Shown piece by piece: positions 1 through 64,000 of a stretch of 64,000 nucleotides of DNA. Each line of letters begins with the position of its first letter. Positions within the stretch are counted from its first letter, which is position 1. The stretch spans positions 124,001-188,000 of the forward strand of contig NZ_JBAJEX010000004.1 of the NCBI RefSeq assembly GCF_039822265.1, in the 5' to 3' direction. A program made the position numbers and the translations under genes. Source of the DNA: Thiobacter sp. AK1. GTDB lineage: Bacteria; Pseudomonadota; Gammaproteobacteria; Burkholderiales; Thiobacteraceae. The notes below the pieces were generated by a model. It made no database searches. It was not told the origin of the DNA and saw nothing but the letters and a program-made list of their open reading frames with translations.

Positions 1-280
1 GGCAGCTCGTGCACACCGCCTGATACACCTGCTCGCCGGTGCGCTCCACGCGCGGCGCGTTGGGATCGACCGACTTCACCTCCGCAACGGGCTTGATGCG
101 TTCCCGCACCGCTAAATCGGCGAGTTGGGGATCATCCTTGTCGATATGACTCGCCTGGATGGACAGCACCAGCTGCACAATCAGGACGATGGCGATGATG
201 GGCGCAGCGAAACCGCCGATCAGGGCGACGATCACCTGCCGCGCAGTGGTCTTGGGAACGCCAGTGCTTTGTTCACTCAT
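1..280 (-). CDS. c-type cytochrome (cytochrome c5-like), 3' part cut by window edge
   Basis: The start codon is at 280 and reading leftwards gives a short cytoplasmic N-terminus followed by one hydrophobic segment (about residues 16-38). This looks like a membrane anchor, because no signal-peptidase site is obvious. A linker follows, and the window ends inside a haem-binding motif: the last full codons read C-T-S-C and the next codon begins with c, as expected for a CxxCH histidine. The protein is therefore probably a membrane-anchored monohaem or dihaem cytochrome facing the periplasm that passes electrons in a respiratory chain. The part that would define the exact family (methionine ligand, second haem) is outside the window. 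It is transcribed away from the tRNA gene to its right. Confidence 0.8.
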   Translation of the reverse strand, partial: MSEQSTGVPKTTARQVIVALIGGFAAPIIAIVLIVQLVLSIQASHIDKDDPQLADLAVRERIKPVAEVKSVDPNAPRVERTGEQVYQAVCTSC

Positions 281-423
281 AATGATCAAGGCCTTGTGTG
301 GTTGCCAGATAAAGATCGCCGCGGGAAACCCCACGTAAAGGTCCTGATTATACGGGTTTCGGCCGCTTCGGCCAAGGTAATGCGTAGAGCAAAATGCCGA
401 AAGGCGTTATACTTACGCGGCTT

Positions 424-500
424 GCGCCCGTAGCTCAGTTGGATAGAGTACAGCCCTCCGAAGGCTGGGGTCGGACGTTCGAATCGTCTCGGGCGCGCCA
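424..500 (+). tRNA. tRNA-Arg (anticodon CCG)
   Basis: A full cloverleaf is visible. The acceptor stem GCGCCCG (424-430) pairs with CGGGCGC (490-496), followed by discriminator G and an encoded CCA. The anticodon stem CAGCC/GGCTG encloses the loop CTCCGAA, giving anticodon CCG, which reads CGG arginine codons. The T loop contains TTCGAAT. A TATACT hexamer at 408-413 is well placed as a -10 box about 10 bases before the mature 5' end, although its -35 partner is poor. Confidence 0.95.
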
Positions 501-1314
501 GACAGATGCCTGTTCGGTGCCAGGCGGCGACTCATCAGCAGTACGCACCTCCGTGCCCCACCTTTTCGTCCCCGCAAGGGCGGTGGACCGGCAGCCCGGC
601 TACGGATTGCCTTTCTCCCATTTCCTTTGGAATGCCGTCGTCGGTCATTGCGCCCACGCGACGCGAGAACCGGATTGTGCAACCCCTTTTCTGTAAATAT
701 CTGCGGCGGACGTCATGACGCGTGGGTTACGGAGGCCTCCTCGGCGCACTGGGCAAGCTTGTGATGCGCCTTGCGCCAGGCTTCCAAAGCGGCCGCGAAG
801 AGCCGCTCGGCTTCCATCTCGTCAAGGGGCATGGGAGATGGCGCGCAGTTGAGGGGCAACGCTCTTTCGCGCTTGCCTTTCGCGTCATGAGTTGACCGGC
901 GTTCTGTTGCAGAGGGAACTGGGCCCTCCCAGGGCACAGCAAGCAAGACGGCGCGGCGGGCGGCTGCAAGCCCCCCACGGTGATCGGCGACGATACGTTT
1001 GACCCCTTTCAGCCCCGCGGGCCAAGAGGCTTTCCAGAAAGCGCCGCCGGTTCAATTCCGCTCCCTTGGGTGCAACCGAATACGCGGCGCTTGTTTCGAA
1101 AAGATGAAGCCGAAGGTGCAGCGGGGCTTGCGAGCCGTCGGCCGGGCCGGCCCTCGAACCACAGGATCGCCGAACTGCGCAAGGCAGCAATTTTGGATCA
1201 AGTGCATAGCCCCGACGCCAACTTCGGGCAGCGTGGAAGGGGACATCCAGCACGTAGCCGCCACGGGTCCGGCCGCCAGCCCGTCGCACTCGCCACGACT
1301 TGTCACGACACCTA
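501..1314. other. about 0.8 kb with no convincing gene
   Basis: Several overlapping reading frames run through this stretch on both strands, but none has a recognisable domain, a ribosome binding site or a protein-like composition. They are rich in Arg, Pro, Gly and Ser, as expected of out-of-frame high-GC DNA. The only segment with some protein character is a minus-strand frame from about 832 to 713 (39 codons, MPLDEMEAERLF onward, helical and amphipathic), which lacks a Shine-Dalgarno sequence. The region reads like decayed accessory DNA next to a tRNA gene. Confidence 0.5.
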
Positions 1315-1707
1315 TCAGCCCTCCTTCGGTTTTTGCTCGGCCACCATTTCGGGGGTTGCACCCGGACATTGCTTCTGAATCGCCACCTGCTGCAAGGCGT
1401 CGTACTCACCCTTGAGGCGCGCATATTCGGCTTCCTGCGCCTTGGTGCCACCCAGCGCGAATAGCGCGGGCCAGAAAAGAATCAGCCCCACGCCGGCGAT
1501 TGCCTTGTCGTTGGCGGCCGCTTGATCCAGCCGCCCAGCAAGCTGCGTGGCGCGCGTTTGCACACGCTGCATCTCCGCCATGATCTGCCCACAGTCATAT
1601 TGCTGATATTGCAGGGGCGATACTGATTGCGCAGCGATGTCTTTCGAAGCCCTGGCACAACCAGTCAGTTGCGCCGTGGCACAAGCAGACACGGTGAACA
1701 GCGCCAC
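1315..1707 (-). CDS. small lipoprotein-like protein with coiled coil and one hydrophobic segment
   Basis: This 130-residue protein starts at a GTG; an in-frame stop lies three codons upstream, so no longer start exists. The N-terminus is short and mildly hydrophobic and contains L-T-G-C at residues 14-17, which looks like a lipobox. It is followed by a Cys-containing helical region (YDCGQIMAEMQRVQ), a hydrophobic stretch around IAGVGLILFWPALFAL, and a charged helix with another Cys near the C-terminus. The layout resembles small uncharacterised proteobacterial lipoproteins with a glycine-containing hydrophobic hairpin. The signal sequence is unusually short, so the first codons may be damaged. 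The gene ends beside non-coding DNA and its upstream region leads into the CRISPR relic. Confidence 0.55.
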   Translation of the reverse strand: MALFTVSACATAQLTGCARASKDIAAQSVSPLQYQQYDCGQIMAEMQRVQTRATQLAGRLDQAAANDKAIAGVGLILFWPALFALGGTKAQEAEYARLKGEYDALQQVAIQKQCPGATPEMVAEQKPKEG

Positions 1708-1745
1708 AGTTTTTTATTGTGTTTTCCTTTCCCTGTTAAATGGCA

Positions 1746-1851
1746 TGTCAAACCCTTTGTGATCAGAGCATGTCTTCGGATCGCAGACGCATGGACAAAG
1801 ACAATCGTGGGTGGGTCTCAATCCCTTTGTGATCAGGGCATGTGTTCGGAT
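1746..1851. CRISPR. degenerate two-repeat CRISPR remnant
   Basis: Two 36-base repeats at 1746-1781 and 1816-1851 are identical at 32 of 36 positions and are separated by a unique 34-base segment, giving a 70-base period. The core CCCTTTGTGATCAG is shared, and the style (TCTCAATCCCTT...ATCAGGGCATG) resembles repeats of type III arrays. The orphan CARF gene that starts its 3' end only 70 bases away supports a CRISPR origin. No further repeats are seen on either side and no cas1 or cas2 lies in the window, so this is a relic or the worn end of an array. A chance duplication is possible but less likely given the geometry and neighbour. Confidence 0.6.
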
Positions 1852-1921
1852 AGCAATGGTACCCAATCCTATTATCGTTTGATGTGCAGCCATTTTGCTC
1901 GAACGGCAAGCTTGTCTGTCA

Positions 1922-3082
1922 TCACAACGTTTCCCTTTTCTTCCCCGTTCCTGGCTGGTCGCATATCTCGATCTGACCCGGTTCTAACGGCAGGTAGTAG
2001 TAGCTGTGGCCGCGCGGGCCGTCGCGTTGGATGAGATAGCGGGCGGCGGCCTGCCTGCCCAAGGCCGTTTCGAAGGCGGTCTTGATGCGCGACTTGTGTG
2101 GCTCGAAGTATTCGCCGAGCATCTTGGGATCGCTCGAACGCTCGCGGATGGCCTTCTCGCATCGCTCATACTCTCCTGTCATTGAGTTCATGAGACGCGC
2201 GGCAACGGCAAGAAACCCCTCTGCCTCGTCGGCGTCCTGCCAGCAGACGTTCGGCTCGCCGCTGCCCGCGCGCTCGGCAAGCCAGAGCAGGACGGCGAGT
2301 TCCGTGGGGCTCAGGTCGAGGGCAACACCGTCGGCCGTGACGGATTTTGCGTTTATGTCGATAAATAGGTGGGGCTCCATGAGCGCGCGATTGGCCGCCG
2401 CGACCACCTCACTCAAACTGGCGTGCCCCGTGAGCAGCCCGGGGGGCAGTCCTTCGCGCAGGCGCACAAAAGGAATTTCGGCCAGGGTGACCCGCGCCTC
2501 TCGGCAGTCGGCGAGCTTGCCGTCGCGGGTCTGGATAATGCGCTCGTGGCGCGTGGGATAAAAGAACTCCCAGCTCGATTCGAACGGCTCGGATACGAGC
2601 ACATGGGAGAGACGATCCTGCGGACGACCGAACAGGGAGAGTGCATAACCCAGGTAATAGCCCATGGTCTTGCGTCCGCCCGCGATCGAGACGTGTAGCG
2701 CGGTGCCCGGATCGGCCGTGAGAGTGCGCACGATGTCCGTGATGCGGTCCGCAGCATGCTGATTGTCGGCTGGGGTGCGGATGTCGGCAAGCGCAACGCC
2801 AGACGCATCTTCAATGGTGTGGATGTGCGCTTCGCCAAAGGCGATGGGTGGCAGCGCGTAGTCCAGACACAGGCGGCGAAACCAGCCAGGGTCTTCGGAC
2901 AACAGCGCAAGCCGCGCTCGCGCTGCGCCCTCGGCCGTGGTGATGAGCCGGACTTCCGTGGGGACGAAGGGCGCCGGTTGGTGAATCAGCGCGTAGAGGG
3001 TCTCGGTGACGACCTGTGGGGTGAGACCGCTCACGGCGAGCAGAACACGGCGCTCAAAGGTGTGGGGCTCATTGGGTGTCAT
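1922..3082 (-). CDS. CARF-domain CRISPR accessory protein, Cas_NE0113 (ring-nuclease/Csm6-like) family
   Basis: The start is set at 3082 because GGAG lies eight bases upstream; longer in-frame starts lack this. The 386-residue product opens with a beta strand and nucleotide-binding motif of the CARF type (LLAVSGLTPQVVTETL, about 14-29) and carries SIAGGRKTM at 132-140, matching the conserved ligand-binding motif of Csm6/Csx1-type CARF domains. The C-terminal half (from about 245) looks like a winged-helix module (LDLSPTELAVLLWLAE) followed by a conserved Tyr-rich end. An R-x5-H string near residue 362 is not in a convincing HEPN context. Family knowledge suggests binding, and perhaps degradation, of cyclic oligoadenylate made by type III CRISPR complexes. 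No such complex is in the window, so it is an orphan here. Confidence 0.85.
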   Translation of the reverse strand: MTPNEPHTFERRVLLAVSGLTPQVVTETLYALIHQPAPFVPTEVRLITTAEGAARARLALLSEDPGWFRRLCLDYALPPIAFGEAHIHTIEDASGVALADIRTPADNQHAADRITDIVRTLTADPGTALHVSIAGGRKTMGYYLGYALSLFGRPQDRLSHVLVSEPFESSWEFFYPTRHERIIQTRDGKLADCREARVTLAEIPFVRLREGLPPGLLTGHASLSEVVAAANRALMEPHLFIDINAKSVTADGVALDLSPTELAVLLWLAERAGSGEPNVCWQDADEAEGFLAVAARLMNSMTGEYERCEKAIRERSSDPKMLGEYFEPHKSRIKTAFETALGRQAAARYLIQRDGPRGHSYYYLPLEPGQIEICDQPGTGKKRETL

Positions 3083-3244
3083 GACTCGGTCTCCAATGGA
3101 GCCCCATCCTGCCAGGCGTTCTTTGGCCGCGCTCGCGCCACAAGCTTGCGAGCGCGTCACTTTTGGGACCGATTACCGCGCTTCTGTGCCCCGCGCGCCT
3201 TTACCGACGCTGGTTTATTGGATTCGACTCCCTGGTGGGGATCT

Positions 3245-3273
3245 AATCTAAGCGAGCCACCTGCGTTCTTCAA
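3245..3273 (-). promoter_or_regulatory. candidate sigma-70 promoter for the CARF gene
   Basis: Read on the minus strand, TTGAAG (-35) and TAGATT (-10) are separated by 17 bases. Transcription would begin near 3238 and give a leader of about 155 bases before the CARF start codon. No other good pair was seen in the gap between this gene and the divergent pirin gene. Confidence 0.4.
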
Positions 3274-3344
3274 GACCCCTGTAGGCAGCAAAGCGCACGT
3301 GGCGTAGGATGCGCGCTGCGCCCATCGCAAACTTATGTTCGATC

Positions 3345-4199
3345 ATGACGCTTCGCACCGTTGTTCACACCGTTCAGGCCCAGCCGCTCTCCGAAGGCGC
3401 TGGCGTGACCGTTTACCGTAGCATCGGCACCCCCAGGCTGCGGCACCTGGATCCCTTTTTGCTGTTGGACCATTTCGGCAGCGATGACCCGAACGACTAT
3501 ATCGCGGGCTTTCCGGATCACCCCCATCGGGGTTTCATAACCCTCACCTACATGCTGGATGGCCGCATGCTGCATCGCGACAGCCTGGGCAACACCAGCG
3601 AGTTGCGTGCCGGGGGCGCGCAGTGGATGCGGGCGGGCAGCGGTGTCATCCATTCCGAGATGCCCCAGCAGGCGGAGGGGCGGATGCGAGGTTTCCAGCT
3701 TTGGATCAATCTGCCTGCGGCGCAGAAGATGAGCGAGCCCGCCTATCAGGAATTTTCCGCGCAGGCCATTCCTGAGCTTGCCTCGCCTGGGCATCGCGTG
3801 CGGATCCTGCTTGGGGAATATGCAGGCGTGCGCGGGCCCATCGCCGACGATGTCACCCAAGTGCAGTATCTCGATGTGGCGCTCGAACGGAACGCACGGT
3901 TCGAACATGCCTTGCCCGCCGCGCACACGGCCTTCATCTACGTGTTCGAAGGCGAGGCTGTTGCAGGCAACGTGCTCAAGCCCCACACGCTGGGCGTGCT
4001 CTCCCCCGGGGAGGACGTGCAGGTCACGGCCGGTGTGGCCGGCACGCGTTTCATTCTGGTGGCGGGGCGGCCGCTTTATGAGCCCGTGGTGCAATACGGG
4101 CCGTTCGTGATGAACACGCGCGAGGAGATCGAACAGGCATTGCGCGATTACCGGGCTGGCACCCTGGTCCGGCACGCGCCCGACTTCTCGGCCAGGTGA
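3345..4199 (+). CDS. pirin family protein (cupin-fold metalloprotein)
   Basis: A 284-residue protein if it starts at the ATG at 3345; an alternative ATG at 3309 adds 12 residues. The N-terminal cupin domain carries the pirin metal-site motifs DHPHRGF (two His) and GVIHSEMP (His and Glu) in the order and spacing of the family, and a second cupin domain forms the C-terminal half, ending with the typical PFVMNTREEIEQA segment. Bacterial pirins bind Fe(II) or similar metals. Some show quercetin 2,3-dioxygenase activity and others modulate metabolic enzymes, so the substrate cannot be assigned. It is divergent from the CARF gene and stands alone. Confidence 0.9.
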   Translation: MTLRTVVHTVQAQPLSEGAGVTVYRSIGTPRLRHLDPFLLLDHFGSDDPNDYIAGFPDHPHRGFITLTYMLDGRMLHRDSLGNTSELRAGGAQWMRAGSGVIHSEMPQQAEGRMRGFQLWINLPAAQKMSEPAYQEFSAQAIPELASPGHRVRILLGEYAGVRGPIADDVTQVQYLDVALERNARFEHALPAAHTAFIYVFEGEAVAGNVLKPHTLGVLSPGEDVQVTAGVAGTRFILVAGRPLYEPVVQYGPFVMNTREEIEQALRDYRAGTLVRHAPDFSAR

Positions 4200-4326
4200 T
4201 CAACCTAACCTGCGACCGTCTTGTCCAACCCAGGCGCGTCTGAGACCCTCTCATCCCGCCTCCTGCTGGGTCACCCGGGTTGAAGCACGGCCAGCGCGGC
4301 GATCGACGCGGCGGCGGCTGGCTCCC

Positions 4327-5664
4327 TCACAGCACGTAACGGGCAAGATCTTCGCTCGTGGCCAGATCCTTGAGGCGGGCATCCACGTAGGCGGCATCGA
4401 TGACCACGGTGCTGCCAGCCTGGCGGTCGGCGGCGAAGGAAATGTCTTCCAGCAGCCGCTCCATCACCGTGTGCAGGCGGCGCGCACCGATGTTCTCGGT
4501 GCGTTCATTCACCTCGAAGGCGATCTCGGCGATGCGCCGGATGCCATCGGGCGCAAATTCCAGCGTCACACCTTCGGTGGCAAGCAAAGCCTGGTACTGT
4601 TTGATGAGGCAGGCATCGGTACCGGTAAGAATCTGTTCAAAATCTCCGACGGAAAGGGAATCCAGCTCCACGCGGATCGGGAGCCGTCCCTGCAATTCCG
4701 GAATGAGATCAGAGGGTTTGGCGAGATGGAAGGCGCCGGAGCCAATGAACAGAATGTGGTCGGTGCGGATCATGCCGTATTTGGTGGAGACGGTGGTACC
4801 CTCGATGAGCGGCAGTAGATCCCGCTGCACGCCTTGGCGCGAAACATCGGCGCCACTCGTCTCCGCGCGGCTGGCGATCTTGTCCATCTCGTCGATGAAG
4901 ACGATGCCGTTTTGCTCCACACTGGCCACGGCTCGCTGACGAATCTCTTCCTCGTTGATGAGCTTGAGGGCTTCTTCTTCGGTAAGGCTACGGAAGGCCT
5001 CGCGCACGCGCATTTTTTTCAGCTTGCGCCGCCCTCCACCCAGGTTTTGAAACAGTCCCTGGATCTGGCTGGTGAGTTCCTCCATGCCGGGTGGCGCGAA
5101 AATTTCCATGTGCGGGGCAGCCACGGCCATCTCGATCTCGATTTCCTTGTCGTCGAGCTTCCCCTCCCGCAGCATCTTGCGGAATTTCTGGCGTGTGGCG
5201 GATTCTTCCTGGGTGCTGCCTTGTCCACCTAAACCGAAGCCGACATCGCGCGCTGGTGGCAATAGCGCGTCCAGGATGCGCTCCTCGGCGATCTCCTCGG
5301 CGCGAAACTGCACCTTGCGCATTTCCTCTTCGCGCGTCTGCTTCACCGCCATGTCCACAAGGTCGCGGATGATGGTGTCCACGTCACGTCCCACGTACCC
5401 CACTTCGGTGAACTTGGTGGCCTCCACCTTGATGAAGGGCGCATTGGCCAGACGTGCAAGTCGCCGCGCGATTTCCGTCTTGCCCACGCCGGTGGGTCCG
5501 ATCATGAGGATGTTCTTTGGCGTGATTTCCTGACGCAGCGGATCACTCACCTGCATGCGCCGCCAGCGGTTGCGTAGGGCGATGGCGACGGCGCGCTTGG
5601 CCGCCTGCTGGCCGACGATGTGTTTGTTAAGCTCGTGGACGATTTCCTGCGGTGTCATTTGCAT
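4327..5664 (-). CDS. hslU: ATP-dependent protease ATPase subunit HslU
   Basis: 445 residues, the usual length. The AAA+ N-domain has Walker A GPTGVGKT at 56-63, the substrate-gripping pore segment GYVGRD near 92, an inserted I-domain of about 130 residues rich in charged residues, Walker B VFIDEMDK around 255 and the sensor/arginine region near [13 protein letters not shown]. The chain ends in the short hydrophobic C-terminal tail that docks into HslV. HslU unfolds substrates and feeds them to the HslV chamber in the cytoplasm. It lies 22 bases downstream of hslV in the same orientation, so the two are co-transcribed. Confidence 0.98.
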
Positions 5665-5686
5665 GGCGTGAGCGGGAGGTCGCGCC

Positions 5687-6223
5687 TCAGTCGAGGGTTT
5701 CGATCACGTGGTTCTGGTTGGTGTAGATGCAAAGATCGGCCGCGATGGTGAGCGCCTTGCGAACGATTTCCGAGGCCGCGAGATCGGTGTGATCCAGCAG
5801 CGCCCGCGCCGCGGACTGCGCGTAGGGCCCGCCGCTGCCAATGGCCACCAGGCCGTGTTCGGGCTCGAGCACGTCGCCGTTACCGGTGAGGATGAGCGAG
5901 GTTTCCCGGTCGGCCACCGCCAGCATCGCTTCCAGTCTGCGCAGCATGCGATCGGTGCGCCAGTCCTTGGCGAGCTCGACCGCGGAACGCAGCAGATGCC
6001 CCTGGTGCTTCTCCAGCTTGGCTTCGAAGCGCTCGAACAGGGTGAAGGCATCCGCGGTGCCGCCGGCGAAGCCTGCCAGAATGCGGCCATGATAGAGGCG
6101 ACGCACCTTGCGCGCCGAGGCCTTCACGACCACGTTGCCCAGGGTGACCTGCCCATCGCCACCCATGGCCACGCGGTTTCCGCGGCGGACGGAGAGAATC
6201 GTCGTACCATGAAACTGCTGCAT
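5687..6223 (-). CDS. hslV: ATP-dependent protease proteolytic subunit HslV
   Basis: 178 residues. After a six-residue propeptide (MQQFHG) comes TTILSVRRG, the N-terminal-threonine active site of proteasome-beta-like HslV, so Thr7 becomes the catalytic nucleophile once processed. GGDGQVTLG and the internal AIGSGGPYA segment are family hallmarks. HslV forms the double hexameric peptidase chamber partnered by HslU, encoded immediately downstream. A gene for a STAS-domain protein ends 29 bases upstream, so the transcript probably begins before that gene. No sigma-32-type promoter was recognised directly in front of hslV. Confidence 0.98.
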
Positions 6224-6252
6224 CAGGGTTCCCGAGAATACCGGCGGACGCG

Positions 6253-7440
6253 CTAGCGCGCCTTACGCCGCGCAAGTTGCGCAAAATCGCGCACGCCCAT
6301 CACTTCGAACAGGGCATGCACCATTTCGTTCTGGCCAGAAAGCGTCACCTTCTTACCGGCCTGGTTGAGGTTGATGAGTGTGTTGATCACGGAGCCAACG
6401 ATCATGAAATCCACTCGCACCAGGCGACTTAAGTCCACCACCACTTCGCTGCGCCCTTCCGCGAAACGCGCAAGCTCCTTGAGCCGATATTCGCTGGCGG
6501 CATCGAGCACGCCTTCCAGCCGGAACACATCGCTCTCCACCTCACCCCCCGTCTGAGCGGGGGATGCAGGGCTCTCCGTCGCCGGCTCGGCAGGCAAACC
6601 CGCCACCGGTTCCCAGGAAGGGGGCGAGACCTCGAAAGTCACCGCATAGTCCACGGCCGCGTCCTCGAACTCCTGCGCGCGGTTTTGGAACTGGTAAAGC
6701 TCGAACAGCAAACGCCAGTAGGCGGGCTCGCGTCGTCCGGCACCTTCCGTGTAGGCCTTGACTCGCGCCGTGAATTCCTGCGCGCCAGCCAAAACCAGGT
6801 ACTTGCCGGCCTTGCGCAGCATCAGCAACACTTCCGCGAGTAGCTGGGCACGCGACGGATCGATGCCCTGCGCTTGGGCCAGATCGAGACGAACCGGGAC
6901 CTTGCCCTCCGCCAGTTTGAGCAGACGCTGAATGGCCTGCTCGGCGCCGCCGTCCAGCATGCCCTCTAGCCTCACCGTCGGCCCCGCCGCCGGTGCACTG
7001 GCGGCGACCGGCGCGGACGGGACCGCGTTTGGCGGTTCCCACACCGGCGCCGAACGTTCGAAGCGCACCACGAATTCCATGGACAGCTCGTCGAACTTCT
7101 GCTTCATGCCCTGGGACTGATAAAGATCGAACAGCAACAGCCAGGGCTGCAAGTCGCGCGAAGCGGTGTTTTCTCGGAGGAATGTCTCGAGCACGGCAAT
7201 GGCCTCGGCCACACGTGTGTTGGCGTAGAGCACTGCGGCCTCTTCCACTGCCGAGTAGGACTCGGCGGTGGGCGTGGAACCCAGTAGCAGATCGTCCCAG
7301 CCCGCCTCTTGCACCTCGGCGGCTGGCTCGGTCTTGGGCGCCGGCTGGGGCGCTGCCCCTGCTGGCAGCACCGGGCGAGGCGGCGTCACGCTAGGTGGTC
7401 CGTCCTGATTCTTGCCTCTGCGAAAAAAGGAAAACACCAC
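6253..7440 (-). CDS. STAS-domain protein with two helical repeat regions, upstream of hslVU
   Basis: 395 residues. A proline-rich N-terminus (about 1-50) leads into a helical module of TPR-like character ([15 protein letters not shown]...[14 protein letters not shown]). A first STAS-like segment follows ([19 protein letters not shown] to [10 protein letters not shown]), then a second helical module repeating the [20 protein letters not shown] pattern, and a C-terminal STAS domain ([47 protein letters not shown]). The arrangement is an internal duplication of helical repeat plus STAS. Such proteins are probably soluble regulatory or scaffold proteins. The direct link to HslVU is only by position, and no function is claimed. 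Confidence 0.75.
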
Positions 7441-7640
7441 CGATCAGCCTACTGTCTACATCGAGTCGTCATAGGTGACGGGAAATCGTCGCCGGAACCG
7501 GCCCGCTTCGGGTTGTTTACGCAAGCCAAGCACTGTACCTGCGCAGCCGGCCGCGCACCAAAAGATGACTGGGCCATGATACGGCTAAAGAGTCGGCCTC
7601 AGCAATATCGAATGCAAGGTTCCTGCCAGCCCGGGCGCAG

Positions 7641-7678
7641 GCGAAAAAAAAAGCGGCCAAAGCCGCTTTTTTCGCCTG
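7641..7678 (-). terminator. intrinsic terminator of rpmE
   Basis: On the minus strand a stem AAGCGGC/GCCGCTT with a four-base loop is followed by a run of T, starting eight bases after the rpmE stop codon. An A-tract on the other side makes it look bidirectional. Confidence 0.9.
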
Positions 7679-7685
7679 GCCCAAC

Positions 7686-7889
7686 TTACTTGCGGGCGTA
7701 TTTCTGGCGGAATCTTTCCACCCGCCCCGCGGTGTCCACGATCTTCTGCTTGCCCGTATAGTAAGGATGGCACTGGGAGCAGACCTCGATGTGCAGATCC
7801 TTGCCCAGGGTGGAACCAGTCTTGAACGTGTTGCCGCAGCTGCAGGTCACCGTGATCTCAGCGTAAGCGGGATGAATGTCAGGTTTCAT
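7686..7889 (-). CDS. rpmE: 50S ribosomal protein L31, zinc-binding form
   Basis: The start is placed at the ATG at 7889, giving the family-typical MKPDIHPAY opening and a 67-residue protein. Cysteines at 16, 18, 37 and 40 form the zinc ribbon of the C+ type of L31, so the organism uses the zinc-dependent form here. The protein sits at the ribosomal subunit interface. The gene is monocistronic: it has its own candidate promoter upstream and a strong terminator right after the stop. Confidence 0.97.
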
Positions 7890-7973
7890 CGCAAATCCTT
7901 GAAGTCTGGGAAGTCTGGGCAAATGCCTAATGTCGGGCGCGCCCCGGGCACACCCTACCGAAAGAAACACAAA

Positions 7974-8002
7974 ATTATGGGGGAAACTTGCCCTACGCGC
8001 AA
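7974..8002 (-). promoter_or_regulatory. candidate promoter for rpmE
   Basis: On the minus strand TTGCGC and CATAAT are separated by 17 bases, about 85 bases before the rpmE start codon. The -10 box is close to consensus and the -35 box matches at four positions. Confidence 0.45.
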
Positions 8003-8036
8003 GGTATCTGTAGAGAGCGTGTAGAGAGCAAATAAA

Positions 8037-8507
8037 CTGTCCGGACTTGTAGCACGATGGTTGTCCGGTTTTATTGGGTACCGAGGAGGTGCCTGGTGAG
8101 ACGGACGGAAGTGTTGCAGGCGATACGGAAGATGCGATTTGAGGAAGCCTATGGAGGCTGGCGGTGGGACGGCTTTCGCAAGAGGCGGCAAGGAAAACGC
8201 AGTTTCAGCACAGGCTAACCTGCGCCAGCAGGTTAAGCCGCGTAGCGGCGGCCGAAACTTCAACTGTGTGGCCTTCGAGGGGATGAAGTTGCAAATCCCC
8301 ACCGACCGTCACCGCATGCATTACGTCAAGGTGAAGGTGCAGGTGCACCGTGACTTGGATGGGACAATCGCCCTCTTCCACGGCCCACGCTGCCTGGCTC
8401 GCTACAATGCCCAAGGGCAGTTGCTCAAACCCGACTTGCAGGCTGCAGCAAAGGTCCGCCGCAGCACCTGACTGTGGGATACCTTCCCACAGGGAACAAG
8501 CGGACAG
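8037..8507. mobile_element. decayed insertion sequence, ISNCY-like, internally deleted
   Basis: The outer ends carry matching inverted tips: CTGTCCG at 8037-8043, continuing GACTTGT, and CGGACAG at 8501-8507, preceded on the complementary strand by a CTTGT-like extension. Between them lie only the first about 25 and last about 60 codons of a transposase, so roughly three quarters of the element is gone. A perfect 8-bp stem (CTGTGGGA/TCCCACAG, 8472-8492) follows the transposase stop. No target-site duplication could be recognised with confidence. Confidence 0.6.
8096..8471 (+). pseudogene. ISNCY family transposase remnant
   Basis: A GTG at 8096 preceded by GAGGAGG starts [21 protein letters not shown], the characteristic N-terminus of ISNCY-group transposases, which is cut short by a frame change and a stop near 8218. 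From about 8266 a different frame gives the C-terminal signature (MKLQIPTDRHRMHYVKVKV, then VHRDLDGTIALFHGPRCLA) and stops at 8471. The helix-turn-helix and DDE catalytic core between them are missing, so no active enzyme can be made. It lies between rpmE and the glycine-zipper gene. Confidence 0.75.
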
Positions 8508-8678
8508 TCTATGTGCCACGAAACCGGGCAGTTCGATTCGTTGACAACAGCGCTTTACAGAAAAATTTCAGTGCGTCTGTCTTGACGTGTCCCAGCAGTC
8601 ACTGCCTACCGTCAACCACGCGCCCGGGCATGCGTTAAGTCCTCCAGATTCTTGCGCCAACCGAAAGGAGGAAGTTGC

Positions 8679-9077
8679 ATGAAAGCAAATACTCTCGTTC
8701 GCGTCTTGCCGCTGCTATTGGCCATGGGCGCGAGCACGGCCTACGCCGATCATGGTGCGAGCGTGCTCGGTGCAGCCATTGGAAGCGCGGCGGGCGCAGC
8801 AGTAGGTCATGGTCTGGGTGGTGATCGTGGCGCCGTCATCGTCTGGAGCGCCCTGGGCGGAGCTGCAGGCGCCGCGATTGGCCAAAGCATGGACTGGGAC
8901 GACGAACCGCGGTCCGTGATATATCGCCCCCGATACGTGCGCGAGCGCGTGATCTATGTCCCGCAACCGGCGGAGCGCTGCCTCGTGGTGCCGCCGCCGC
9001 GGCGAGTGGTCTATGTCTATGGGCCGCCTCCGGGCTGGCGTAAGCACCACCATGCCCATTGGGACTGGGACGACTGA
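8679..9077 (+). CDS. secreted glycine-zipper protein with basic, aromatic C-terminus
   Basis: Start ATG at 8679 with AAAGGAGG upstream; 132 residues. A signal peptide (MKANTLVRVLPLLLAMGAS...AYA) is followed by two glycine-zipper helices (GAAIGSAAGAAVGHGLGG and ALGGAAGAAIGQSM), which family knowledge links to outer-membrane or oligomeric membrane association. The rest is rich in Arg, Tyr, Val and Pro (RYVRERVIYVPQP) and ends with His and Asp-Trp repeats. Similar proteins are common in Betaproteobacteria and have no assigned function. It converges with tyrS, with 12 bases between the two stops. Confidence 0.75.
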   Translation: MKANTLVRVLPLLLAMGASTAYADHGASVLGAAIGSAAGAAVGHGLGGDRGAVIVWSALGGAAGAAIGQSMDWDDEPRSVIYRPRYVRERVIYVPQPAERCLVVPPPRRVVYVYGPPPGWRKHHHAHWDWDD

Positions 9078-9089
9078 CGCCCAGCCCCT

Positions 9090-10277
9090 TCAGACAAGGG
9101 AGACGCGGGCGAACTTGCGCTTGCCCACCTGAATCACGACCTTCTCACCAGGGGGGAGGACGAGGCCTTTGTCGCTCACTTTCTCGCCGTTCACCCGTAC
9201 GCCACCTTGCTCGATCAGGCGCAGGGCCTCCGACGTGCTGGCGGTAAGCCCCGCCTGCTTGAGGACGTGCCCGATCCCACCAGCCGGCACGGCGACCTCG
9301 GGCAGGTCTTCCGGAATGGTATGCAGACGGAAGCGCGCCTCGAAATCCGCCAGCGCCTTCTCTGCCGCCGCGCGATCATGGAAACGGGCGACAATTTCCT
9401 GGGCGAACAGCACCTTGATGTCACGCGGATTGCGCCCGTTGGCCACCTCCCGCTTCCACTGCTCGATGGTGGACAGGGGCTGGAAGGACAACAGTTCGAG
9501 GTACCGCCACATCAAGTCGTCGGAGATGGACATGAGCTTGCCGAACATTTCGTTGGGCGGCTCGTTGATGCCGACGTAGTTGTGCAGTGACTTGGACATC
9601 TTGTTTATACCATCCAAGCCTTCCAGAATGGGCATGGTGAGCACCACCTGAGGCGGCTGGCCGTAGCGTTTCTGGAGTTCGCGCCCCACCAGCAGATTGA
9701 ATTTCTGGTCGGTTCCCCCTAGCTCCATATCCGCGCGCAGCACCACCGAGTCGTACCCCTGAATGAGGGGATAGAGGAATTCGTGAATGGCGATCGGCTG
9801 TCCGGCGATGTAGCGCTTGTGGAAATCGTCCCGCTCCAGCATCCGCGCGACGGTGTACTGGGCCGCCAGGCCCACCATGTCGGCTGCCTTCATTTCGCCC
9901 ATCCAGCTGGAGTTGAAGAGGACCAGTGTCTTTTCCGGATCCAGGATCTTGAAGATCTGCTGCTCGTAGGTGCGGGCATTCTCCAGCACCTGGTCGCGAC
10001 TCAGGGGTGGACGTGTGGCGCTCTTGCCGGTGGGGTCGCCGATCATGCCGGTGAAGTCCCCGATCAGGAACAAGGCCTCATGCCCCATGTCCTGTAGTTG
10101 CCGCAGCTTGTTGAGAAGCACCGTGTGCCCCAAGTGCAGATCCGGTGCGGTCGGGTCGAAGCCCGCCTTCACCCGCAGTGGCCGACCCAGGGCGAGGCGC
10201 TGTTTCAGTTCGTCTTCCAGGAGGAGTTCCTGGCAACCGCGCTTGATAATTTGCAGAGCGTCGGCAATCGAGTCCAT
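9090..10277 (-). CDS. tyrS: tyrosyl-tRNA synthetase
   Basis: Taking the ATG at 10277 gives [14 protein letters not shown] and 395 residues, the length of the TyrRZ-like proteobacterial form. Class I signatures are present: DLHLGHTVL (HIGH motif) near residue 50 and KMSKS about residue 230 ([14 protein letters not shown]). The C-terminal S4-like RNA-binding domain ([18 protein letters not shown]) is intact. The enzyme charges tRNA-Tyr in the cytoplasm. The reading frame remains open upstream into the divergent M23 peptidase gene, but that extension is low-complexity and is not credible. Confidence 0.96.
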
Positions 10278-10407
10278 GGCGCTGTCGTTTCCGCCGTAAA
10301 TATTAGATTTCCATGAAATTCCAAGGGCATGGCGATGACAGAAAGTTATTTTGCCCCGCCCGGAAACTCTGTTATCCTCGCGCCTGGTTTTTCGGAAGGC
10401 GCAACCC

Positions 10408-11769
10408 ATGCACAAGGACAAAGGCGCGATTTTAGCGCAAAACCCGCCTCCCGCCCCGGTGGACCAAGTCGCGACACCATCCGGGACGACATCCTCCCGC
10501 AGCCTACGACTGCGCTGGCTCATCGCCCTCTCCACCCTGCCACTACTAGGAATGGCAGTGGCCTTTGGCATCGCGCCAGCCACCGACCCGCAGCCGCTGG
10601 AACGCCGGACGGTGATCGAGCAACTCGACCTGCCCACACCCACCCCCCTCGATGAGGGCGACGGCCAAACCTTCTGGCGCCAGACCCGCATCCAGCGCGG
10701 CGATACCTTGGCCAGCCTGCTCGATCGGCTGGAAGTGGACGATGCCGCAGCCTTTGCCTTTCTTCGCGCAAGCCGCGAGGCGCGCACCCTCACCCAGTTG
10801 GTGCCTGGCCGCAGCGTCCGTGCCGAGACGGATGCGGAAGGTCGACTGGTGGCGCTGCGCTACGTGGCGCCAGACCAGACGCTGCTGCAAGTGGAGCGCG
10901 CGGGTGAAAGCTTCCGCCTGCGTGAAGAGAAAGCGGCGCTAGAGACGCGAATCACCATCAAATCCGGAGAGATCAAGAGCTCTCTGTTCGGTGCCACGGA
11001 CGCCGCAGGCGTGCCCGATGCGGTGGCAGTGCAGATGGCGGAGATTTTCTCTTCCGACATCGACTTCCACTTGGATATCCGCAAGGGCGACCGCTTCACT
11101 GTCATTTATGAGACGCTGCACAGCGAAGGTGAGCCAGTGCGCTTCGGGCGCGTGCTGGCAGCGGAGTTCGTCAACGCGGGCAGGACCTATCAGGCCGTCT
11201 ATTTCCGCGACCGTGACGGACGCGAGGGCTATTACACGCCGGACGGGAAGAATCTGCGCAAGGCCTTTCTACGCTCGCCGCTGGAATTCTCCCGCATCAC
11301 GTCGGGCTTCAGCCTGGCCCGCTTCCATCCGGTGTTGAAGACCTGGCGTGCCCATAAAGGCGTGGATTACGGCGCCCCCATCGGCACGCCGGTGCGCGCG
11401 GTGGCCGACGGTACCGTCGCCTTTGCTGGGCGGCAGAACGGCTACGGCAATCTCATCGTGCTGCAGCACAACGGACGCATCAGCACCGCCTACGGTCACC
11501 TCTCCGGCTTCGCCAAGGGCATCCGGCAAGGTGCGCGCGTCACCCAGGGTCAAACCATCGGCTACGTGGGCGCCACGGGTCTGGCCACAGGGCCACACCT
11601 ACACTACGAATTCCGCGTCGCTGGCGTGCAGCGCAATCCCCTCACCGTGCCCATGCCCCAGGCCTTTCCCATCGCAGCCCAGTATCGCAACGAATTCCGC
11701 GCGGCCACGGCTCCTCTGGTGGCCCGCCTGTCGCTGGTGCGCGGGCTGAATCTGGCCAGCATCGACTGA
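10408..11769 (+). CDS. M23 family metallopeptidase, MepM/LytM-like murein endopeptidase
   Basis: Start ATG at 10408 with GGAAGG upstream; 453 residues. One N-terminal membrane anchor ([20 protein letters not shown], about 35-55) is followed by a LysM/OapA-like region ([18 protein letters not shown]), a linker domain and a C-terminal lysostaphin-type peptidase. Zinc ligands are visible as HKGVDYGAP (His and Asp) and HLHYEF (H-x-H), so the enzyme should be active rather than a degenerate LytM activator. It would cleave peptidoglycan cross-links in the periplasm during growth. It is followed 30 bases later by anmK, a cell-wall recycling kinase, which fits a shared cell-wall theme. Confidence 0.92.
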
Positions 11770-11799
11770 TGACTGCCCGGCTAGGGGCGGATCAACACC

Positions 11800-12909
11800 A
11801 TGGCAGCTGGCACGCCCCCTCTCGTCATCGGGCTCATGTCAGGCACCAGCCTGGACGGCGTGGACGCCGTCCTTGGTGACTTTTCCCACACCATCCCGAA
11901 AACCTTGGGTCATGTCCAGCTCGGCTTCGACCCCGAGCTACGGGAAGAACTCCTCGCGCTAAACGAGCCGGGCCCCAACGAGCTGGAGCGGGCCGCCCTC
12001 GCCGCCAACCGCCTCGCCGAGCACTACACGCAGGCGGTCAAGGAACTGCTCGCGCAAACCGGTCTGAGGCCGGATCAAATCGCGGCCATTGGTGCCCACG
12101 GCCAGACCGTTCGCCATCGACCGGAGCTGGGATACACCCTGCAGCTCAACAATCCGGCGCTGCTCGCTGAACGAACCGGCATCAGGGTGGTGGCGGATTT
12201 CCGTAGCCGCGACCTCGCCGCGGGGGGCCAGGGCGCGCCGCTGGTGCCAGCCTTCCATGCCGCGGTGTTTAGCCACGCTGAAAAGCATCGTGTTATCGTC
12301 AATATTGGTGGCATCGCCAATCTCACCGACCTGCCTCCCGGTGGAAACGTGACGGGTTTCGATTGCGGTCCCGGCAACCTGCTCATGGATGCCTGGTGCC
12401 AGCGCCACACGGGTCAGCCCTACGACGTGGGTGGCAGTTGGGCGGCCTCGGGCACGCCCCTGCCGCAGCTTTTGGCGGGCCTCCTTGACGATCCATTTTT
12501 CCGGGCACCGCCACCCAAGAGCACCGGCCGGGATCACTTCAACCTCGCTTGGCTCGAGGCGCAACTTTCGGCAGCGTTCGCACCCCAGGACGTGCAGGCC
12601 ACCCTGTTGCGCCTCACCGCGCAGGCCATCCATGATGCCGTGCAAAGACACATGGCAGGCGCCGAGGAAATCTGGTTGTGTGGCGGTGGCGCGCGCAACA
12701 CGGCGCTGGTCAATACCCTGCGTCACGCCTTCGCTGCCAGCGCCACGCCGGTGGCGCTGACCGATGCCCTCGGCGTGGCCGCCGAGTGGGTGGAAGCGCT
12801 GGCCTTTGCGTGGCTGGCCTGGCGCACCTTGCATGGCGCGCCTGGCAACCTGCCGGCAGTCACCGGCGCGACGCACCCTTGCGTGCTGGGCGCGATCTAT
12901 CCGCGCTAG
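11800..12909 (+). CDS. anmK: anhydro-N-acetylmuramic acid kinase
   Basis: 369 residues, the family length, beginning with the diagnostic GLMSGTSLDGVDAVL. Further family blocks are HGQTVRH, NIGGIANLT, GFDCGPGNLLMD and the C-terminal GGGARN motif of the sugar-kinase/actin fold. The enzyme phosphorylates 1,6-anhydroMurNAc, released during murein turnover, to MurNAc-6-phosphate. It follows the M23 peptidase in the same direction. Its TAG stop interlocks with the stop of gltA on the other strand: the four bases CTAG (12906-12909) serve both genes. Confidence 0.96.
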   Translation: MAAGTPPLVIGLMSGTSLDGVDAVLGDFSHTIPKTLGHVQLGFDPELREELLALNEPGPNELERAALAANRLAEHYTQAVKELLAQTGLRPDQIAAIGAHGQTVRHRPELGYTLQLNNPALLAERTGIRVVADFRSRDLAAGGQGAPLVPAFHAAVFSHAEKHRVIVNIGGIANLTDLPPGGNVTGFDCGPGNLLMDAWCQRHTGQPYDVGGSWAASGTPLPQLLAGLLDDPFFRAPPPKSTGRDHFNLAWLEAQLSAAFAPQDVQATLLRLTAQAIHDAVQRHMAGAEEIWLCGGGARNTALVNTLRHAFAASATPVALTDALGVAAEWVEALAFAWLAWRTLHGAPGNLPAVTGATHPCVLGAIYPR

Positions 12910-14063
12910 CCGCGCTGCTCGATGGGAATGTACTGGCGATTGAGCTCGCCGGTATAAACCTGGGTGGGACGGAAAATGCGGTTCTGCCCCAGCTGTTCCT
13001 TCCAGTGGGCCAGCCAGCCGGCGGCGCGGGCGATGGCGAAGATGGAGGTGAACTGGTCGGGCGCGATCCCCATCTCCCGGTAGAGCACGCCCGAATAGAA
13101 ATCCACGTTGGGATAGACGCCCTTGGGACCCAGACGCTCGGTGGCTGCCCTCTCCACCGCCTGGGCGATCTCGAACAGGGGGCCGACGCGCCCCTCGCGG
13201 TACTCGATCATCTTGCGCATGAGATGTTCCAGGATCACTGCCCGTGGATCCTTGACGTTGTATTCGCGGTGCCCAAAGCCCCAGATCTTTTTCTTCTGCT
13301 TGATCTGGGCGTCGATGTAGGCTTCCGCCTTGTCGGGTGAGCCGATTTCCTCCAACATCTTGACCACCGCCTGGTTGGCACCGCCGTGTAGCGGTCCGGA
13401 GAGGGTGGCGATGCCCGAGGCGATCACGCTGTAAGGACTGGCCAGGGTGGAACCGGCGACGAGCACCGCGAATGTGGAGGCATTGATGGTGTGCTCGGCG
13501 TGCAGGATCAGGCAGATGTCCAGGATACGGGCGATGTAGCGGTCCGGTTCCTCGCCCGTGAGCATCCACAAGAAATTTTCGGCAGTGGTGAGGTCCGTGC
13601 GTGGCTCGATGGGATCATAGCCATTGCGAATGTGCTCCCACATGGCCACCAGAGTGGGCATGCGCGCCAGGATGCTCACCGAGACGTCGTGCACGTAAGC
13701 GAGATCGGCGGCGGCATCGCCAGCGGGACCCTCCGCGCCCGGATAATACATGCCCAAGCAGTTGACCATGGATTGCAGCATGTCCATGGGGTGGGCGTTG
13801 GGCGGCAACGCTCGCATCAGTTCCCGGATGCGGAACTTCACCCGCCGCCGCGCCCGCATATCGCGATCGAATTCCTTGAGGGCAGCCCGCGTCGGCAGGT
13901 TGCCGTCCAGCAGCAAAAGCGCGGTCTCCTCGAAGGTGCTGCGCTCGGCCAGGGTCTCGATGGCATAGCCGCGATAGGCGAGTATGCCTTTTTCGCCATC
14001 GATGAAGGAGATGTTGGATTTCGTCGCCGGCACACCCTCCAGGCCGGGCACGTACTCGTTCAT
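12906..14063 (-). CDS. gltA: citrate synthase
   Basis: 385 residues starting MNEYVPGLEGVPATKS, typical of the shorter bacterial citrate synthases. Catalytic blocks are present: GPLHGGANQAV with the active-site His, IWGFGHREYN with the second His, and PNVDFYSG with the Asp. The enzyme condenses acetyl-CoA with oxaloacetate at the entry of the TCA cycle. The gene is preceded by only 20 bases between its start codon and a strong intrinsic terminator hairpin, so its own promoter is not evident (see findings). It converges with anmK. Confidence 0.96.
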   Translation of the reverse strand: MNEYVPGLEGVPATKSNISFIDGEKGILAYRGYAIETLAERSTFEETALLLLDGNLPTRAALKEFDRDMRARRRVKFRIRELMRALPPNAHPMDMLQSMVNCLGMYYPGAEGPAGDAAADLAYVHDVSVSILARMPTLVAMWEHIRNGYDPIEPRTDLTTAENFLWMLTGEEPDRYIARILDICLILHAEHTINASTFAVLVAGSTLASPYSVIASGIATLSGPLHGGANQAVVKMLEEIGSPDKAEAYIDAQIKQKKKIWGFGHREYNVKDPRAVILEHLMRKMIEYREGRVGPLFEIAQAVERAATERLGPKGVYPNVDFYSGVLYREMGIAPDQFTSIFAIARAAGWLAHWKEQLGQNRIFRPTQVYTGELNRQYIPIEQRG

Positions 14064-14083
14064 CGTTTTCCCCCTGCAGAAAA

Positions 14084-14110
14084 TAAAAGGAGGCGTGGGT
14101 CGCCTCCTTT
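14084..14110 (-). terminator. intrinsic terminator between erpA and gltA
   Basis: A perfect 10-bp stem (AAAGGAGGCG/CGCCTCCTTT) with a five-base loop is followed on the minus strand by TATTTTC. It lies 25 bases after the erpA stop and 20 bases before the gltA start codon. Confidence 0.9.
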
Positions 14111-14135
14111 GGCGTTGCCTGATTGTTGTTGTGGA

Positions 14136-14486
14136 TCAGACCGAGAACGAGGACCCGCAGCCGCAGGTGGAGGTGGCGTTGGGGTTCTTGATCACGAACT
14201 GGGCGCCTTCCAGGCCCTCCTGGTAGTCGATCTCCGCGCCAACCAGATAGGTGAAGCTCATGGGATCGATGAGTAGGGTCACGCCGCCCTTCTCCATCAC
14301 GGTGTCATCCTCGGCCTGGTTCTCGTCGAAGGTGAAGCCATACTGGAAGCCGGAACAACCGCCGCCGGTGACGAACACACGCAGTTTCAGATTGGGATTA
14401 CCCTCCTCATCGATGAGCTGCTTCACCTTGGCGGCGGCGGCGTCGGTGAAAATGAGGGGGGTAGGCATTTCGGTGGCGGCATTCAT
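14136..14486 (-). CDS. erpA: iron-sulfur cluster insertion protein ErpA (A-type carrier)
   Basis: The start is set at the ATG at 14486 because AAGGAG lies six bases upstream; a longer in-frame ATG includes that site. 116 residues of the HesB/IscA fold with the three cluster-ligand cysteines in GGGCSGFQY and the C-terminal CGCG. The acidic loop between them (DENQAEDD) and the fully kept ligands indicate a functional A-type carrier that delivers Fe-S clusters to apoproteins. A good promoter lies directly upstream within the end of the bactofilin gene, and a terminator follows, so erpA is probably its own unit. Confidence 0.95.
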
Positions 14487-14516
14487 GGCAAACTCCTTCA
14501 ATATTCGGTTCGGTCA

Positions 14517-14545
14517 ATTATCCCGGCCTTAGGCGGATTGGTCAA
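14517..14545 (-). promoter_or_regulatory. sigma-70-type promoter of erpA
   Basis: On the minus strand TTGACC and GATAAT are spaced by 17 bases. Transcription would start near 14510, giving a leader of about 24 bases carrying the AAGGAG site. The -35 box lies inside the last codons of the bactofilin gene. Confidence 0.55.
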
Positions 14546-14945
14546 TCGCGCCCTGCGCGCCCAGTCCGACCTGGGCTGGCGAGCTTTCCTCGTGCACCAG
14601 CTTGCCCTCGACGATGGCGCCGAGGTGCATTTCCAGGGTCTTGTAAAAGACGTCGCCTGAGACACGGGCCTTGGGCTGCAGTTCCACGTATTCGCTCGCG
14701 TGCACCGGGCCCACCACCGTCCCATTGATGACCACGTGGGAAACCTGGATACGCCCCTCGATGCGGGCATTTTCCGACAATACCAGGGTAGCGGGCCCCT
14801 CGCCGCGCGAGGAAACATTGCCAAAGATGGCGCCATCCACGCGCAGGCCACCGCTGAACGAGACATCACCCTGCACCCGCGTCTCGGCACCGATCAGGGT
14901 ATCGATGCGGTTTTGAGGACGGCTGGGTTTCTTTCCGAAAAACAT
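14529..14945 (-). CDS. bactofilin (polymer-forming cytoskeletal protein)
   Basis: Start ATG at 14945 with GGGAGGAAGG upstream; 138 residues. A short membrane- or partner-binding tail (MFFGKKPSRPQNRID) leads into the beta-helical bactofilin core. The core shows short repeating turns (LIGAETRVQGDVSFSGG, LRVDGAIFGNV, NARIEGRIQV, INGTVVGPVHA, ARVSGDVFYKTLEM, GAIVEGKLV), with hydrophobic residues spaced as in right-handed beta-helix rungs. Bactofilins self-assemble without nucleotides and organise cell-wall synthesis or polarity. It follows a membrane protein of the DUF6776 family, 19 bases upstream, and the two are almost certainly co-transcribed. Confidence 0.9.
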   Translation of the reverse strand: MFFGKKPSRPQNRIDTLIGAETRVQGDVSFSGGLRVDGAIFGNVSSRGEGPATLVLSENARIEGRIQVSHVVINGTVVGPVHASEYVELQPKARVSGDVFYKTLEMHLGAIVEGKLVHEESSPAQVGLGAQGAIDQSA

Positions 14946-14964
14946 GGTTTTCCTTCCTCCCAAC

Positions 14965-15708
14965 TCAGGGCAGCGCAAGGGTACGGGTCCAGCGGGGCTG
15001 TACCGCGCCCGCCTCGAACACACGCACTTGCAAACTCCTTGGGCTCATGCCCTCCGGGAGCTGCAGGCTACCCTCGAGACGCTGATAATAGCGGAAGCGC
15101 ACGGGCAATCGACCCTTGGCTCCGGGCTCGGCCACCGTCAGCGTCCGCCCGTCCCTGACTCCGCTCACCAACAGTTCCACGCTGCCCGAAAATTCCTGGT
15201 CGCGGGGACCGGCGTTCAATAGTAGCAGCCGGTACCGGTATTCGCCAGGCAGCAGGGGGTTGCGCTCCAGCTTGGCATGGTAAATGGTCACGCCCATCGC
15301 CCCCGGGTTGGGCGAGAGCAGGTTGCGGAAAAAGGCGGCATCCTCGCGCAAGATCGCGTTCTCTTCCTGTAGCCCCTTTAAGGTTTGCGCCAGGTTGCGC
15401 TGCGTGGCCTGCTCGATTTCCAATTGCTGACGCAGGCGCGCGCTCTCGGCACGCAAAGCGGCATTGTCGCGCTCAAGACGCGTCACCTCATCCGACAGAC
15501 TGCGCAAGGCTTCCTGCGCCTGACTCTTTTCGAATCCCGCCAGGCGCAGCCCCGTCGTATAGACCCAGTCGGCCAGCGCCAGGCCCGCTCCCACCAGCAG
15601 CGCCACCACGATGAGACGCACCGGCAGGGGAATGTGGGTGCGCACCCGCATGCGCGCCGTCGCGATGCCGAACCGGCTCTTGAGGCGACGCAGGAGACGA
15701 GAGGCCAT
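14965..15708 (-). CDS. DUF6776 family membrane-anchored coiled-coil protein
   Basis: 247 residues. A basic N-terminus, then one transmembrane segment (VRLIVVALLVGAGLALADWVY, about 30-50), a coiled coil (SLSDEVTRLERDNAALRAESA to LKGLQEENAILRED) and a beta-rich C-terminal periplasmic domain with GVTIYHAKLERNPLLPGEYRY and LPVRFRYYQRLEG. This matches the uncharacterised proteobacterial family found beside bactofilin genes. Anchoring plus coiled coil suggests a partner or scaffold for the bactofilin filament, which is inference from position. The argC stop codon lies six bases upstream, so argC, this gene and the bactofilin may form one transcript. Confidence 0.8.
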   Translation of the reverse strand: MASRLLRRLKSRFGIATARMRVRTHIPLPVRLIVVALLVGAGLALADWVYTTGLRLAGFEKSQAQEALRSLSDEVTRLERDNAALRAESARLRQQLEIEQATQRNLAQTLKGLQEENAILREDAAFFRNLLSPNPGAMGVTIYHAKLERNPLLPGEYRYRLLLLNAGPRDQEFSGSVELLVSGVRDGRTLTVAEPGAKGRLPVRFRYYQRLEGSLQLPEGMSPRSLQVRVFEAGAVQPRWTRTLALP

Positions 15709-15714
15709 CCCACC

Positions 15715-16743
15715 TCAAGGCAGTAAGGGCACCTGATCGAGCCCGAGACGTTCTGGCAAGCCGAACAGGATGTTCATGTTCTGAATCGCCTGGCCGGCGG
15801 CACCCTTCACCAGATTGTCGATGACGGACAACACCACCACGGTGTCGCCACCCTGGGGCCGGTGCACGGCAATGCGGCAGACATTGGCGGCCCGCACCGA
15901 GCGTGTTTCGGGATGGGCCCCGGCGGGCAGTACATCCACAAAGGGCTCGTTGCGGTAGCGATTCTCGTAGAGGACCTGTAAGTCCACCTCTTGGGTAAGG
16001 CGCGCATACAGCGTGGCGTGGATACCGCGAATCATGGGCGTGAGGTGAGGCACGAAGGTGAGCCCCACCACGCGGCCCGCGAGCTGGGACAGGCCCTGGC
16101 GGATCTCCGGCCAGTGGCGGTGTCCGGCCACGCCATAGGCCTTGAAGTTATCACCAGCCTCGGCCAGCAGGGTGTGCACCTCGGCCTTGCGTCCCGCTCC
16201 CGACACACCAGATTTGGCATCGGCGATGAGGTGGTCAGTATCCACCACTCCGGCTTCAATCAGGGGCAAGAAACCCAGTTGCACCGCGGTGGGATAGCAG
16301 CCGGGATTGGCGATGAGGCGGGCACCGCGGATTCGGTCGCGGTTGATCTCCGGCAGACCATAGACCGCCTCCGCCACCAAATCGGGACATGCATGCGCCA
16401 TGCCATACCATTTCTCCCACATGGCAATGTCCTTGATGCGGAAATCCGCGGCAAGGTCAATGACCTTGACGCCCGCATCCAGAAGGGCCCGCGTCTGGGT
16501 CATGGCGACGCCGTTGGGCGTGGCAAAAAACACCACGTCGCACTGGCTCAGTGGCGCTTGCGCGGGATCGCTGAAAGCAAGCTTCACCCGTCCCCTTAGA
16601 TTGGGGAACAGGTCGGCCACCGGCATGCCGGCTTCCTTGCGAGAGGTGATGGCGGTGAGCTCCGCTTCCGGATGCTGGGCGAGTAGCCGCAAAAGCTCTA
16701 CCCCGGTATACCCCGTGCCGCCGACGATGCCGATCTTGATCAT
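15715..16743 (-). CDS. argC: N-acetyl-gamma-glutamyl-phosphate reductase
   Basis: 342 residues. The NADP-binding motif [17 protein letters not shown] opens the protein and the catalytic cysteine lies in [13 protein letters not shown] (about residue 148). [13 protein letters not shown] and the His-containing [12 protein letters not shown] block complete the type 1 ArgC signature. It reduces N-acetylglutamyl phosphate to the semialdehyde in arginine synthesis. No other arg gene is adjacent. The 350 bases upstream contain no gene. Confidence 0.97.
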
Positions 16744-17042
16744 GCCGTTTCCTCGAAGCCAGACAGTTAGGATGAAACCACGCTGCGCGTTACCTTAAGC
16801 GCCCCTCGCCTCGGGAGCGGGCGGCGTGATGGCAACGATCATGGCCAGGCGCCGTTTCATCGTCCAGGGCGACCGTCGCCATGATCGGCTGTGCTAAACC
16901 GCAGGTGCCTAGCGGGGCGAGAATTTGGCCTACGTGCAGCAGAGGCTGTCCCATTTCCTTCCTCACGATGGCAGTGGCGACGTCTCGCCACGCGGAGAAC
17001 CGATCCCCGCAATGATAAAGGAGGGCAGGCAAGCCACCAATG
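16744..17042. other. intergenic stretch between argC and rpsI
   Basis: About 300 bases with no convincing reading frame. It holds the argC leader and a 54-base segment with inverted ends (listed separately) that recurs near 51.8 kb. No clear promoter for argC was recognised. Confidence 0.5.
16834..16887. repeat. intergenic inverted-end repeat, copy A
   Basis: It starts AACGATCATGGCCAGG and ends CGTCGCCATGATCGG, so its tips are imperfect inverted copies of each other. The copy at 51823-51871 shares the first 16 bases and a similar closing segment. Confidence 0.4.
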
Positions 17043-17067
17043 AAAAAGCCGCCCGCAGGCGGCTTTC
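17043..17067 (-). terminator. intrinsic terminator of the rplM-rpsI operon
   Basis: A perfect 9-bp stem AAAGCCGCC/GGCGGCTTT with a four-base loop, followed by T residues on the minus strand, lies 21 bases after the rpsI stop. Confidence 0.9.
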
Positions 17068-17087
17068 TGTCGGCACCGTAATACGGC

Positions 17088-17480
17088 TCAACGCTTGGAA
17101 AACTGCTTGCGCCGGCGCGCCTTGTGCAGACCCACTTTCTTACGCTCTACCTCCCGCGCATCGCGGGTAATCAGTCCTGCCTTGCGCAGGGTGGGCTTGA
17201 GCGCCGCGTCGTATTGCGCCAGCGCACGCGCGATGCCGTGGCGCACGGCTCCCGCCTGGCCGCTCTCGCCACCACCCGAGACGTTGACCATGATATCGAA
17301 GCGACCTTCGCTGTCGGTCACCACCAGAGGCTGGCGCACCACCATGCGGCCCGTTTCACGGGAGAAATACTCGTCCACGGGTTTATCATTGACGATGAAA
17401 CGACCCTTGCCGGGCTTGATGAACACGCGCGCCACGGAGCTCTTGCGCCGGCCGGTTCCGTAATGCCAGTTGCCGATCAT
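17088..17480 (-). CDS. rpsI: 30S ribosomal protein S9
   Basis: 130 residues with the S9 hallmarks [34 protein letters not shown] and the basic C-terminal tail ending [11 protein letters not shown], which reaches the P-site tRNA. The gene starts 10 bases after rplM, the conserved rplM-rpsI pairing, and is followed by a terminator. Confidence 0.98.
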
Positions 17481-17489
17481 GATGGATCC

Positions 17490-17918
17490 TCAGATTTCCA
17501 AAACCTTGGGCTGCTGCGCGGCATGGGGATGCTCGGCGCCCTTGTAGATCTTGAGCTTCTTGAGCATGGCATAGCCTAGGGGACCCTTGGGCAGCATACC
17601 CTTGACCGCTTTCTCCAACACACGCTCTGGATGCTTGGCCTGCAGCTTGGCAAAGTTCGTGGTATGGATGCCACCGGGATAACCGGAATGACGGTGGTAC
17701 TGCTTGTCCTGCGCCTTGTTGCCGGTGACGCGCAGCTTTTCCACATTGACCACGACGATGTAGTCACCGGTGTCCATGTGCGGCGTGTAGATGGTCTTAT
17801 GCTTGCCCCGTAGGCGGCGGGCGATCTCGCTGGCGAGGCGGCCCAACACCTTGTCGGTACCGTCCACGACATACCAGTCGCGCCTAATGTCTGCCGGTTT
17901 TGCGGAATAGGTACGCAT
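17490..17918 (-). CDS. rplM: 50S ribosomal protein L13
   Basis: 142 residues starting [19 protein letters not shown], with [17 protein letters not shown] and the [16 protein letters not shown] signature of L13. It is the first gene of a two-gene operon with rpsI. A near-consensus sigma-70 promoter lies 38-67 bases upstream of the start codon. L13 is an early-assembling large-subunit protein. Confidence 0.98.
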
Positions 17919-17955
17919 ACCGAAAATCCCGATGCTGAACTTGAGGAAGGGGCGG

Positions 17956-17985
17956 ATTATAGGGGCGTTCCCGCCGCGGTGTCAA
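17956..17985 (-). promoter_or_regulatory. sigma-70 promoter of rplM-rpsI
   Basis: On the minus strand a perfect TTGACA (-35) and a perfect TATAAT (-10) are separated by 18 bases of GC-rich DNA. Transcription should start about 30 bases before the rplM start codon. This is the strongest promoter match seen in the window. Confidence 0.85.
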
Positions 17986-18239
17986 ACCGCTGTATGAGTC
18001 CACCACCTTTGGCACTCGGGGTGGTGAGTGAGGAGCCATTTTCCGGGGGAAGAAGGCCGCATGCGTCGGCCTCTCATCCCATTGCGTCCCATCCGTGCAC
18101 TTGTGGTCAGGCCAGCGCTCTGCTTTCGGCTTCCTCCACAGCTGCAGTTACCCACGACGACACGCTGGTCGTTCGGCTAGTTCTTCCGCCGCCAGGCGGC
18201 TAGGACTATTACCTGCAAGTCCGCGCATGCTGCCGCGGC

Positions 18240-18350
18240 GCAAAAAAAACGCAGCCCGTGCGGGGCTGCGTTCAAATCCACCAAAGGAGGAGGATGGAGG
18301 AGACAACGATAAGACGCAGGCGCGTCTTACGTATGAGCATTTTCTAATAT
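18240..18350 (-). ncRNA. candidate small RNA with pyrimidine-rich anti-Shine-Dalgarno segment and terminator
   Basis: Read on the minus strand, an 8-bp hairpin (TAAGACGC/GCGTCTTA, four-base loop, about 18310-18330) is followed by an unpaired pyrimidine tract CTCCTCCATCCTCCTCC (about 18286-18303). An intrinsic terminator comes next: a 10-bp stem AACGCAGCCC/GGGCTGCGTT at 18248-18272 and eight T. No minus-strand gene reads into this terminator, which argues for a short independent transcript. The 5' end is uncertain and no strong promoter was identified; TTGCAA near 18365 is a weak possibility. An alternative on the plus strand is a 17-codon frame from 18294 preceded by AAAGGAGGAGG. Confidence 0.4.
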
Positions 18351-18509
18351 TCCGATAGTCTTTGCAAGCATTTCTTGCGCCCTCGCCGGCGCGATCTTCA
18401 AAGTCGTTTTGTATCAATTCCTTAGAAGCAGACGGGGCGATCGGGGCGGGCGTGTTTCGCCTGGCCGCGCCCGCCGCCGCTACAATGGCCATGCCAGCCA
18501 GGAGCCCCT

Positions 18510-19268
18510 ATGGATCTTGCCTACCCGCTCACCGGTCTGCTCACGGCCTTGTTTTTGCCGCCTGGCAGTCCGTTGGTCATGCTCGCGCTCGGTTGGGCTG
18601 TCTGGCCGCGACGACCTCGCCTGGGTCGGGCGCTGGTTCTCGCCGGCACCCTCACCCTGGGCCTGCTGTCGCTGCCCTTCGTCTCGGCCTCGCTGCTACG
18701 CCTGCTCGCTGGCGAGCCTCCCTCGCACTTGGACTTCTCCGGGGCGCAGGCCATCGTGGTGCTGGGTGCCGGCCGCTATCAGGACGCATTGGAATATGGG
18801 GGCGACACGGTCAACAGGCTAGCTCTGGAACGCCTGCGTTATGCAGCGCGGCTAGCGCGGGCCAGCGGCCTGCCCGTGCTGGTGAGCGGCGGTAGCCCGG
18901 AAGGTCGCGTTCCAGAAGCGTCCTTTATGAAGGCCGTCTTGGAAGACGAGTTCGGCGTCCCGGTACGCTGGGTCGAAGCGGATTCGCGCAACACGTGGGA
19001 GAACGCCCGTTTCAGCCAGCGCATTCTCGCGCGCGAGGGCATCGAGCGCATTGTCCTGGTCACCCACGCCTGGCACATGCCCCGCGCCCGCGCTGTGTTC
19101 GAGCGCGCCGGTCTAAAGGTAGTGCCCGCGGGCACGCGTTTTTACACGCCACGCGGACAGGGGCTCGCCGACTGGCTGCCCGATGCCCGTGCGCTGCTTG
19201 ACAGCAGCCATGCCCTGCACGAGGGGCTCGGGCTCATGTGGTATCGCCTGCGCGGCCATACCCGCTAG
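18510..19268 (+). CDS. YdcF/ElyC family membrane protein (DUF218)
   Basis: 252 residues. Two N-terminal membrane segments (about 5-32 and 40-62) precede a DUF218 domain with the conserved AIVVLGAG, LVSGG, EADSRNTWENA and VLVTHAWHMPRA motifs. This matches the longer ElyC/SanA-like members, where the domain faces the periplasm. Family members influence envelope integrity and lipid-carrier metabolism in enterobacteria, but the biochemical activity is not settled. It lies alone downstream of the candidate small RNA, and the OsmC gene follows 44 bases later. Confidence 0.85.
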   Translation: MDLAYPLTGLLTALFLPPGSPLVMLALGWAVWPRRPRLGRALVLAGTLTLGLLSLPFVSASLLRLLAGEPPSHLDFSGAQAIVVLGAGRYQDALEYGGDTVNRLALERLRYAARLARASGLPVLVSGGSPEGRVPEASFMKAVLEDEFGVPVRWVEADSRNTWENARFSQRILAREGIERIVLVTHAWHMPRARAVFERAGLKVVPAGTRFYTPRGQGLADWLPDARALLDSSHALHEGLGLMWYRLRGHTR

Positions 19269-19312
19269 AATGCAGGACTGGCAAGCCGCATCAGACAGAG
19301 GATAGGAAAACC

Positions 19313-19729
19313 ATGAAAGCCCGGGTGAAATGGTTAGAAGACGCCGCCTTCGTGGGCCAGACGGAAAGCGGCCACGCAGTGGTGATGGACGGGCCGCCGG
19401 AGGGGGGTGGCCGCAATTTGGGGCCACGCCCCATGGAAATGCTGCTTTTGGGCACAGGTGGATGCACTGCCTACGACGTGGTCGCCATCCTACGCAAGCA
19501 GCGCCAGCAAGTGGTGGACTGCGTGGCCGAGCTGGACGCCGAGCGCGCCACCACCGACCCGAAGGTATTCACTCGCATCCACATCCATTTCGTGGTCAAG
19601 GGCCGGGATCTCAAGCCGGACGCAGTGGAGCGCGCCATCAATCTGTCAGCGGAAAAGTACTGCTCCGCTTCCATCATGCTCGGCAAGGTCGCCACCATCA
19701 CCCACGACTACGAGATCGTCCAGATCTGA
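19313..19729 (+). CDS. OsmC family protein, YhfA-like
   Basis: The start is the ATG at 19313 (MKARVKWLEDAAFV), giving 138 residues. The two redox cysteines of the OsmC/Ohr fold are present in TGGCTAYDV and EKYCSASIML. The layout (GPRPMEMLLLGTGGC, then IHIHFVVKG) matches the YhfA subgroup rather than Ohr. The fold supports thiol-dependent peroxide reduction, but for this subgroup the substrate is not established. It is located between the YdcF-like gene and a DUF2189 membrane protein. Confidence 0.9.
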   Translation: MKARVKWLEDAAFVGQTESGHAVVMDGPPEGGGRNLGPRPMEMLLLGTGGCTAYDVVAILRKQRQQVVDCVAELDAERATTDPKVFTRIHIHFVVKGRDLKPDAVERAINLSAEKYCSASIMLGKVATITHDYEIVQI

Positions 19730-19905
19730 GCGTGTAAACAACCTGCGGCATAAACTGTTCGCGACGCGGTACTCTTCCGCGTCAACTGATCCGCCTCGGC
19801 GCTGCGCGCTCAAGCTTGGCGCGCCGGCGCCGCTGCGTCTATAAAAGCAGAGGGCGGCGGCCCCAGAACGCCCCAATACCGACCAGATTGCCCGAGGAGG
19901 AACCC

Positions 19906-20706
19906 ATGTCCACCTTGCCCCCACCTTCCGCCGGAAGTCTGCCGCCGGAGCAGCTTCCCTTCGTCGCCCCCTGCCGTATGGTCGAAGCCAGGGCTCCACT
20001 GCGATGGCTAAAGGCGGGCTGGCATGACTTCCGCCACGCCTTACGGTTGAGTCTGACCTACGGTGCCGTGCTCACGGCCTTGAGCGTTTTGATTCTGCTT
20101 GCCAGCTGGCGTTTCGGCATGCTGGCCTTCTACCTGGGCCTGGCGACCGGCTTTGTCTTTGTCGGGCCGGTGCTGGCGGTGGGCCTTTATTCCATCAGCC
20201 GCCAACTGGGCCGCGGCCAGACACTGGAGCTGGGCTATTGTCTGCGGGAGGGCCGGGAACACATCCGCGAGCTGCTGGTCTTGGGCATGGTGCTGCTAGT
20301 GGTACTGCTCCTGTGGGCACGGGCGGCCGCCATGGTGCATGTGTTCTTTCCCACCGAAGGCGAGGTGGATCTGAAGGCACTGGCCACCTTTCTCGGTGTG
20401 GGCAGCCTGGTGGGCGCCCTGTTCGCCATTGTGGTGTTCAGCGCCACGGCGTTTTCCCTGCCCATGATCCTGGACCGACGGGTGGATGCGATCACCGCGG
20501 TGATCACGAGTATGCATGCGGTGCTATGCAACAAGCTGCCCATGCTGCTGTGGGGTCTGATCATCGTCGCCTGCGTGATCGTGGGCTTTGCCACCCTGAC
20601 CCTAGGCTTTCTCGTGCTGCTACCAGTGATCGGGCATGCCACTTGGCATGCCTACCTGGACACCATCGACGCCTCCGCTTGGCCAGAAAACCGGCCAGAA
20701 ACGTAA
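19906..20706 (+). CDS. DUF2189 domain integral membrane protein
   Basis: Start ATG at 19906 with GAGGAGG upstream; 266 residues. A cytoplasmic N-terminus with the conserved PLRWLKAGWHDFRHALRLSL entry is followed by about six transmembrane helices arranged in pairs. The family motifs YCLREGREH, FSLPMILDR and LPVIGHATWHAY are present. Members are widespread in proteobacteria, often near respiratory or cytochrome genes, and no activity is assigned. The gene appears monocistronic, with about 320 bases before the next start. Confidence 0.85.
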   Translation: MSTLPPPSAGSLPPEQLPFVAPCRMVEARAPLRWLKAGWHDFRHALRLSLTYGAVLTALSVLILLASWRFGMLAFYLGLATGFVFVGPVLAVGLYSISRQLGRGQTLELGYCLREGREHIRELLVLGMVLLVVLLLWARAAAMVHVFFPTEGEVDLKALATFLGVGSLVGALFAIVVFSATAFSLPMILDRRVDAITAVITSMHAVLCNKLPMLLWGLIIVACVIVGFATLTLGFLVLLPVIGHATWHAYLDTIDASAWPENRPET

Positions 20707-21029
20707 ACACCCAGCCAGCGCGCAGCCTTGTTTTCCTCGGCATCGAGCCGATTGCCCGGAGCTGCACGCGCATGCGTCCCACAACGCGCGTCATCGCCCG
20801 CTGAGCTTTGGACACCCAAGCTCACGGTTCGCCTGGCCGGAACGCCTTTTGCCGATCGAATGCGTCGTGCTTGCTCCGAAGACACTCAGCCTGCGCATCC
20901 GCTCGCTGGAAAGGGCGCTACAATTTCCTCGCTTGCGCCGGGAACAGTGCGGCCGACGGTGTTCGGCCATCCCCTTGTGGTGCGCAGGCACAGGCAGAAA
21001 TCCGGGAAAAACGTTTTCAAGGAGCCACC
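20707..21029. other. intergenic stretch before the transglutaminase-like gene
   Basis: About 320 bases. The frame of the following gene stays open through much of it, but the translation is Cys/Arg/Ser-rich and lacks a ribosome binding site, whereas the Tat-signal start at 21030 has one. No repeat, RNA or clear promoter was recognised. Confidence 0.5.
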
Positions 21030-22073
21030 ATGAAACGACGTGATTTTCTGCGCCTCACTGCATTCTTGCCCCTCTATGCCGCCCTTCCTCCGGTGGCGGA
21101 AGCGACGCATGATGCCGCCTGGCGCACTTTCGAGCTCACCTACGACATCGACCTCGCAGCCCACCCAGGTGCCGGCCAACTCTGGCTACCCCTGCCCCAG
21201 GATGCCGGGGACTATCAGCGCGTACTCTCCATCGAGTGCTCGAGCGCGGTTCCCGCTACCCTGCACTGGGATGACACCTACCACGCACCCATTGTGCGGC
21301 TGGCGTTCGATTCCGAAGAGCGGAGCCGTACCCTGACGGTGAAGACGCGCATCGCCACCCGCGACCGGCATCCCCCCATGCCGGTCCTGCGCCCGCAGGG
21401 CATGCAAGAGGCGGCGCTGTACCTCAAACCCACCGAGCACATGCCGATAGATGGCATCGTGCGTGATACCGCCCTTCGCATCACACGGGGGCTGCGCGGT
21501 GCAGACGCCAAGGCGCGCGCAATCTATGAGTGGGTGGTGGACAACACCTTTCGCGATCCCAACACGCGCGGCTGCGGGCTGGGCGACATCAAATTCATGT
21601 TGGAATCCGGCAACCTGGGTGGCAAGTGCGCGGACATCAACTCCCTGTTTGTGGGGCTCGCCCGCGCGGCCGGGGTTCCTGCTCGGGAGTTCTATGGCGT
21701 GCGGGTAGCGGAATCGGCCCAGTTCAAGAGCCTCGGTAAGAGCGGCGACATCTCCAAGGCGCAGCACTGCCGCGCGGAATATTTTTCGCCGCGGCGCGGC
21801 TGGGTGGCGGTGGATCCGGCAGATGTGCGCAAAGCGGTGCTGGAGGAAAAGCTTTCGCTCGACGACCCCAGGATCGTCGCGCTCAGGAAGCGCCTGTTCG
21901 GCTACTGGGAGATGAACTGGGTCGGGTTCAACCACGGCCGAGACTTCACGCTACCCCAGGGCGATACGGTTGCCTATCTCATGTATCCCTATGCCCGGTT
22001 CGGTGACAAGGTGATCGATGGCCGCGAGCCGGAGGCCCTGAAGTTCCGCCTCACCAGCCGCGAAATCGGGTGA
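21030..22073 (+). CDS. Tat-exported transglutaminase-like protein
   Basis: The start is the ATG at 21030 with AAGGAG five bases upstream. The 347-residue product opens with a twin-arginine signal (MKRRDFLRLTAFLPL...AEA), so it is exported folded. After an N-terminal beta-sandwich region (to about 130) comes a transglutaminase-like core. The core has the Cys in GGKCADINSLFVGLARAAG, the His in AQHCRAEYF and the Asp in WVAVDPADVRK, so the Cys-His-Asp triad looks complete. Bacterial members act as proteases or transamidases in the periplasm, and the substrate here is unknown. It converges with a small minus-strand gene seven bases after its stop. Confidence 0.85.
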   Translation: MKRRDFLRLTAFLPLYAALPPVAEATHDAAWRTFELTYDIDLAAHPGAGQLWLPLPQDAGDYQRVLSIECSSAVPATLHWDDTYHAPIVRLAFDSEERSRTLTVKTRIATRDRHPPMPVLRPQGMQEAALYLKPTEHMPIDGIVRDTALRITRGLRGADAKARAIYEWVVDNTFRDPNTRGCGLGDIKFMLESGNLGGKCADINSLFVGLARAAGVPAREFYGVRVAESAQFKSLGKSGDISKAQHCRAEYFSPRRGWVAVDPADVRKAVLEEKLSLDDPRIVALRKRLFGYWEMNWVGFNHGRDFTLPQGDTVAYLMYPYARFGDKVIDGREPEALKFRLTSREIG

Positions 22074-22080
22074 GCCTGCT

Positions 22081-22386
22081 TCAGTGCCGGGGCGGTGGCA
22101 ACATTTCGAGTTGAGCGCGTAGGATGCTGAGCCGGCGTTCCACCGCGCGCACGTCCGGATGGGCGGGCGCGTAGCGGGTGAGCAAATCGGCTCGCCGCGC
22201 TTCCAGGGCGCGGATGTCTTGCTGGATTTCCTCGCGCGTGCGATGCGGCGCAGGAACCTGGGCGCGCCTGGCTGCGTCTTCCCCGGCAGCCGCCGGCTGC
22301 TGGGGAAACAGCGGCTCCTGGGCGGCCGTGGGCTCCACCATGGCGGCGAGCGTGCCGATTAGTAGGAATAGCCACTTGCTGTCCAT
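22081..22386 (-). CDS. small periplasmic coiled-coil protein
   Basis: 101 residues from the ATG at 22386, with AAGGAGG just upstream. A signal peptide (MDSKWLFLLIGTLAAMVEPTAA) leads to a Pro/Ala-rich linker and a helical coil. The segment LLTRYAPAHPDVRAVERRL resembles the YTPKHPDV coiled-coil motif of Wzz/GumC chain-length proteins, but the membrane segments and the rest of that family are missing. It is therefore probably a short exported coiled-coil protein. No operon partner is apparent; it faces the transglutaminase-like gene. Confidence 0.65.
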   Translation of the reverse strand: MDSKWLFLLIGTLAAMVEPTAAQEPLFPQQPAAAGEDAARRAQVPAPHRTREEIQQDIRALEARRADLLTRYAPAHPDVRAVERRLSILRAQLEMLPPPRH

Positions 22387-22486
22387 ACCCCTCCTTCCCC
22401 GCACGACGGCGGGCCAACCTTCAAATTGTCATTCGGAATGTTCTATGCTGTAGCAGGCCCGTCGTTTCCATGCAAGGTCGGTCGCC

Positions 22487-22585
22487 ATGATAAATGGCTT
22501 CCCCTGGCTTAGGCTGGCACTCGCTTGCCTGCTGTGCATTGGCGGCATCATAATGCTGGTGCTGCTGGTGGAGGGCTGGTGGTAA
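22487..22585 (+). CDS. tiny single-pass membrane protein (32 aa)
   Basis: ATG at 22487 opens a 33-codon frame: a short polar start (MINGFPWLR), one strongly hydrophobic helix (LALACLLCIGGIIMLVLLV) and the end EGWW. It stops 29 bases before the start of a DUF2892 membrane protein in the same direction. The ribosome binding site is weak (GGTCGG), so expression is not certain. The clean transmembrane pattern and position favour a real small protein. No family is recognised. Confidence 0.45.
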   Translation: MINGFPWLRLALACLLCIGGIIMLVLLVEGWW

Positions 22586-22614
22586 TCGTTTCGTTCCTAA
22601 CCAAGGAGAGCATC

Positions 22615-22818
22615 ATGAAGAAGAACATGGGCGGCGCAGACCGCATCATCCGACTCATCATCGCGGCCATCATCGCCGTGCTGTATTTCACCGGACAGAT
22701 CAGCGGCACCCTCGCGATCATTCTGGGTATCATCGCCATCGCCTTCCTGCTGACCAGTCTCATCGGCTGGTGTCCGCTCTACGTGCCGTTCAAGATTTCG
22801 ACCTGCAAGCACGAGTGA
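22615..22818 (+). CDS. DUF2892 (YgaP-like) inner membrane protein
   Basis: 67 residues from the ATG at 22615, preceded by AAGGAG. The amphipathic start MKKNMGGADRIIRLIIA is followed by two transmembrane helices and the conserved IGWCPLYVPFKISTCK end with two cysteines, the hallmarks of the DUF2892 family, which also forms the membrane part of the rhodanese YgaP. This copy lacks a rhodanese domain. Function is unknown; the family is often associated with sulfur chemistry. Confidence 0.9.
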   Translation: MKKNMGGADRIIRLIIAAIIAVLYFTGQISGTLAIILGIIAIAFLLTSLIGWCPLYVPFKISTCKHE

Positions 22819-22884
22819 GCCCACCGCGTCAGGGGCGAAAAGCTGGCCGCCCACCGGCGGCATTGATCAATGGGGGGCACGGCC

Positions 22885-23517
22885 ATGGCTGAGCTCGGCA
22901 CCGCCTCGGGCAGTGCCGAGTCGGCGGGCCTGTTGCGGCGGGCGGCGTCCCATGCCGCGCGCGAGGCACGCCGTCGGCGCAGCCAGCGGCTGATGCTGGC
23001 GATTGCGCTGGCGGTGAGTCTAGCGATGCTCCTAGTGGTGGCAGTGGTCGCCGGTATCCAGATTCAGCATCTGACCGCCGAGAACGCGAGCCTTGCCAAC
23101 GATCTCTTTCGCGCACGGCAAAAGCTGGAACGCATCGAGCCCGAACTGGAGAAGACGCGCCAGGAGCTCACCAGTGTCACGCGCGGCCGCCTGCCTCATC
23201 TCAAGGAACTGACACCGGACAAAGTTATCCCCCTCGACGCGGGCTATGTGAAGAACATCGTGTTCACCGTCCTGCGCCAGAACGGTCAGACCCGCTATGA
23301 ATACCGGGCGGTACTGGAAAACGCCGGCGAGACCATGCTGCGACCGGAGGTGCGTGTGTTCGTATTCGATCAGCGCGGCATCCAGGTGGGATCGGGCGAA
23401 ATCACGGACCGTACCGAAATGATCCCGGGTGAAAGCCGCGCCTATTCGGCCAGCATCGAGCGCTTCATGGACGAAGAGCCCCGCTACTTCTACGTCTGGG
23501 CGCGCCGCAAGAAATAG
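22885..23517 (+). CDS. membrane-anchored coiled-coil protein with beta-rich C-terminal domain
   Basis: 210 residues from the ATG at 22885, chosen because a GGGGGG tract lies upstream; an ATG at 22870 would add five residues. A basic cytoplasmic N-terminus is followed by one transmembrane helix (LMLAIALAVSLAMLLVVAVVAGI) and a coiled coil (LTAENASLANDLFRARQKLE to RQELTSV). The C-terminal immunoglobulin-like or FxLYD-like domain contains VFTVLRQNGQTRYEYRAVLEN and VRVFVFDQRGIQVG, which suggests an extracytoplasmic beta sandwich. No named family is assigned. It converges with the MerB-like gene five bases later. Confidence 0.7.
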   Translation: MAELGTASGSAESAGLLRRAASHAAREARRRRSQRLMLAIALAVSLAMLLVVAVVAGIQIQHLTAENASLANDLFRARQKLERIEPELEKTRQELTSVTRGRLPHLKELTPDKVIPLDAGYVKNIVFTVLRQNGQTRYEYRAVLENAGETMLRPEVRVFVFDQRGIQVGSGEITDRTEMIPGESRAYSASIERFMDEEPRYFYVWARRKK

Positions 23518-23522
23518 CCGCG

Positions 23523-24173
23523 TCAGAGGGGCTCGCCCCGGATCAGTTTGCGCTGGAACGCATAAAAGGCGTTAGCCACCGCCGAGGCCTCAGCGAGCGA
23601 CAGCGTCTGCCGAGCACCTTCCGCCTCGCTCGGGCGCAGGAAACGAATCCCCGGCGCGAGATCGAAAGCATAACGCAGCACTTGATCCGCCACCTTGCGT
23701 AATGCCACGCGCGCCACGCCCAAGTCTTCCGCCCGAGGCGTGCCGCCTTCACCCACCACGATCTGAAGGCGCGCGCCACTGACAGGACAGGTGGCCTCGA
23801 TGATAGCCGCCGTCGCCTGAAGCCGCGGCAACGCCAGCGCGTCCAAGGCCGACAGCGCGTGCACCGTCTCGTGGGGCACGTGCACGAGAATGTCGGTGGC
23901 CGCGGCGCTAAACGGCGGACAAGTGATGCGCCCGTCCACGATCTTCAGCGCATCCAACGCCACAAGCTCCTCCAGAGCTTCCCGGTCGAAGCCCTCCGGC
24001 GTGGGCGCCGCGCCCGTCTGCACCCAGCGCAGCAACACCGCGAGATAGGTTTCGCGCGTGGCCTCGCAGGCCGCAAGCCGCAGACGCTGCTCCAAGGGCC
24101 AAGCCCGGTGCAGGGCGGCGAGCGCCGCCAGCACTCGCTTTGGATCCACCGGCGCAGTGATGGTTGCATTCAT
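23523..24173 (-). CDS. MerB-like protein lacking the catalytic cysteines
   Basis: 216 residues. An N-terminal winged-helix-like domain (about 1-90) is followed by the alkylmercury-lyase core. The segment HALSALDALALPRLQATAAII and then ATCPVSGARLQIVV aligns with the MerB signature in which W-C-A-L-D carries the first catalytic Cys and the Asp. Here the Cys is Ser while the Asp is kept. The second catalytic Cys expected about 60 residues later is also absent. The fold is therefore MerB-like, but cleavage of carbon-mercury bonds is unlikely. No mer gene is nearby, so mercury resistance is not supported. The real role may be binding of another ligand. Confidence 0.65.
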   Translation of the reverse strand: MNATITAPVDPKRVLAALAALHRAWPLEQRLRLAACEATRETYLAVLLRWVQTGAAPTPEGFDREALEELVALDALKIVDGRITCPPFSAAATDILVHVPHETVHALSALDALALPRLQATAAIIEATCPVSGARLQIVVGEGGTPRAEDLGVARVALRKVADQVLRYAFDLAPGIRFLRPSEAEGARQTLSLAEASAVANAFYAFQRKLIRGEPL

Positions 24174-24257
24174 GGTCGAGCGAAAAAGGCCACGCAGCCG
24201 GACTTTGCTTTTAGCGGGCGTGCCGCCGCGACGACCCTTGCCTACCGGGTGATGCCG

Positions 24258-24767
24258 TTACAGTGACGCGGATTCCAGATCCAGCGCGATAGCATCCAGC
24301 CCCGCTTTGGCGCAGGCTTCGTCCTGTTCGCCCGTGGGCGCACCCGACACGCCCACGGCGCCGACGATGTTGCCGGCTGCCTCGATAGGCAATCCGCCGG
24401 CCGAGAACACCAAGCCTTCCACCTTGCCCACCGAAAAGGGATGTGTGAAGCGACTCGCCATGCTGCCGGTGGAGGCGTTGAAATTCACGGCAGTGTAGGC
24501 TTTCTGGCGGCTAATCTCCAGGGTCAGACGCGGTGCGAGGGTGTCACGCAGCACCACCATGGGGTCACCGCTGCGGTCCACCACGGTCACCGCGATCTGA
24601 ATGCCCTGCTTGCGGCACGCTTCCAGCGTGGCACGGGCGAGCTTCTCTGATGCTTCCACCGTCAGGCGGGGAATTTTCACCGCCACCGGCATTTCTGCGG
24701 CAGCAACGGGCGAAGTGGCGACAACAAGTACGGCCGCGAGGACAGGGATGGAAAAGGCATGACGCAT
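24258..24767 (-). CDS. exported GlcG/HbpS-family protein (haem-binding-like)
   Basis: Start ATG at 24767 with AGGAG eight bases upstream; 169 residues. A cleavable signal peptide (to about AAAEMP) is followed by the complete GlcG/HbpS fold: LARATLEACRKQGI, VTVVDRSGDPMVVLRD, ISRQKAYTAVNF, then GLPIEAAGNIVGAVGVSGAPTG and the final EQDEACAKAGLDAI. Some homologues bind haem or cobalamin and act as extracellular redox sensors; others are linked to glycolate metabolism. Export to the periplasm fits a binding or sensing role. It stands alone. Confidence 0.88.
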   Translation of the reverse strand: MRHAFSIPVLAAVLVVATSPVAAAEMPVAVKIPRLTVEASEKLARATLEACRKQGIQIAVTVVDRSGDPMVVLRDTLAPRLTLEISRQKAYTAVNFNASTGSMASRFTHPFSVGKVEGLVFSAGGLPIEAAGNIVGAVGVSGAPTGEQDEACAKAGLDAIALDLESASL

Positions 24768-24932
24768 GGTCGAACTCCTGTTTGTTCGGTTGGAAAACGA
24801 AGGGCAGTGCATGGCACTCTTGTTTTTATAGCGTAATTTGCAGCGCGCGGGGTGGTCACGCGCTTTTGCCGCAGAACGGCGCCACGACCGCGCCCTCACT
24901 GCGTGCATTGCGCGGAGGCGGCGGCAAGGCGC

Positions 24933-25655
24933 TCAGAAGGTGTGGTAGAGATGTCCGTCCCGTTCCAGTGCGAGCCGCTCCAGACGGTAGTCCGGGAAAA
25001 TGGCTGCCACGGTTTGCCAGAAAGCGCGCGAATGGTTCATGTGCCGCAGGTGGGCGAGCTCGTGGGCCACGACGTAGTCGATCTGGCCGCAGGGTGCCTG
25101 GATCAGCCGCCAAGACAGGCGCAGGCGGCCTTCCGGCGTACACACGCCCCAACTGGTGCGCGCCTCCGACAGCCGAAACGGCGGTGGTGTCACCGGCAGG
25201 CGTGCGGCCAGCACCACCAGCCGCTGCGCGAAGTAGCGCTGGGCCTGGTCACGGTACCAGGTGCGCACCTGGGTCATTACCTGGTCGGCATCCGCCGGAT
25301 CGTGCACGCCCATTAGCAGCCGGCTCGCGGTGCGGATGGGCTCGGCGCGAGTGTGGGTGCGATAGAGGTAAAGTTCGAGATTCTCGCCCAAGAAGAGCAG
25401 ACGCTCGCCGCTCTTCCACTGGCGCGGCGGCAGGCGGCGCGCCTCCATCTGCGCCAGTTTCTCCACGATCCAGTCGCGCCGCATGAGCAGCACTCGCTCC
25501 AGGTGGCGATAGGGCTCCCGCGGCGGCGCGCTGACGGTGAGTCCATCCTCATCCACCTTAAGCCCGATGGTTCTACGCCGCCGACGCAGCAGGGTGTAGC
25601 TGAGCTGCCGGTCTGGCAACGCGAGCACCCGGGTTTCCTGCTGGGGATAGCCCAT
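24933..25655 (-). CDS. M48-type metallopeptidase, YgjP/WLM-like (SprT fold)
   Basis: 240 residues from the ATG at 25655, which shares its A with the plsC stop codon (TGATG), so translation is coupled. The N-terminal half has the beta-hairpin region RRRRRTIGLKVDEDGLTVSAP typical of YgjP-like proteins. The zinc site is HELAHLRHMNHSRAFW, with HExxH plus a third His. LSEARTSWGVCTPEGRLRLSWRL is the conserved block before it. The family is cytoplasmic and its substrates are not known. It is the last gene of the glyQ-glyS-gmhB-plsC cluster. Confidence 0.9.
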   Translation of the reverse strand: MGYPQQETRVLALPDRQLSYTLLRRRRRTIGLKVDEDGLTVSAPPREPYRHLERVLLMRRDWIVEKLAQMEARRLPPRQWKSGERLLFLGENLELYLYRTHTRAEPIRTASRLLMGVHDPADADQVMTQVRTWYRDQAQRYFAQRLVVLAARLPVTPPPFRLSEARTSWGVCTPEGRLRLSWRLIQAPCGQIDYVVAHELAHLRHMNHSRAFWQTVAAIFPDYRLERLALERDGHLYHTF

Positions 25656-26374
25656 CAGCCGCGCCTCGCTGGGGGGAGTCTTGCCATTTCGCCCTCGATC
25701 CAGGCTTCCACCCGAGCGTTGATCTCGCCCGCCTTGAGTCCCGTGGTTTCGATCACCGGGCCGATGCTCACGGTGATGGTGCCCGGGTATCTCAGGAAGG
25801 CATGCCGCGGCCACAGCTCGCCCGCGTTGTGGGCGATGGGCACCACGGGCGCGCCGGTGTGGGCGGCAAGCCATGCGCCACCGATGCCATAGCGGCCGCG
25901 ATGGCCTGGCGCCACGCGTGTACCCTCGGGAAAAATGAGTACCCAGAAACCTTGCTCGAGCCGCTGGCGGCCTTGTTCCGTGATCCGGCGCAGGGCCTCC
26001 TTGCCGGCGCGCCGGTCGATGGCGATGGGCGAAAGCATGGCGAAACCCCAGCCAAAGAAGGGAAGCTTAAGCAGCTCGCGTTTGATGACCATGGCCAGGG
26101 GCGGCAACAGGATGGGCAGGGCAATGGTTTCCCACGCAGACTGGTGTTTGGCCATGACAATGGCCGGCCGGCTCGGGAGATTCTCCCGGCCCAGGATGCG
26201 ATAGTCGATGCCGAGCAGCAGCCGTGCTAGCCACACCACGACGCGGTTCCAGACGGTGATGATGCGATAGCGGGTGAGCGCGGAAAACGGGAAGGTGCCG
26301 AGCGCGATCAGGGAAAAAATCACGGTGGCAATTAGACGCGCGAGCTCGAACAGGGCGCAGCGCAGGACGATCAT
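25655..26374 (-). CDS. plsC: 1-acyl-sn-glycerol-3-phosphate acyltransferase
   Basis: 239 residues with an N-terminal hydrophobic segment and the LPLAT motifs. The catalytic block is KHQSAWETIALP (H-x4-E rather than the commoner H-x4-D, as in several betaproteobacterial homologues). FPEGTRVAPGHRGRYGIGG and VVPIAHNAGELWPRH are the acceptor-binding motifs. The enzyme makes phosphatidic acid at the inner membrane. Its start overlaps the gmhB stop by four bases and its stop overlaps the YgjP start. Confidence 0.93.
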   Translation of the reverse strand: MIVLRCALFELARLIATVIFSLIALGTFPFSALTRYRIITVWNRVVVWLARLLLGIDYRILGRENLPSRPAIVMAKHQSAWETIALPILLPPLAMVIKRELLKLPFFGWGFAMLSPIAIDRRAGKEALRRITEQGRQRLEQGFWVLIFPEGTRVAPGHRGRYGIGGAWLAAHTGAPVVPIAHNAGELWPRHAFLRYPGTITVSIGPVIETTGLKAGEINARVEAWIEGEMARLPPARRG

Positions 26375-26913
26375 GATGGTGGCTTGAGCAGGTGTCGCAC
26401 GGCCTCCGCCAGATTTTCGAACACCGCGGTACCCGGTGGCAGCGCGCCTGCTTCGAGGGTGCGCTGGCCCTTCCCGGTGAGCACCAGGATGGGACGCGCG
26501 CCCACGGCGGCGGCTGTTTCCAGATCGCGCTGGGCATCGCCAATGGCCGGCACGCCTGTCAGGTCCACGTTGAAGCGTCGGCCGATTTCCTCGAACAAGC
26601 CCGGACGCGGCTTACGGCAGGGGCAGTTGAGCTCCGCGGCATGGGGACAGAAAAACAGGGCATCGATGCGTCCGCCCACCTGGGCCAGGGCACGCAGCAT
26701 TTTCCCGTGGACGGCATTGAGGGTGGCCATGTCAAACAGGCCGCGGCCGATGCCGGACTGGTTGGTGGCCACCACCACGCGCCAACCCGCCTGGTTGAGG
26801 CGCGCGATGGCCTCCAGGCTGCCGGGGATGGGCTTCCACTCCTCCGGGCTCTTGATGAACTGGGGACTGTCGAAATTGATGACACCGTCCCGGTCCAGGA
26901 TCACGAGTTTCAT
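26371..26913 (-). CDS. gmhB: D-glycero-beta-D-manno-heptose 1,7-bisphosphate 7-phosphatase
   Basis: 180 residues of the HAD superfamily: motif I LVILDRDGVINFD, motif II VVVATNQSGIGRG, the zinc-binding loop CPHAAELNCPCRKPRPGL with four ligands (three Cys and one His), and motif IV AIGDAQRDLETAAAVGA. These are the hallmarks of GmhB, which makes the heptose precursor of the LPS inner core. It overlaps plsC by four bases and lies 47 bases after glyS, a neighbourhood seen in many beta- and gammaproteobacteria. Confidence 0.95.
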   Translation of the reverse strand: MKLVILDRDGVINFDSPQFIKSPEEWKPIPGSLEAIARLNQAGWRVVVATNQSGIGRGLFDMATLNAVHGKMLRALAQVGGRIDALFFCPHAAELNCPCRKPRPGLFEEIGRRFNVDLTGVPAIGDAQRDLETAAAVGARPILVLTGKGQRTLEAGALPPGTAVFENLAEAVRHLLKPPS

Positions 26914-26960
26914 GGGGCGCGCGGCATGGGAATTGGGACGATTCTACACCGCCCCGCGCC

Positions 26961-29060
26961 TCACCCGGCCAACTTGGACAGATCCGCCACCTGGTTCATG
27001 AGCTCGGCGAGCCCTTTCAGCAGGGCGAGCCGGTTGGCACGCAGCAGGGGCTCGTCGGTCAACACCATCACCTCATCGAAGAAGCGATCCACCGCGGGCC
27101 GCACCGTGGCCAGGGTGCGCAAGGCCCCGGTGTAGTCCTGGTTGGCCACCAGCGAGCGCACCCGTGGCGCCAAGCTATTCACCGCCTCGAATAGGGCCCG
27201 TTCCGCGTCTTCGGCGAACAGGGCAAACTCGGGCGCGCCGGTTGGAGGCTGCGCCTTCTTGAGGATGTTTTGGATGCGTTTGTTGGCGGCGGCCAGGGCC
27301 TGCGCCTCCGGCAGGCGCACAAAGGCGACGACCGCTTCCAGGCGCGGCAGCACCAGGTCGATGCGGGACGGATTCTGCGCCAACACCGAGTCGATCTCGC
27401 GTAAACCGTAACGCCGCTCGCGCAGGTAGTTCCTCAGCCGCTCCAGCATGAAGGCGTGCACGTCCACCACCACGCTGTCGGCCACCAGCTCCCCCAGCAG
27501 GGCACGCGCCGCTTCCAACAGTTCGACCAGATCCAGCGGCAGCGACTTTTCGGCGAGGATACGTAGGATGCCCAGGGCATGACGCCTGAGGCCGTAGGGA
27601 TCTTTCTCGCCAGTGGGGACCGCGCCAATGCCGTAGATGCCCACCAGGGTCTCCAGCTTGTCGGCAAGGGCCACTGCGGCACCGATGTTGTCTTCCGGCA
27701 GCGTATCGCCCGCAAAACGCGGGTGATAGTGCGCCTTAATGGCTCGACACACCGCCTCCGGCTCGCCATCGTGGCGGGCGTAGTAGGCACCCATGATGCC
27801 CTGCAATTCCGGAAATTCCCCCACCATGTCGGTGGTGAGATCGGCCTTGGCCAGCCAGGCGGCGCGGGCGGCCAGCTCCGCATCCGCATGGAGCATCAAG
27901 GCGATTTCGTGGGCAAGTTTCTGCACGCGACGGGTGCGCTCCAACTGGCTGCCGAGCCGGTTGTGATAAACCACGCGCGCGAGCTTCTCCACGCGCGAGG
28001 CAAGGGGCTGGCTGCGATCCTGGTCGTAGAAAAATTTGGCATCCGCCAGCCGTGGCCGCACCACCCGCTCGTTGCCGGCGATCACCGCCGAAGGGTCCGC
28101 TGGCGTAACATTGGCCACGATCAGGAAGCGGTTGGTGAGCCGGCCTTGCGCATCGAGCAGGGGAAAGTATTTCTGGTTCGCCTTCATGGTGAGGATGAGA
28201 CATTCCGGCGGCACTTCGAGGAAAGCCGTGTCGAACCGGCCCAGCAGCACATTGGGGCGCTCCACCAGCGCGGTCACTTCATCCAGCAGGGCAGCATCTT
28301 CCACCGGCTGCAACCCCTCCGTGGCTTTGGCAGCCAGTTGGCGTACGATCTCGGCCCGGCGCTTGGCGAAGCTCGGGATCACCGCGCCCTCGGCCTCCAT
28401 CTGCGCCTCGTAGCGGTCGGCGTGCTCAATCGACACCGGATTGACTTGGGCTTCGAAGCGATGGCCCTGGGTGGTGCGGCCCGCCCTCAAGCCCAGCACG
28501 CTGACTGGCACCACCTCTGCGCCGTAGAGGGCGAGCAGGCCGTGAGCAGGACGCACGAAATGCACCGTGGTCCAGCCATCGCGCAACTGATAGCTCATCA
28601 CTTTGGGGATGGGCAGTTTCGCTAGCGTTGCCTCGAGGGCCTTTTGCAATCCTTCGCCCAGGCTTGCGCCCGGCGCGACGCTATCGTAGTAGAGGACCTC
28701 GCTTTTGCCCTCCGCCACCCGCCGCAGCCCCGGCACCACATGCGCATCCAGCCCCAGCGTAGAAAGCTTCTTCAAAAGCGCCGGCGTGGGCCGCCCTTCG
28801 GCATCGAGGGCCACCGCCACCGGCATCAGCTTGTGGCAGACGGGTTTGTCCGGCGCCCGCGCCGCCACTGCGGTGATGTGCACGGCCAGGCGCCGCGGCG
28901 AGGCATAGGGCGTAGAACGGGAATCGGCAGTGGTGAGCCCTTGGGCGGCAAGACTGGTATACAGCCCCTCGGCAAAGGCTTCGCTCAATGCGCGCAGGGC
29001 CTTAGGTGGCAACTCCTCCACCAGGAGTTCCACCAGCAGATTCTCGATGGATTTGCTCAT
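26961..29060 (-). CDS. glyS: glycyl-tRNA synthetase beta subunit
   Basis: 699 residues, the normal length. It starts with [20 protein letters not shown] and has the B3/B4-like and HD-like regions found in bacterial GlyS, then the C-terminal DALR-type anticodon-binding helices ([20 protein letters not shown] region). With GlyQ it forms the alpha2-beta2 enzyme that charges tRNA-Gly. Its start codon overlaps the glyQ stop (ATGA), so the two subunits are made in step. Confidence 0.97.
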
Positions 29061-29977
29061 GGCGCGCCCTTTCTTTCCAGTTGGGCGAGAACCTCTTCCG
29101 CCCAGGCACGGGGCGCCAGGGGAAAGCCCAGTCGCGCACGGGATTCCAGATAGCTCTGCGCCACCGCGCGCGCCAGCGCGCGGATGCGGCCAATGTAAGC
29201 GGCTCGCTCCGTGACGGAAATCGCGCCGCGGGCATCCAGCAGGTTGAAGATGTGGCCCGCCTTGAGCACCTGTTCGTAGGCAGGCAGCGCAAGCTTCTGC
29301 TCCATCAGGTATTTCGCCTGCCGCTCATGGGCATTGAAGGCATGAAGCAGGAATTCCACGTCGGAATGCTCGAAGTTGTAGGCCGATTGCTCCACCTCGT
29401 TCTGGTGGAACACGTCGCCATAGCTGACGCCCGGCGCGTAGGTGAGGTCGAAGACGTTTTCCACACCCTGGGAATACATGGCCAGCCGTTCCAGTCCGTA
29501 GGTGATCTCGCCGGTGATGGGCCTGCAGTCCAGGCCGCCCACCTGTTGGAAATAGGTGAACTGGGTCACTTCCATGCCGTTGAGCCACACTTCCCAGCCC
29601 AGCCCCCAGGCACCCAGGGTGGGATTCTCCCAGTCGTCTTCCACGAAGCGGATGTCGTTGGCAGCGAGATCGAAGCCCAATGCTTGCAAGGATCCCAGGT
29701 AGCGCTCCAGGATGTCTTCTGGCGCGGGCTTCAACACCACCTGGAACTGGTAGTAATGCTGCAGGCGGTTGGGATTCTCACCGTAGCGGCCATCCTTGGG
29801 GCGGCGCGAAGGCTGGACATAGGCCGCGCGCCAGGGCTCGGGCCCCAGCGCCCGCAGGAAGGTGGCGGTGTGGCTCGTGCCCGCGCCCACTTCGAGATCG
29901 TAGGGCTGGAGGATCACGCAGCCCTGATCACTCCAGTACTGCTGCAGGCGCAGGATGAGTTCCTGGAAGGTCTGCAT
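29057..29977 (-). CDS. glyQ: glycyl-tRNA synthetase alpha subunit
   Basis: 306 residues with the class II catalytic core: [20 protein letters not shown], the motif [39 protein letters not shown] and [21 protein letters not shown]. GlyQ binds glycine and ATP and needs the beta subunit for tRNA. It is the first gene of the run glyQ-glyS-gmhB-plsC-ygjP. About 75 bases separate it from the phosphonate-binding-protein gene upstream, which has the same orientation. Confidence 0.97.
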
Positions 29978-30052
29978 CGGCGTCCTTTCGGCTTGCGCCG
30001 CTCAAGAAAAAACGCCGATTTTACCGGTGGCAAGAAGACAGCGGAAGCGCGG

Positions 30053-30856
30053 CTATTGCCGCGCAAGCCAAGCGAGCAGGTCCAGATAGGCCTGCTTGTC
30101 GCCGGCTTCGAAACCAGTGATCTCCAGGCTGTTGAGCATTTTCTGCCCCAGGGGATCGTTGGCGGCGTTGAGGAGTCCTTCCCTGACTGTGGCCTTCTGC
30201 GCTGCGGAAAGCCTCGGCGAGGCGATGAGTGACCAGAAGGGGAGCTTCTTGCTCTCAAAAACGGTGATCCCGCCCTTGGCCTCCCACTGTTTGGCGACGA
30301 TGGGCGAGACCATGCCCACGTCGGCAAAGCGGTTCTCCACGATGAAGGCGATGGCGTCCTGGTAGCGCGCCTTCACCAGCTCGCTGGGCTTGGGCACGAT
30401 CCCCAGGTCGCGCAGGGTGGCCATGCCCGCCTTTTCCATGAATGTACCCTGTGCATAAGCGATTCTGCGGCCGCGGATGTCCTCTGGTTTGGCGAGGCCA
30501 CTGTCCTTGCGCGCGATGAACTTCACCGTAAACGCGCCCTTTACCGCCGCCACCAGGTCGTAGTTGGCGCGCGCCATGGCCTGCGCCGCCACGTTGCTGG
30601 GTTTGGAAAAGAAGAGGTCATAGCGCCCCTTCATCAGGTTTTCGGTGGAACTCTTGAGGTTCTGGGAGGATTCCAGCTTCACCGGCTTCTTGAGCAGCTT
30701 GGAAAGATAATCCGCCAATGGCTGGTAGCGGTCGATGAGTTTGCTGTAGTCCATCTGCCCGGCCACGCCGTCGTTGACACCCAACAGCAAGGCTTCCTGA
30801 GCAGAGGCAGTAGACAAGACGAAAAGCAGGCACAGCAGGGGCAACAGGCGGCGCAT
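30053..30856 (-). CDS. PhnD-like phosphate/phosphonate-type periplasmic binding protein
   Basis: 267 residues with GAGGAG before the start and a signal peptide ending after LSTASA. The body follows the PhnD/PtxB pattern: LLGVNDGVAGQMDYSKLIDRY, PVKLESSQNL, RYDLFFSKPSNVAAQAMAR, the DIRGRRIAYAQGTFMEKAGM hinge and a second lobe. Such proteins bind small anions for ABC importers or act as sensor input domains. No permease or ATPase gene is near, so it is an orphan binding protein. Transport of phosphonate is not supported by context, and a sensing role is possible. Confidence 0.8.
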   Translation of the reverse strand: MRRLLPLLCLLFVLSTASAQEALLLGVNDGVAGQMDYSKLIDRYQPLADYLSKLLKKPVKLESSQNLKSSTENLMKGRYDLFFSKPSNVAAQAMARANYDLVAAVKGAFTVKFIARKDSGLAKPEDIRGRRIAYAQGTFMEKAGMATLRDLGIVPKPSELVKARYQDAIAFIVENRFADVGMVSPIVAKQWEAKGGITVFESKKLPFWSLIASPRLSAAQKATVREGLLNAANDPLGQKMLNSLEITGFEAGDKQAYLDLLAWLARQ

Positions 30857-31002
30857 GGGATCTCCTCAAACGCAGATCATCAGAACGCGGGATGGGGTTC
30901 GCTCACAACCGCGTAGGCACGGCGGATATCTCAAAAAACGGTGATGAATGTCATGTGCACTACAGTTCACAGGGCACGCGCCGGTCTAATGGATGATCAG
31001 GG

Positions 31003-31109
31003 TTCAAACGAGACGAGGCGGCGGATGCCCCTGCTGCAAGCCAGAGCCAAAGACGCCTCTTCCCTTGCCTGCTTCAAACGAGACGAGGCGCCGGATGCCC
31101 CCTGCTGCA
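31003..31109. CRISPR. CRISPR-like pair of direct repeats
   Basis: Two direct repeats, 31003-31038 (36 bases) and 31073-31109 (37 bases), differ only by one substitution and one inserted C. They share TTCAAACGAGACGAGGCG and end CTGCTGCA. They are separated by a unique 34-base segment, so the period is 70 bases, the same geometry as the pair at 1.75 kb but with an unrelated repeat sequence. There is no gene in this 260-base gap. No cas gene is adjacent, so it may be a solo array remnant or a simple tandem duplication. Confidence 0.4.
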
Positions 31110-31120
31110 GACAGACACAT

Positions 31121-31693
31121 TCAGAACAGCGGCCGCTTGATGGTGACGGCACCCCGGATTTGGCCTTCCTTGTACCCTGTGGCGCGGTCATGGGGATAGT
31201 CCGCGGCCAGCCGCGCACGGGTGCCCTCGGAGACGGTCTCCGGTGTGCCGTGGCAGTTCAGGCATAGCGGTTGCACCGGCAGCGCCTTCATGTAGCGGAA
31301 ATATCGCCCGGCCGGTTCGGCCACGATCTCCGAATACTCAAGGTTGTCTGGCTTCTCACCCGCGGCGGCGCGACGGTCGAAGTCGGCGAGCACCTTCTGC
31401 TCCCAAGCATCCGGCGTGCCGATCATGGGGTTGCGCGTCTTCAGGGACACCCGCCGCACCTGCCAACCATGCTGGATGGAAAGCTCGCTGGCGATGGCGG
31501 GCGCGACACTCTTGCACACTTTGATGGCGTTCTCGGGACCACCGGCGCTAAGCTCCTTCTTGAGTTCGCCACCCAGCTTTTGCACCAGGCTCTGGCTGAG
31601 CTTGCGGCTTTCTTCCAGGTAGCGGGCGGTGTCGTCTTGGGCCAGGGCGGGCGCGGCGAAGGCCGCGGCGATTAGCCAAAACAGCGTCTTCAT
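31121..31693 (-). CDS. periplasmic c-type haem protein, DUF3365 (Tll0287-like)
   Basis: 190 residues with AAGGAGG before the start. The signal peptide ends after ALA. The DUF3365 domain shows the conserved KVCKSVAPAIASELS, a Trp-containing VRRVSLKTRNP segment and the haem site CLNCHG near residue 146. The final Tyr/Gly-rich GYKEGQIRGAVTIKRPL is typical. Related domains serve as haem-based redox or gas sensors, sometimes as the input part of histidine kinases, but here the domain is free-standing. No operon partner is evident; the PhnD-like gene is further downstream on the same strand. Confidence 0.85.
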   Translation of the reverse strand: MKTLFWLIAAAFAAPALAQDDTARYLEESRKLSQSLVQKLGGELKKELSAGGPENAIKVCKSVAPAIASELSIQHGWQVRRVSLKTRNPMIGTPDAWEQKVLADFDRRAAAGEKPDNLEYSEIVAEPAGRYFRYMKALPVQPLCLNCHGTPETVSEGTRARLAADYPHDRATGYKEGQIRGAVTIKRPLF

Positions 31694-31747
31694 GGTTCCT
31701 CCTTGAGATGGTCAAAATGAACTTTTACGCTGGATCAGAATCGCTCG

Positions 31748-33265
31748 TCAAGACTTGACGCCTGGGCGCAAGACGGCTCCCATCAAGGATAACGTCAACA
31801 GCAGAAGCACTGGCACGTTCCCGAAGCGCACGTAGGGCGTGACGCCGCTGTGACCTTGCGCACTCACTTCGATGAGCCCGGTTTGAAATGGCGCAAGCGC
31901 GGCCACCACCCGACCCCGGGGGTCGATCAGGGCAGTGATGCCGGTGTTGGTGGCGCGCAGCATCATGCGTCCGCTCTCCAAGGCGCGCATCTGGGCAATC
32001 TGTAGATGCTGGTGCGGCGCGATGGAATCGCCGAACCAGGCATCGTTGCTCACGTTGGCAAGCAAAGTAGCGGCGGGCACCTGCCGGATGATTTCCTCGC
32101 CAAAGGCATCCTCGTAGCAGATGCTGACCGCCACACTTTGCCCCGCCACCGCCAATGGCCGCTGATTGGGTGCGCCGCGGGCGAAGTCGCCCAGGGGAAT
32201 GTGCATGAGATCGAGCAACCAGCCGAATACCGGCCGCAAGGGAATGAACTCCCCGAAGGGAACCAGGTGCACCTTGCGGTAGACCTGCATGGGGCTCGCC
32301 CCGAAACTCACCACGGCGTTGTAATAACGAGTGCCGCCCACGGCCCGTTCCGGCACCCCGAACACTAAGTCCCCACCACGCGCGCGCACGAGCTTTGCAA
32401 GCTGGTCCAGATAGGCGGGCGGCAACTCATCGAAAAACAGAGGAAAGGCTGTCTCCGGCAGCAGCACCAAGCGCCCTTGAGCTTGCTCAACCAGCCGGGC
32501 GTAGGTCTCCAGGGTGGGTGCCACCCGCTCTTCGCGCCACTTGAGGTCCTGGGGAACGTTACCCTGCAGCAGGCTGACGGTAAGCGGCGCGCCGCTGGGT
32601 TGTGTCCACGCCACGCGAGCCGCCGCAAGCCCCACGAGCCACAACAGCGTTAACACCACAAGCCCCATCGCAGCACGCTTCGGTCGCGCTCGCCCGTTCC
32701 AGGCGAGCGCCAAGAGACCTGCGCTCAGCGCGGTAAGCCAAGATACCCCATACACACCCAATAACGGCGCATAGCCAGCAAGCCCATCGTGGGGGACCGC
32801 GGCATAGCCCACGGCCAGCCAGGGAAAGCCGGTGAAAACCCAGCCACGCACCCATTCCACCAGCGCCCAGGCGGCGGGCATGGTCAGCACCGGCGCCTGC
32901 CAGTGGCGTCCCCGCCCGCCCGCGAACCATCCCACGGCGGCCGGAAAGAGAGCGAGGAACAAGCAAAAAGCCAGTGTCGCCAAGGCCGCCACCGGCGCGG
33001 GCATGCCGCCGAAATCGTGCAGGCTGACGTAGACCCAGGATACGCCCAGAAGAAACAGCCCACACCCGAAAGCGAAGCCCATGAGGGCTGCGGCGCGCCG
33101 GGAGCCCGCCCCCCAGTAGAGATGGAACAAGCCGGCCAGGGTGAGGACCGGTAACCAGAATAGGTGAAAGGGCGCGAAGCCGAGCACCGTGACCGCGCCC
33201 AGCAAAAAGGGCAGCCCCACCAGCCGCAGCCGCCCGGCGCGATGAACAATGGCCGCCGTACTCAA
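31748..33265 (-). CDS. lnt: apolipoprotein N-acyltransferase
   Basis: 505 residues: about six N-terminal transmembrane helices, then a periplasmic nitrilase-like domain with the catalytic Glu in LLPETAFPLFF, the Lys in YRKVHLVPFGEF and the Cys in VSICYEDAFGE, and a C-terminal helix. It adds the third acyl chain to lipoproteins. The start codon is TTG, overlapping the corC stop as TTGA, which implies translational coupling; no better start lies in frame. Lnt beside CorC, YbeY and PhoH is the conserved arrangement of proteobacteria. Confidence 0.96.
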   Translation of the reverse strand: MSTAAIVHRAGRLRLVGLPFLLGAVTVLGFAPFHLFWLPVLTLAGLFHLYWGAGSRRAAALMGFAFGCGLFLLGVSWVYVSLHDFGGMPAPVAALATLAFCLFLALFPAAVGWFAGGRGRHWQAPVLTMPAAWALVEWVRGWVFTGFPWLAVGYAAVPHDGLAGYAPLLGVYGVSWLTALSAGLLALAWNGRARPKRAAMGLVVLTLLWLVGLAAARVAWTQPSGAPLTVSLLQGNVPQDLKWREERVAPTLETYARLVEQAQGRLVLLPETAFPLFFDELPPAYLDQLAKLVRARGGDLVFGVPERAVGGTRYYNAVVSFGASPMQVYRKVHLVPFGEFIPLRPVFGWLLDLMHIPLGDFARGAPNQRPLAVAGQSVAVSICYEDAFGEEIIRQVPAATLLANVSNDAWFGDSIAPHQHLQIAQMRALESGRMMLRATNTGITALIDPRGRVVAALAPFQTGLIEVSAQGHSGVTPYVRFGNVPVLLLLTLSLMGAVLRPGVKS

Positions 33266-34113
33266 AGGGCGTCCTGAACGTCCCGTTGCGCCTCCGGCAG
33301 GCGTTCCACCAAGAGTGAGTGCAGACGCCGGCTGTCGGCGCGCAACACCTGGAACTTCAGGCCATCCACGGTGACCGCCTCACCGCGTTTGGGCAGGCGC
33401 CCGAACTGGGCGATCACCAACCCACCGACGGTGTCGTATTCTTCGTCGCTGAAGTGCGTACCCATGGCCTCATTGAAGGCCTCGATCTCGGTGAGCGCCT
33501 TCACCCGGTAACGATTGTTGCCGGCGGCCATGATGTTGTCCTCGGCCTCGTCGAAGTCGAATTCGTCCTCGATATCGCCGACGATCTGCTCGAGCACGTC
33601 TTCGATGGTAACCAGGCCGGCCACTCCACCGAATTCATCCACGACGATGGCGATGTGGTTGCGGTTGCTACGGAACTCCTTGAGCAACACATTGACCCGC
33701 TTGGACTCCGGGATGAACACCGCCGGACGCAGCATGTCACGCACGTTGGTCTCCTCACCCGCGAAGAAGCGCAGCATGTCCTTTGCGAGCAGAATACCGA
33801 CGACGTCGTCGCGATCCTTGTCGATCACCGGAAAACGCGAATGCCCAGTGGCGATCATGAAGGGCAGGAATTTCTCTGGGGGATCGTTGATGTCGATCAC
33901 GTCCATCTGCGCGCGCGGGATCATGATGTCCCGCACCTGGGTTTCCGAAACCTGCAGCACGCCCTCGATCATGGCCAGGGCGTCGGCGTCGAGAAGATTG
34001 CGCTCGTAGGCGGCGTGCAATAGTTCGATGAGTTGCTCGCGGTCCTCTGGCTCGCGCATCAAGAGCGCGCCGAGGCGCTCGAGCCAACTGGGCTTGGTAC
34101 TCGCATCGTCCAT
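33262..34113 (-). CDS. corC: CorC/YbeX family CBS-pair and transporter-associated domain protein
   Basis: 283 residues from the ATG at 34113, the usual CorC length, although the ribosome binding site is weak. After a short helical N-terminus come two CBS domains (PRAQMDVIDINDPPEKFL and following; RPAVFIPESKRVNVLLKEF, VVDEFGGVAGLVTIEDVLE). The CorC_HlyC domain (YRVKALTEIEAFNEAMG, DTVGGLVIAQFGRLPKRGE) completes it. There are no membrane helices. The family is tied to magnesium/cobalt efflux and, in the ybeX-ybeY-ybeZ cluster, to ribosome maturation. Confidence 0.95.
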   Translation of the reverse strand: MDDASTKPSWLERLGALLMREPEDREQLIELLHAAYERNLLDADALAMIEGVLQVSETQVRDIMIPRAQMDVIDINDPPEKFLPFMIATGHSRFPVIDKDRDDVVGILLAKDMLRFFAGEETNVRDMLRPAVFIPESKRVNVLLKEFRSNRNHIAIVVDEFGGVAGLVTIEDVLEQIVGDIEDEFDFDEAEDNIMAAGNNRYRVKALTEIEAFNEAMGTHFSDEEYDTVGGLVIAQFGRLPKRGEAVTVDGLKFQVLRADSRRLHSLLVERLPEAQRDVQDAL

Positions 34114-34191
34114 GGAGAGAAAAATCAACCCCTGCGGGGTAATGAATGGCGAATGGCGGCCCATTCGTCATGCATCATCCCAGCGGGATCG

Positions 34192-34665
34192 TCACCGGCC
34201 AGAGTGGTAAGGATCAGGATAGCCCAGTTTGGTGATGATTTCCGTCTCACGTGCTTCCATCGCCAAAGCCTCGGCTTCGCTCTGGTGGTCGTAACCCTGC
34301 AGATGCAGCATGCCGTGGACGATCAGGTGCGCGTAATGGGCGGCGAGCGATTTACCCTGTTCCCCTGCCTCGCGCGCCACCACCGGCGCACAGATCACTA
34401 GATCACCCACCACCACTGGAGCGGTTTCGTAGCCGAAGCTTAGCACATTCGTCGCGTAGTCCTTGCCGCGGTAGTCACGGTTGAGGCTGCGCCCTTCTGG
34501 TTCGTCCACGAAACGCACGGTGATCTGCGCCGCGCGCGCGGCGGCGGCACGCACCCAACGCCGCACCTGGCTGCGCGTGGGCAGGCCCGGCGCCTGGCTG
34601 GCATACTGCACGGCAAGGGAGAGCTCAGGATTCGCCCTGTTCTTGCTGGAAGCGATCGTAGGCAT
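34192..34665 (-). CDS. ybeY: endoribonuclease YbeY (rRNA maturation factor)
   Basis: The catalytic zinc site [11 protein letters not shown] (H-x3-H-x5-H) is intact and [26 protein letters not shown] is the family signature. The start is uncertain. The ATG at 34665 gives 157 residues and overlaps the end of phoH by 41 bases; a GTG at 34611 gives 139 residues. The conserved LAVQYAS segment just before that GTG favours the longer form or a non-standard start. YbeY trims 16S rRNA and takes part in ribosome quality control, usually with PhoH/YbeZ, encoded immediately upstream. Confidence 0.92.
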
Positions 34666-35584
34666 TGATGATGTGCTGCACCAGGGGATGGCGCACCACG
34701 TCCTCAGACTGGAAATGGGTGAAGGCGATGCCCGGAACCTTTGCCAGCACCTGCTGCGCCTGCACCAACCCACTCTTCACGCCCCGCGCCAGGTCGATCT
34801 GGGTGACATCGCCCGTGATCACCGCCTTGGTGCCAAAGCCGATGCGGGTCAGGAACATTTTCATCTGCTCCGGCGTGGTGTTCTGCGCCTCGTCCAGGAT
34901 GATGAAGGAATGGTTGAGGGTGCGGCCACGCATGTAGGCCAGCGGGGCGATTTCGATCGTGCCGCGCTCGAACAGCTTCTGCACCTTGTCGAACCCCATC
35001 AGGTCGTAGAGGGCGTCGTAGAGAGGCCGCAGATAGGGATCCACCTTCTGGGCGAGATCACCCGGGAGAAAGCCCAGCCGCTCGCCCGCCTCCACCGCCG
35101 GGCGCACCAGCACGATGCGCTTGACCAAATCGCGCTCCATGGCATCCACTGCGCTCGCCACCGCGAGATAGGTCTTGCCGGTGCCGGCCGGGCCGATGCC
35201 GAAGGTGATGTCGTGTTCCTGGATTTGGCGCAGGTATTCGTTCTGGCGCAACGTGCGGCCGTGCAGATCGGCGCGACGCGTCATCAGCACTGGCACCATG
35301 CCCTCACGGCGTTCTCCCGCCTGGAGGTGGGTCGCCTCCACCAGGCCGAGCTGCACGTCCTCCACACTCAGGCCGCGCGCTGCGCGTTCGTAGAAGGTCT
35401 GAAGCAGGTCGGCGGCCAACCGTGCCCGGCCAAGCTCGCCTTGCACACGGAAATGCTCGCCGCGACGGGCGATGCGCACTTCCAGCGCGGTTTCGATCTG
35501 GCGCAGGTTCTCGTCCAGCGCCCCACACAGATTGGCCAAACGCCGGTTGTCCACCGGCGTGAAGGAAATCTCGACCGTATTCAT
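34625..35584 (-). CDS. ybeZ: PhoH-like ATPase (YbeZ)
   Basis: 319 residues from the ATG at 35584 ([12 protein letters not shown]), with GAGGGTGAG upstream. An N-terminal KH-like region ([16 protein letters not shown]) is followed by the PhoH ATPase with Walker [34 protein letters not shown], Walker [22 protein letters not shown] and sensor [11 protein letters not shown]. It is an RNA-helicase-like partner of YbeY. Its end overlaps the presumed ybeY start, and miaB ends 49 bases upstream, so miaB-ybeZ-ybeY-corC-lnt is likely one operon. Confidence 0.95.
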
Positions 35585-35633
35585 GGACTCACCCTCGCCC
35601 CGGCACCGATACATGAGGCCACTTGGGCATGGG

Positions 35634-36965
35634 TCAGTCCGCCACCACCACCTCGCCCCGCAGGGAATGGGGCAGGGCCGCAGTGATGCGCACCTCGACG
35701 AACTGACCGATGAGGCGCGGCTCGCCACGGAAATTCACCACACGATTGTTGTCGGTGCGGCCGGCCAGTTCGCGGGCATCCTTTTTCGATGCGCCCTCTA
35801 CCAGCACCCGCTGCACGCTGCCCACCATGGCCCGACTGATGGCCTGGGCTTGTTGCTCCAGACGTTTTTGCAGCCGCATCAGACGCGCGGTCTTGACTTC
35901 CATGGGGGTATCATCCGGCAGTTGCGCGGCGGGTGTACCCGGCCGCGGGCTGTAGATGAAGCTGAAGCTGGCATCGAAGCCCAGTTCCTCCACCAGGCGC
36001 ATCGTGGCTTCGAAGTCGGCTTCGGTTTCGCCAGGAAAGCCCACGATGAAATCGGATGACAGGCTCATGTCGGGCCGCACCGCCCGGAGCCGGCGCACTC
36101 GCGACTTGTATTCTAGCGCCGTGTAGTTGCGCTTCATGGCCGCCAGGATGCGGTCCGAGCCGGACTGCACCGGCAGATGCAGATGGCTCACCAGCTTGGG
36201 GATGCGCGCATAGGCTTCGATCAGACGATCCGTGAGCTCGTTGGGGTGAGAGGTGGTGTAGCGGATGCGCTCGATGCCCGGAATTTCCGCCACGTACTCC
36301 AACAGCAGGGCCAGGTCGGCAGTCTCGCCATCTGGCATGACGCCGCGATAGGCGTTCACGTTCTGGCCCAGCAACGTGACCTCCTTGACGCCCTGCTCGG
36401 CAAGCCCCGCCACTTCCGCCAGCACGTCGTCGAAGGGGCGCGACACTTCCTCGCCGCGGGTGTAGGGCACCACGCAAAAGCTGCAGTATTTGGAACAACC
36501 CTCCATGATGGAGACAAAGGCCGCCGCCCCTTCCACGCGCGGCGGCGGCAGGTTGTCGAATTTCTCGATCTCGGGAAAGCTCACATCCACCTGGGGCCGC
36601 CCCGTGGCGCGCCGCGCGCGGAGGAGCTCCGGCAGGCGATGCAGGGTCTGCGGGCCGAACACCAGGTCCACATAGCGGGCACGCTCGACAATGGCCGCGC
36701 CCTCTTGACTCGCCACACAGCCACCCACACCGATGAGCAGGTCGGGATTGCGCGCCTTGAGATGCTTCCAGCGTCCCAGATGGTGGAAGACCTTTTCCTG
36801 GGCCTTTTCCCGCACCGAACAGGTGTTGAGCAAGATCAGATCGGCCTGCTCCGGATCGTCCGTGCGCTCGTAGCCCTCCGCGGCGGTGAGCACATCGACC
36901 ATCTTGGCCGAGTCGTACTCGTTCATCTGGCAGCCGAAGGTCTTGATGTAGAGCTTGCGGGTCAC
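35634..36965 (-). CDS. miaB: tRNA-2-methylthio-N6-dimethylallyladenosine synthase
   Basis: 443 residues. The N-terminal UPF0004 domain has the three auxiliary-cluster cysteines ([22 protein letters not shown]). The radical-SAM core has [15 protein letters not shown] (C-x3-C-x2-C), and a C-terminal TRAM domain starts at about 380. MiaB methylthiolates i6A37 of tRNAs reading UNN codons. It heads the conserved miaB-ybeZ-ybeY-corC-lnt series. Confidence 0.97.
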
Positions 36966-37050
36966 GGCCGGTGGAAAGGCTAAATTACGTCAGGCTACCG
37001 CCAGAAGGAAAGGTTTCGGCCGCGGGAAAAGTAGCGGCCGGGAAGGCATC

Positions 37051-37127
37051 TGGTGGTGATAGGTGGACTTGAACCACCGACCCCAGCATTATGAGTGCTG
37101 TGCTCTGACCAGCTGAGCTATATCACC
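37051..37127 (-). tRNA. tRNA-Met (anticodon CAT, elongator type)
   Basis: On the minus strand GGTGATA pairs with TATCACC, followed by A and an encoded CCA. The anticodon stem CAGCA/TGCTG carries loop CTCATAA, giving CAT. The standard acceptor pairing and variable loop favour elongator tRNA-Met. An isoleucine tRNA with a lysidine-modified CAT anticodon cannot be fully excluded from sequence alone. It is not the initiator, which has a mismatched first acceptor pair and a GGG/CCC anticodon stem. Confidence 0.92.
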
Positions 37128-37155
37128 AACATCACCGGACGGTGCAGGGGGCTGA

Positions 37156-37184
37156 ATTATCCGGCTTCGTCCTCGCCGCGTCAA
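37156..37184 (-). promoter_or_regulatory. promoter of tRNA-Met
   Basis: TTGACG and GATAAT, 17 bases apart on the minus strand, end 28 bases before the mature tRNA. Transcription would start about 22 bases before the tRNA 5' end. The element sits between the ychF stop and the tRNA. Confidence 0.65.
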
Positions 37185-37194
37185 GGAAACCCCT

Positions 37195-38286
37195 TCACAC
37201 GTTGAACAGGAAATTCATCACGTCGCCGTCCTGGACCACGTAATCCTTGCCCTCGGCGCGCAGCTTGCCCGCCTCGCGCGCGCCCTGTTCGCCGCCGTAG
37301 GCGATGAAGTCCTCGAAGGCGATGGTCTGGGCGCGGATGAAGCCGCGCTCGAAGTCGCTGTGGATCACGCCTGCCGCCTGGGGTGCGGTCGCGCCCTTGG
37401 GGATGGTCCAGGCGCGCACCTCCTTCACCCCAGCCGTGAAGTAGGTTTGCAGGCCCAGCAGATCGTAGGCGGCACGGATCAGGCGGTTGAGGCCCGGCTC
37501 GGTCAGGCCCATGGCCGCCAGGAATTCCGCTTTGTCGGCCTCGCCCAGATCGACGATCTCCGACTCCATGGCGGCGCACAGGGCCACCACCGGTGCGCCT
37601 TCCGCAGCCGCGTAGGTCTGAAGGCGCGCCAGATGGGGATTGTCGCTGAAACCGTCCTCCGCCACGTTGGCCACGTACATGGCAGGCTTCACCGTGAGCA
37701 GGCACAAAGGCTTGAGCAGGGCCAGTTCCTCGCGGGACAGGCCCAGACTGCGCACCGGCTTGGCCTCGTTCAGGTGCGACAGGAGCCTGTCCAGGACGGC
37801 GACCAACTTCTGCGCCTCCTTGTCGCCGGCGCGCGCCTTTTTCACGTCCCGCGCGTGGGCTTTCTCCACGGTGGCAAGATCCGCCAGCGCGAGTTCGGTG
37901 GCGATCACTTCGATGTCGGCGATGGGATCCACCTTGCCCGCCACGTGCACCACATTGGGATCGTCGAAACAGCGCACCACATGGACGATGGCATCGGTCT
38001 CGCGGATGTTGGCCAGAAATTGGTTGCCAAGTCCCTCGCCCTTGGAGGCGCCCGCCACCAATCCGGCGATGTCCACGAATTCCACGATGGCAGGCACCAC
38101 CCGCTGCGGCTTGACGATGTCCGCCAGTTGTTGCAAGCGCACATCCGGCACTTCAACCACGCCCACGTTGGGCTCAATGGTGCAGAAGGGATAGTTTTCG
38201 GCGGCGATGCCGGCACGGGTCAGCGCGTTGAACAGGGTGGACTTGCCCACGTTGGGTAGCCCGACGATTCCGCATTTGAGACTCAT
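37195..38286 (-). CDS. ychF: redox-responsive ATPase YchF (Obg family)
   Basis: 363 residues, the normal length. It starts [23 protein letters not shown] (Walker A), has the switch region [17 protein letters not shown] and DIAGLV, and replaces the GTPase NKxD with NVAEDGF, which explains the ATP preference of the family. The C-terminal TGS domain ([19 protein letters not shown]) is complete. YchF associates with ribosomes and stress responses. It follows pth by 27 bases, the common pth-ychF pairing. Confidence 0.97.
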
Positions 38287-38313
38287 CTGTCGTCCGATTT
38301 GAATGGGCCTGGC

Positions 38314-38907
38314 TCAAGCCTGGGGTTTGGGCACCACCCGGGTATGTAGCCGGTGCATGGCGGTTTCAAGATCCCCGGCCACCACCAGAGGCAAAATTTT
38401 CAGGCTGCGGTCGATGGCATCCTCGATGCGCAGCGCTTCCTCCCGGGAGGGGCGATTGAGCACGTAGTCCACCACCTGAGCACGATCGCCTGGATGGCCG
38501 ATGCCCAAACGCAGGCGCCAAAACTCGGCTCCTAGGCGGGTGATGATGTCCTTCAGGCCATTGTGCCCGCCGGCGCCGCCGCCCCGCTTGAGACGGGCGG
38601 TCCCCGGCGGTAAATCCAGCTCGTCGTGCGCCACCAGGATCTCGGTCGGCGCGATCCTGTAGTAGGCCGCCAAAGCCTGCACCGCCTGGCCGCTGGCATT
38701 CATGTAGGTCTCCGGCTCGATTAGCCAGATTTCGTATCCGTCCACCCGCGCGCGCGCCACCCGCCCATGGAAACGCCGCTCTGGCCGCAACTCGGCATGG
38801 TGCGCGCGAGCAAAGGCCTCTACCAGCCAGAAGCCGGCGTTATGCCGGGTGTCGGCATACGCGGGGCCGGGATTGCCCAGGCCCACGAGAAGGCGGATCG
38901 GCGTCAT
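38314..38907 (-). CDS. pth: peptidyl-tRNA hydrolase
   Basis: 197 residues from the ATG at 38907. The catalytic residues lie in LLVGLGNPGPAYADTRHNAGF (Asn and His) and LVAHDELDLPPG (Asp), and the substrate-binding KRGGGAGGHNGLKDI loop is present. Pth releases tRNA from prematurely dropped peptidyl-tRNA. Between it and rplY upstream lie a terminator and a REP-like palindrome, so pth-ychF may have its own promoter, though none stands out. Confidence 0.96.
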   Translation of the reverse strand: MTPIRLLVGLGNPGPAYADTRHNAGFWLVEAFARAHHAELRPERRFHGRVARARVDGYEIWLIEPETYMNASGQAVQALAAYYRIAPTEILVAHDELDLPPGTARLKRGGGAGGHNGLKDIITRLGAEFWRLRLGIGHPGDRAQVVDYVLNRPSREEALRIEDAIDRSLKILPLVVAGDLETAMHRLHTRVVPKPQA

Positions 38908-38970
38908 GGTGCGATCTGATCCAGCGCGACCATCGAAACTTCCGCAACTAGGTGGCGGGCCAGACAATGG

Positions 38971-39005
38971 GCGCGTCATTGCCGCGCAAGCGGGAAGCCA
39001 TGCCA
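38971..39005. repeat. REP-like palindromic element
   Basis: GCGTCATTGCCGCGCAAGCGGGAAGCCATG has the form of the dispersed CGTCATTCCCGCG-type extragenic palindromes of many proteobacteria, with a short CCGC/GCGG stem. It lies in the gap between pth and rplY. A differently diverged relative lies at 49525-49555. Confidence 0.45.
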
Positions 39006-39113
39006 TTCATTTGGCCGTTCTCCTGGTTTCCCGTTGACGCGCGGATGGCGCAAGGCCGGCAACTTGCGCCGTCACGCTCGCCAGAAAGCCGCGCCCCATG
39101 AAGGGCGTCGCTC

Positions 39114-39148
39114 GAAAAAAAGCCCGTCCCAGCGGAGGACGGGCTTTC
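39114..39148 (-). terminator. intrinsic terminator of rplY
   Basis: An 11-bp stem AAAGCCCGTCC/GGACGGGCTTT with a seven-base loop and a T run on the minus strand lies 17 bases after the rplY stop. Confidence 0.9.
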
Positions 39149-39164
39149 CGCGTCCAACCGCCGC

Positions 39165-39770
39165 TTACGCCTGCGTGCCTTCGGCGGCTTCCTCGGCCGC
39201 CCCACGGGGCACCACGCAGCTCGCCACCGCGGCATCGTTGCCGTGGCGCAGCTCGACGAACTCCACACCCGCCGGCAGCTTGATCTCGGACAGGTGCAGG
39301 GAATGACCTGCCTGCAACCCAGACAAATCCACCTCGATGAATTCCGGCAGATCCTTGGGCAGACAGAGTACTTCGGCCTCGTTCATGACGTGGGTGATGT
39401 TGCCGCCCGCGAGCTTCACGCCGGGAGCGACGTCGGCGCCCACGAAGTGCAGCGGCACCTTCATGTGGATCTTGGCATTGGGATCCACGCGCTGGAAGTC
39501 CAGATGCAGGACCAGCGGCTTCCAAGGATGCATCTGCACGTCACGCAGCAGCACCTGTTCCTTGCTGCCGTCCACCTCAAGGGTGAGGATGGAGGCATGG
39601 AAGGCCTCGTGCTTGAGCTGGTGGAAGACCGTGTTGTGATCGAGCTCGATGGTGATAGGCGGCTCGTTCCCCCCATAGACGATGGCGGGAACGCGGCCGG
39701 CGCGGCGCAGGCGGCGGCTCGCACCCGTGCCCTGCGTCTTGCGCGCGGTGGCAGTGACTTCGAATTTCAT
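39165..39770 (-). CDS. rplY: 50S ribosomal protein L25/general stress protein Ctc
   Basis: 201 residues from the ATG at 39770 ([23 protein letters not shown]), the long Ctc-type form with an N-terminal 5S-rRNA-binding L25 domain (to about 95) and a C-terminal beta domain of the TL5 type (about 96-185), ending in an acidic tail. It follows prs by 76 bases, the usual prs-rplY order, and ends at a strong terminator. Confidence 0.97.
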
Positions 39771-39846
39771 GGTTTGGCTCCAGGTTGTGTCGTCCGCGAC
39801 CAGACGACGGGTTGCCGCCCCCGCATGGGCAGGGACGAAAAAAAAA

Positions 39847-40797
39847 TCATTCCGAGAACAGGGAGGACACCGAGTCCTCGTTGCTGATGCGCTGCATGGT
39901 CTCCGCCAACAGCTCGGCCACCGACAACTGGCGGATGCGGCTACATGCGCGCGCATCGTCCCGCAGGGGGATGGTGTCGGTTACTACCAGCTCGTCCAGA
40001 GCGGACTGGGCGATGCGGCTCACCGCGTTGCCGGACAGCACCGGATGGGTGCAGTAGGCCACCACTCGCGCCGCGCCGTGCTCCTTCAAGGCTGCGGCCG
40101 CTTCGCACAGGGTGTTGGCGGTGTCCACCATGTCGTCCATCAGCACACAGGTGCGGTCCTTCACCTCGCCGATGATGTGCATGACCTTGGCCACGTTGGG
40201 CTTGGGACGGCGCTTGTCGATGATGGCGAGATCCGCCTCGAGTCGCTTGGCCAACGCCCGGGCCCGCACCACGCCGCCCACGTCCGGCGACACCACGATG
40301 AGATTCTCGTAATTCTGCTTCCACACGTCGCCAAGCAGAATGGGCGAGGCATAAACGTTGTCCACGGGGATATCGAAGAAACCCTGGATCTGGTCCGAGT
40401 GCAGATCCATGGTGAGCACCCGGTCCACGCCTGCCACGGTGAGCATGTTGGCCACCAGCTTGGCGGTGATGGCCACCCGCGCTGAACGGGGCCGCCGGTC
40501 CTGGCGCGCATACCCGAGATAAGGAATAGCGGCGGTGATGCGGCCGGCGGACGCGCGCTTTAAGGCATCCACCATCACCAACACTTCCATCAGGTTGTCG
40601 TTGGTGGGGGTGCAGGTGGATTGGAGCACGAACACGTCCTTACCGCGCACGTTTTCCAGGATTTCCACCATCACTTCGCCGTCGCTGAAACGACCGACGA
40701 TGGCGCGGCCCAGACGCAGGTTCAGTTTGCGCACGACATCCTCGGCAAGCTTGGGATTCGCATTGCCGGTGAAAACCATCATGCCGCCGTATGCCAC
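39847..40797 (-). CDS. prs: ribose-phosphate pyrophosphokinase
   Basis: A GTG at 40797 with AAGGGG six bases upstream gives 316 residues, the family-typical length, starting [19 protein letters not shown]. Signatures are [10 protein letters not shown], the catalytic flexible loop [22 protein letters not shown], and the PRPP-binding [13 protein letters not shown]. The enzyme makes PRPP for nucleotide, His and Trp synthesis. The start codon lies 25 bases after a strong terminator and shortly after tRNA-Gln, so its transcript probably arises by read-through from ispE/tRNA-Gln (see findings). Confidence 0.97.
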
Positions 40798-40822
40798 GCC
40801 TGACCCCTTACGTTTGTGCAAC

Positions 40823-40853
40823 GAAAAAAAGCGTGTAAGGGCTACACGCTTTC
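40823..40853 (-). terminator. intrinsic terminator between tRNA-Gln and prs
   Basis: A perfect 10-bp stem AAAGCGTGTA/TACACGCTTT with a five-base loop is followed by seven T on the minus strand. A second hairpin, with an 11-bp stem CACGGGCAGCG/CGCTGCCCGTG and a nine-base loop, stands directly before it at 40858-40888. Confidence 0.9.
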
Positions 40854-40896
40854 TTGGCACGGGCAGCGTGCTTGCGGCGCTGCCCGTGTATGTCTC

Positions 40897-40971
40897 TGGC
40901 TGGGGAGGTAGGGATCGAACCTACGCATGCCGGAATCAAAATCCGGTGCCTTACCACTTGGCGACTCCCCA
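40897..40971 (-). tRNA. tRNA-Gln (anticodon TTG)
   Basis: On the minus strand TGGGGAG pairs with CTCCCCA, then G and an encoded CCA. The anticodon stem CCGGA/TCCGG carries loop TTTTGAT, giving TTG. The T loop TTCGATC is standard. Its place between ispE and prs is a conserved proteobacterial arrangement. Confidence 0.96.
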
Positions 40972-41075
40972 GGGTTTCGCCCTGCGGCCCGGACATCCGC
41001 CCTAAGCTTGGCATCGCCCGTTCCGGAGGGCCTGGGAACCGGACCGCCAGGCACCCCTGCCCGGCCGTCCATTCC

Positions 41076-41933
41076 CTAAAAATCGCGCAGCGGGTGATGA
41101 TCGAGCCCCTGCGCCACGAAACCCTGCATGTCCGCAGGCCTTTGCGCGAAGACCGCGCGTGCCGCCTGCTCCGACTCGAACCCGGCGAACACACAGGCGC
41201 CGGACCCGGTCATGCGCGCATCGCCAAACCGCGCAAGCCACGCCAGGTGACGGGCCACCTCGGGATAGCGATTTAGCACCACCGGCTGGAGATCGTTGTG
41301 TCCCTGGGCAAGTAGCCCCTCGGGAAACCGGCCGGTGGAAAAGGGCGGTATTGTGACGGCTGGCGTGTCCCGTGTCAATTCCGGCGCCGCGAAGATGTCC
41401 GCCGTGGACACCGCCACCGGCGGCACCAACACCACGTACCAGGCGAAAGGCAAGACCACCGGTGTAAGCCGCTCCCCCACGCCCTGGGCGAAGGCGTTCT
41501 CACCGCACACAAACACCGGTACGTCGGCGCCCAGGTCAAGCCCTAGTGCCATGAGTCGTTCCCGGGGCCAGTTCACGCCCCACAGCCGGTTTAGGGCGAT
41601 CAACACGGTAGCGGCATCCGAGCTGCCGCCACCCAGGCCGCCGCCTATGGGCAGGCGCTTATCCACGCGGATGTCCACGCCCTGCCTGACCCCGGCGCTC
41701 ACCTGGAGCAGCCGCGCCGCGCGCAACGTGAGGTCTGCCTCCCCCGCCACCTGGGCAAGCTCGGCAACCCGCGTGATGGCCCCATCGCCCCGCACGCGCA
41801 GATGCACGGTGTCGCCGTGATCGATGAAGCGAAACACCGTCTCCAGCAAGTGATAGCCGTCGGGACGACGTCCCACCACGTGCAGGAATAGATTCAGTTT
41901 CGCCGGTGCGGGAAAGGCGTGCCAGTCACCCAT
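41076..41933 (-). CDS. ispE: 4-diphosphocytidyl-2-C-methyl-D-erythritol kinase
   Basis: 285 residues of the GHMP kinase family: PAPAKLNLFLHVVGRRPDGYH at the N-terminus, the ATP-binding PIGGGLGGGSSDAATVLI near residue 95, and the C-terminal MTGSGACVFAGF. It catalyses the ATP-dependent step of the MEP isoprenoid route. It starts 18 bases after lolB, the usual lolB-ispE pair, and is followed by tRNA-Gln and prs. Confidence 0.97.
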   Translation of the reverse strand: MGDWHAFPAPAKLNLFLHVVGRRPDGYHLLETVFRFIDHGDTVHLRVRGDGAITRVAELAQVAGEADLTLRAARLLQVSAGVRQGVDIRVDKRLPIGGGLGGGSSDAATVLIALNRLWGVNWPRERLMALGLDLGADVPVFVCGENAFAQGVGERLTPVVLPFAWYVVLVPPVAVSTADIFAAPELTRDTPAVTIPPFSTGRFPEGLLAQGHNDLQPVVLNRYPEVARHLAWLARFGDARMTGSGACVFAGFESEQAARAVFAQRPADMQGFVAQGLDHHPLRDF

Positions 41934-41951
41934 TGAGGCATTCTTCCTCGC

Positions 41952-42515
41952 TCAGGGTCCCCAGGCATCCACCACCAATTTGAGGCGCAGGCCATGGCCC
42001 TCCACTGTGATTCGTCCGGGCAAGGCGCCGCCGGGCGCGGCTCGCCAGGCGCCGTATTCGATGCGCCAGCCTTGCTGTTCCAGTGCCGCGATGCGCCCAT
42101 CCTGGTCGCGGCGCAGCAATTCCAGCGGACCCGGCGCCGGCTGGGCTTGCACCCAGTAGGCGAGAGGATCCAATGGCAGGCTCAAGCCGAGAATGCGTTC
42201 GGTCAGGCTTTCTGCTTCTAGCGCGCGTTCCACCACGCCATCGGCGGTGGTGAGGCTAACGCCATCCGGACCCCGCACCAGACGCGCCACGCCCTGCCCG
42301 AGGGGGCTCAGGATTTGCAGCTCGTCTGCCGCCGGCCGGTGCCACCAGTCGAGGCTGCCAGAAAACCCCTGCTCGCCCTGGCGCACACTGATGCGCCCCA
42401 CCAGGTGAAAGGATGCCATGAGCCCCGCGGAAGGCATCCCCGGTGGCGGCGTGGTGGCGCAGCCGGTGAGCCAGGCAAGCGCCGACAGGAATGCCCAGCG
42501 CTGCAGACGCCCCAT
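41952..42515 (-). CDS. lolB: outer membrane lipoprotein LolB
   Basis: 187 residues from the ATG at 42515. The signal ends in LTGC, so it is lipidated and anchored in the outer membrane. The LolB beta-barrel-like region has LVGRISVRQGEQGFSGSLDW, DELQILSPLGQGVARL and the C-terminal LPGRITVEGHGLRLKLVVDAW, which agree with the family. LolB accepts lipoproteins from LolA. It starts five bases after the TPR lipoprotein gene, so the two are coupled. Confidence 0.93.
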   Translation of the reverse strand: MGRLQRWAFLSALAWLTGCATTPPPGMPSAGLMASFHLVGRISVRQGEQGFSGSLDWWHRPAADELQILSPLGQGVARLVRGPDGVSLTTADGVVERALEAESLTERILGLSLPLDPLAYWVQAQPAPGPLELLRRDQDGRIAALEQQGWRIEYGAWRAAPGGALPGRITVEGHGLRLKLVVDAWGP

Positions 42516-42520
42516 GAACC

Positions 42521-44305
42521 TCACGGCGCAGGCATCGCTTGGCAACGCCGCATCGCCTCCAGCAGGGCGTCGTTGCCTGGGTGGGATTTCAATGCTTCGC
42601 CCCACACGTGCTGCGCCTCGGTGCGGGCGCCACTCATCCACAACACTTCACCGAGATGGGCAGCGATTTCCGGATCCGGACGCAAGGCCGCCGCCCGCCG
42701 CAGATATTCGATGGATTTGGGATAATCCTTGAGCCGGTACGCAAGCCAGCCCATGCTGTCGAGAATGAAGGGGTCGTCCGGCGCCAGCTTGAGCGCCGTC
42801 TCCAGCAGCTGCCGCGCTTCCTCCAGGCGGATGCCCCGGTCGGCAAAGGTATAGCCCAGGGCGTTGTAGGCGTGGGCGTGGTCGGGCTTCAACTGGATCA
42901 GCTTGCGCAGGCTCGCTTCCAGCACGTCCAGCCGGTTGAGGCGCTCGGCGGCCATCGCCTGGTCGTAGAGCAGATCCGGATGATTGGGCAGTTTCTCCAG
43001 GGCGCGCGTGAGTAGCTCGAAGGCTTCCCGGTCCCGTTTCGCCTCCCGCAGCATCTGCGCCTCGGCCTGCCATAGCTGCACCCGCTGCTGGTTGTTGGCG
43101 GGCTGGATCTGGGCGAGCTGGGTCCGGGCCTCGTCAAGCCGGCCCTCTTTGGCCAAGGTGAGCGCCTGCCTCAGCCGCGCGGTGAAACCCTGCTCGCCGC
43201 TCACCTGCACGTACCAGCGGCGGGCTTCCTCGTAGCGCTTCTCCTCCTCGGCGATCTGGCCGAGGTAAAGATAGACTGTGTCGCGGTCGCGCACGCCCGC
43301 CTGCAATGCCTGTTCCAGATACTGGCGCGCCACGTCGAGCTCGCCCATCTGCAGGGAAATCAGGCCCACCGCCAGGGGCACCTCCGCGTTGTCCGGGAAG
43401 TCTTTTACCAGTGTCTGGAACTCGGCACGGGCTAAAGAATATTGCTTCTGCTGCACCAAGAAGCGGGCGTAGGCCAGCCGCATCTCGCGCGCGCGCGGGT
43501 AGCGCGCGAGATAGTCGGTGAAGTAAGCACTGGCCTTATCGGGTGCGCGCGCCGCTAGCATCTGGGCCTGGAACAAAGCCGCGTCCTCCCAGTCCGGGCG
43601 CAGCCGCAAGGCCTCGCGGATAGCGGCGAGGGCGAGCTCGGTCTTGCCCGCATTCCAGGCGGCGCGCGCCACGGCGAAATGGGCTTCCGGCAGCTGGGGA
43701 TAAGGCTGGGCCAGGGTTTGAACCAGACTCAGCACCTCCTCTTTGTTGCCATGGCGGGCCAGCAGGTTGTTAAGGTGCAAGAAGCCATGCCCCAGGTTCG
43801 CGCCTTCCGCGGCCAGAAGCTTGGTTAGATGCGGGCGCGCCTCGTCGAGCCGGCCCTGGGTGACCAGGATGGCAGCCACGGTCTGGCGCGCGGCGACGGA
43901 CTCGGGCTCCAATTCCAGCCAGCGCTTCGCCGCCGTCAGGGCCTGGTCGATGAGCCGGCTCTGCAGCGCCACCTGGGTGGCGCGCTCGGCGATGCGATAG
44001 TCCCGAGTGCGTGCGAGCAGGTCGAGATAGGCCTGGGTGGCCAGGCGCGCATCGCCCCGCTGCAGCGCGATTTCCGCCAGCAGGGTTTCGTAGAGGAGCT
44101 GCTGGGTGAGTGCCTGAGTGGGGGGCGTGGGACGCTTGGGCGCAGCGAGCGCTTCGCTCTGAATGACAGCTTGCGCAAGGGACGTGGGCGTGGCGGGCAC
44201 TGGTGACACAGTAGGGGTGGGTCTGGCCGCTAGGCCGGCGCAGCCGGTAAGCGTCGCTGCCAGGGCGCAGTATGCCGCAGCGCGCAAAAAGGAAAACGTG
44301 TTCAT
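42521..44305 (-). CDS. large TPR-repeat outer membrane lipoprotein
   Basis: 594 residues from the ATG at 44305. A lipoprotein signal (ALAATLTGCAG) is followed by a Pro/Thr-rich linker and a solenoid of roughly a dozen TPR units. The best are AHAYNALGYTFADRGIRLEE and PFILDSMGWLAYRLKDYPKS near the C-terminus. Such proteins precede lolB in Betaproteobacteria and are thought to be outer-membrane scaffolds, with no fixed function. It heads the run TPR-lolB-ispE-tRNA-Gln-prs-rplY. The divergent ABC operon starts 165 bases away. Confidence 0.9.
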   Translation of the reverse strand: MNTFSFLRAAAYCALAATLTGCAGLAARPTPTVSPVPATPTSLAQAVIQSEALAAPKRPTPPTQALTQQLLYETLLAEIALQRGDARLATQAYLDLLARTRDYRIAERATQVALQSRLIDQALTAAKRWLELEPESVAARQTVAAILVTQGRLDEARPHLTKLLAAEGANLGHGFLHLNNLLARHGNKEEVLSLVQTLAQPYPQLPEAHFAVARAAWNAGKTELALAAIREALRLRPDWEDAALFQAQMLAARAPDKASAYFTDYLARYPRAREMRLAYARFLVQQKQYSLARAEFQTLVKDFPDNAEVPLAVGLISLQMGELDVARQYLEQALQAGVRDRDTVYLYLGQIAEEEKRYEEARRWYVQVSGEQGFTARLRQALTLAKEGRLDEARTQLAQIQPANNQQRVQLWQAEAQMLREAKRDREAFELLTRALEKLPNHPDLLYDQAMAAERLNRLDVLEASLRKLIQLKPDHAHAYNALGYTFADRGIRLEEARQLLETALKLAPDDPFILDSMGWLAYRLKDYPKSIEYLRRAAALRPDPEIAAHLGEVLWMSGARTEAQHVWGEALKSHPGNDALLEAMRRCQAMPAP

Positions 44306-44469
44306 GGATATCGACGCCATGAGGTTGATGTGCCGCTTTGGGCCGGTGGCGATTGGAGACGCAAGGATGTGGATGGTTCTCTTCTGGAATAGAAATTCGT
44401 GCCGCAGCAGGCGGAATCCGGTATATTCCGAGCTTCACGCCGCACCTATCCTAGCAGCAAACGTCGTCC

Positions 44470-45444
44470 ATGTCCCCTCTCGCCGCCTCCCCCGCGACGA
44501 CCGTCGAGCCCTTGGTCACCGTTGCCGCGCGTGGTCTGTCGCGGCGCTACGGCGCGGCGGTGGCAGTGGAGCCACTGGACCTGGAACTGCGCCGCGGCGA
44601 GGTGCTGGGCCTGCTGGGCCCCAATGGCGCAGGCAAGTCCACCACGCTGCGCATGCTCACGGGTAATCTCGCGCCCAGCGCGGGGGAAATCCGTATCTGC
44701 GGCATCGACCTTTTGGCGGCACCGCGCGCCGCCAAACGCCATCTAGGTTATTGTCCGGAGACGCCACCCCTCTACCGGGAACTCACGGTGGACGAATATC
44801 TCGATTTCTGCGCGCGCCTGCACCGCGTCCCCAGCGGCCGGGTGCATGCCGCGCGGGAACAGGCCAAGGCCCGCTGCGGCCTGGCGGACATGGGTCGGCG
44901 GCTGATCGCGCAACTTTCCAAGGGCTATCAGCAGCGGGTGGGCATCGCCCAGGCCATCGTGCACGAGCCCGACGTGATCATTCTCGACGAGCCCACGGTG
45001 GGGCTCGACCCCCACCAGATGCGGGAAATCCGCGTCCTCATCCGGGAGCTGGGAACCGCCCATAGCGTGATCCTGTCCAGCCACATCCTGTCCGAAGTGG
45101 AAGCGGTGTGCGACCGGGTGCTCATCCTTCATCGGGGACGGGTCGTGTTTGCCGATCGCATCGAGGCCTTGAAGCACTTCCGCGCGGGCCATGCCCTGCT
45201 CGTGTCGTTTACCCGCCCGCCCGCAGTGGAGGCGCTCGCCGCCCTGCCAGGCATCGTTGCCGTGGAACCCCTAGAAACCGGACTATTCCGCGTGCGGCTG
45301 ATGCCCGATGCGGGGGCGCCCCAGGCCATCGCCCGCGCGGCAGTGGAAGGCGACTGGGGCTTGACCCGTCTCTGCCCCGAGCATACCACCCTGGAAGAAG
45401 TGTTCGTGGAACTCACCCGCGACGTCACGGGAACGAAACCATGA
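44470..45444 (+). CDS. ABC transporter ATP-binding protein, Gld/CcmA-like
   Basis: 324 residues. It has Walker A GLLGPNGAGKSTTLRML near residue 60, signature LSKGYQQRVGIAQA (family-typical variant of LSGGQ), Walker B PDVIILDEPTVGLDP and the H-loop ILSSHIL, plus a C-terminal extension of about 80 residues typical of drug/exopolysaccharide-type exporters. The next gene, the permease, overlaps by four bases (ATGA). Together with the GldG-like and DUF4340 genes that follow it forms a four-gene exporter cassette. Confidence 0.93.
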   Translation: MSPLAASPATTVEPLVTVAARGLSRRYGAAVAVEPLDLELRRGEVLGLLGPNGAGKSTTLRMLTGNLAPSAGEIRICGIDLLAAPRAAKRHLGYCPETPPLYRELTVDEYLDFCARLHRVPSGRVHAAREQAKARCGLADMGRRLIAQLSKGYQQRVGIAQAIVHEPDVIILDEPTVGLDPHQMREIRVLIRELGTAHSVILSSHILSEVEAVCDRVLILHRGRVVFADRIEALKHFRAGHALLVSFTRPPAVEALAALPGIVAVEPLETGLFRVRLMPDAGAPQAIARAAVEGDWGLTRLCPEHTTLEEVFVELTRDVTGTKP

Positions 45445-46184
45445 TCCTCACCCTCGCACGCAAGGAGCTGAAAATCCTGTTCGCCTCACCCCTCGCCTGG
45501 GTGGTGTTGGCGGTGCTGCAACTGGTGTTCGCCTGGGTGTTCCTGTTTCAGCTGGACCAATATCTGGAGAATCTGCCGCGCCTGCGCCAGCTCGCCAATC
45601 CGCCCGGGGTGACGGAGGTGGTGGTGGCCATGTTGTTCGGCTTCGCGGCCATCGTGCTGCTGATGGCCGTGCCGCTCATGAGCATGCGCCTGTTCGCCGA
45701 CGAATACCGCAACCAAACCCTGCCGTTACTGTTTGCGGCGCCGGTCTCCCTCACCGAGATCGTGCTGGGCAAATTTTGTGGCCTCATGCTGTTCCTGTCG
45801 CTGGCGGTGCTCCTGCTCGTCGCCATGGCGATGTCGCTGGCCCTGGGTGGCCCGCTCGACTGGGGACTGCTCGCCGCCAACGTGCTGGGGATCGTGCTAT
45901 TACTCGCGGCGTTTTCCGCGCTCAGCCTGTTTCTCTCCAGCCTCACCCAGCATGGCGTGGTGGCGGCGTTCTCCAGCTTCGGCGCATTGCTCCTGCTTTG
46001 GCTGATCAACGCCTCGGACAGTGATCCCGAGGCCCTGCTCAACTACCTGTCGCTGATGCGCCATTTCGATGGCTTAAACCGCGGGCTTTTGGACACACGC
46101 GACGTGGCCTATCTGCTGATCTTTACGGCGTTGTTTCTAACGCTCACCATCCGCCGCCTCGACGCGCGGCGCCTCACGGGCTGA
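45441..46184 (+). CDS. ABC-2 type permease, GldF-like
   Basis: 247 residues and about six transmembrane helices, starting MILTLARKELKILFASPLAW, the typical opening of GldF/NosY-type permeases. The conserved MRLFADEYRNQTLPLLFAAPVS stretch lies on the cytoplasmic loop between helices 2 and 3. It partners the ATPase before it. In this class the cargo is unknown; in Flavobacterium the relatives are linked to gliding, but non-gliding proteobacteria also carry the set. Confidence 0.92.
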   Translation: MILTLARKELKILFASPLAWVVLAVLQLVFAWVFLFQLDQYLENLPRLRQLANPPGVTEVVVAMLFGFAAIVLLMAVPLMSMRLFADEYRNQTLPLLFAAPVSLTEIVLGKFCGLMLFLSLAVLLLVAMAMSLALGGPLDWGLLAANVLGIVLLLAAFSALSLFLSSLTQHGVVAAFSSFGALLLLWLINASDSDPEALLNYLSLMRHFDGLNRGLLDTRDVAYLLIFTALFLTLTIRRLDARRLTG

Positions 46185-46187
46185 CCC

Positions 46188-47531
46188 ATGGAGCTCAACC
46201 GCAAGACGCGGCTTGCTCTCGCCGTGCACCACTGGGTGTTCATCGTGCTGCTGCTCATCCTGGCAGCGCTTCTGGCGGCGTTAAGCCGGCAATATCACAC
46301 CAGTTGGGATCTGTCTTTGAACGCTCGCAACAGCCTGAGTCCAGGGAGCCAAGCCTTCCTCGCCAAGCTTTCAGGGCCTGTGCGCATCACCGCCTATTGC
46401 GCCCCCGATGGGGACACGGCGCGCGCCATCCGCGATTTCCTCACGCCCTACCAACGGGTCAAGCGCGACATGGCCCTCACTTTCGTCGATCCCGACCGGG
46501 AACCCCAACTCGCCCGCGCCGCTGGCATCCAGCGGGAAGGCGAACTGGTGGTGGAATACGCCGGCCGCAGCGAACACCTCACCCTACTCAACGAAATGAG
46601 CTTCACCAACCTCCTCATGCGCCTGGCGCGGGATCGCGAGCGGGTGGTGATGTATCTAGACGGACACGGCGAGCGCAAGCTGGAAGGCGGCGCCAACTTC
46701 GATCTGGGTGAATTCGGCGGCCAGCTCACCCGCCGTGGCTTTCGCTTAAGCCCCCTCAAGCTCACCCTGGCCCAGGAGGTGCCGGCCAACGCCGCCCTGC
46801 TGGTGATCGCCGGGCCACGCGTGGACTTGCTGCCAGGGGAAGTGGACAAACTCAAGGCATGGCTTTACCGCGGCGGCAATCTGCTGTGGCTAATGGAACC
46901 GGGCCCACTCCATGGCCTGCAACCCCTGGCCGAGCAGCTGGGACTGGTGCTCAACCCCGGTGTGGTGGTGGACCCCGCCGCCCAAAATCTGAATGCCCCG
47001 CCCACCTGGGCCTTGTCCGCCGCCTATGCGCACCACCCGGTGATCGGCCCAATGGAGCTTGTCACCGTGTTCCCCATGGCGCGCGCGGTGGGCGTGGCCG
47101 AGGCGCACGATGATTGGCAGGCCACATCCCTGGTGGAGGTGGCGCCCCGCGGCTGGGTGGAGACCGGGCCGCCAAACGGCCCGCTACGTTTCGACAAGGG
47201 ACAGGACACGCCGGGGCCGGTGACAGTGGCAGTCGCCCTGGAACGCCATCGCGAAGGGCACGCCCAGCGGGTCGTGGTCGTGGGCAGCGCCGATTTTCTC
47301 TCCAACCAGTTCCTGGGCAATGGCGGCAACCTGGACCTGGGCGTGAACATGATCAACTGGCTGGCAGGGGATGACAACCTCATCAGCATCCAGCCGCGGC
47401 CCACGCGCGATGCGGAATTCGCCCTGTCGCGCAGCCGCGCCTCTGGGATCGCGCTCGTCTTCCTGGTGGTTTTGCCACTTGCTTTCCTCAGCATGGGCGG
47501 CCTGCTCTGGTGGCGGCGGCGCAAGGGATGA
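46188..47531 (+). CDS. GldG-like ABC-associated extracytoplasmic protein
   Basis: 447 residues: an N-terminal transmembrane helix (HHWVFIVLLLILAALLAALS), a large soluble domain with the ABC_transp_aux features (LSPGSQAFLAKLSGPVRITAY, YLDGHGERKLEGGANFDLG, ALLVIAGPRVDLLPGEVDKL, VVVVGSADFLSN), and a C-terminal transmembrane helix followed by RRRKG. Both ends are thus in the membrane with the body in the periplasm. It starts three bases after the permease stop and is part of the same operon. Confidence 0.88.
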   Translation: MELNRKTRLALAVHHWVFIVLLLILAALLAALSRQYHTSWDLSLNARNSLSPGSQAFLAKLSGPVRITAYCAPDGDTARAIRDFLTPYQRVKRDMALTFVDPDREPQLARAAGIQREGELVVEYAGRSEHLTLLNEMSFTNLLMRLARDRERVVMYLDGHGERKLEGGANFDLGEFGGQLTRRGFRLSPLKLTLAQEVPANAALLVIAGPRVDLLPGEVDKLKAWLYRGGNLLWLMEPGPLHGLQPLAEQLGLVLNPGVVVDPAAQNLNAPPTWALSAAYAHHPVIGPMELVTVFPMARAVGVAEAHDDWQATSLVEVAPRGWVETGPPNGPLRFDKGQDTPGPVTVAVALERHREGHAQRVVVVGSADFLSNQFLGNGGNLDLGVNMINWLAGDDNLISIQPRPTRDAEFALSRSRASGIALVFLVVLPLAFLSMGGLLWWRRRKG

Positions 47532-47665
47532 AAGCGAGCCAACCTAACTCGAACGCGCATGGAAAGCTCTGACGCCTGGCTTTCGATGACTGCAAAACCC
47601 TTGTTTCGGTTTAGCCACTGGGTGCGCGTGCGACGCGCCGGCTTTATCCCATCGAGGTTTCGAAC

Positions 47666-48520
47666 GTGAGTAGCCGGCTCATCACCAACCTGGTACTCGC
47701 AGCGACGGTGCTGGCCCTGGCAAGCGTCCTGCTTTTCAAGCCCGAACCGGCGGGGCCGCCGCAGTTTCACCTGTCCACGCTGACGCCCCAGACGGTCACG
47801 CGCATCGAACTCACCCCCCGCGACGGGCCGGCCATCGTGCTGGCGCGGAAGGCGGCAGGCTGGCGTCTGGCTGCGCCTTTTTCCGCGCGCGCCGACGAGG
47901 CCCGCGTCGAGGCCCTGCTCGGGCTGTTGGCAAGCCGCAGCGAACAGCGCCTGCCGGCGCGCGAGCTACAAAAATTTGGGCTGGCGCCGCCCTACGCGCG
48001 CCTCACCATTGACACGGCCGCCAGCCGGCAAGTATTCGATTTCGGCGATCGCCAGCCTGTGAGCGACCAGGTCTACGTCCTGACCGGCGGCTGGGTGTAT
48101 CTCGTCTCGCCGGTGTATCTCGTGGATGTCTCGCGCGGCGCCATGGATTTCGTGGCCAAGAACCCGCTGGCCGAGGAAGAAAAGCCAGTGGGCTTCAGCC
48201 TACCCAGACTCAGGCTCAGCCTCGAAAATGGCCGCTGGCGCCGCGAACCCGACAACGGGCGGTTGTCCGCCGATTCGCTCAACCGCTTCCTGGACGAATG
48301 GCGCCTGGCGAGGGCCGTCTCGGTGCAGCAGGCGGGCCGGGCGCCGGCTCAATCCCGTGCCAGTGTGCACCTGGCCGATGGCCGCGTGCTGGTCTTCTCC
48401 CTGATCGCGCGCGAGCCGGAATGGATCCTGCGCCGCGAGGACGAGGGGCTGGAATACCACTTCGCGCCGGACGCGGGGGCGCGGCTAATTGATCCTGCCC
48501 GCGCCGAGGCCGCGCCCTGA
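47666..48520 (+). CDS. DUF4340 domain protein, partner of the Gld-type ABC exporter
   Basis: 284 residues. A GTG start opens an N-terminal transmembrane helix ([20 protein letters not shown]). The periplasmic body has DUF4340 features: [43 protein letters not shown] and [15 protein letters not shown] second copy of the pattern follows from about residue 180. This family is regularly encoded after GldG-like genes. The gap of 134 bases from the previous stop is unusual for the operon, and the extra bases contain no frame. mutM starts two bases after its stop. Confidence 0.85.
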
Positions 48521-48521
48521 C

Positions 48522-49346
48522 ATGCCCGAGCTGCCGGAGGTGGAGACCACCCGCCGGGGCCTCATGCCCCACGTGGTGGGCCGCGTCATCGAAGGCGTGA
48601 CCGTGCGCGCCGTCCGGCTACGCTGGCCGGTGCCACCGGGTCTTGCACGGCGGCTTGCTGGCGCGCGCCTGGCCGACATCGAACGACGCGGCAAGTACCT
48701 GCTGTTCCGCGTCGAAGCGAGTACCCCCGGCTGGCTAATCGTGCATCTGGGCATGTCCGGTAGCCTGCGCATGGTGGCGGCGGGTACGCCTGCCGGCTGC
48801 CACGATCACCTGGATCTATCCCTCGACAATGGCCACGTTGTTCGGCTGCGCGATCCCCGCCGCTTCGGAGCGGTGCTCTGGCACCCGGGCGATCCCGCCC
48901 GTCATCCGCTGCTCGCCCATCTGGGCGTGGAACCGCTCTCCGAAAGCTTCACCGGCGCGTGGCTATACCGCCATACACGCAACCGCAGCGCCGCGATCAA
49001 GCAGGTACTCATGGATGCGGGGCTGGTGGTGGGGGTAGGCAACATCTACGCCAACGAGGCCCTGTTTCATGCCGGCATCGACCCCCGGCGGCCGGCGCGG
49101 CGCCTGGGTCAAGCGCGCTGCACACGCCTGGTGGAGGCCGTGCGTGCCACCCTCGAGCGCGCCATCGCGGCAGGTGGCTCCAGCCTGCGCGATTTCGTCC
49201 ACGCGGACGGCCAGCCCGGTTATTTCCAGCAGCACTACGCCGTCTATGGGCGGGCAGGCGAGCCCTGCCGCCGCTGCGGCGGACCCATCCGCCACCTGCG
49301 TCAGGGCAATCGCTCCACGTTTTTTTGTCCCCGTTGCCAGCGCTGA
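48522..49346 (+). CDS. mutM: formamidopyrimidine-DNA glycosylase
   Basis: 274 residues from the ATG at 48522. It starts [14 protein letters not shown] with the catalytic Pro2 and Glu3, has HLGMSGSLR, the H2TH region ([22 protein letters not shown]) and the C-terminal zinc finger [11 protein letters not shown]...FFCPRC. MutM removes 8-oxoguanine from DNA. It lies two bases after the DUF4340 gene, so it is probably co-transcribed with the exporter cassette, though it is functionally unrelated. Confidence 0.97.
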
Positions 49347-49524
49347 CGATCATGGCGATGCATTACCCCGGAGAATGAAGCCCACCGCCAGGGTCGTGGC
49401 CTCACGCCGCGCCCCATGGGGAGAGGGCGACCATGGACGCTTTGCGTCCTTCGGCTAGCCAAATGGCTGGCAGGCGGATTGCCATTCCCCACAGGCGATA
49501 AGCCGAGTGTTCCATGGCCGCTTT

Positions 49525-49555
49525 GCCGGCTCCCCGTGTACGCGGGGACGACGGA
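49525..49555. repeat. REP-like palindrome
   Basis: TCCCCGTGTACGCGGGGA (49531-49548) is a near-perfect palindrome followed by CGACGG, the shape of dispersed extragenic palindromes. It also resembles a type I-E CRISPR repeat core, but only one copy is present. Confidence 0.45.
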
Positions 49556-49663
49556 AAGTCAGGCAGCAATCTCATGCCCGACAAACCCTCAAGTGTGGGG
49601 CAATCACGCCGATCATGACTTTGGCATTACCGCAAATCACTCTAGCAACTTGACGTAAGCCTG

Positions 49664-49691
49664 TTGTTTTGCTGGGAAATCATGCTAGAGT
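49664..49691 (+). promoter_or_regulatory. candidate promoter for the dynamin-like gene
   Basis: TTGTTT and TAGAGT are separated by 16 bases, and transcription would begin about 58 bases before the start codon at 49756. Both boxes are imperfect. Confidence 0.35.
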
Positions 49692-49755
49692 AGCGACGCG
49701 GTCCGCAGGCGCCCCGGCAGCGGCGCCAAAACGCCAAAACCTCGCGGGAGGCTCC

Positions 49756-51717
49756 ATGAGCAATGACAACCTCGTCGCCCACTTCCAAGCCTACAGCGCC
49801 TGGCGCGAACGACTCGCTGACACCGTCGCGGCCCTGCGCAAATGGCTGGCGGAACAGGATCTCACCGACGCACAAATCGACCTGCGCATCCAACACGTGC
49901 TGGAACGGCTGAAGGACGACAAGCTCAACGTGGCCTTCGTGGCAGAATTCTCCCGCGGCAAGTCGGAACTCATCAACGCCATTTTCTTCGCCGATTACAA
50001 GCAGCGACTGTTGCCCTCCAGCGCGGGGCGCACCACCATGTGTCCCACTGAGCTCCTGTGGGATCCCACGCGCGAACCATGCATCATGCTGCTGCCCATT
50101 GAGACGCGCGCCACCGACACCACCACCACCGAGTACAAGCGCTACAGCGACGAATGGAAGGTGATCCCGCTGGACACCTCCTCCGGCGAGGGCATGATCC
50201 AGGCGCTACAGCGGGTTTCCGAGACGCGGCGCGTGTCAGTGGAGGAAGCCGAACGCTATGGGCTCTACGACCGCGACGACGAGGACAATGTCCTCACCGT
50301 GCACGATGACGGGACGGTGGACATTCCCGCCTGGCGCCACGCCATCATCAACTTCCCTCACGCCCTGCTGGAGCAGGGGCTGGTGATCCTCGACACGCCA
50401 GGTCTCAACGCCATCGGTACCGAGCCGGAGCTGACCCTCAACCTGCTACCCAACGCTCACGCCATCCTATTCATCCTGGCCGCCGACACCGGCGTCACCA
50501 AGAGCGACATCGAAGTGTGGCGTAACCACATCGGCAACACCCAGGGTCGTCAGAAGGGACGGCTGGTGGTGCTCAACAAGATCGACGCCATGTGGGACGA
50601 GCTCAAGGGCGAGGAAGCAGTGGAACGGGAGATCGCCCAGCAGGTGGAAACCACGGCGCATCTTTTGGGTCTCGATCCGGCCCAGGTGTTTCCCGTCTCC
50701 GCGCAGAAGGGACTCTTGGCCAAGGTGCAGCACGACCAGGCGCTCCTCGTCAAAAGCCGCCTACCACAGCTCGAGCGCGCGCTGTCCGACGAGCTCATTC
50801 CCTCCAAGCAGGAGATCGTGCGCGACGCCACCCAGAGCGAGCTGGAAGACATGATCCAAGCCACCCGCGACATCCTGCGCGGACGGCTGGCCGGCGTGCG
50901 CGAACAGCTCACGGAACTCAAAAACCTGCGTGGCAAGAACCAGGATGTCATCGAACACATGATGGCCAAGGTACAGCAGGACAAGCAGGATTTCGAGAGG
51001 GGCCTGCAGCGCTTCCAGGCCCTACGCTCGGTGTTCTCGCACCACACCAACGTGCTGTTCAGTCACTTGGGCATGGACGCACTCAAGCAGGAAATCCGCG
51101 ACGTGCGCACGCAGATGGCCAACAGCAAGTTCACCAAGGGCATCCGCCATGCCATGAACCAGTTCTTCCGCGACACCCATGCCAACATCGCCAAGGCCTC
51201 CGAGCAGATCGAGGAAATCAAGGCGATGATGGAAGCCATGTACAAGAAATTTGCCGACGAGCATGGGCTCAAGGCCGCCAGCCCGGCGCCCTTCTCCACC
51301 CTCAAGTACACCAAGGAACTGGCCAAGCTAGAGAAAGCCTACAATGACCATTTCGGCACGGTGACGGTGTATGCCACGGAACGCTTCAGCCTCATGGCTA
51401 AATTTTTCGAGACCGTGGCCGCGCGCGTGGTCCATGTCTATGAGGTCGCCAACCGGGACGTGGAGAACTGGCTCAAGGCGGTGATGGCGCCCATGGAAAC
51501 CCAGGTACGGGAACACCAGCTTCAGCTACGCCGCCGCCTGGAGAGCATCAAGCGCATTCACAAGGCCACCGACACGCTGGAAGACCGTATCGCCGAACTC
51601 GAGCAGATGGAAAAAACCATCCTCGACCAGCTGGCCGACCTCAACGACTTGCACACCCGCCTCATCGAATCGCTCGCCTACGACGCCAGCCACGAGCGGG
51701 CCGTGGTCTGGGCTTGA
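49756..51717 (+). CDS. dynamin-family large GTPase
   Basis: 653 residues from the ATG at 49756 (GGGAGG upstream). The GTPase domain has G1 VAFVAEFSRGKSELINAIFF at about residue 60 (A-E-F-S-R-G-K-S rather than the usual G at its first position), a Thr-rich G2 region (SSAGRTTMCPTELLW), G3 LDTPGLN and G4 VLNKIDAMW. The rest is long alpha-helical coil (about 340-640), as in bacterial dynamin-like proteins with a stalk. These proteins remodel or protect membranes. Two tandem copies are common in other bacteria, but here there is one. It has no operon partners. Confidence 0.9.
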   Translation: MSNDNLVAHFQAYSAWRERLADTVAALRKWLAEQDLTDAQIDLRIQHVLERLKDDKLNVAFVAEFSRGKSELINAIFFADYKQRLLPSSAGRTTMCPTELLWDPTREPCIMLLPIETRATDTTTTEYKRYSDEWKVIPLDTSSGEGMIQALQRVSETRRVSVEEAERYGLYDRDDEDNVLTVHDDGTVDIPAWRHAIINFPHALLEQGLVILDTPGLNAIGTEPELTLNLLPNAHAILFILAADTGVTKSDIEVWRNHIGNTQGRQKGRLVVLNKIDAMWDELKGEEAVEREIAQQVETTAHLLGLDPAQVFPVSAQKGLLAKVQHDQALLVKSRLPQLERALSDELIPSKQEIVRDATQSELEDMIQATRDILRGRLAGVREQLTELKNLRGKNQDVIEHMMAKVQQDKQDFERGLQRFQALRSVFSHHTNVLFSHLGMDALKQEIRDVRTQMANSKFTKGIRHAMNQFFRDTHANIAKASEQIEEIKAMMEAMYKKFADEHGLKAASPAPFSTLKYTKELAKLEKAYNDHFGTVTVYATERFSLMAKFFETVAARVVHVYEVANRDVENWLKAVMAPMETQVREHQLQLRRRLESIKRIHKATDTLEDRIAELEQMEKTILDQLADLNDLHTRLIESLAYDASHERAVVWA

Positions 51718-51822
51718 GGTCCCCGTCTCTGGAGTCGGTCGCAAGCGAGGGCGTGCTGGTGCAAAAGCACGTGAAGCGTTTCCTTGTTCGCCTTTACCGC
51801 TTGCAAGCCACTGGGATGCAGG

Positions 51823-51871
51823 AACGATCATGGCCAGGTAGCGTTTGATGATGCCCATCGCCGTGATCGTT
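51823..51871. repeat. intergenic inverted-end repeat, copy B
   Basis: It begins AACGATCATGGCCAGG, identical to the start of copy A at 16834, and ends ATCGCCGTGATCGTT, so its two ends are imperfect inverted copies. It lies in the gap between the dynamin-like gene and the ferredoxin terminator. Confidence 0.4.
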
Positions 51872-51872
51872 G

Positions 51873-51908
51873 ATAAAACGAACAGGGCGGCTTGCGCCGC
51901 CCTGTTCT
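51873..51908 (-). terminator. intrinsic terminator of the ferredoxin gene
   Basis: A perfect 12-bp stem GAACAGGGCGGC/GCCGCCCTGTTC with loop TTGC is followed on the minus strand by GTTTTATC. It stands 23 bases after the ferredoxin stop. Confidence 0.85.
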
Positions 51909-51930
51909 CCAGTCTGTCACGGGAAAACCG

Positions 51931-52206
<276 letters not shown>

Positions 52207-52216
52207 TCACTAATAT

Positions 52217-53266
<1,050 letters not shown>

Positions 53267-53286
<20 letters not shown>

Positions 53287-54607
53287 CCACCACCACCGTG
53301 ATCATCTTCTCCGGCAGCACCCGCCGCTGGAACGCATCCCGCACCTGGGCTACGGTCACGCGCGCCACGGCCTTGGGATAATCGTCAAGCCAGGTGAGGG
53401 GCAGACCATAGAAACCAATCACGCCGAGAAAATCGAGAATCTTGCGGTTGCTATCCACCCGCAGGGGAAAGCCCAGCACGATGTTGTTCTTGGCCTGGGC
53501 GAGTTCCGCCTCGGTGGGGCCTTCCGCGACGAAGCGGGTGACGGTGTCGCGCAGCACCCGCAACACTTCCGGCGCATCGTCCTTCTTGGTCTGCACGCCG
53601 ATCTGCAGGGGACCAGGCTGGGCCAGGGGCAGGAAATAGCTGTAGGCGCTATAGGCGAGCCCCCGCTTCTGGCGAATCTCCTTGAGGATGCGGGAATCGA
53701 AACCGCCTCCGCCCAGCACGTAGTTGCCCACCAAGAGCGGAAAGTAATCGGGATCGAGCCGGCTCATGCCAGGCTGGCCCATGAGGATGTGCGCCTGCGT
53801 CGCCGGATGGGGCAGCCGCACCTGCTGCCCGGAAGGGGCGGGAATGGGCAGATCGAGGGACGGTAGCGGGGAACCCTCGGGCAACCCGGCAGTGAGACGC
53901 TCGGCGATGACTTGGGCCTCATCCCGCGTCACATCGCCTATCATCACCACCACCGCGGTGGCGGCCCCGTAGTGGGCGCGATGAAAGGCGAGGAGATCAT
54001 CCCGCGTGATGCGTGCCACCGTTTCCACCTCGCCGCTTTCCGGCAGCGCATAGGGATGCGTGCCGTAGAGGGCCTTGTAAAAGGCCTTCTCCGCGATGTG
54101 CTCAGGCTGGGTATCCGCTTCTTTGAGTGTGGCCATGAGCCGCTCTTTTTCCCGCGCCACCACCGTGGCGGGAAAATCCGGTCGCGCCAAGATGGTGGCC
54201 AGCAAGCCAAGCGCTTCTTCGCGCTCGTGGCGGCTTACCAGCGTGCGCAGCGAGTAGCCGGCGCGGTCACGCTCGAAGGCCGCACCGAGCTCAGCCCCCA
54301 CCGCGGCCAAACGGCGGGCAATCTCCTCTTCGGACAAGCCGCCCGCGCCAAGCTGCAGCAGGTTGGCCACCAGTGCGGCGCGTCCCGCGAGCGCCGGCTC
54401 GTCGCGACGGCTACCGGCGTCGAACCACACCGCCACATCCAACATGGGCAGGTCATGGTTTTCCACGAACAGCACCCGCGCCCCCTTGGTGGTGCGCCAG
54501 TCCTGGATGCTCACCCCGGCATGGGCAGCTACCGCCATCAGCCACAGGACGAGCAGAAGCATCAACCGTCGCACGGTCCGCCCGCGCGTGTATCCCTCAA
54601 TCCACAT
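53267..54607 (-). CDS. M16 family peptidase-like protein, zinc site missing (non-catalytic subunit)
   Basis: 446 residues from an ATG at 54607 that overlaps the stop of the previous M16 gene by 11 bases. A signal peptide (LMLLLVLWLMAVAAHAG) exports it. Two M16 domains are recognisable, and the Arg/Tyr substrate pocket IRQKRGLAYSAYSYF is present. However, the HxxEH zinc site expected at about residue 70 is replaced by AALVANLLQLGAGG, so this is the non-catalytic half of a two-subunit enzyme of the mitochondrial-processing-peptidase type. Confidence 0.92.
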
Positions 54608-55982
54608 GACGCAATCCTTTTGGCGGGGTAGTCGTTTGCCGCGCATCCAGCGGCTGGGGATCCAAAGTAGCCACGGTAAGATGGTCGTCCACCAGATACT
54701 TGCGTGCCACAGCCTTGATCTGCTCGGCGGTGACAGCCTTCAGTTTCTCGATGCGCCGCTCGACGAGACTGGGGTCGAACCCCACCGTCACCACCTCACC
54801 GATCTGCATCGCCTGGTAGAACATGGAATCCCGCTGATACACCTGGGCGGCGATGAGCTGGGAGCGGATGCGCGCCAGTTCCTCCTCCTTAACGCCCGCG
54901 TCCTGGATGCGCGAAAGTTCAGCGCGGATGGCGGCCTCGAGGTCATGGACCGTGCGTCCCTCGCTGGGCGTACCATCAACCAGGAACAGGCCCGGACCAC
55001 GCTGGATGCTGTCGTAGCTCGCACCCGCTTGCACCGCCACGCGACTGTCGCGCACCAGGCGTGTGGGGAAGCGCGCCGCGGCATTGGCATCCAGGACACC
55101 GGCGAGCATTTCCAGCGCATAGGGTTCCCAGTCGTTCTCCGGGTCTTTCAGCACCGGCACCTGCCAGGCCATGATCAGGTAGGGTAGTTTCGCCGGCGCC
55201 TTTAGCGTCACCCGGCGGGGCCCGGTTTGTTCCGGCTCCAGCTGGGGCTTGCGGCCAGGCAATGGGCGCGCCTTGAGCGGACCGAAGTAGCGCTCGGCGA
55301 GTCGGAAAACCTCGTGGGGCTTTACATCGCCCACCACCACCAGCACGGCGTTGTTGGGCGCATACCACCGCCGGTACCAGGTACGCGCATCGGCCACCGT
55401 CATGTTGATTAGATCGTTCATCCAGCCGATCACCGGCCAGCGGTAGGGATGGGCCTCTAGGGCGGTGGCCATCAGCGCCTCATAGACCAAGGACTGGGGT
55501 TTGTCCTCGGTGCGCCAACGCCGCTCGTTGCGCACCACCTCGATCTCCTTGGCAAATTCCTGCTCGCTCAGCACGAGGTTGGCCATGCGGTCGGCTTCCA
55601 GCCGGAAGGCGAGCGGAAGTTTGTCCTTCTGCAGGGTTTGGAAATAGGCGGTGTAATCGCGACTGGTGAAGGCGTTCTCGCGACCGCCGGCGGCGGCAAT
55701 CAAACGCGAAAATTCCCCGGCAGGCACCTGGCGCGTGCCTTTGAACATCATGTGTTCCAGCACGTGGGCCACCCCCGTCGTGCCGTTGTGTTCGTCCATA
55801 CTGCCGGCGCGATACCACACCTGGGACACCACCACCGGCGCGCGATGATCTTCCTTGACGAAGATACGCAAGCCGTTGGCCAGGGTATGGCTCTCGATGC
55901 GGCTCGTCGCCCAGGCCGGCAGCAAGCCCATGCAAAGGAGCAAGACTGTCGCTGAAAGGCGTGCTACCAGTGCTCGTCTCAT
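54597..55982 (-). CDS. M16 family zinc peptidase (catalytic subunit)
   Basis: 461 residues with a signal peptide (LSATVLLLCMGLLPAWA). The inverted zinc motif HVLEHMMFKGT (HxxEH) and the downstream Glu in EIEVVRNERR are intact. The second M16 domain follows. It probably forms a periplasmic heterodimer with the next gene, whose own zinc site is lost. Members are processing peptidases of unfolded or amphipathic peptides. It is divergent from ftsY, separated by 73 bases. Confidence 0.94.
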   Translation of the reverse strand: MRRALVARLSATVLLLCMGLLPAWATSRIESHTLANGLRIFVKEDHRAPVVVSQVWYRAGSMDEHNGTTGVAHVLEHMMFKGTRQVPAGEFSRLIAAAGGRENAFTSRDYTAYFQTLQKDKLPLAFRLEADRMANLVLSEQEFAKEIEVVRNERRWRTEDKPQSLVYEALMATALEAHPYRWPVIGWMNDLINMTVADARTWYRRWYAPNNAVLVVVGDVKPHEVFRLAERYFGPLKARPLPGRKPQLEPEQTGPRRVTLKAPAKLPYLIMAWQVPVLKDPENDWEPYALEMLAGVLDANAAARFPTRLVRDSRVAVQAGASYDSIQRGPGLFLVDGTPSEGRTVHDLEAAIRAELSRIQDAGVKEEELARIRSQLIAAQVYQRDSMFYQAMQIGEVVTVGFDPSLVERRIEKLKAVTAEQIKAVARKYLVDDHLTVATLDPQPLDARQTTTPPKGLRHVD

Positions 55983-55991
55983 GCTCGGTCC

Positions 55992-56018
55992 TTGTCAGAA
56001 GGGAGCGGGTAGTATAAT
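55992..56018 (+). promoter_or_regulatory. candidate promoter of ftsY
   Basis: A perfect TATAAT (56013-56018) is preceded 15 bases upstream by TTGTCA. The spacing is short, but the -10 box is strong and the start codon follows 38 bases later. Confidence 0.5.
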
Positions 56019-56055
56019 CGACGGCCCCAGGCCCCGTGCTCTGACACCCCAGCCC

Positions 56056-57027
56056 ATGTTTGGTTTCTTCAAGTCAAAGTCCGAACTCGAACCCGAAGCC
56101 GCCGCCCAGGAACCGCGCCTCACCTGGCGTGAGCGCCTGAAGCGGGGGCTCGCGCGCACACGCGAGGCGCTCGGCGGCCGCCTGAGCGGCTTGTTCGGTA
56201 GCCACACTCAAATCGACGAAGCTCTATTCGAGGAGCTGGAAACCATTTTGCTCACCGCCGATGTGGGCGTGCAGGCCACCGAAGCCCTCCTCGCCACTCT
56301 GCGCGCCCGCGTCAAGCGCGATCGGCTCACCGATGCCGCCCAACTCAAGGCCGCCCTCATCGAAGCCATGACCGAGCTTCTCGCGCCCTTGGAAAAGCCG
56401 CTTGAAATATCCACTCACAAACCCTTCGTGATCATGATGGTGGGCGTCAATGGCGCGGGCAAGACCACCACCATCGGCAAGCTCGCCCACTGGCTCCAGA
56501 ATCAGGGCAAAAGCGTATTGTTCGCGGCGGGCGATACCTTTCGCGCCGCCGCCCGGGAACAGCTCCTGATTTGGGGCGAGCGCAACAACGTCACCGTGAT
56601 CGCCCAGGAGAAGGGCGATTCCGCCGCGGTGATCTTCGATGCGGTGCAAGCCGCCAAGGCCCGCAGCATAGACGTGGTGCTGGCCGACACCGCCGGCCGG
56701 TTGCCCACCCAGCTCCACCTCATGGAAGAAATCAAGAAGGTCAAGCGCGTGATCGCCAAGGCTGAACCTTCGGCGCCCCACGAAATCCTGCTGGTACTGG
56801 ACGCCAACACGGGGCAGAACGCGCTGGCCCAGGTGAAGGCCTTCGACGACGCGCTGGGCCTTACTGGACTGGTGGTGACCAAACTCGATGGCACCGCCAA
56901 GGGCGGGGTACTGGCTGCGATCGCCCAAAGCCGGCCGATTCCGGTACGCTTCATCGGCGTGGGCGAAACCAAGCAAGATCTGCAACCTTTCCGCGCCCGC
57001 GAATTCGTAGAAGCCTTGTTCGAGTGA
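56056..57027 (+). CDS. ftsY: signal recognition particle receptor FtsY
   Basis: 323 residues from the ATG at 56056. The N-terminal A-domain is short (about 25 residues, MFGFFKSKSELEPEAA), followed by the four-helix N-domain and the GTPase G-domain: VGVNGAGKTTTIGKLA, the DTFRAAAREQL insertion, VVLADTAGRLPTQ and VVTKLDGTAKGG. It docks SRP-ribosome complexes at the membrane. ftsE overlaps it by four bases (GTGA), so ftsY-ftsE-ftsX forms the standard operon. Confidence 0.97.
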   Translation: MFGFFKSKSELEPEAAAQEPRLTWRERLKRGLARTREALGGRLSGLFGSHTQIDEALFEELETILLTADVGVQATEALLATLRARVKRDRLTDAAQLKAALIEAMTELLAPLEKPLEISTHKPFVIMMVGVNGAGKTTTIGKLAHWLQNQGKSVLFAAGDTFRAAAREQLLIWGERNNVTVIAQEKGDSAAVIFDAVQAAKARSIDVVLADTAGRLPTQLHLMEEIKKVKRVIAKAEPSAPHEILLVLDANTGQNALAQVKAFDDALGLTGLVVTKLDGTAKGGVLAAIAQSRPIPVRFIGVGETKQDLQPFRAREFVEALFE

Positions 57028-57677
57028 TCACCTTCAGTCAGGTCACCAAGCGCTACCCGGGCGGCCACGAGGCCCTTTGCGAGGCCAGCTTCACCATCGC
57101 CACTGGCGAGATGGTGGCCGTCACCGGTCCTTCCGGTGCGGGTAAATCCACTCTGCTCAAGCTCATCGCTGGCATCGAGCGCCCCACCTCGGGCAGTGTG
57201 CTAGTGGATGGCCAGAACATCGGCCGCCTGTCACGCAAGGCCATGCCCTACTGGCGCCGCACCCTTGGCCTCGTGTTCCAAGACGCCAAACTCCTCTACG
57301 ACCGTAACTGTTTCGAGAATGTGATGCTGCCGCTGCGCATATCGGGCATGCCCGTGAAGGAAGCAGCCCGCCGGGCGCGCGCGGCGCTGGACAAGGTGGG
57401 ACTTAAGGACCGGGAACGGGCCATGCCCATCACCCTTTCGGGCGGCGAACAGCAGCGCTTGGCCATCGCCCGCGCGATTGTCAACCGGCCCAGCATCCTG
57501 CTCGCGGACGAACCCACCGGCAACCTAGATGCGGATTACGCCGAGCTGCTGCTGGACATGCTGGCCGCGTTCAGCCGCGCAGGCGTCACCCTGGTGATCG
57601 CCACCCATGAGCCGCGTCTGATCGAACGCCTCAAGCCCCGGGTGCTAGCCCTGCGGGGCGGACGGGTGCTGACATGA
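57024..57677 (+). CDS. ftsE: cell division ABC-type ATPase FtsE
   Basis: 217 residues starting at GTG: ITFSQVTKRYPGGHEAL, Walker A GPSGAGKSTLLKLIAG, Q-loop LVFQDAKLLYDR, signature LSGGEQQRLAIARA and Walker B ILLADEPTGNLD. With FtsX it activates periplasmic murein hydrolases at the septum. It overlaps both ftsY and ftsX by four bases. Confidence 0.97.
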   Translation: MITFSQVTKRYPGGHEALCEASFTIATGEMVAVTGPSGAGKSTLLKLIAGIERPTSGSVLVDGQNIGRLSRKAMPYWRRTLGLVFQDAKLLYDRNCFENVMLPLRISGMPVKEAARRARAALDKVGLKDRERAMPITLSGGEQQRLAIARAIVNRPSILLADEPTGNLDADYAELLLDMLAAFSRAGVTLVIATHEPRLIERLKPRVLALRGGRVLT

Positions 57678-58567
57678 GGAACTGGCTCGCCCAGCAGCGA
57701 GCAGCCTTGACTCACACCCTGGTGCGTCTTGGCGCCGCCCCCTTTGCCACGGTTCTCACCGTGTTGGTAATCGGTGTGGCCCTTGCCCTGCCCGTCAGCC
57801 TCTACCTAGCCGTGGCCAACGTGGCTCGCCTCGCGACCCATGTCTCCCACACCCCGGAGATCACCCTCTTTCTCGAGGATGGCAGTGACCAAACCCAGAC
57901 ACTCGCGCGTTCCCTGCGTGCCCGCAAAGACCTGGCCCGCGTTCGGTTCGTGAGCCGGGAAGAGGCGCTCAAAGGCCTCGCCGGCCGGGCCGGCATGGCG
58001 GATGTGATCGCCACCCTGGGTCGCAACCCCCTGCCGGATGCCTTCGTCCTCACCCCGAAAGCGACCGAGCCCACGGCGCTCGAGGCCCTGCGCCAGGCGC
58101 TTTCCCGGCTGCCTGGCGTGGCGCGCGCCACCCTCGACTCCGCCTGGGCGCAGCGGCTTGCCGCGTGGCTCGCCCTGGGTCGCGACTTCGTGCTGATCTT
58201 GGCGGGGCTGTTCGGCACCGCCCTGGTGGCAGTCAGTTTCAACACCATCCGCCTGCAAGTGCTGGCACAACGGGAGGAAATCGAGGTGAGCCGCCTGCTG
58301 GGCGCCACCGACGCCTTCGTGCGTCGCCCCTTCCTCTATCTGGGCACGCTGCAGGGTCTAATGGGCGCCCTGCTCGCCTGGCTTTTGCTGGCGGCGGCCC
58401 TATTCTTCCTCGGGGAGCGGGTCGATGCCCTGGCCGCGGCCTATGGCGCCACGTTTCGCCTGGAAGGCCTGGGCTGGCATGAGACGGGGCTGCTGCTCGC
58501 CCTCTCCGGCGCCCTGGGCTGGCTCGGGGCGTGGCTTGCCGCCACCCAGCATCTGCGCCGCCTCTGA
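57674..58567 (+). CDS. ftsX: cell division protein FtsX
   Basis: 297 residues with four transmembrane helices and the periplasmic loop after the first (THVSHTPEITLFLED to GVARATLDSAW). The MacB/FtsX-type core includes FNTIRLQVLAQREEIEVSRLLGATDAFVRRPFLY. It is the membrane partner of FtsE and regulates cell-wall hydrolases. It ends 89 bases before the rpoH start, with the CIRCE element between them. Confidence 0.96.
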   Translation: MRNWLAQQRAALTHTLVRLGAAPFATVLTVLVIGVALALPVSLYLAVANVARLATHVSHTPEITLFLEDGSDQTQTLARSLRARKDLARVRFVSREEALKGLAGRAGMADVIATLGRNPLPDAFVLTPKATEPTALEALRQALSRLPGVARATLDSAWAQRLAAWLALGRDFVLILAGLFGTALVAVSFNTIRLQVLAQREEIEVSRLLGATDAFVRRPFLYLGTLQGLMGALLAWLLLAAALFFLGERVDALAAAYGATFRLEGLGWHETGLLLALSGALGWLGAWLAATQHLRRL

Positions 58568-58584
58568 CGGTTATTTCAGCATGC

Positions 58585-58612
58585 GGAACTTTCGCCCCTG
58601 CTAGCACTCTCA
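58585..58612 (+). promoter_or_regulatory. candidate sigma-E-type promoter of rpoH
   Basis: GGAACTT (58585-58591) and TCTCA (58608-58612) are separated by 16 bases, matching the GGAACTT-N16-TCnnA pattern of extracytoplasmic sigma-E promoters. Transcription would start near 58619 and leave about 38 bases of leader. The -10 region overlaps the left arm of the CIRCE element. Confidence 0.5.
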
Positions 58613-58627
58613 GGCCAGGAGTGCTAA
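58601..58627. promoter_or_regulatory. CIRCE element (HrcA operator) upstream of rpoH
   Basis: CTAGCACTC, nine bases, then GAGTGCTAA. The consensus is TTAGCACTC-N9-GAGTGCTAA, so 17 of 18 arm positions agree. It lies 29 bases before the rpoH start codon at 58657. In other bacteria HrcA binds this palindrome and represses heat-shock genes until denatured proteins titrate GroEL. Confidence 0.92.
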
Positions 58628-58656
58628 CATCAACGTAGCGAATGGGAGGGACCCAC

Positions 58657-59523
58657 ATGACCGCAATCACCTTGCCGAATCCGACCGTAGGCAGCCTGGA
58701 AAGCTACATCCAGGCGGTGAAGGCCTTTCCCGTGCTAAGTGCCGAGGAGGAATACGACCTGGCCCGGCGCTTGCGGGACCACAACGATCTGGACGCAGCC
58801 CGCGCCCTGGTGCTATCCCATCTGCGGGTGGTGGTGAACATCGCTCGGGGCTATGCCGGCTATGGGCTACCGCAGGCCGACTTGATCCAAGAGGGCAACG
58901 TGGGCCTGATGAAGGCAGTGCGCCGGTTCGATCCGGACCGCGGCGTGCGCCTGGTGTCCTTCGCCATCCACTGGATCAAGGCGGAAATCCACGAGTTCAT
59001 CCTGCGCAACTGGCGCATGGTGAAGATTGCCACCACCAAGGCCCAACGCAAGCTGTTCTTCAACCTGCGTAGCATGAAGCAGAGCCTGGGCACGCTGGGG
59101 CCGCGGGAGGTGGAAGCCATCGCCAAGGATCTGGGGGTGAAGCCGGAAGAAGTGGTGGAAATGGAAACCCGCCTGGACGGCGGCGATGTGGCCCTGGAGC
59201 CCGTGGGCGACGACGAGGAACAGGGCTTTGCACCCATTGCCTACCTCACAGACGCAGAGGCCGAGCCAGCCCGCCAGCTGGAGTACAAAGAAGGCGAGCT
59301 GCTTCGTGAGCAGGGGCTCACTCAGGCGCTGGCCAGCCTGGATGAGCGTAGCCGCCGCATCATCGAGACGCGCTGGCTAAGGGAAGACGACACCCTGACG
59401 TTGCATGAGTTGGCGGCGGAATACGGCGTGTCCGCAGAGCGCATTCGCCAGATCGAGGCCAAGGCCTTGCAGAAGATGAAAGCGGCCATCGTCGCCCAGG
59501 GCTGCGAAAGCGCCACCTGCTGA
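58657..59523 (+). CDS. rpoH: RNA polymerase sigma-32 factor (heat-shock sigma)
   Basis: 288 residues from the ATG at 58657, chosen for GGGAGGG seven bases upstream. Sigma-70-family regions are clear: 1.2 ([27 protein letters not shown]), 2.1-2.4 ([43 protein letters not shown]), the RpoH box [16 protein letters not shown] and a C-terminal region 4 ([27 protein letters not shown]). It directs heat-shock transcription. Its upstream region carries CIRCE and a sigma-E-like promoter (see findings). It is followed by a strong terminator. Confidence 0.97.
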
Positions 59524-59541
59524 AGACCGGATGCCCAAACG

Positions 59542-59579
59542 AAAAGCGCTGGCGGCTTACACCGCCAGCGCTTTTTTTT
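59542..59579 (+). terminator. intrinsic terminator of rpoH
   Basis: A 13-bp stem AAAGCGCTGGCGG/CCGCCAGCGCTTT with a six-base loop is followed by a run of T, 20 bases after the stop codon. An A-tract on the other side may also stop the minus-strand cco transcript. Confidence 0.9.
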
Positions 59580-59594
59580 GGCCCGGGTACGACT

Positions 59595-59702
59595 TTAGAG
59601 ATTGGCCAAGATCACGGACAAGAAAGACATCCAGCCCAGCAGCACCAGCGCGGCCACCAGGGTCATGGGCAGGTTTTCCTTGGAGAACAGGGTCTTGATC
59701 AT
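59595..59702 (-). CDS. tiny single-pass membrane protein downstream of ccoS (35 aa)
   Basis: ATG at 59702 with GGAG six bases upstream; MIKTLFSKENLPM, then one hydrophobic helix (TLVAALVLLGWMSFLSVILANL) running to the stop. It lies 44 bases after ccoS in the same direction and ends just before the shared terminator, so it is the likely last gene of the cbb3 assembly operon. No family is recognised, but small one-helix subunits (such as CcoM or CcoQ) are known in cbb3 oxidases, which makes a link worth testing. Confidence 0.6.
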   Translation of the reverse strand: MIKTLFSKENLPMTLVAALVLLGWMSFLSVILANL

Positions 59703-59746
59703 GATCGCTCCGCAAGTGTTTGAAAATATTGGCTCATTATAAGCCC

Positions 59747-59935
59747 TTAGTCCTTATCCTTCAATTGTGCGTCACGCCCAGGCAAGAGAGGGTCGTCCTC
59801 ATCCATCAGGATGCGCTGGGCCGGGCCTTCCAGATCGTCGAACTGGCCGCTTTTCACCGCCCACCAGATACCAATGGCCAGTGCGATGAACACCAGGGTG
59901 GACAGGCCGATGAGGAAGAACAGGATGGAAGCCAC
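59747..59935 (-). CDS. ccoS: cbb3-type cytochrome oxidase assembly protein CcoS
   Basis: A GTG at 59935 gives 62 residues: one transmembrane helix (ILFFLIGLSTLVFIALAIGIWWAV), then KSGQFDDLEGPAQRILMDED, the conserved CcoS motif. CcoS is needed for haem and copper insertion into cbb3 oxidase. It follows ccoI by two bases, so the stop and start are practically joined. Confidence 0.95.
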   Translation of the reverse strand: MASILFFLIGLSTLVFIALAIGIWWAVKSGQFDDLEGPAQRILMDEDDPLLPGRDAQLKDKD

Positions 59936-59937
59936 GC

Positions 59938-62337
59938 TCACTTCAGCCGCAAGGCGTTGAGGACCACGATCAGAGAGCTCGCCGACATGCCGATGGCCGC
60001 CACCCAAGGTGGGATGTAACCGAGCACGGCGAAAGGCAGGGCCACCAAATTGTAGCCCACCGCCCAGGCAAAATTGGATTTCATCACGGCCATGGCGCGG
60101 CGGCCGGTGTTGAGCGCCTGGGCTACGTCCAGTAGGTTTTCCGACAGCAGGACGATGTCGCTGCTCGAGCGTGCCACCTGGGTGCCCCCGCCCATGGCGA
60201 TGGACACCTGCGCGGCAGCCAGTACCGGCGCATCGTTCACACCGTCCCCCACCATGGCCACCACCTTGCCCGCCTGCTGCAAGGTCTGCAGGGCGGCGAG
60301 CTTGTCCTCCGGCCGTGCCTGGGCGCGCCAGTCCGTCACACCCAAGCTCTGGGCGACATGGCGCACGGCCGGCTCGGCATCCCCACTCAGGATGCTCACC
60401 CCTACGCCCATGGCCTCGAGGCGGCGCACCAGCGCCGGCGCCTCGGGGCGCAACCGGTCACCCAGCAAGAAAGCGGCCAAGGCACGGCCCTCGTGCGCCA
60501 GCCACACCACCGACGCGCCTGGCGGAACATCCGCCGGCAACGGTGGCACCTGGGCCAGAACCCGCGCATTGCCGAGCTGGTAGCGCACCCCGGCGATGGT
60601 CCCCGCCACGCCCAGCCCCGGTGTGTTCTGGGCTTCGGCGACAGGCAGCAAGGCCTCGGCAGGGACCGCGGCCAGAAAGCTCGCCGCCAGGGGGTGTTCC
60701 GAGGCCTGTTCCAGACTCGCGGCCAGCACCTTGGCCCGTTCCGCGTCCAGCTCGGCAAAGGGAATCACCCCGATCAGCCAAGGACAGCCATGGGTAAGGG
60801 TGCCGGTCTTGTCCAGCACCACGTGATCGACCCGCGCCAGAGTCTCCAGGGCGTGGCCACGGGTGAGCAGGATGCCCCGCTTAAGCAAACTGGAGCCGGC
60901 AGCGGCAATGGCCGCGGGGGCGGCAATGGACAGGGCGCAGGGACAGGTCACCACCAGCACCGCCAACACGATCGCGAACACCCGCTCCGGTGCAACCAGC
61001 GCCCAGCCGATGCCGGTGGCCAGCGCCAGTAACAACAAGGCCATGGTGAAGTAGGCCGCCACCTGGTCGGCAAGCTGAGCGAGCCGGGGCTTTTGCGCCT
61101 GGGCGCGATCCAGCAGGCGCACGATGCCAGCCAGCACGGTGTTCTCCCCCACCCCGGTTACGCGCACCAAGAGCGGCCCCTCCAGGTTAACGCTGGCGGC
61201 GATCACATCATCACCGGGGCGCTTGAGCACAGGACGGCTCTCCCCGGTAAGCAGGGCCTCGTCGGCGCTACTCTCCCCTTCCACCACCACCCCGTCGGCG
61301 GCAATGGCCTCACCCGGCTTGGCGAGGATGAGATCGCCGGGTGAAAGCTCTAGCACCGGCACGACTTCCTGGCGACCCTCGCGCACCCGCGTGGCCATGG
61401 CCGGCGCCAGCTTGAGCAGGTTCTCCGCCGCTTCGACAGATTTTTCCCGCGCCCCTTGCTCGAGGAAACGGGAAGCAAGCAGGATGAAGACGAACATGGT
61501 GATGGTGTCGAAGTACACCACGCCGTCGCCGTGCCAGGTGACCCAAGCGCTGCCCAGAAAGCCGCTAAGCACCGCCAGACTGACGGGTACGTCCATGTTC
61601 AGATGGCGGCTCAAAAGACCGTTCCACGCCGCGCGATAGAAGGGGACGGCGGAATAGAGCACGACGGGGATGCTAAGGATGAGGCTCGCCCAGCGCATGA
61701 GCTGAGCGGTGCCGTGATCCATGTCGTAGTAGTAAGCCCCGGCGTAGAGAGCGATGGCGAACATCATCACCTGCGCCGAAGCAAGCCCCGCCACGAACAA
61801 CCGGCGCAAGTCTTGGCTGCGCCGCTGACGGCGCAGGGTTTCGGCGGCGTGGGCGTTGTAGGGATGCGCCTCGTAGCCCAGTAGACGGATCTCGGCGAGG
61901 ATCTTGGAAAGGCTGATTTGGCGCTCGTCCCAGGCGATGCGGGCGCGGTGGGTAGCGTAATTGACGCTCACCGCTTTCACCCCGGGCAGCTGCATGAGGT
62001 GGCGCTCATTGAGCCAGATGCAAGCGGCGCAGGTGATGCCCTCCAGGATGAGCACCGCCTCGCGGGTGTGCTCATCGGCGTCGATGACGAAGCTCTTTTG
62101 GATGGCCGGATGGTCATAGACCGCAAGCCGGCTCAGGGCCTCCGGCACCAGCTCCTGGGGTGTGGTGGCAGGCGCGGTGCGATGGCGATAGTAGTCTTCC
62201 AGATGGTTGGCAACGATTGCTTCGGCGACCGCCTGGCAGCCGCGGCAGCACATGGCCCGCGGCTCGCCGTCGATGGTCACGGACAGCGCCACATCATCCG
62301 GAATCGGCTGGCCGCAGTGGAAACAGTCGCCGCTCAT
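59938..62337 (-). CDS. ccoI: P1B-type copper-translocating ATPase CcoI/FixI
   Basis: 799 residues from the ATG at 62337, overlapping the ccoH stop (ATGA). The N-terminus carries the CcoI-specific cysteine domain (CFHCGQPI, CCRGCQAV) and an HMA domain with GITCAACIW. The ion site is TCPCALS in the sixth helix; the phosphorylation motif DKTGTLTHG, hinge MVGDGVNDAP and actuator LLTGESRP follow family order. There are about eight transmembrane helices. It exports copper for assembly of the cbb3 oxidase CuB site rather than for resistance. Confidence 0.96.
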   Translation of the reverse strand: MSGDCFHCGQPIPDDVALSVTIDGEPRAMCCRGCQAVAEAIVANHLEDYYRHRTAPATTPQELVPEALSRLAVYDHPAIQKSFVIDADEHTREAVLILEGITCAACIWLNERHLMQLPGVKAVSVNYATHRARIAWDERQISLSKILAEIRLLGYEAHPYNAHAAETLRRQRRSQDLRRLFVAGLASAQVMMFAIALYAGAYYYDMDHGTAQLMRWASLILSIPVVLYSAVPFYRAAWNGLLSRHLNMDVPVSLAVLSGFLGSAWVTWHGDGVVYFDTITMFVFILLASRFLEQGAREKSVEAAENLLKLAPAMATRVREGRQEVVPVLELSPGDLILAKPGEAIAADGVVVEGESSADEALLTGESRPVLKRPGDDVIAASVNLEGPLLVRVTGVGENTVLAGIVRLLDRAQAQKPRLAQLADQVAAYFTMALLLLALATGIGWALVAPERVFAIVLAVLVVTCPCALSIAAPAAIAAAGSSLLKRGILLTRGHALETLARVDHVVLDKTGTLTHGCPWLIGVIPFAELDAERAKVLAASLEQASEHPLAASFLAAVPAEALLPVAEAQNTPGLGVAGTIAGVRYQLGNARVLAQVPPLPADVPPGASVVWLAHEGRALAAFLLGDRLRPEAPALVRRLEAMGVGVSILSGDAEPAVRHVAQSLGVTDWRAQARPEDKLAALQTLQQAGKVVAMVGDGVNDAPVLAAAQVSIAMGGGTQVARSSSDIVLLSENLLDVAQALNTGRRAMAVMKSNFAWAVGYNLVALPFAVLGYIPPWVAAIGMSASSLIVVLNALRLK

Positions 62338-63134
62338 TGCACCCGCTGTACGCTGAGCTGTTCCTCCGCCTGGAAGCTGTCGCCACGCCGGCTCACGTGA
62401 ATCACGGCGATCCAGCGTCCGGGCTCCGGCAGCCGGACCCACGCCTGGAACAGGCCGGGCTCGGTGGGCGCTAGATCCAAACTGAGATCGCTCTTTGCCT
62501 GGGCGGGACGGAGCAGTTCCAAGGTCACGCGCGCATCCGCCAAGGGCGTGTCGTCGCGATCATGGGCGCGCACGGTCACTTGTGCGGCCCCGTCGCGGGC
62601 CAGGGTATCCAGTCCCTTCCAGGTCACGCGCCAGCCCAGCCGCATCTGGCGATGCCGTGCCGAGAGTTCGGAGCCGATCTCCTTCGCCGCTTCCAGCCCA
62701 TGGGGCACGACACCGGGAAAGGCAGTGTGCACTCGGCCATCTTCGGCACCAGGCAGCACCCAGCGGGCGAGCCACGGGGGAACGCCCTGGCTGGAGACAT
62801 AGAGGAAAGCCGCATTAAGCGCCAGCACGAACAGGAAGAAGCCGATGAAGACCTTGGGGGCCCAGTGCATAGGGGTCCGCGCACTGATCTTTTGGCTGGC
62901 TTCGCGACTCGCGGCCAGGGTGAGCAAGGTGGCAGTGGACAGATAGACGGCGGTATGCATCGCCAATACGTCCAGGCCCGCCCAGTTGCCGGTGCTGTAG
63001 ATGGCATAGCCCACCAGGGGCAGCACGCCACTGATCACGCCGCGCCAATAATTGGGCAGACCCAGCACGCGCAAAATCTGGTAGAGCAGCACCACCAAAA
63101 CCACGCCGCCAAACAATGTGAACAGCAGGCTCAT
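62334..63134 (-). CDS. ccoH: FixH/CcoH-type cbb3 assembly protein with extra N-terminal membrane domain
   Basis: 266 residues, against about 150-170 for usual FixH. The first about 80 residues form three predicted membrane segments (LLFTLFGGVVLVVLLYQIL, YWRGVISGVLPLVGYAIYS, LAMHTAVYLSTATLLTLAA). From about 85 the FixH part begins with PMHWAPKVFIGFFLFVLALNAAFLYVS and continues through WRVTW, RDDTPLADARVTLELLRPA and GLFQAWVRLPEPGRWIAVI. Its stop overlaps the ccoI start and its start overlaps the ccoG stop. FixH is thought to hold the assembly complex. The extension looks like a fusion or lineage-specific form. Confidence 0.85.
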   Translation of the reverse strand: MSLLFTLFGGVVLVVLLYQILRVLGLPNYWRGVISGVLPLVGYAIYSTGNWAGLDVLAMHTAVYLSTATLLTLAASREASQKISARTPMHWAPKVFIGFFLFVLALNAAFLYVSSQGVPPWLARWVLPGAEDGRVHTAFPGVVPHGLEAAKEIGSELSARHRQMRLGWRVTWKGLDTLARDGAAQVTVRAHDRDDTPLADARVTLELLRPAQAKSDLSLDLAPTEPGLFQAWVRLPEPGRWIAVIHVSRRGDSFQAEEQLSVQRVQ

Positions 63135-64000
63135 GAGTGCGGTCCGTAGAAACGCGCCGGACTCACGTGTACCTCGGCGGGCCGGCTTCTGGGGGTAATC
63201 GTGAACTCGAAGGACTCCACGCGCATGGCCGCCTCCGGTGGCAGCTTCACGCTCACCTGCACCAGGATGCTCTGATCGGGTTTGACGGTCACCTCTTGGA
63301 AGTTACCGAAGTCGGCGGCCTGCGCCGGAATGCCGCGCACTCCCAGCGCATAAGTCTCCGCATGGTCGCTGCGGTTGGCCAGCCGGATCTGGTAGCGGTT
63401 GCGGATCTGGCCATCGGACAGCACCACATAGAGGGGTTGGCGCACTTGGGTCACTGCCTGTTCCAAATCGCTGCGGTTGGCGATGCTGTGGACGAGTAGC
63501 GCCGACATGACCACCACCGCCAGGCCATAGCCGATCACCTTCAGCCGCTTCCAATGGAGGTGCGGCTTACCTGGCGCGGGCGACTTGATGTTGACTTCGC
63601 AATCATAGCGGATCAGACCGCGTGGGAAGCCGATGGAATCCATCACGCCATCGCAGGCGTCAATGCACAGACCACAGGAAATGCACGGGTACTGTAAACC
63701 ATTGCGAATATCAATGCCCACCGGACAGACCTGCACGCACAGGGTGCAGTCGATGCAGTCGCCGTAGCCCTTGGCCCGGCGTTCCTCGCGGGTCTTGGCG
63801 CCGGGCCGCAGCGGTGCCCGGCCCATACGGCCATCTCCCCGTTTCTCGTCATAGGTGACCACCAGGGTTTCTGGATCGTACATCACGCTCTGGAAGCGGG
63901 CGTAGGGACAGACATACATGCAAATTTGCTCGCGCCCCAGTCCCGCCGCCACATAGGTGGTGAGGGTGAGGATCAGCACCGTGGCATAGGCCGCCGGATG
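63131..64000 (-). CDS. ccoG: cbb3 oxidase accessory ferredoxin CcoG/FixG, N-terminal part beyond the window
   Basis: The 3' two thirds of the gene (about 289 codons; full proteins have about 470). It keeps the membrane segment before GREQICMYVCPYARFQ, the two ferredoxin cluster motifs CIDCTLCVQVCPVGI and CISCGLCIDACDGVM, a transmembrane helix (VIGYGLAVVVMSALLVHSI) and the C-terminal immunoglobulin-like FixG domain (YRIRLANRSDHAETY region to the end). CcoG reduces Cu(II) before delivery to the oxidase. The start lies beyond base 64000. It precedes ccoH with a four-base overlap. Confidence 0.95.
   Translation of the reverse strand, partial: HPAAYATVLILTLTTYVAAGLGREQICMYVCPYARFQSVMYDPETLVVTYDEKRGDGRMGRAPLRPGAKTREERRAKGYGDCIDCTLCVQVCPVGIDIRNGLQYPCISCGLCIDACDGVMDSIGFPRGLIRYDCEVNIKSPAPGKPHLHWKRLKVIGYGLAVVVMSALLVHSIANRSDLEQAVTQVRQPLYVVLSDGQIRNRYQIRLANRSDHAETYALGVRGIPAQAADFGNFQEVTVKPDQSILVQVSVKLPPEAAMRVESFEFTITPRSRPAEVHVSPARFYGPHS

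Follow-up and report, generated by a model that had tools for sequence, protein, structure and literature searches.

An apparently stranded CARF–winged-helix gene from a lost type III-B CRISPR locus, and a promoter-phased palindrome that may be the operator of its family

What is a gene for a CRISPR-associated messenger sensor doing beside two degenerate repeats, in a genome region that holds no CRISPR system? The gene lies near the left end of the stretch of DNA analysed here (64,000 nucleotides; the window). The original prediction, made from the letters alone, described an orphan CARF gene next to the remains of an array, and proposed either that a type III locus elsewhere still makes its messenger or that it was kept for another signalling role. 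Its account of the family, the array remnant, the C-terminal fold, the absence of a HEPN motif and the leaning towards a regulator withstood scrutiny; its suggestion of a type III locus elsewhere did not. To these we add the boundaries of the islet that carries the gene, a lipoprotein-like gene shared with a related type III-B locus in another genome (G029), and a palindrome with an associated −10 element. The islet and its borders comprise the following features.

424–500, plus strand: tRNA-Arg (CCG), which bounds the islet on the left (ARAGORN; homology with a congener runs to window position 501)
734–1065, no strand assigned: transposase gene remnant of the IS256/IS406 family (72% identical, by blastn, to a transposase annotated as IS406-family)
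1315–1707, minus strand: lipoprotein-like ORF with a damaged start, corresponding to the CARF-adjacent gene of G029 (by identity to G029)
1745–1781, plus strand: CRISPR repeat 1, degenerate (24/36 positions shared with the G029 repeat)
1782–1814, plus strand: 33-nt spacer (no convincing target found)
1815–1851, plus strand: CRISPR repeat 2 (28/36 positions shared with the G029 repeat)
1922–3082, minus strand: NE0113-family CARF–winged-helix protein, 386 aa (profile matches and structure model)
3309–4199, plus strand: pirin-family gene, which bounds the islet on the right (PF02678, 2e-35; adjoins the tRNA in the congener)

The assignment of the ORF at 1922–3082 to the CARF family is secure. It exceeds by far the curated cut-offs of PF09623 (Cas_NE0113; E = 3.1e-48, 164.8 bits against 23) and TIGR02584 (E = 3.3e-72, 242.9 bits against 80.65), both of which cover the CARF half of the protein, and it matches the PADLOC CARF5 model, which spans almost the whole protein, at E = 8.7e-132. 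An AlphaFold2 model was built from eight sequences (mean pLDDT 79.3, pTM 0.64), and the protein divides as follows.

2378–3061, minus strand: CARF domain, residues 8–235 (VIA-align Z up to 13.1 to Cad1 and 11–12 to Crn1 enzymes)
2663–2689, minus strand: motif II SIAGGRKTM, residues 132–140 (AGGRKT in 24/24 aligned proteins)
1982–2374, minus strand: OmpR/PhoB-type winged helix, residues 237–367 (Z 9.5–9.8 to CosR, AdeR, VanR and PrrA)

The ligand motif of the original prediction is present. The fold assignments come from VIA-align 2 run over Foldseek's own match list; Foldseek itself returned nothing below E 0.001 for the model (the best match was Cad1, at 0.0039), and phmmer with the orphan protein against PDB chains returned nothing up to E 10. 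The C-terminal half, called winged-helix-like in the original prediction, has an OmpR/PhoB-type fold in the model, aligning with its four matches over 90–94 residues with an rmsd of 2.2–2.5; by sequence alone, similarity to response regulators is weak (E 0.08–0.2). No R-x4-6-H position is common to the 24 aligned proteins, the two instances in the orphan appear to be chance occurrences, and the C-terminal halves of the G029 protein and eight other aligned proteins contain none. The conserved C-terminal R-x4-6-H of the Csm6/Csx1 HEPN ribonucleases was therefore not found, and with a winged helix in its place a regulator is likelier than an RNase, as first proposed.

The family name given by NCBI to TIGR02584 proteins, CRISPR-associated ring nuclease Csm6, suggests another function, in which the protein degrades cOA and the winged-helix half serves for dimerization only. 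The orphan combines a CARF domain with the GRK of motif II, as does Crn1; the GRK is invariant in the alignment, and the Crn1 enzymes Sso2081 (motif residues reported in PMC10018336) and Sis0455 match the CARF half with Z 11–12. Moreover, TaqCad1, of the same CARF5 clade, binds and cleaves cA4 and needs its motif-II lysine to do so (PMC12669630). That lysine is present in the orphan, for which the family name would imply ring nuclease activity. Unlike Crn1, which is annotated as stand-alone and below 250 aa (PMC12409355), the orphan has an extra winged-helix half and 386 aa, against 168–189 residues in the matched chains. This DNA-binding fold in the model, together with the phased operator at surrounding genes described below, makes a purely enzymatic role quite unlikely in our judgement. 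Regulator and ring nuclease are not exclusive, and the NE0113 protein may be both.

The two repeats, judged by their sequence, are the remnant of a real type III-B array. In a 37-nt register they differ at five positions and enclose a 33-nt spacer, and the end of repeat 2 lies 70 bases from the CARF stop codon, so the distance originally given for the pair is that to the second repeat. When the repeat of the G029 III-B array was compared with the window, they were its two best forward matches (28/36 and 24/36); the next best on either strand reached 20, and the best among 20 mononucleotide shuffles 22. Their orientation relative to the CARF gene is the same in both genomes. Searched through the entire assembly of 2.54 Mb (32 contigs; 99.97% complete), the second repeat was found at these two places only, not at many intergenic places. 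No spacer target was found among phages, and plasmids gave one 19-nt match (E 0.9). Two repeats are all that is left of the array.

The gene order at the intact G029 locus is array, cas2, cas1, CARF, lipoprotein-like gene, cas6, csx1, cmr6, cmr4, further ORFs, cas10 and cmr1. The lipoprotein-like ORF of the window is 80% identical to its G029 counterpart over residues 2–124 (84% at the DNA level over 273 bp); an in-frame stop lies immediately 5′ of its GTG, and the G029 start codon has no counterpart. Apart from G029, none of the 29 further loci in the comparison has a match to the protein; more distant relatives occur in four plasmid records. It lies on the opposite side of the repeats from its placement in G029, and rearrangement therefore accompanied the deletion. 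The 2.8-kb islet, which holds the transposase remnant, this ORF, the repeats and the CARF gene, is missing from the congener G001, in which the aligned stretches of tRNA-Arg and of pirin are 93 nt apart versus 2,836 nt here. A duplicated tRNA end was considered as an attachment site and rejected, as there was no exact 12-mer. The tRNA itself, called by ARAGORN, is absent from an Rfam scan at the gathering threshold.

An NE0113 gene was detected at E 1e-20 in 21 of 399 genomes of the order, this one included. A RAMP gene accompanies it in 16 of the 21, whereas the orphan stands alone. The five genomes without a RAMP match are this one, G308, G142 (a 5.6-kb contig, with a neighbouring ORF that is Cas6-like by eye), G176 (NE0113 gene truncated by the contig end) and G162 (a divergent protein). 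At E 1e-5, none of the nine other genomes of the family has the gene, two of the nine being less than 75% complete. A FastTree phylogeny joins the orphan with the G029 protein (0.98) and then with that of G308 (0.92); because the three genomes belong to different families, transfer is likely. The orphan is an ordinary relic in origin, and appears to have outlasted the rest of a type III-B CRISPR system. Other loci in states of reduction were also seen: G102 has an intact CARF gene plus cas6 and part of cmr6 (tblastn), and G011 (L024:4591–5297) a collapsed type III locus with fragments of cas6 and CARF and a Cas10 with two stops.

The absence of type III and other cas genes, first stated for the window, extends to the whole genome for the searches made. 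The RAMP profile PF03787 and Cas1 gave no match, and the one weak match to Cas10 proved to be a GGDEF protein, not Cas10, so that no Cas10 with Cmr/Csm RAMP subunits was found. It is accordingly hard to credit that the messenger still comes from a type III locus in another part of this genome. The assembly is in 32 contigs, and small cas remnants could escape the search, because the RAMP profile returned nothing for G102, where tblastn gives a Cmr6 fragment; against this stand the empty searches and the near-complete genome. A CBASS-type (SMODS) cyclase or a CARF–HEPN csx1 was considered as a partner and rejected, as neither SMODS nor the csx1 family tested gave a match in the genome. A phage-borne ring nuclease was rejected as well: no relative was found in phage records or, by pattern scan, in viral contigs.

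What the orphan protein may act on is suggested by a palindrome. It was first noticed as an inverted repeat upstream of the orphan's own CARF gene and was then tested with that locus excluded. In the 330 bp 5′ of the CARF anchor, CAAGCTTG is the top-ranked 8-mer, present in 14 of 28 loci (32 loci minus G107, G061 and Vgig, without an anchor, and the orphan). In 200 first-order shuffles no 8-mer exceeded 10 loci, and CAAGCTTG never exceeded 2. Eleven of the 14 copies sit 79–120 nt 5′ of the anchor. In 13 NE0113-bearing III-B loci (175 kb) the extended form RCAAGCTTGY was counted 40 times, whereas 443 kb of control stretches hold one copy and seven more distant NE0113 loci (61 kb) two; the loci in this comparison were chosen by CARF similarity. 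Copies are not confined to the CARF gene. When six loci, the window included, were examined gene by gene, 22 of 31 copies lay outside listed genes and 19 of the 31 lay 52–132 bp 5′ of a gene start, at cas6, cmr1, cas1, CARF, csx16 and others. On two Allochromatium plasmids (L073 and L074), the palindrome/−10 element also precedes EcsC-family, SHOCT/PEGA, PcfJ and csx16 genes in III-B loci, and uncharacterized genes are therefore part of the presumed regulon.

The palindrome is held at a fixed distance from a −10-like element. Over all 59 sites from 21 loci, counted in both orientations and with the orphan excluded, AxxxT stands at one fixed offset in 45 of 118 oriented sites, where the mean across offsets is 4.1 and the next best is 8. 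Counted by palindrome, 43 of the 59 show A at offset 38 and T at offset 42 when read in one or the other orientation (37 of 52 after removal of the near-duplicates G107 and Avin), and 16 are without the pattern. For six other palindromes that are frequent in these loci, the best offset gives 7 to 12. Among the 11 upstream copies at 79–120 nt, 8 carry AxxxT at the exact spacing. The −10-like box lies 29 nt beyond the palindrome, and 33 hand-picked oriented sites show no conserved −35 and extend the palindrome to CNRCAAGCTTGYNG. If AxxxT belongs to a −10 box, the centre of the palindrome would fall near −45. This layout is usual for activator-dependent promoters and suggests activation rather than repression.

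Whether the NE0113 protein is the one that reads the palindrome is a separate matter. The element could be the site of another activator, of the host or encoded by the III-B locus, with NE0113 merely among the regulated genes. In keeping with this, 14 of the 28 loci have no CAAGCTTG in the 330 bp 5′ of CARF, among them Allochromatium, Aeromonas and the congeneric G379, G142 and G270, and some of these hold copies elsewhere in the locus; the III-B loci of Allochromatium, L011 and L016 carry copies of which none is directly 5′ of CARF. On the other side, this orphan and that of G308, for which the searches gave no further type III gene, both have the site 5′ of CARF. The III-B loci of Azospirillum, Vibrio aerogenes, Thermomicrobium and Thermus, all four lacking NE0113 (75.5 kb), contain one CAAGCTTG between them and no composite element, a weak control because they come from distant organisms; in that scan for composite elements, L099 duplicates the contig L017 and adds no new locus. 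The NE0113 protein itself has, in the model, a winged helix of DNA-binding type. Taken together, we regard control by another activator as unlikely, and NE0113 as the probable palindrome-binding protein. In the proteins of G379, G142 and G270, whose loci lack a site 5′ of CARF, one helix of the winged-helix fold is altered and carries an inserted residue, which is only suggestive because they form one lineage. By the criterion applied, no other palindrome was found at the same place 5′ of distant NE0113 genes (18 loci).

The orphan has kept its own copy of this arrangement.

3138–3151, no strand assigned: operator-like palindrome (core CAAGCTTG at 3141–3148), 58 bp 5′ of the CARF start
3106–3111, minus strand: −10-like hexamer CAGGAT at the family spacing (fixed offset from the palindrome)
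3091–3094, minus strand: GGAG, likely ribosome-binding site (read from sequence)
1907–1914, no strand assigned: palindrome CAAGCTTG, probable cas1 operator relic, without a −10 (shares an exact 14-nt run with the G029 copy that lies 5′ of cas1)

The promoter thus runs from the palindrome through CAGGAT, at the exact spacing, and GGAG to the ATG at 3082; no other composite element occurs in the window. CAGGAT agrees with TATAAT at 3/6 positions, and a sigma-70 consensus scan of window positions 1–5000 reported nothing at the CARF start. That the copy at 1907 has no −10 at the fixed spacing is what a deletion of cas1 would lead one to expect. A further palindrome at 754 lies inside the transposase remnant and was taken as chance. 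A scan of 400 kb from other stretches of the genome, about one fifth of it, found six palindromes and one weak composite match.

This preservation bears on the second original proposal, that the gene was kept for another signalling role. Selection without CRISPR could act through sensing or soaking up the messenger of other machinery or of incoming plasmids, or through control of host genes. The ORF is intact and deviates at none of the columns conserved in at least 95% of the other proteins (other members deviate at 0–7), and the operator and −10 are intact beside a damaged lipoprotein-like ORF and the repeats. Orphans recur, in G308 and on plasmids of Vibrio gigantis and Photobacterium damselae, and an orphan Csx15 that sequesters cA4 provides a precedent (PMC13148439). 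However, recent loss accounts for the intactness equally well, and the dN/dS of 0.24 against G029 (dS about 1) reflects, as a comparison of sequences, constraint over the lineage that is not datable to after loss of the locus. The lack of a match to a SMODS cyclase or to the csx1 family tested and the single weak composite element in the sampled 400 kb also speak against the proposal, which we consider very unlikely.

The explanation that we favour, and hold to be probable as a whole, is that the gene encodes a CARF–winged-helix transcription regulator that arrived with a type III-B (Cmr) locus and is now stranded. Of that locus there would remain the CARF gene, two repeats, the damaged lipoprotein-like gene and two operator copies. 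In intact relatives, a dimer would bind CNRCAAGCTTGYNG near −45 and activate promoters that have a −10 and no −35, namely those of cas6, cmr1, cas1, csx16 and the gene, or operon, of the regulator itself. Its CARF domain would bind a messenger made by Cas10, most likely cA4, by analogy with TaqCad1, and binding would alter either DNA binding or contact with the polymerase; slow cleavage of the messenger by the CARF domain could perhaps reset the switch. Because no Cas10 was found in the genome, the orphan is now probably a messenger-blind autoregulator heading to loss, and it presumably has no present function.

Transcription regulation by NE0113 CARF proteins was predicted in 2014, when every CARF family was also noted to include genes unlinked to CRISPR–Cas (PMC4012209). 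A characterized CARF–winged-helix regulator is Csa3 (PMC9704534, PMC8844856), which a 2022 review names as the sole experimentally characterized non-nuclease CARF effector (PMC9704534). Like Csa3, the orphan combines a CARF sensor with a C-terminal winged helix (VIA-align on the model; CARF fold match Z 9.1–9.5), and the control of cas genes proposed for Csa3, like its palindromic targets (PMC8844856, PMC9704534), resembles what we propose. Unlike the orphan, Csa3 is described as occurring mostly with type I-A systems and as lacking ring nuclease activity (PMC8844856, PMC9704534); the orphan, for its part, has an OmpR/PhoB-like winged helix and a bacterial promoter. In Pfam up to E 10 the orphan matches Cas_NE0113 only, and its NCBIfam and PADLOC matches do not include Csa3, which is telling only if those libraries hold a Csa3 model. 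Cad1, a CARF–adenosine deaminase, comes closest in fold to the CARF half (Z 13.1) and has the same GRK motif, but the orphan has no deaminase domain. A further comparison is Csx15, a cOA-binding protein; about 25% of csx15 genes lie away from CRISPR loci, as the orphan does, but Csx15 belongs to another family and is described as a CARF-like fold alone (PMC13148439, PMC12409355). Because the 2014 prediction exists and Csa3 has been characterized, an NE0113 regulator is of a predicted kind; new are the operator, its promoter phasing and a stranded regulator with its own site. No operator for NE0113 was found in print in the open-access literature or, by literal-sequence search, among the matches listed.

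We infer that proteins of the orphan's type bind DNA at cas promoters, and that the NE0113 proteins of this clade are messenger-responsive type III-B activators, a bacterial counterpart of the archaeal Csa3. A bacterial CARF regulator with a defined operator and promoter layout would make the 2014 prediction directly testable. The layout also identifies the likely targets of NE0113, and it suggests that a type III-B system, when triggered, changes how it is itself expressed. In the orphan nature provides a minimal case, a regulator with its own operator and almost nothing else, and the comparison that it prompted yields a specific, testable proposal for this part of the family. A bolder version, which we offer as speculation and think unlikely to hold in full, would make NE0113/CARF5 proteins the master activators of a large proteobacterial III-B class, in which cOA acts on transcription through one conserved palindrome, fixed near −45, as a positive-feedback alarm with a ring-nuclease brake; orphans would then persist after the loss of their loci, as cA4 sensors or sinks that regulate themselves and could respond to the messenger of an incoming type III element.

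Several further observations concern the neighbours of NE0113 genes. A DUF2130 gene (PF09903), a possible partner, lies directly 3′ of NE0113 at three places, two of them III-B loci and one the apparent orphan of G308 (L058:1192–2349, L017:8960–10036 and L012:7766–8449, the last by tblastn only). At L011:1277–4606, an NE0113 gene is followed by one whose product, Cad1-like by eye, joins a CARF domain (AGGRKT) to an adenosine-deaminase-like part. The plasmid-borne NE0113 genes of Vibrio gigantis (L075:9998–11149) and Photobacterium damselae (L097:7998–9128) are further orphans, no cas genes being listed within 10 kb and 8 kb, respectively, in gene tables that are incomplete. At L072:371–6017, the congener G001 has a Cas1 gene (Pfam) beside ORFs that resemble a type I-E operon by eye, one of which, of 554 aa, has no Pfam match. 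Finally, window positions 18241–18305 match the Rfam family RF02278, Betaproteobacteria toxic small RNA, with 61.6 bits against a threshold of 50.
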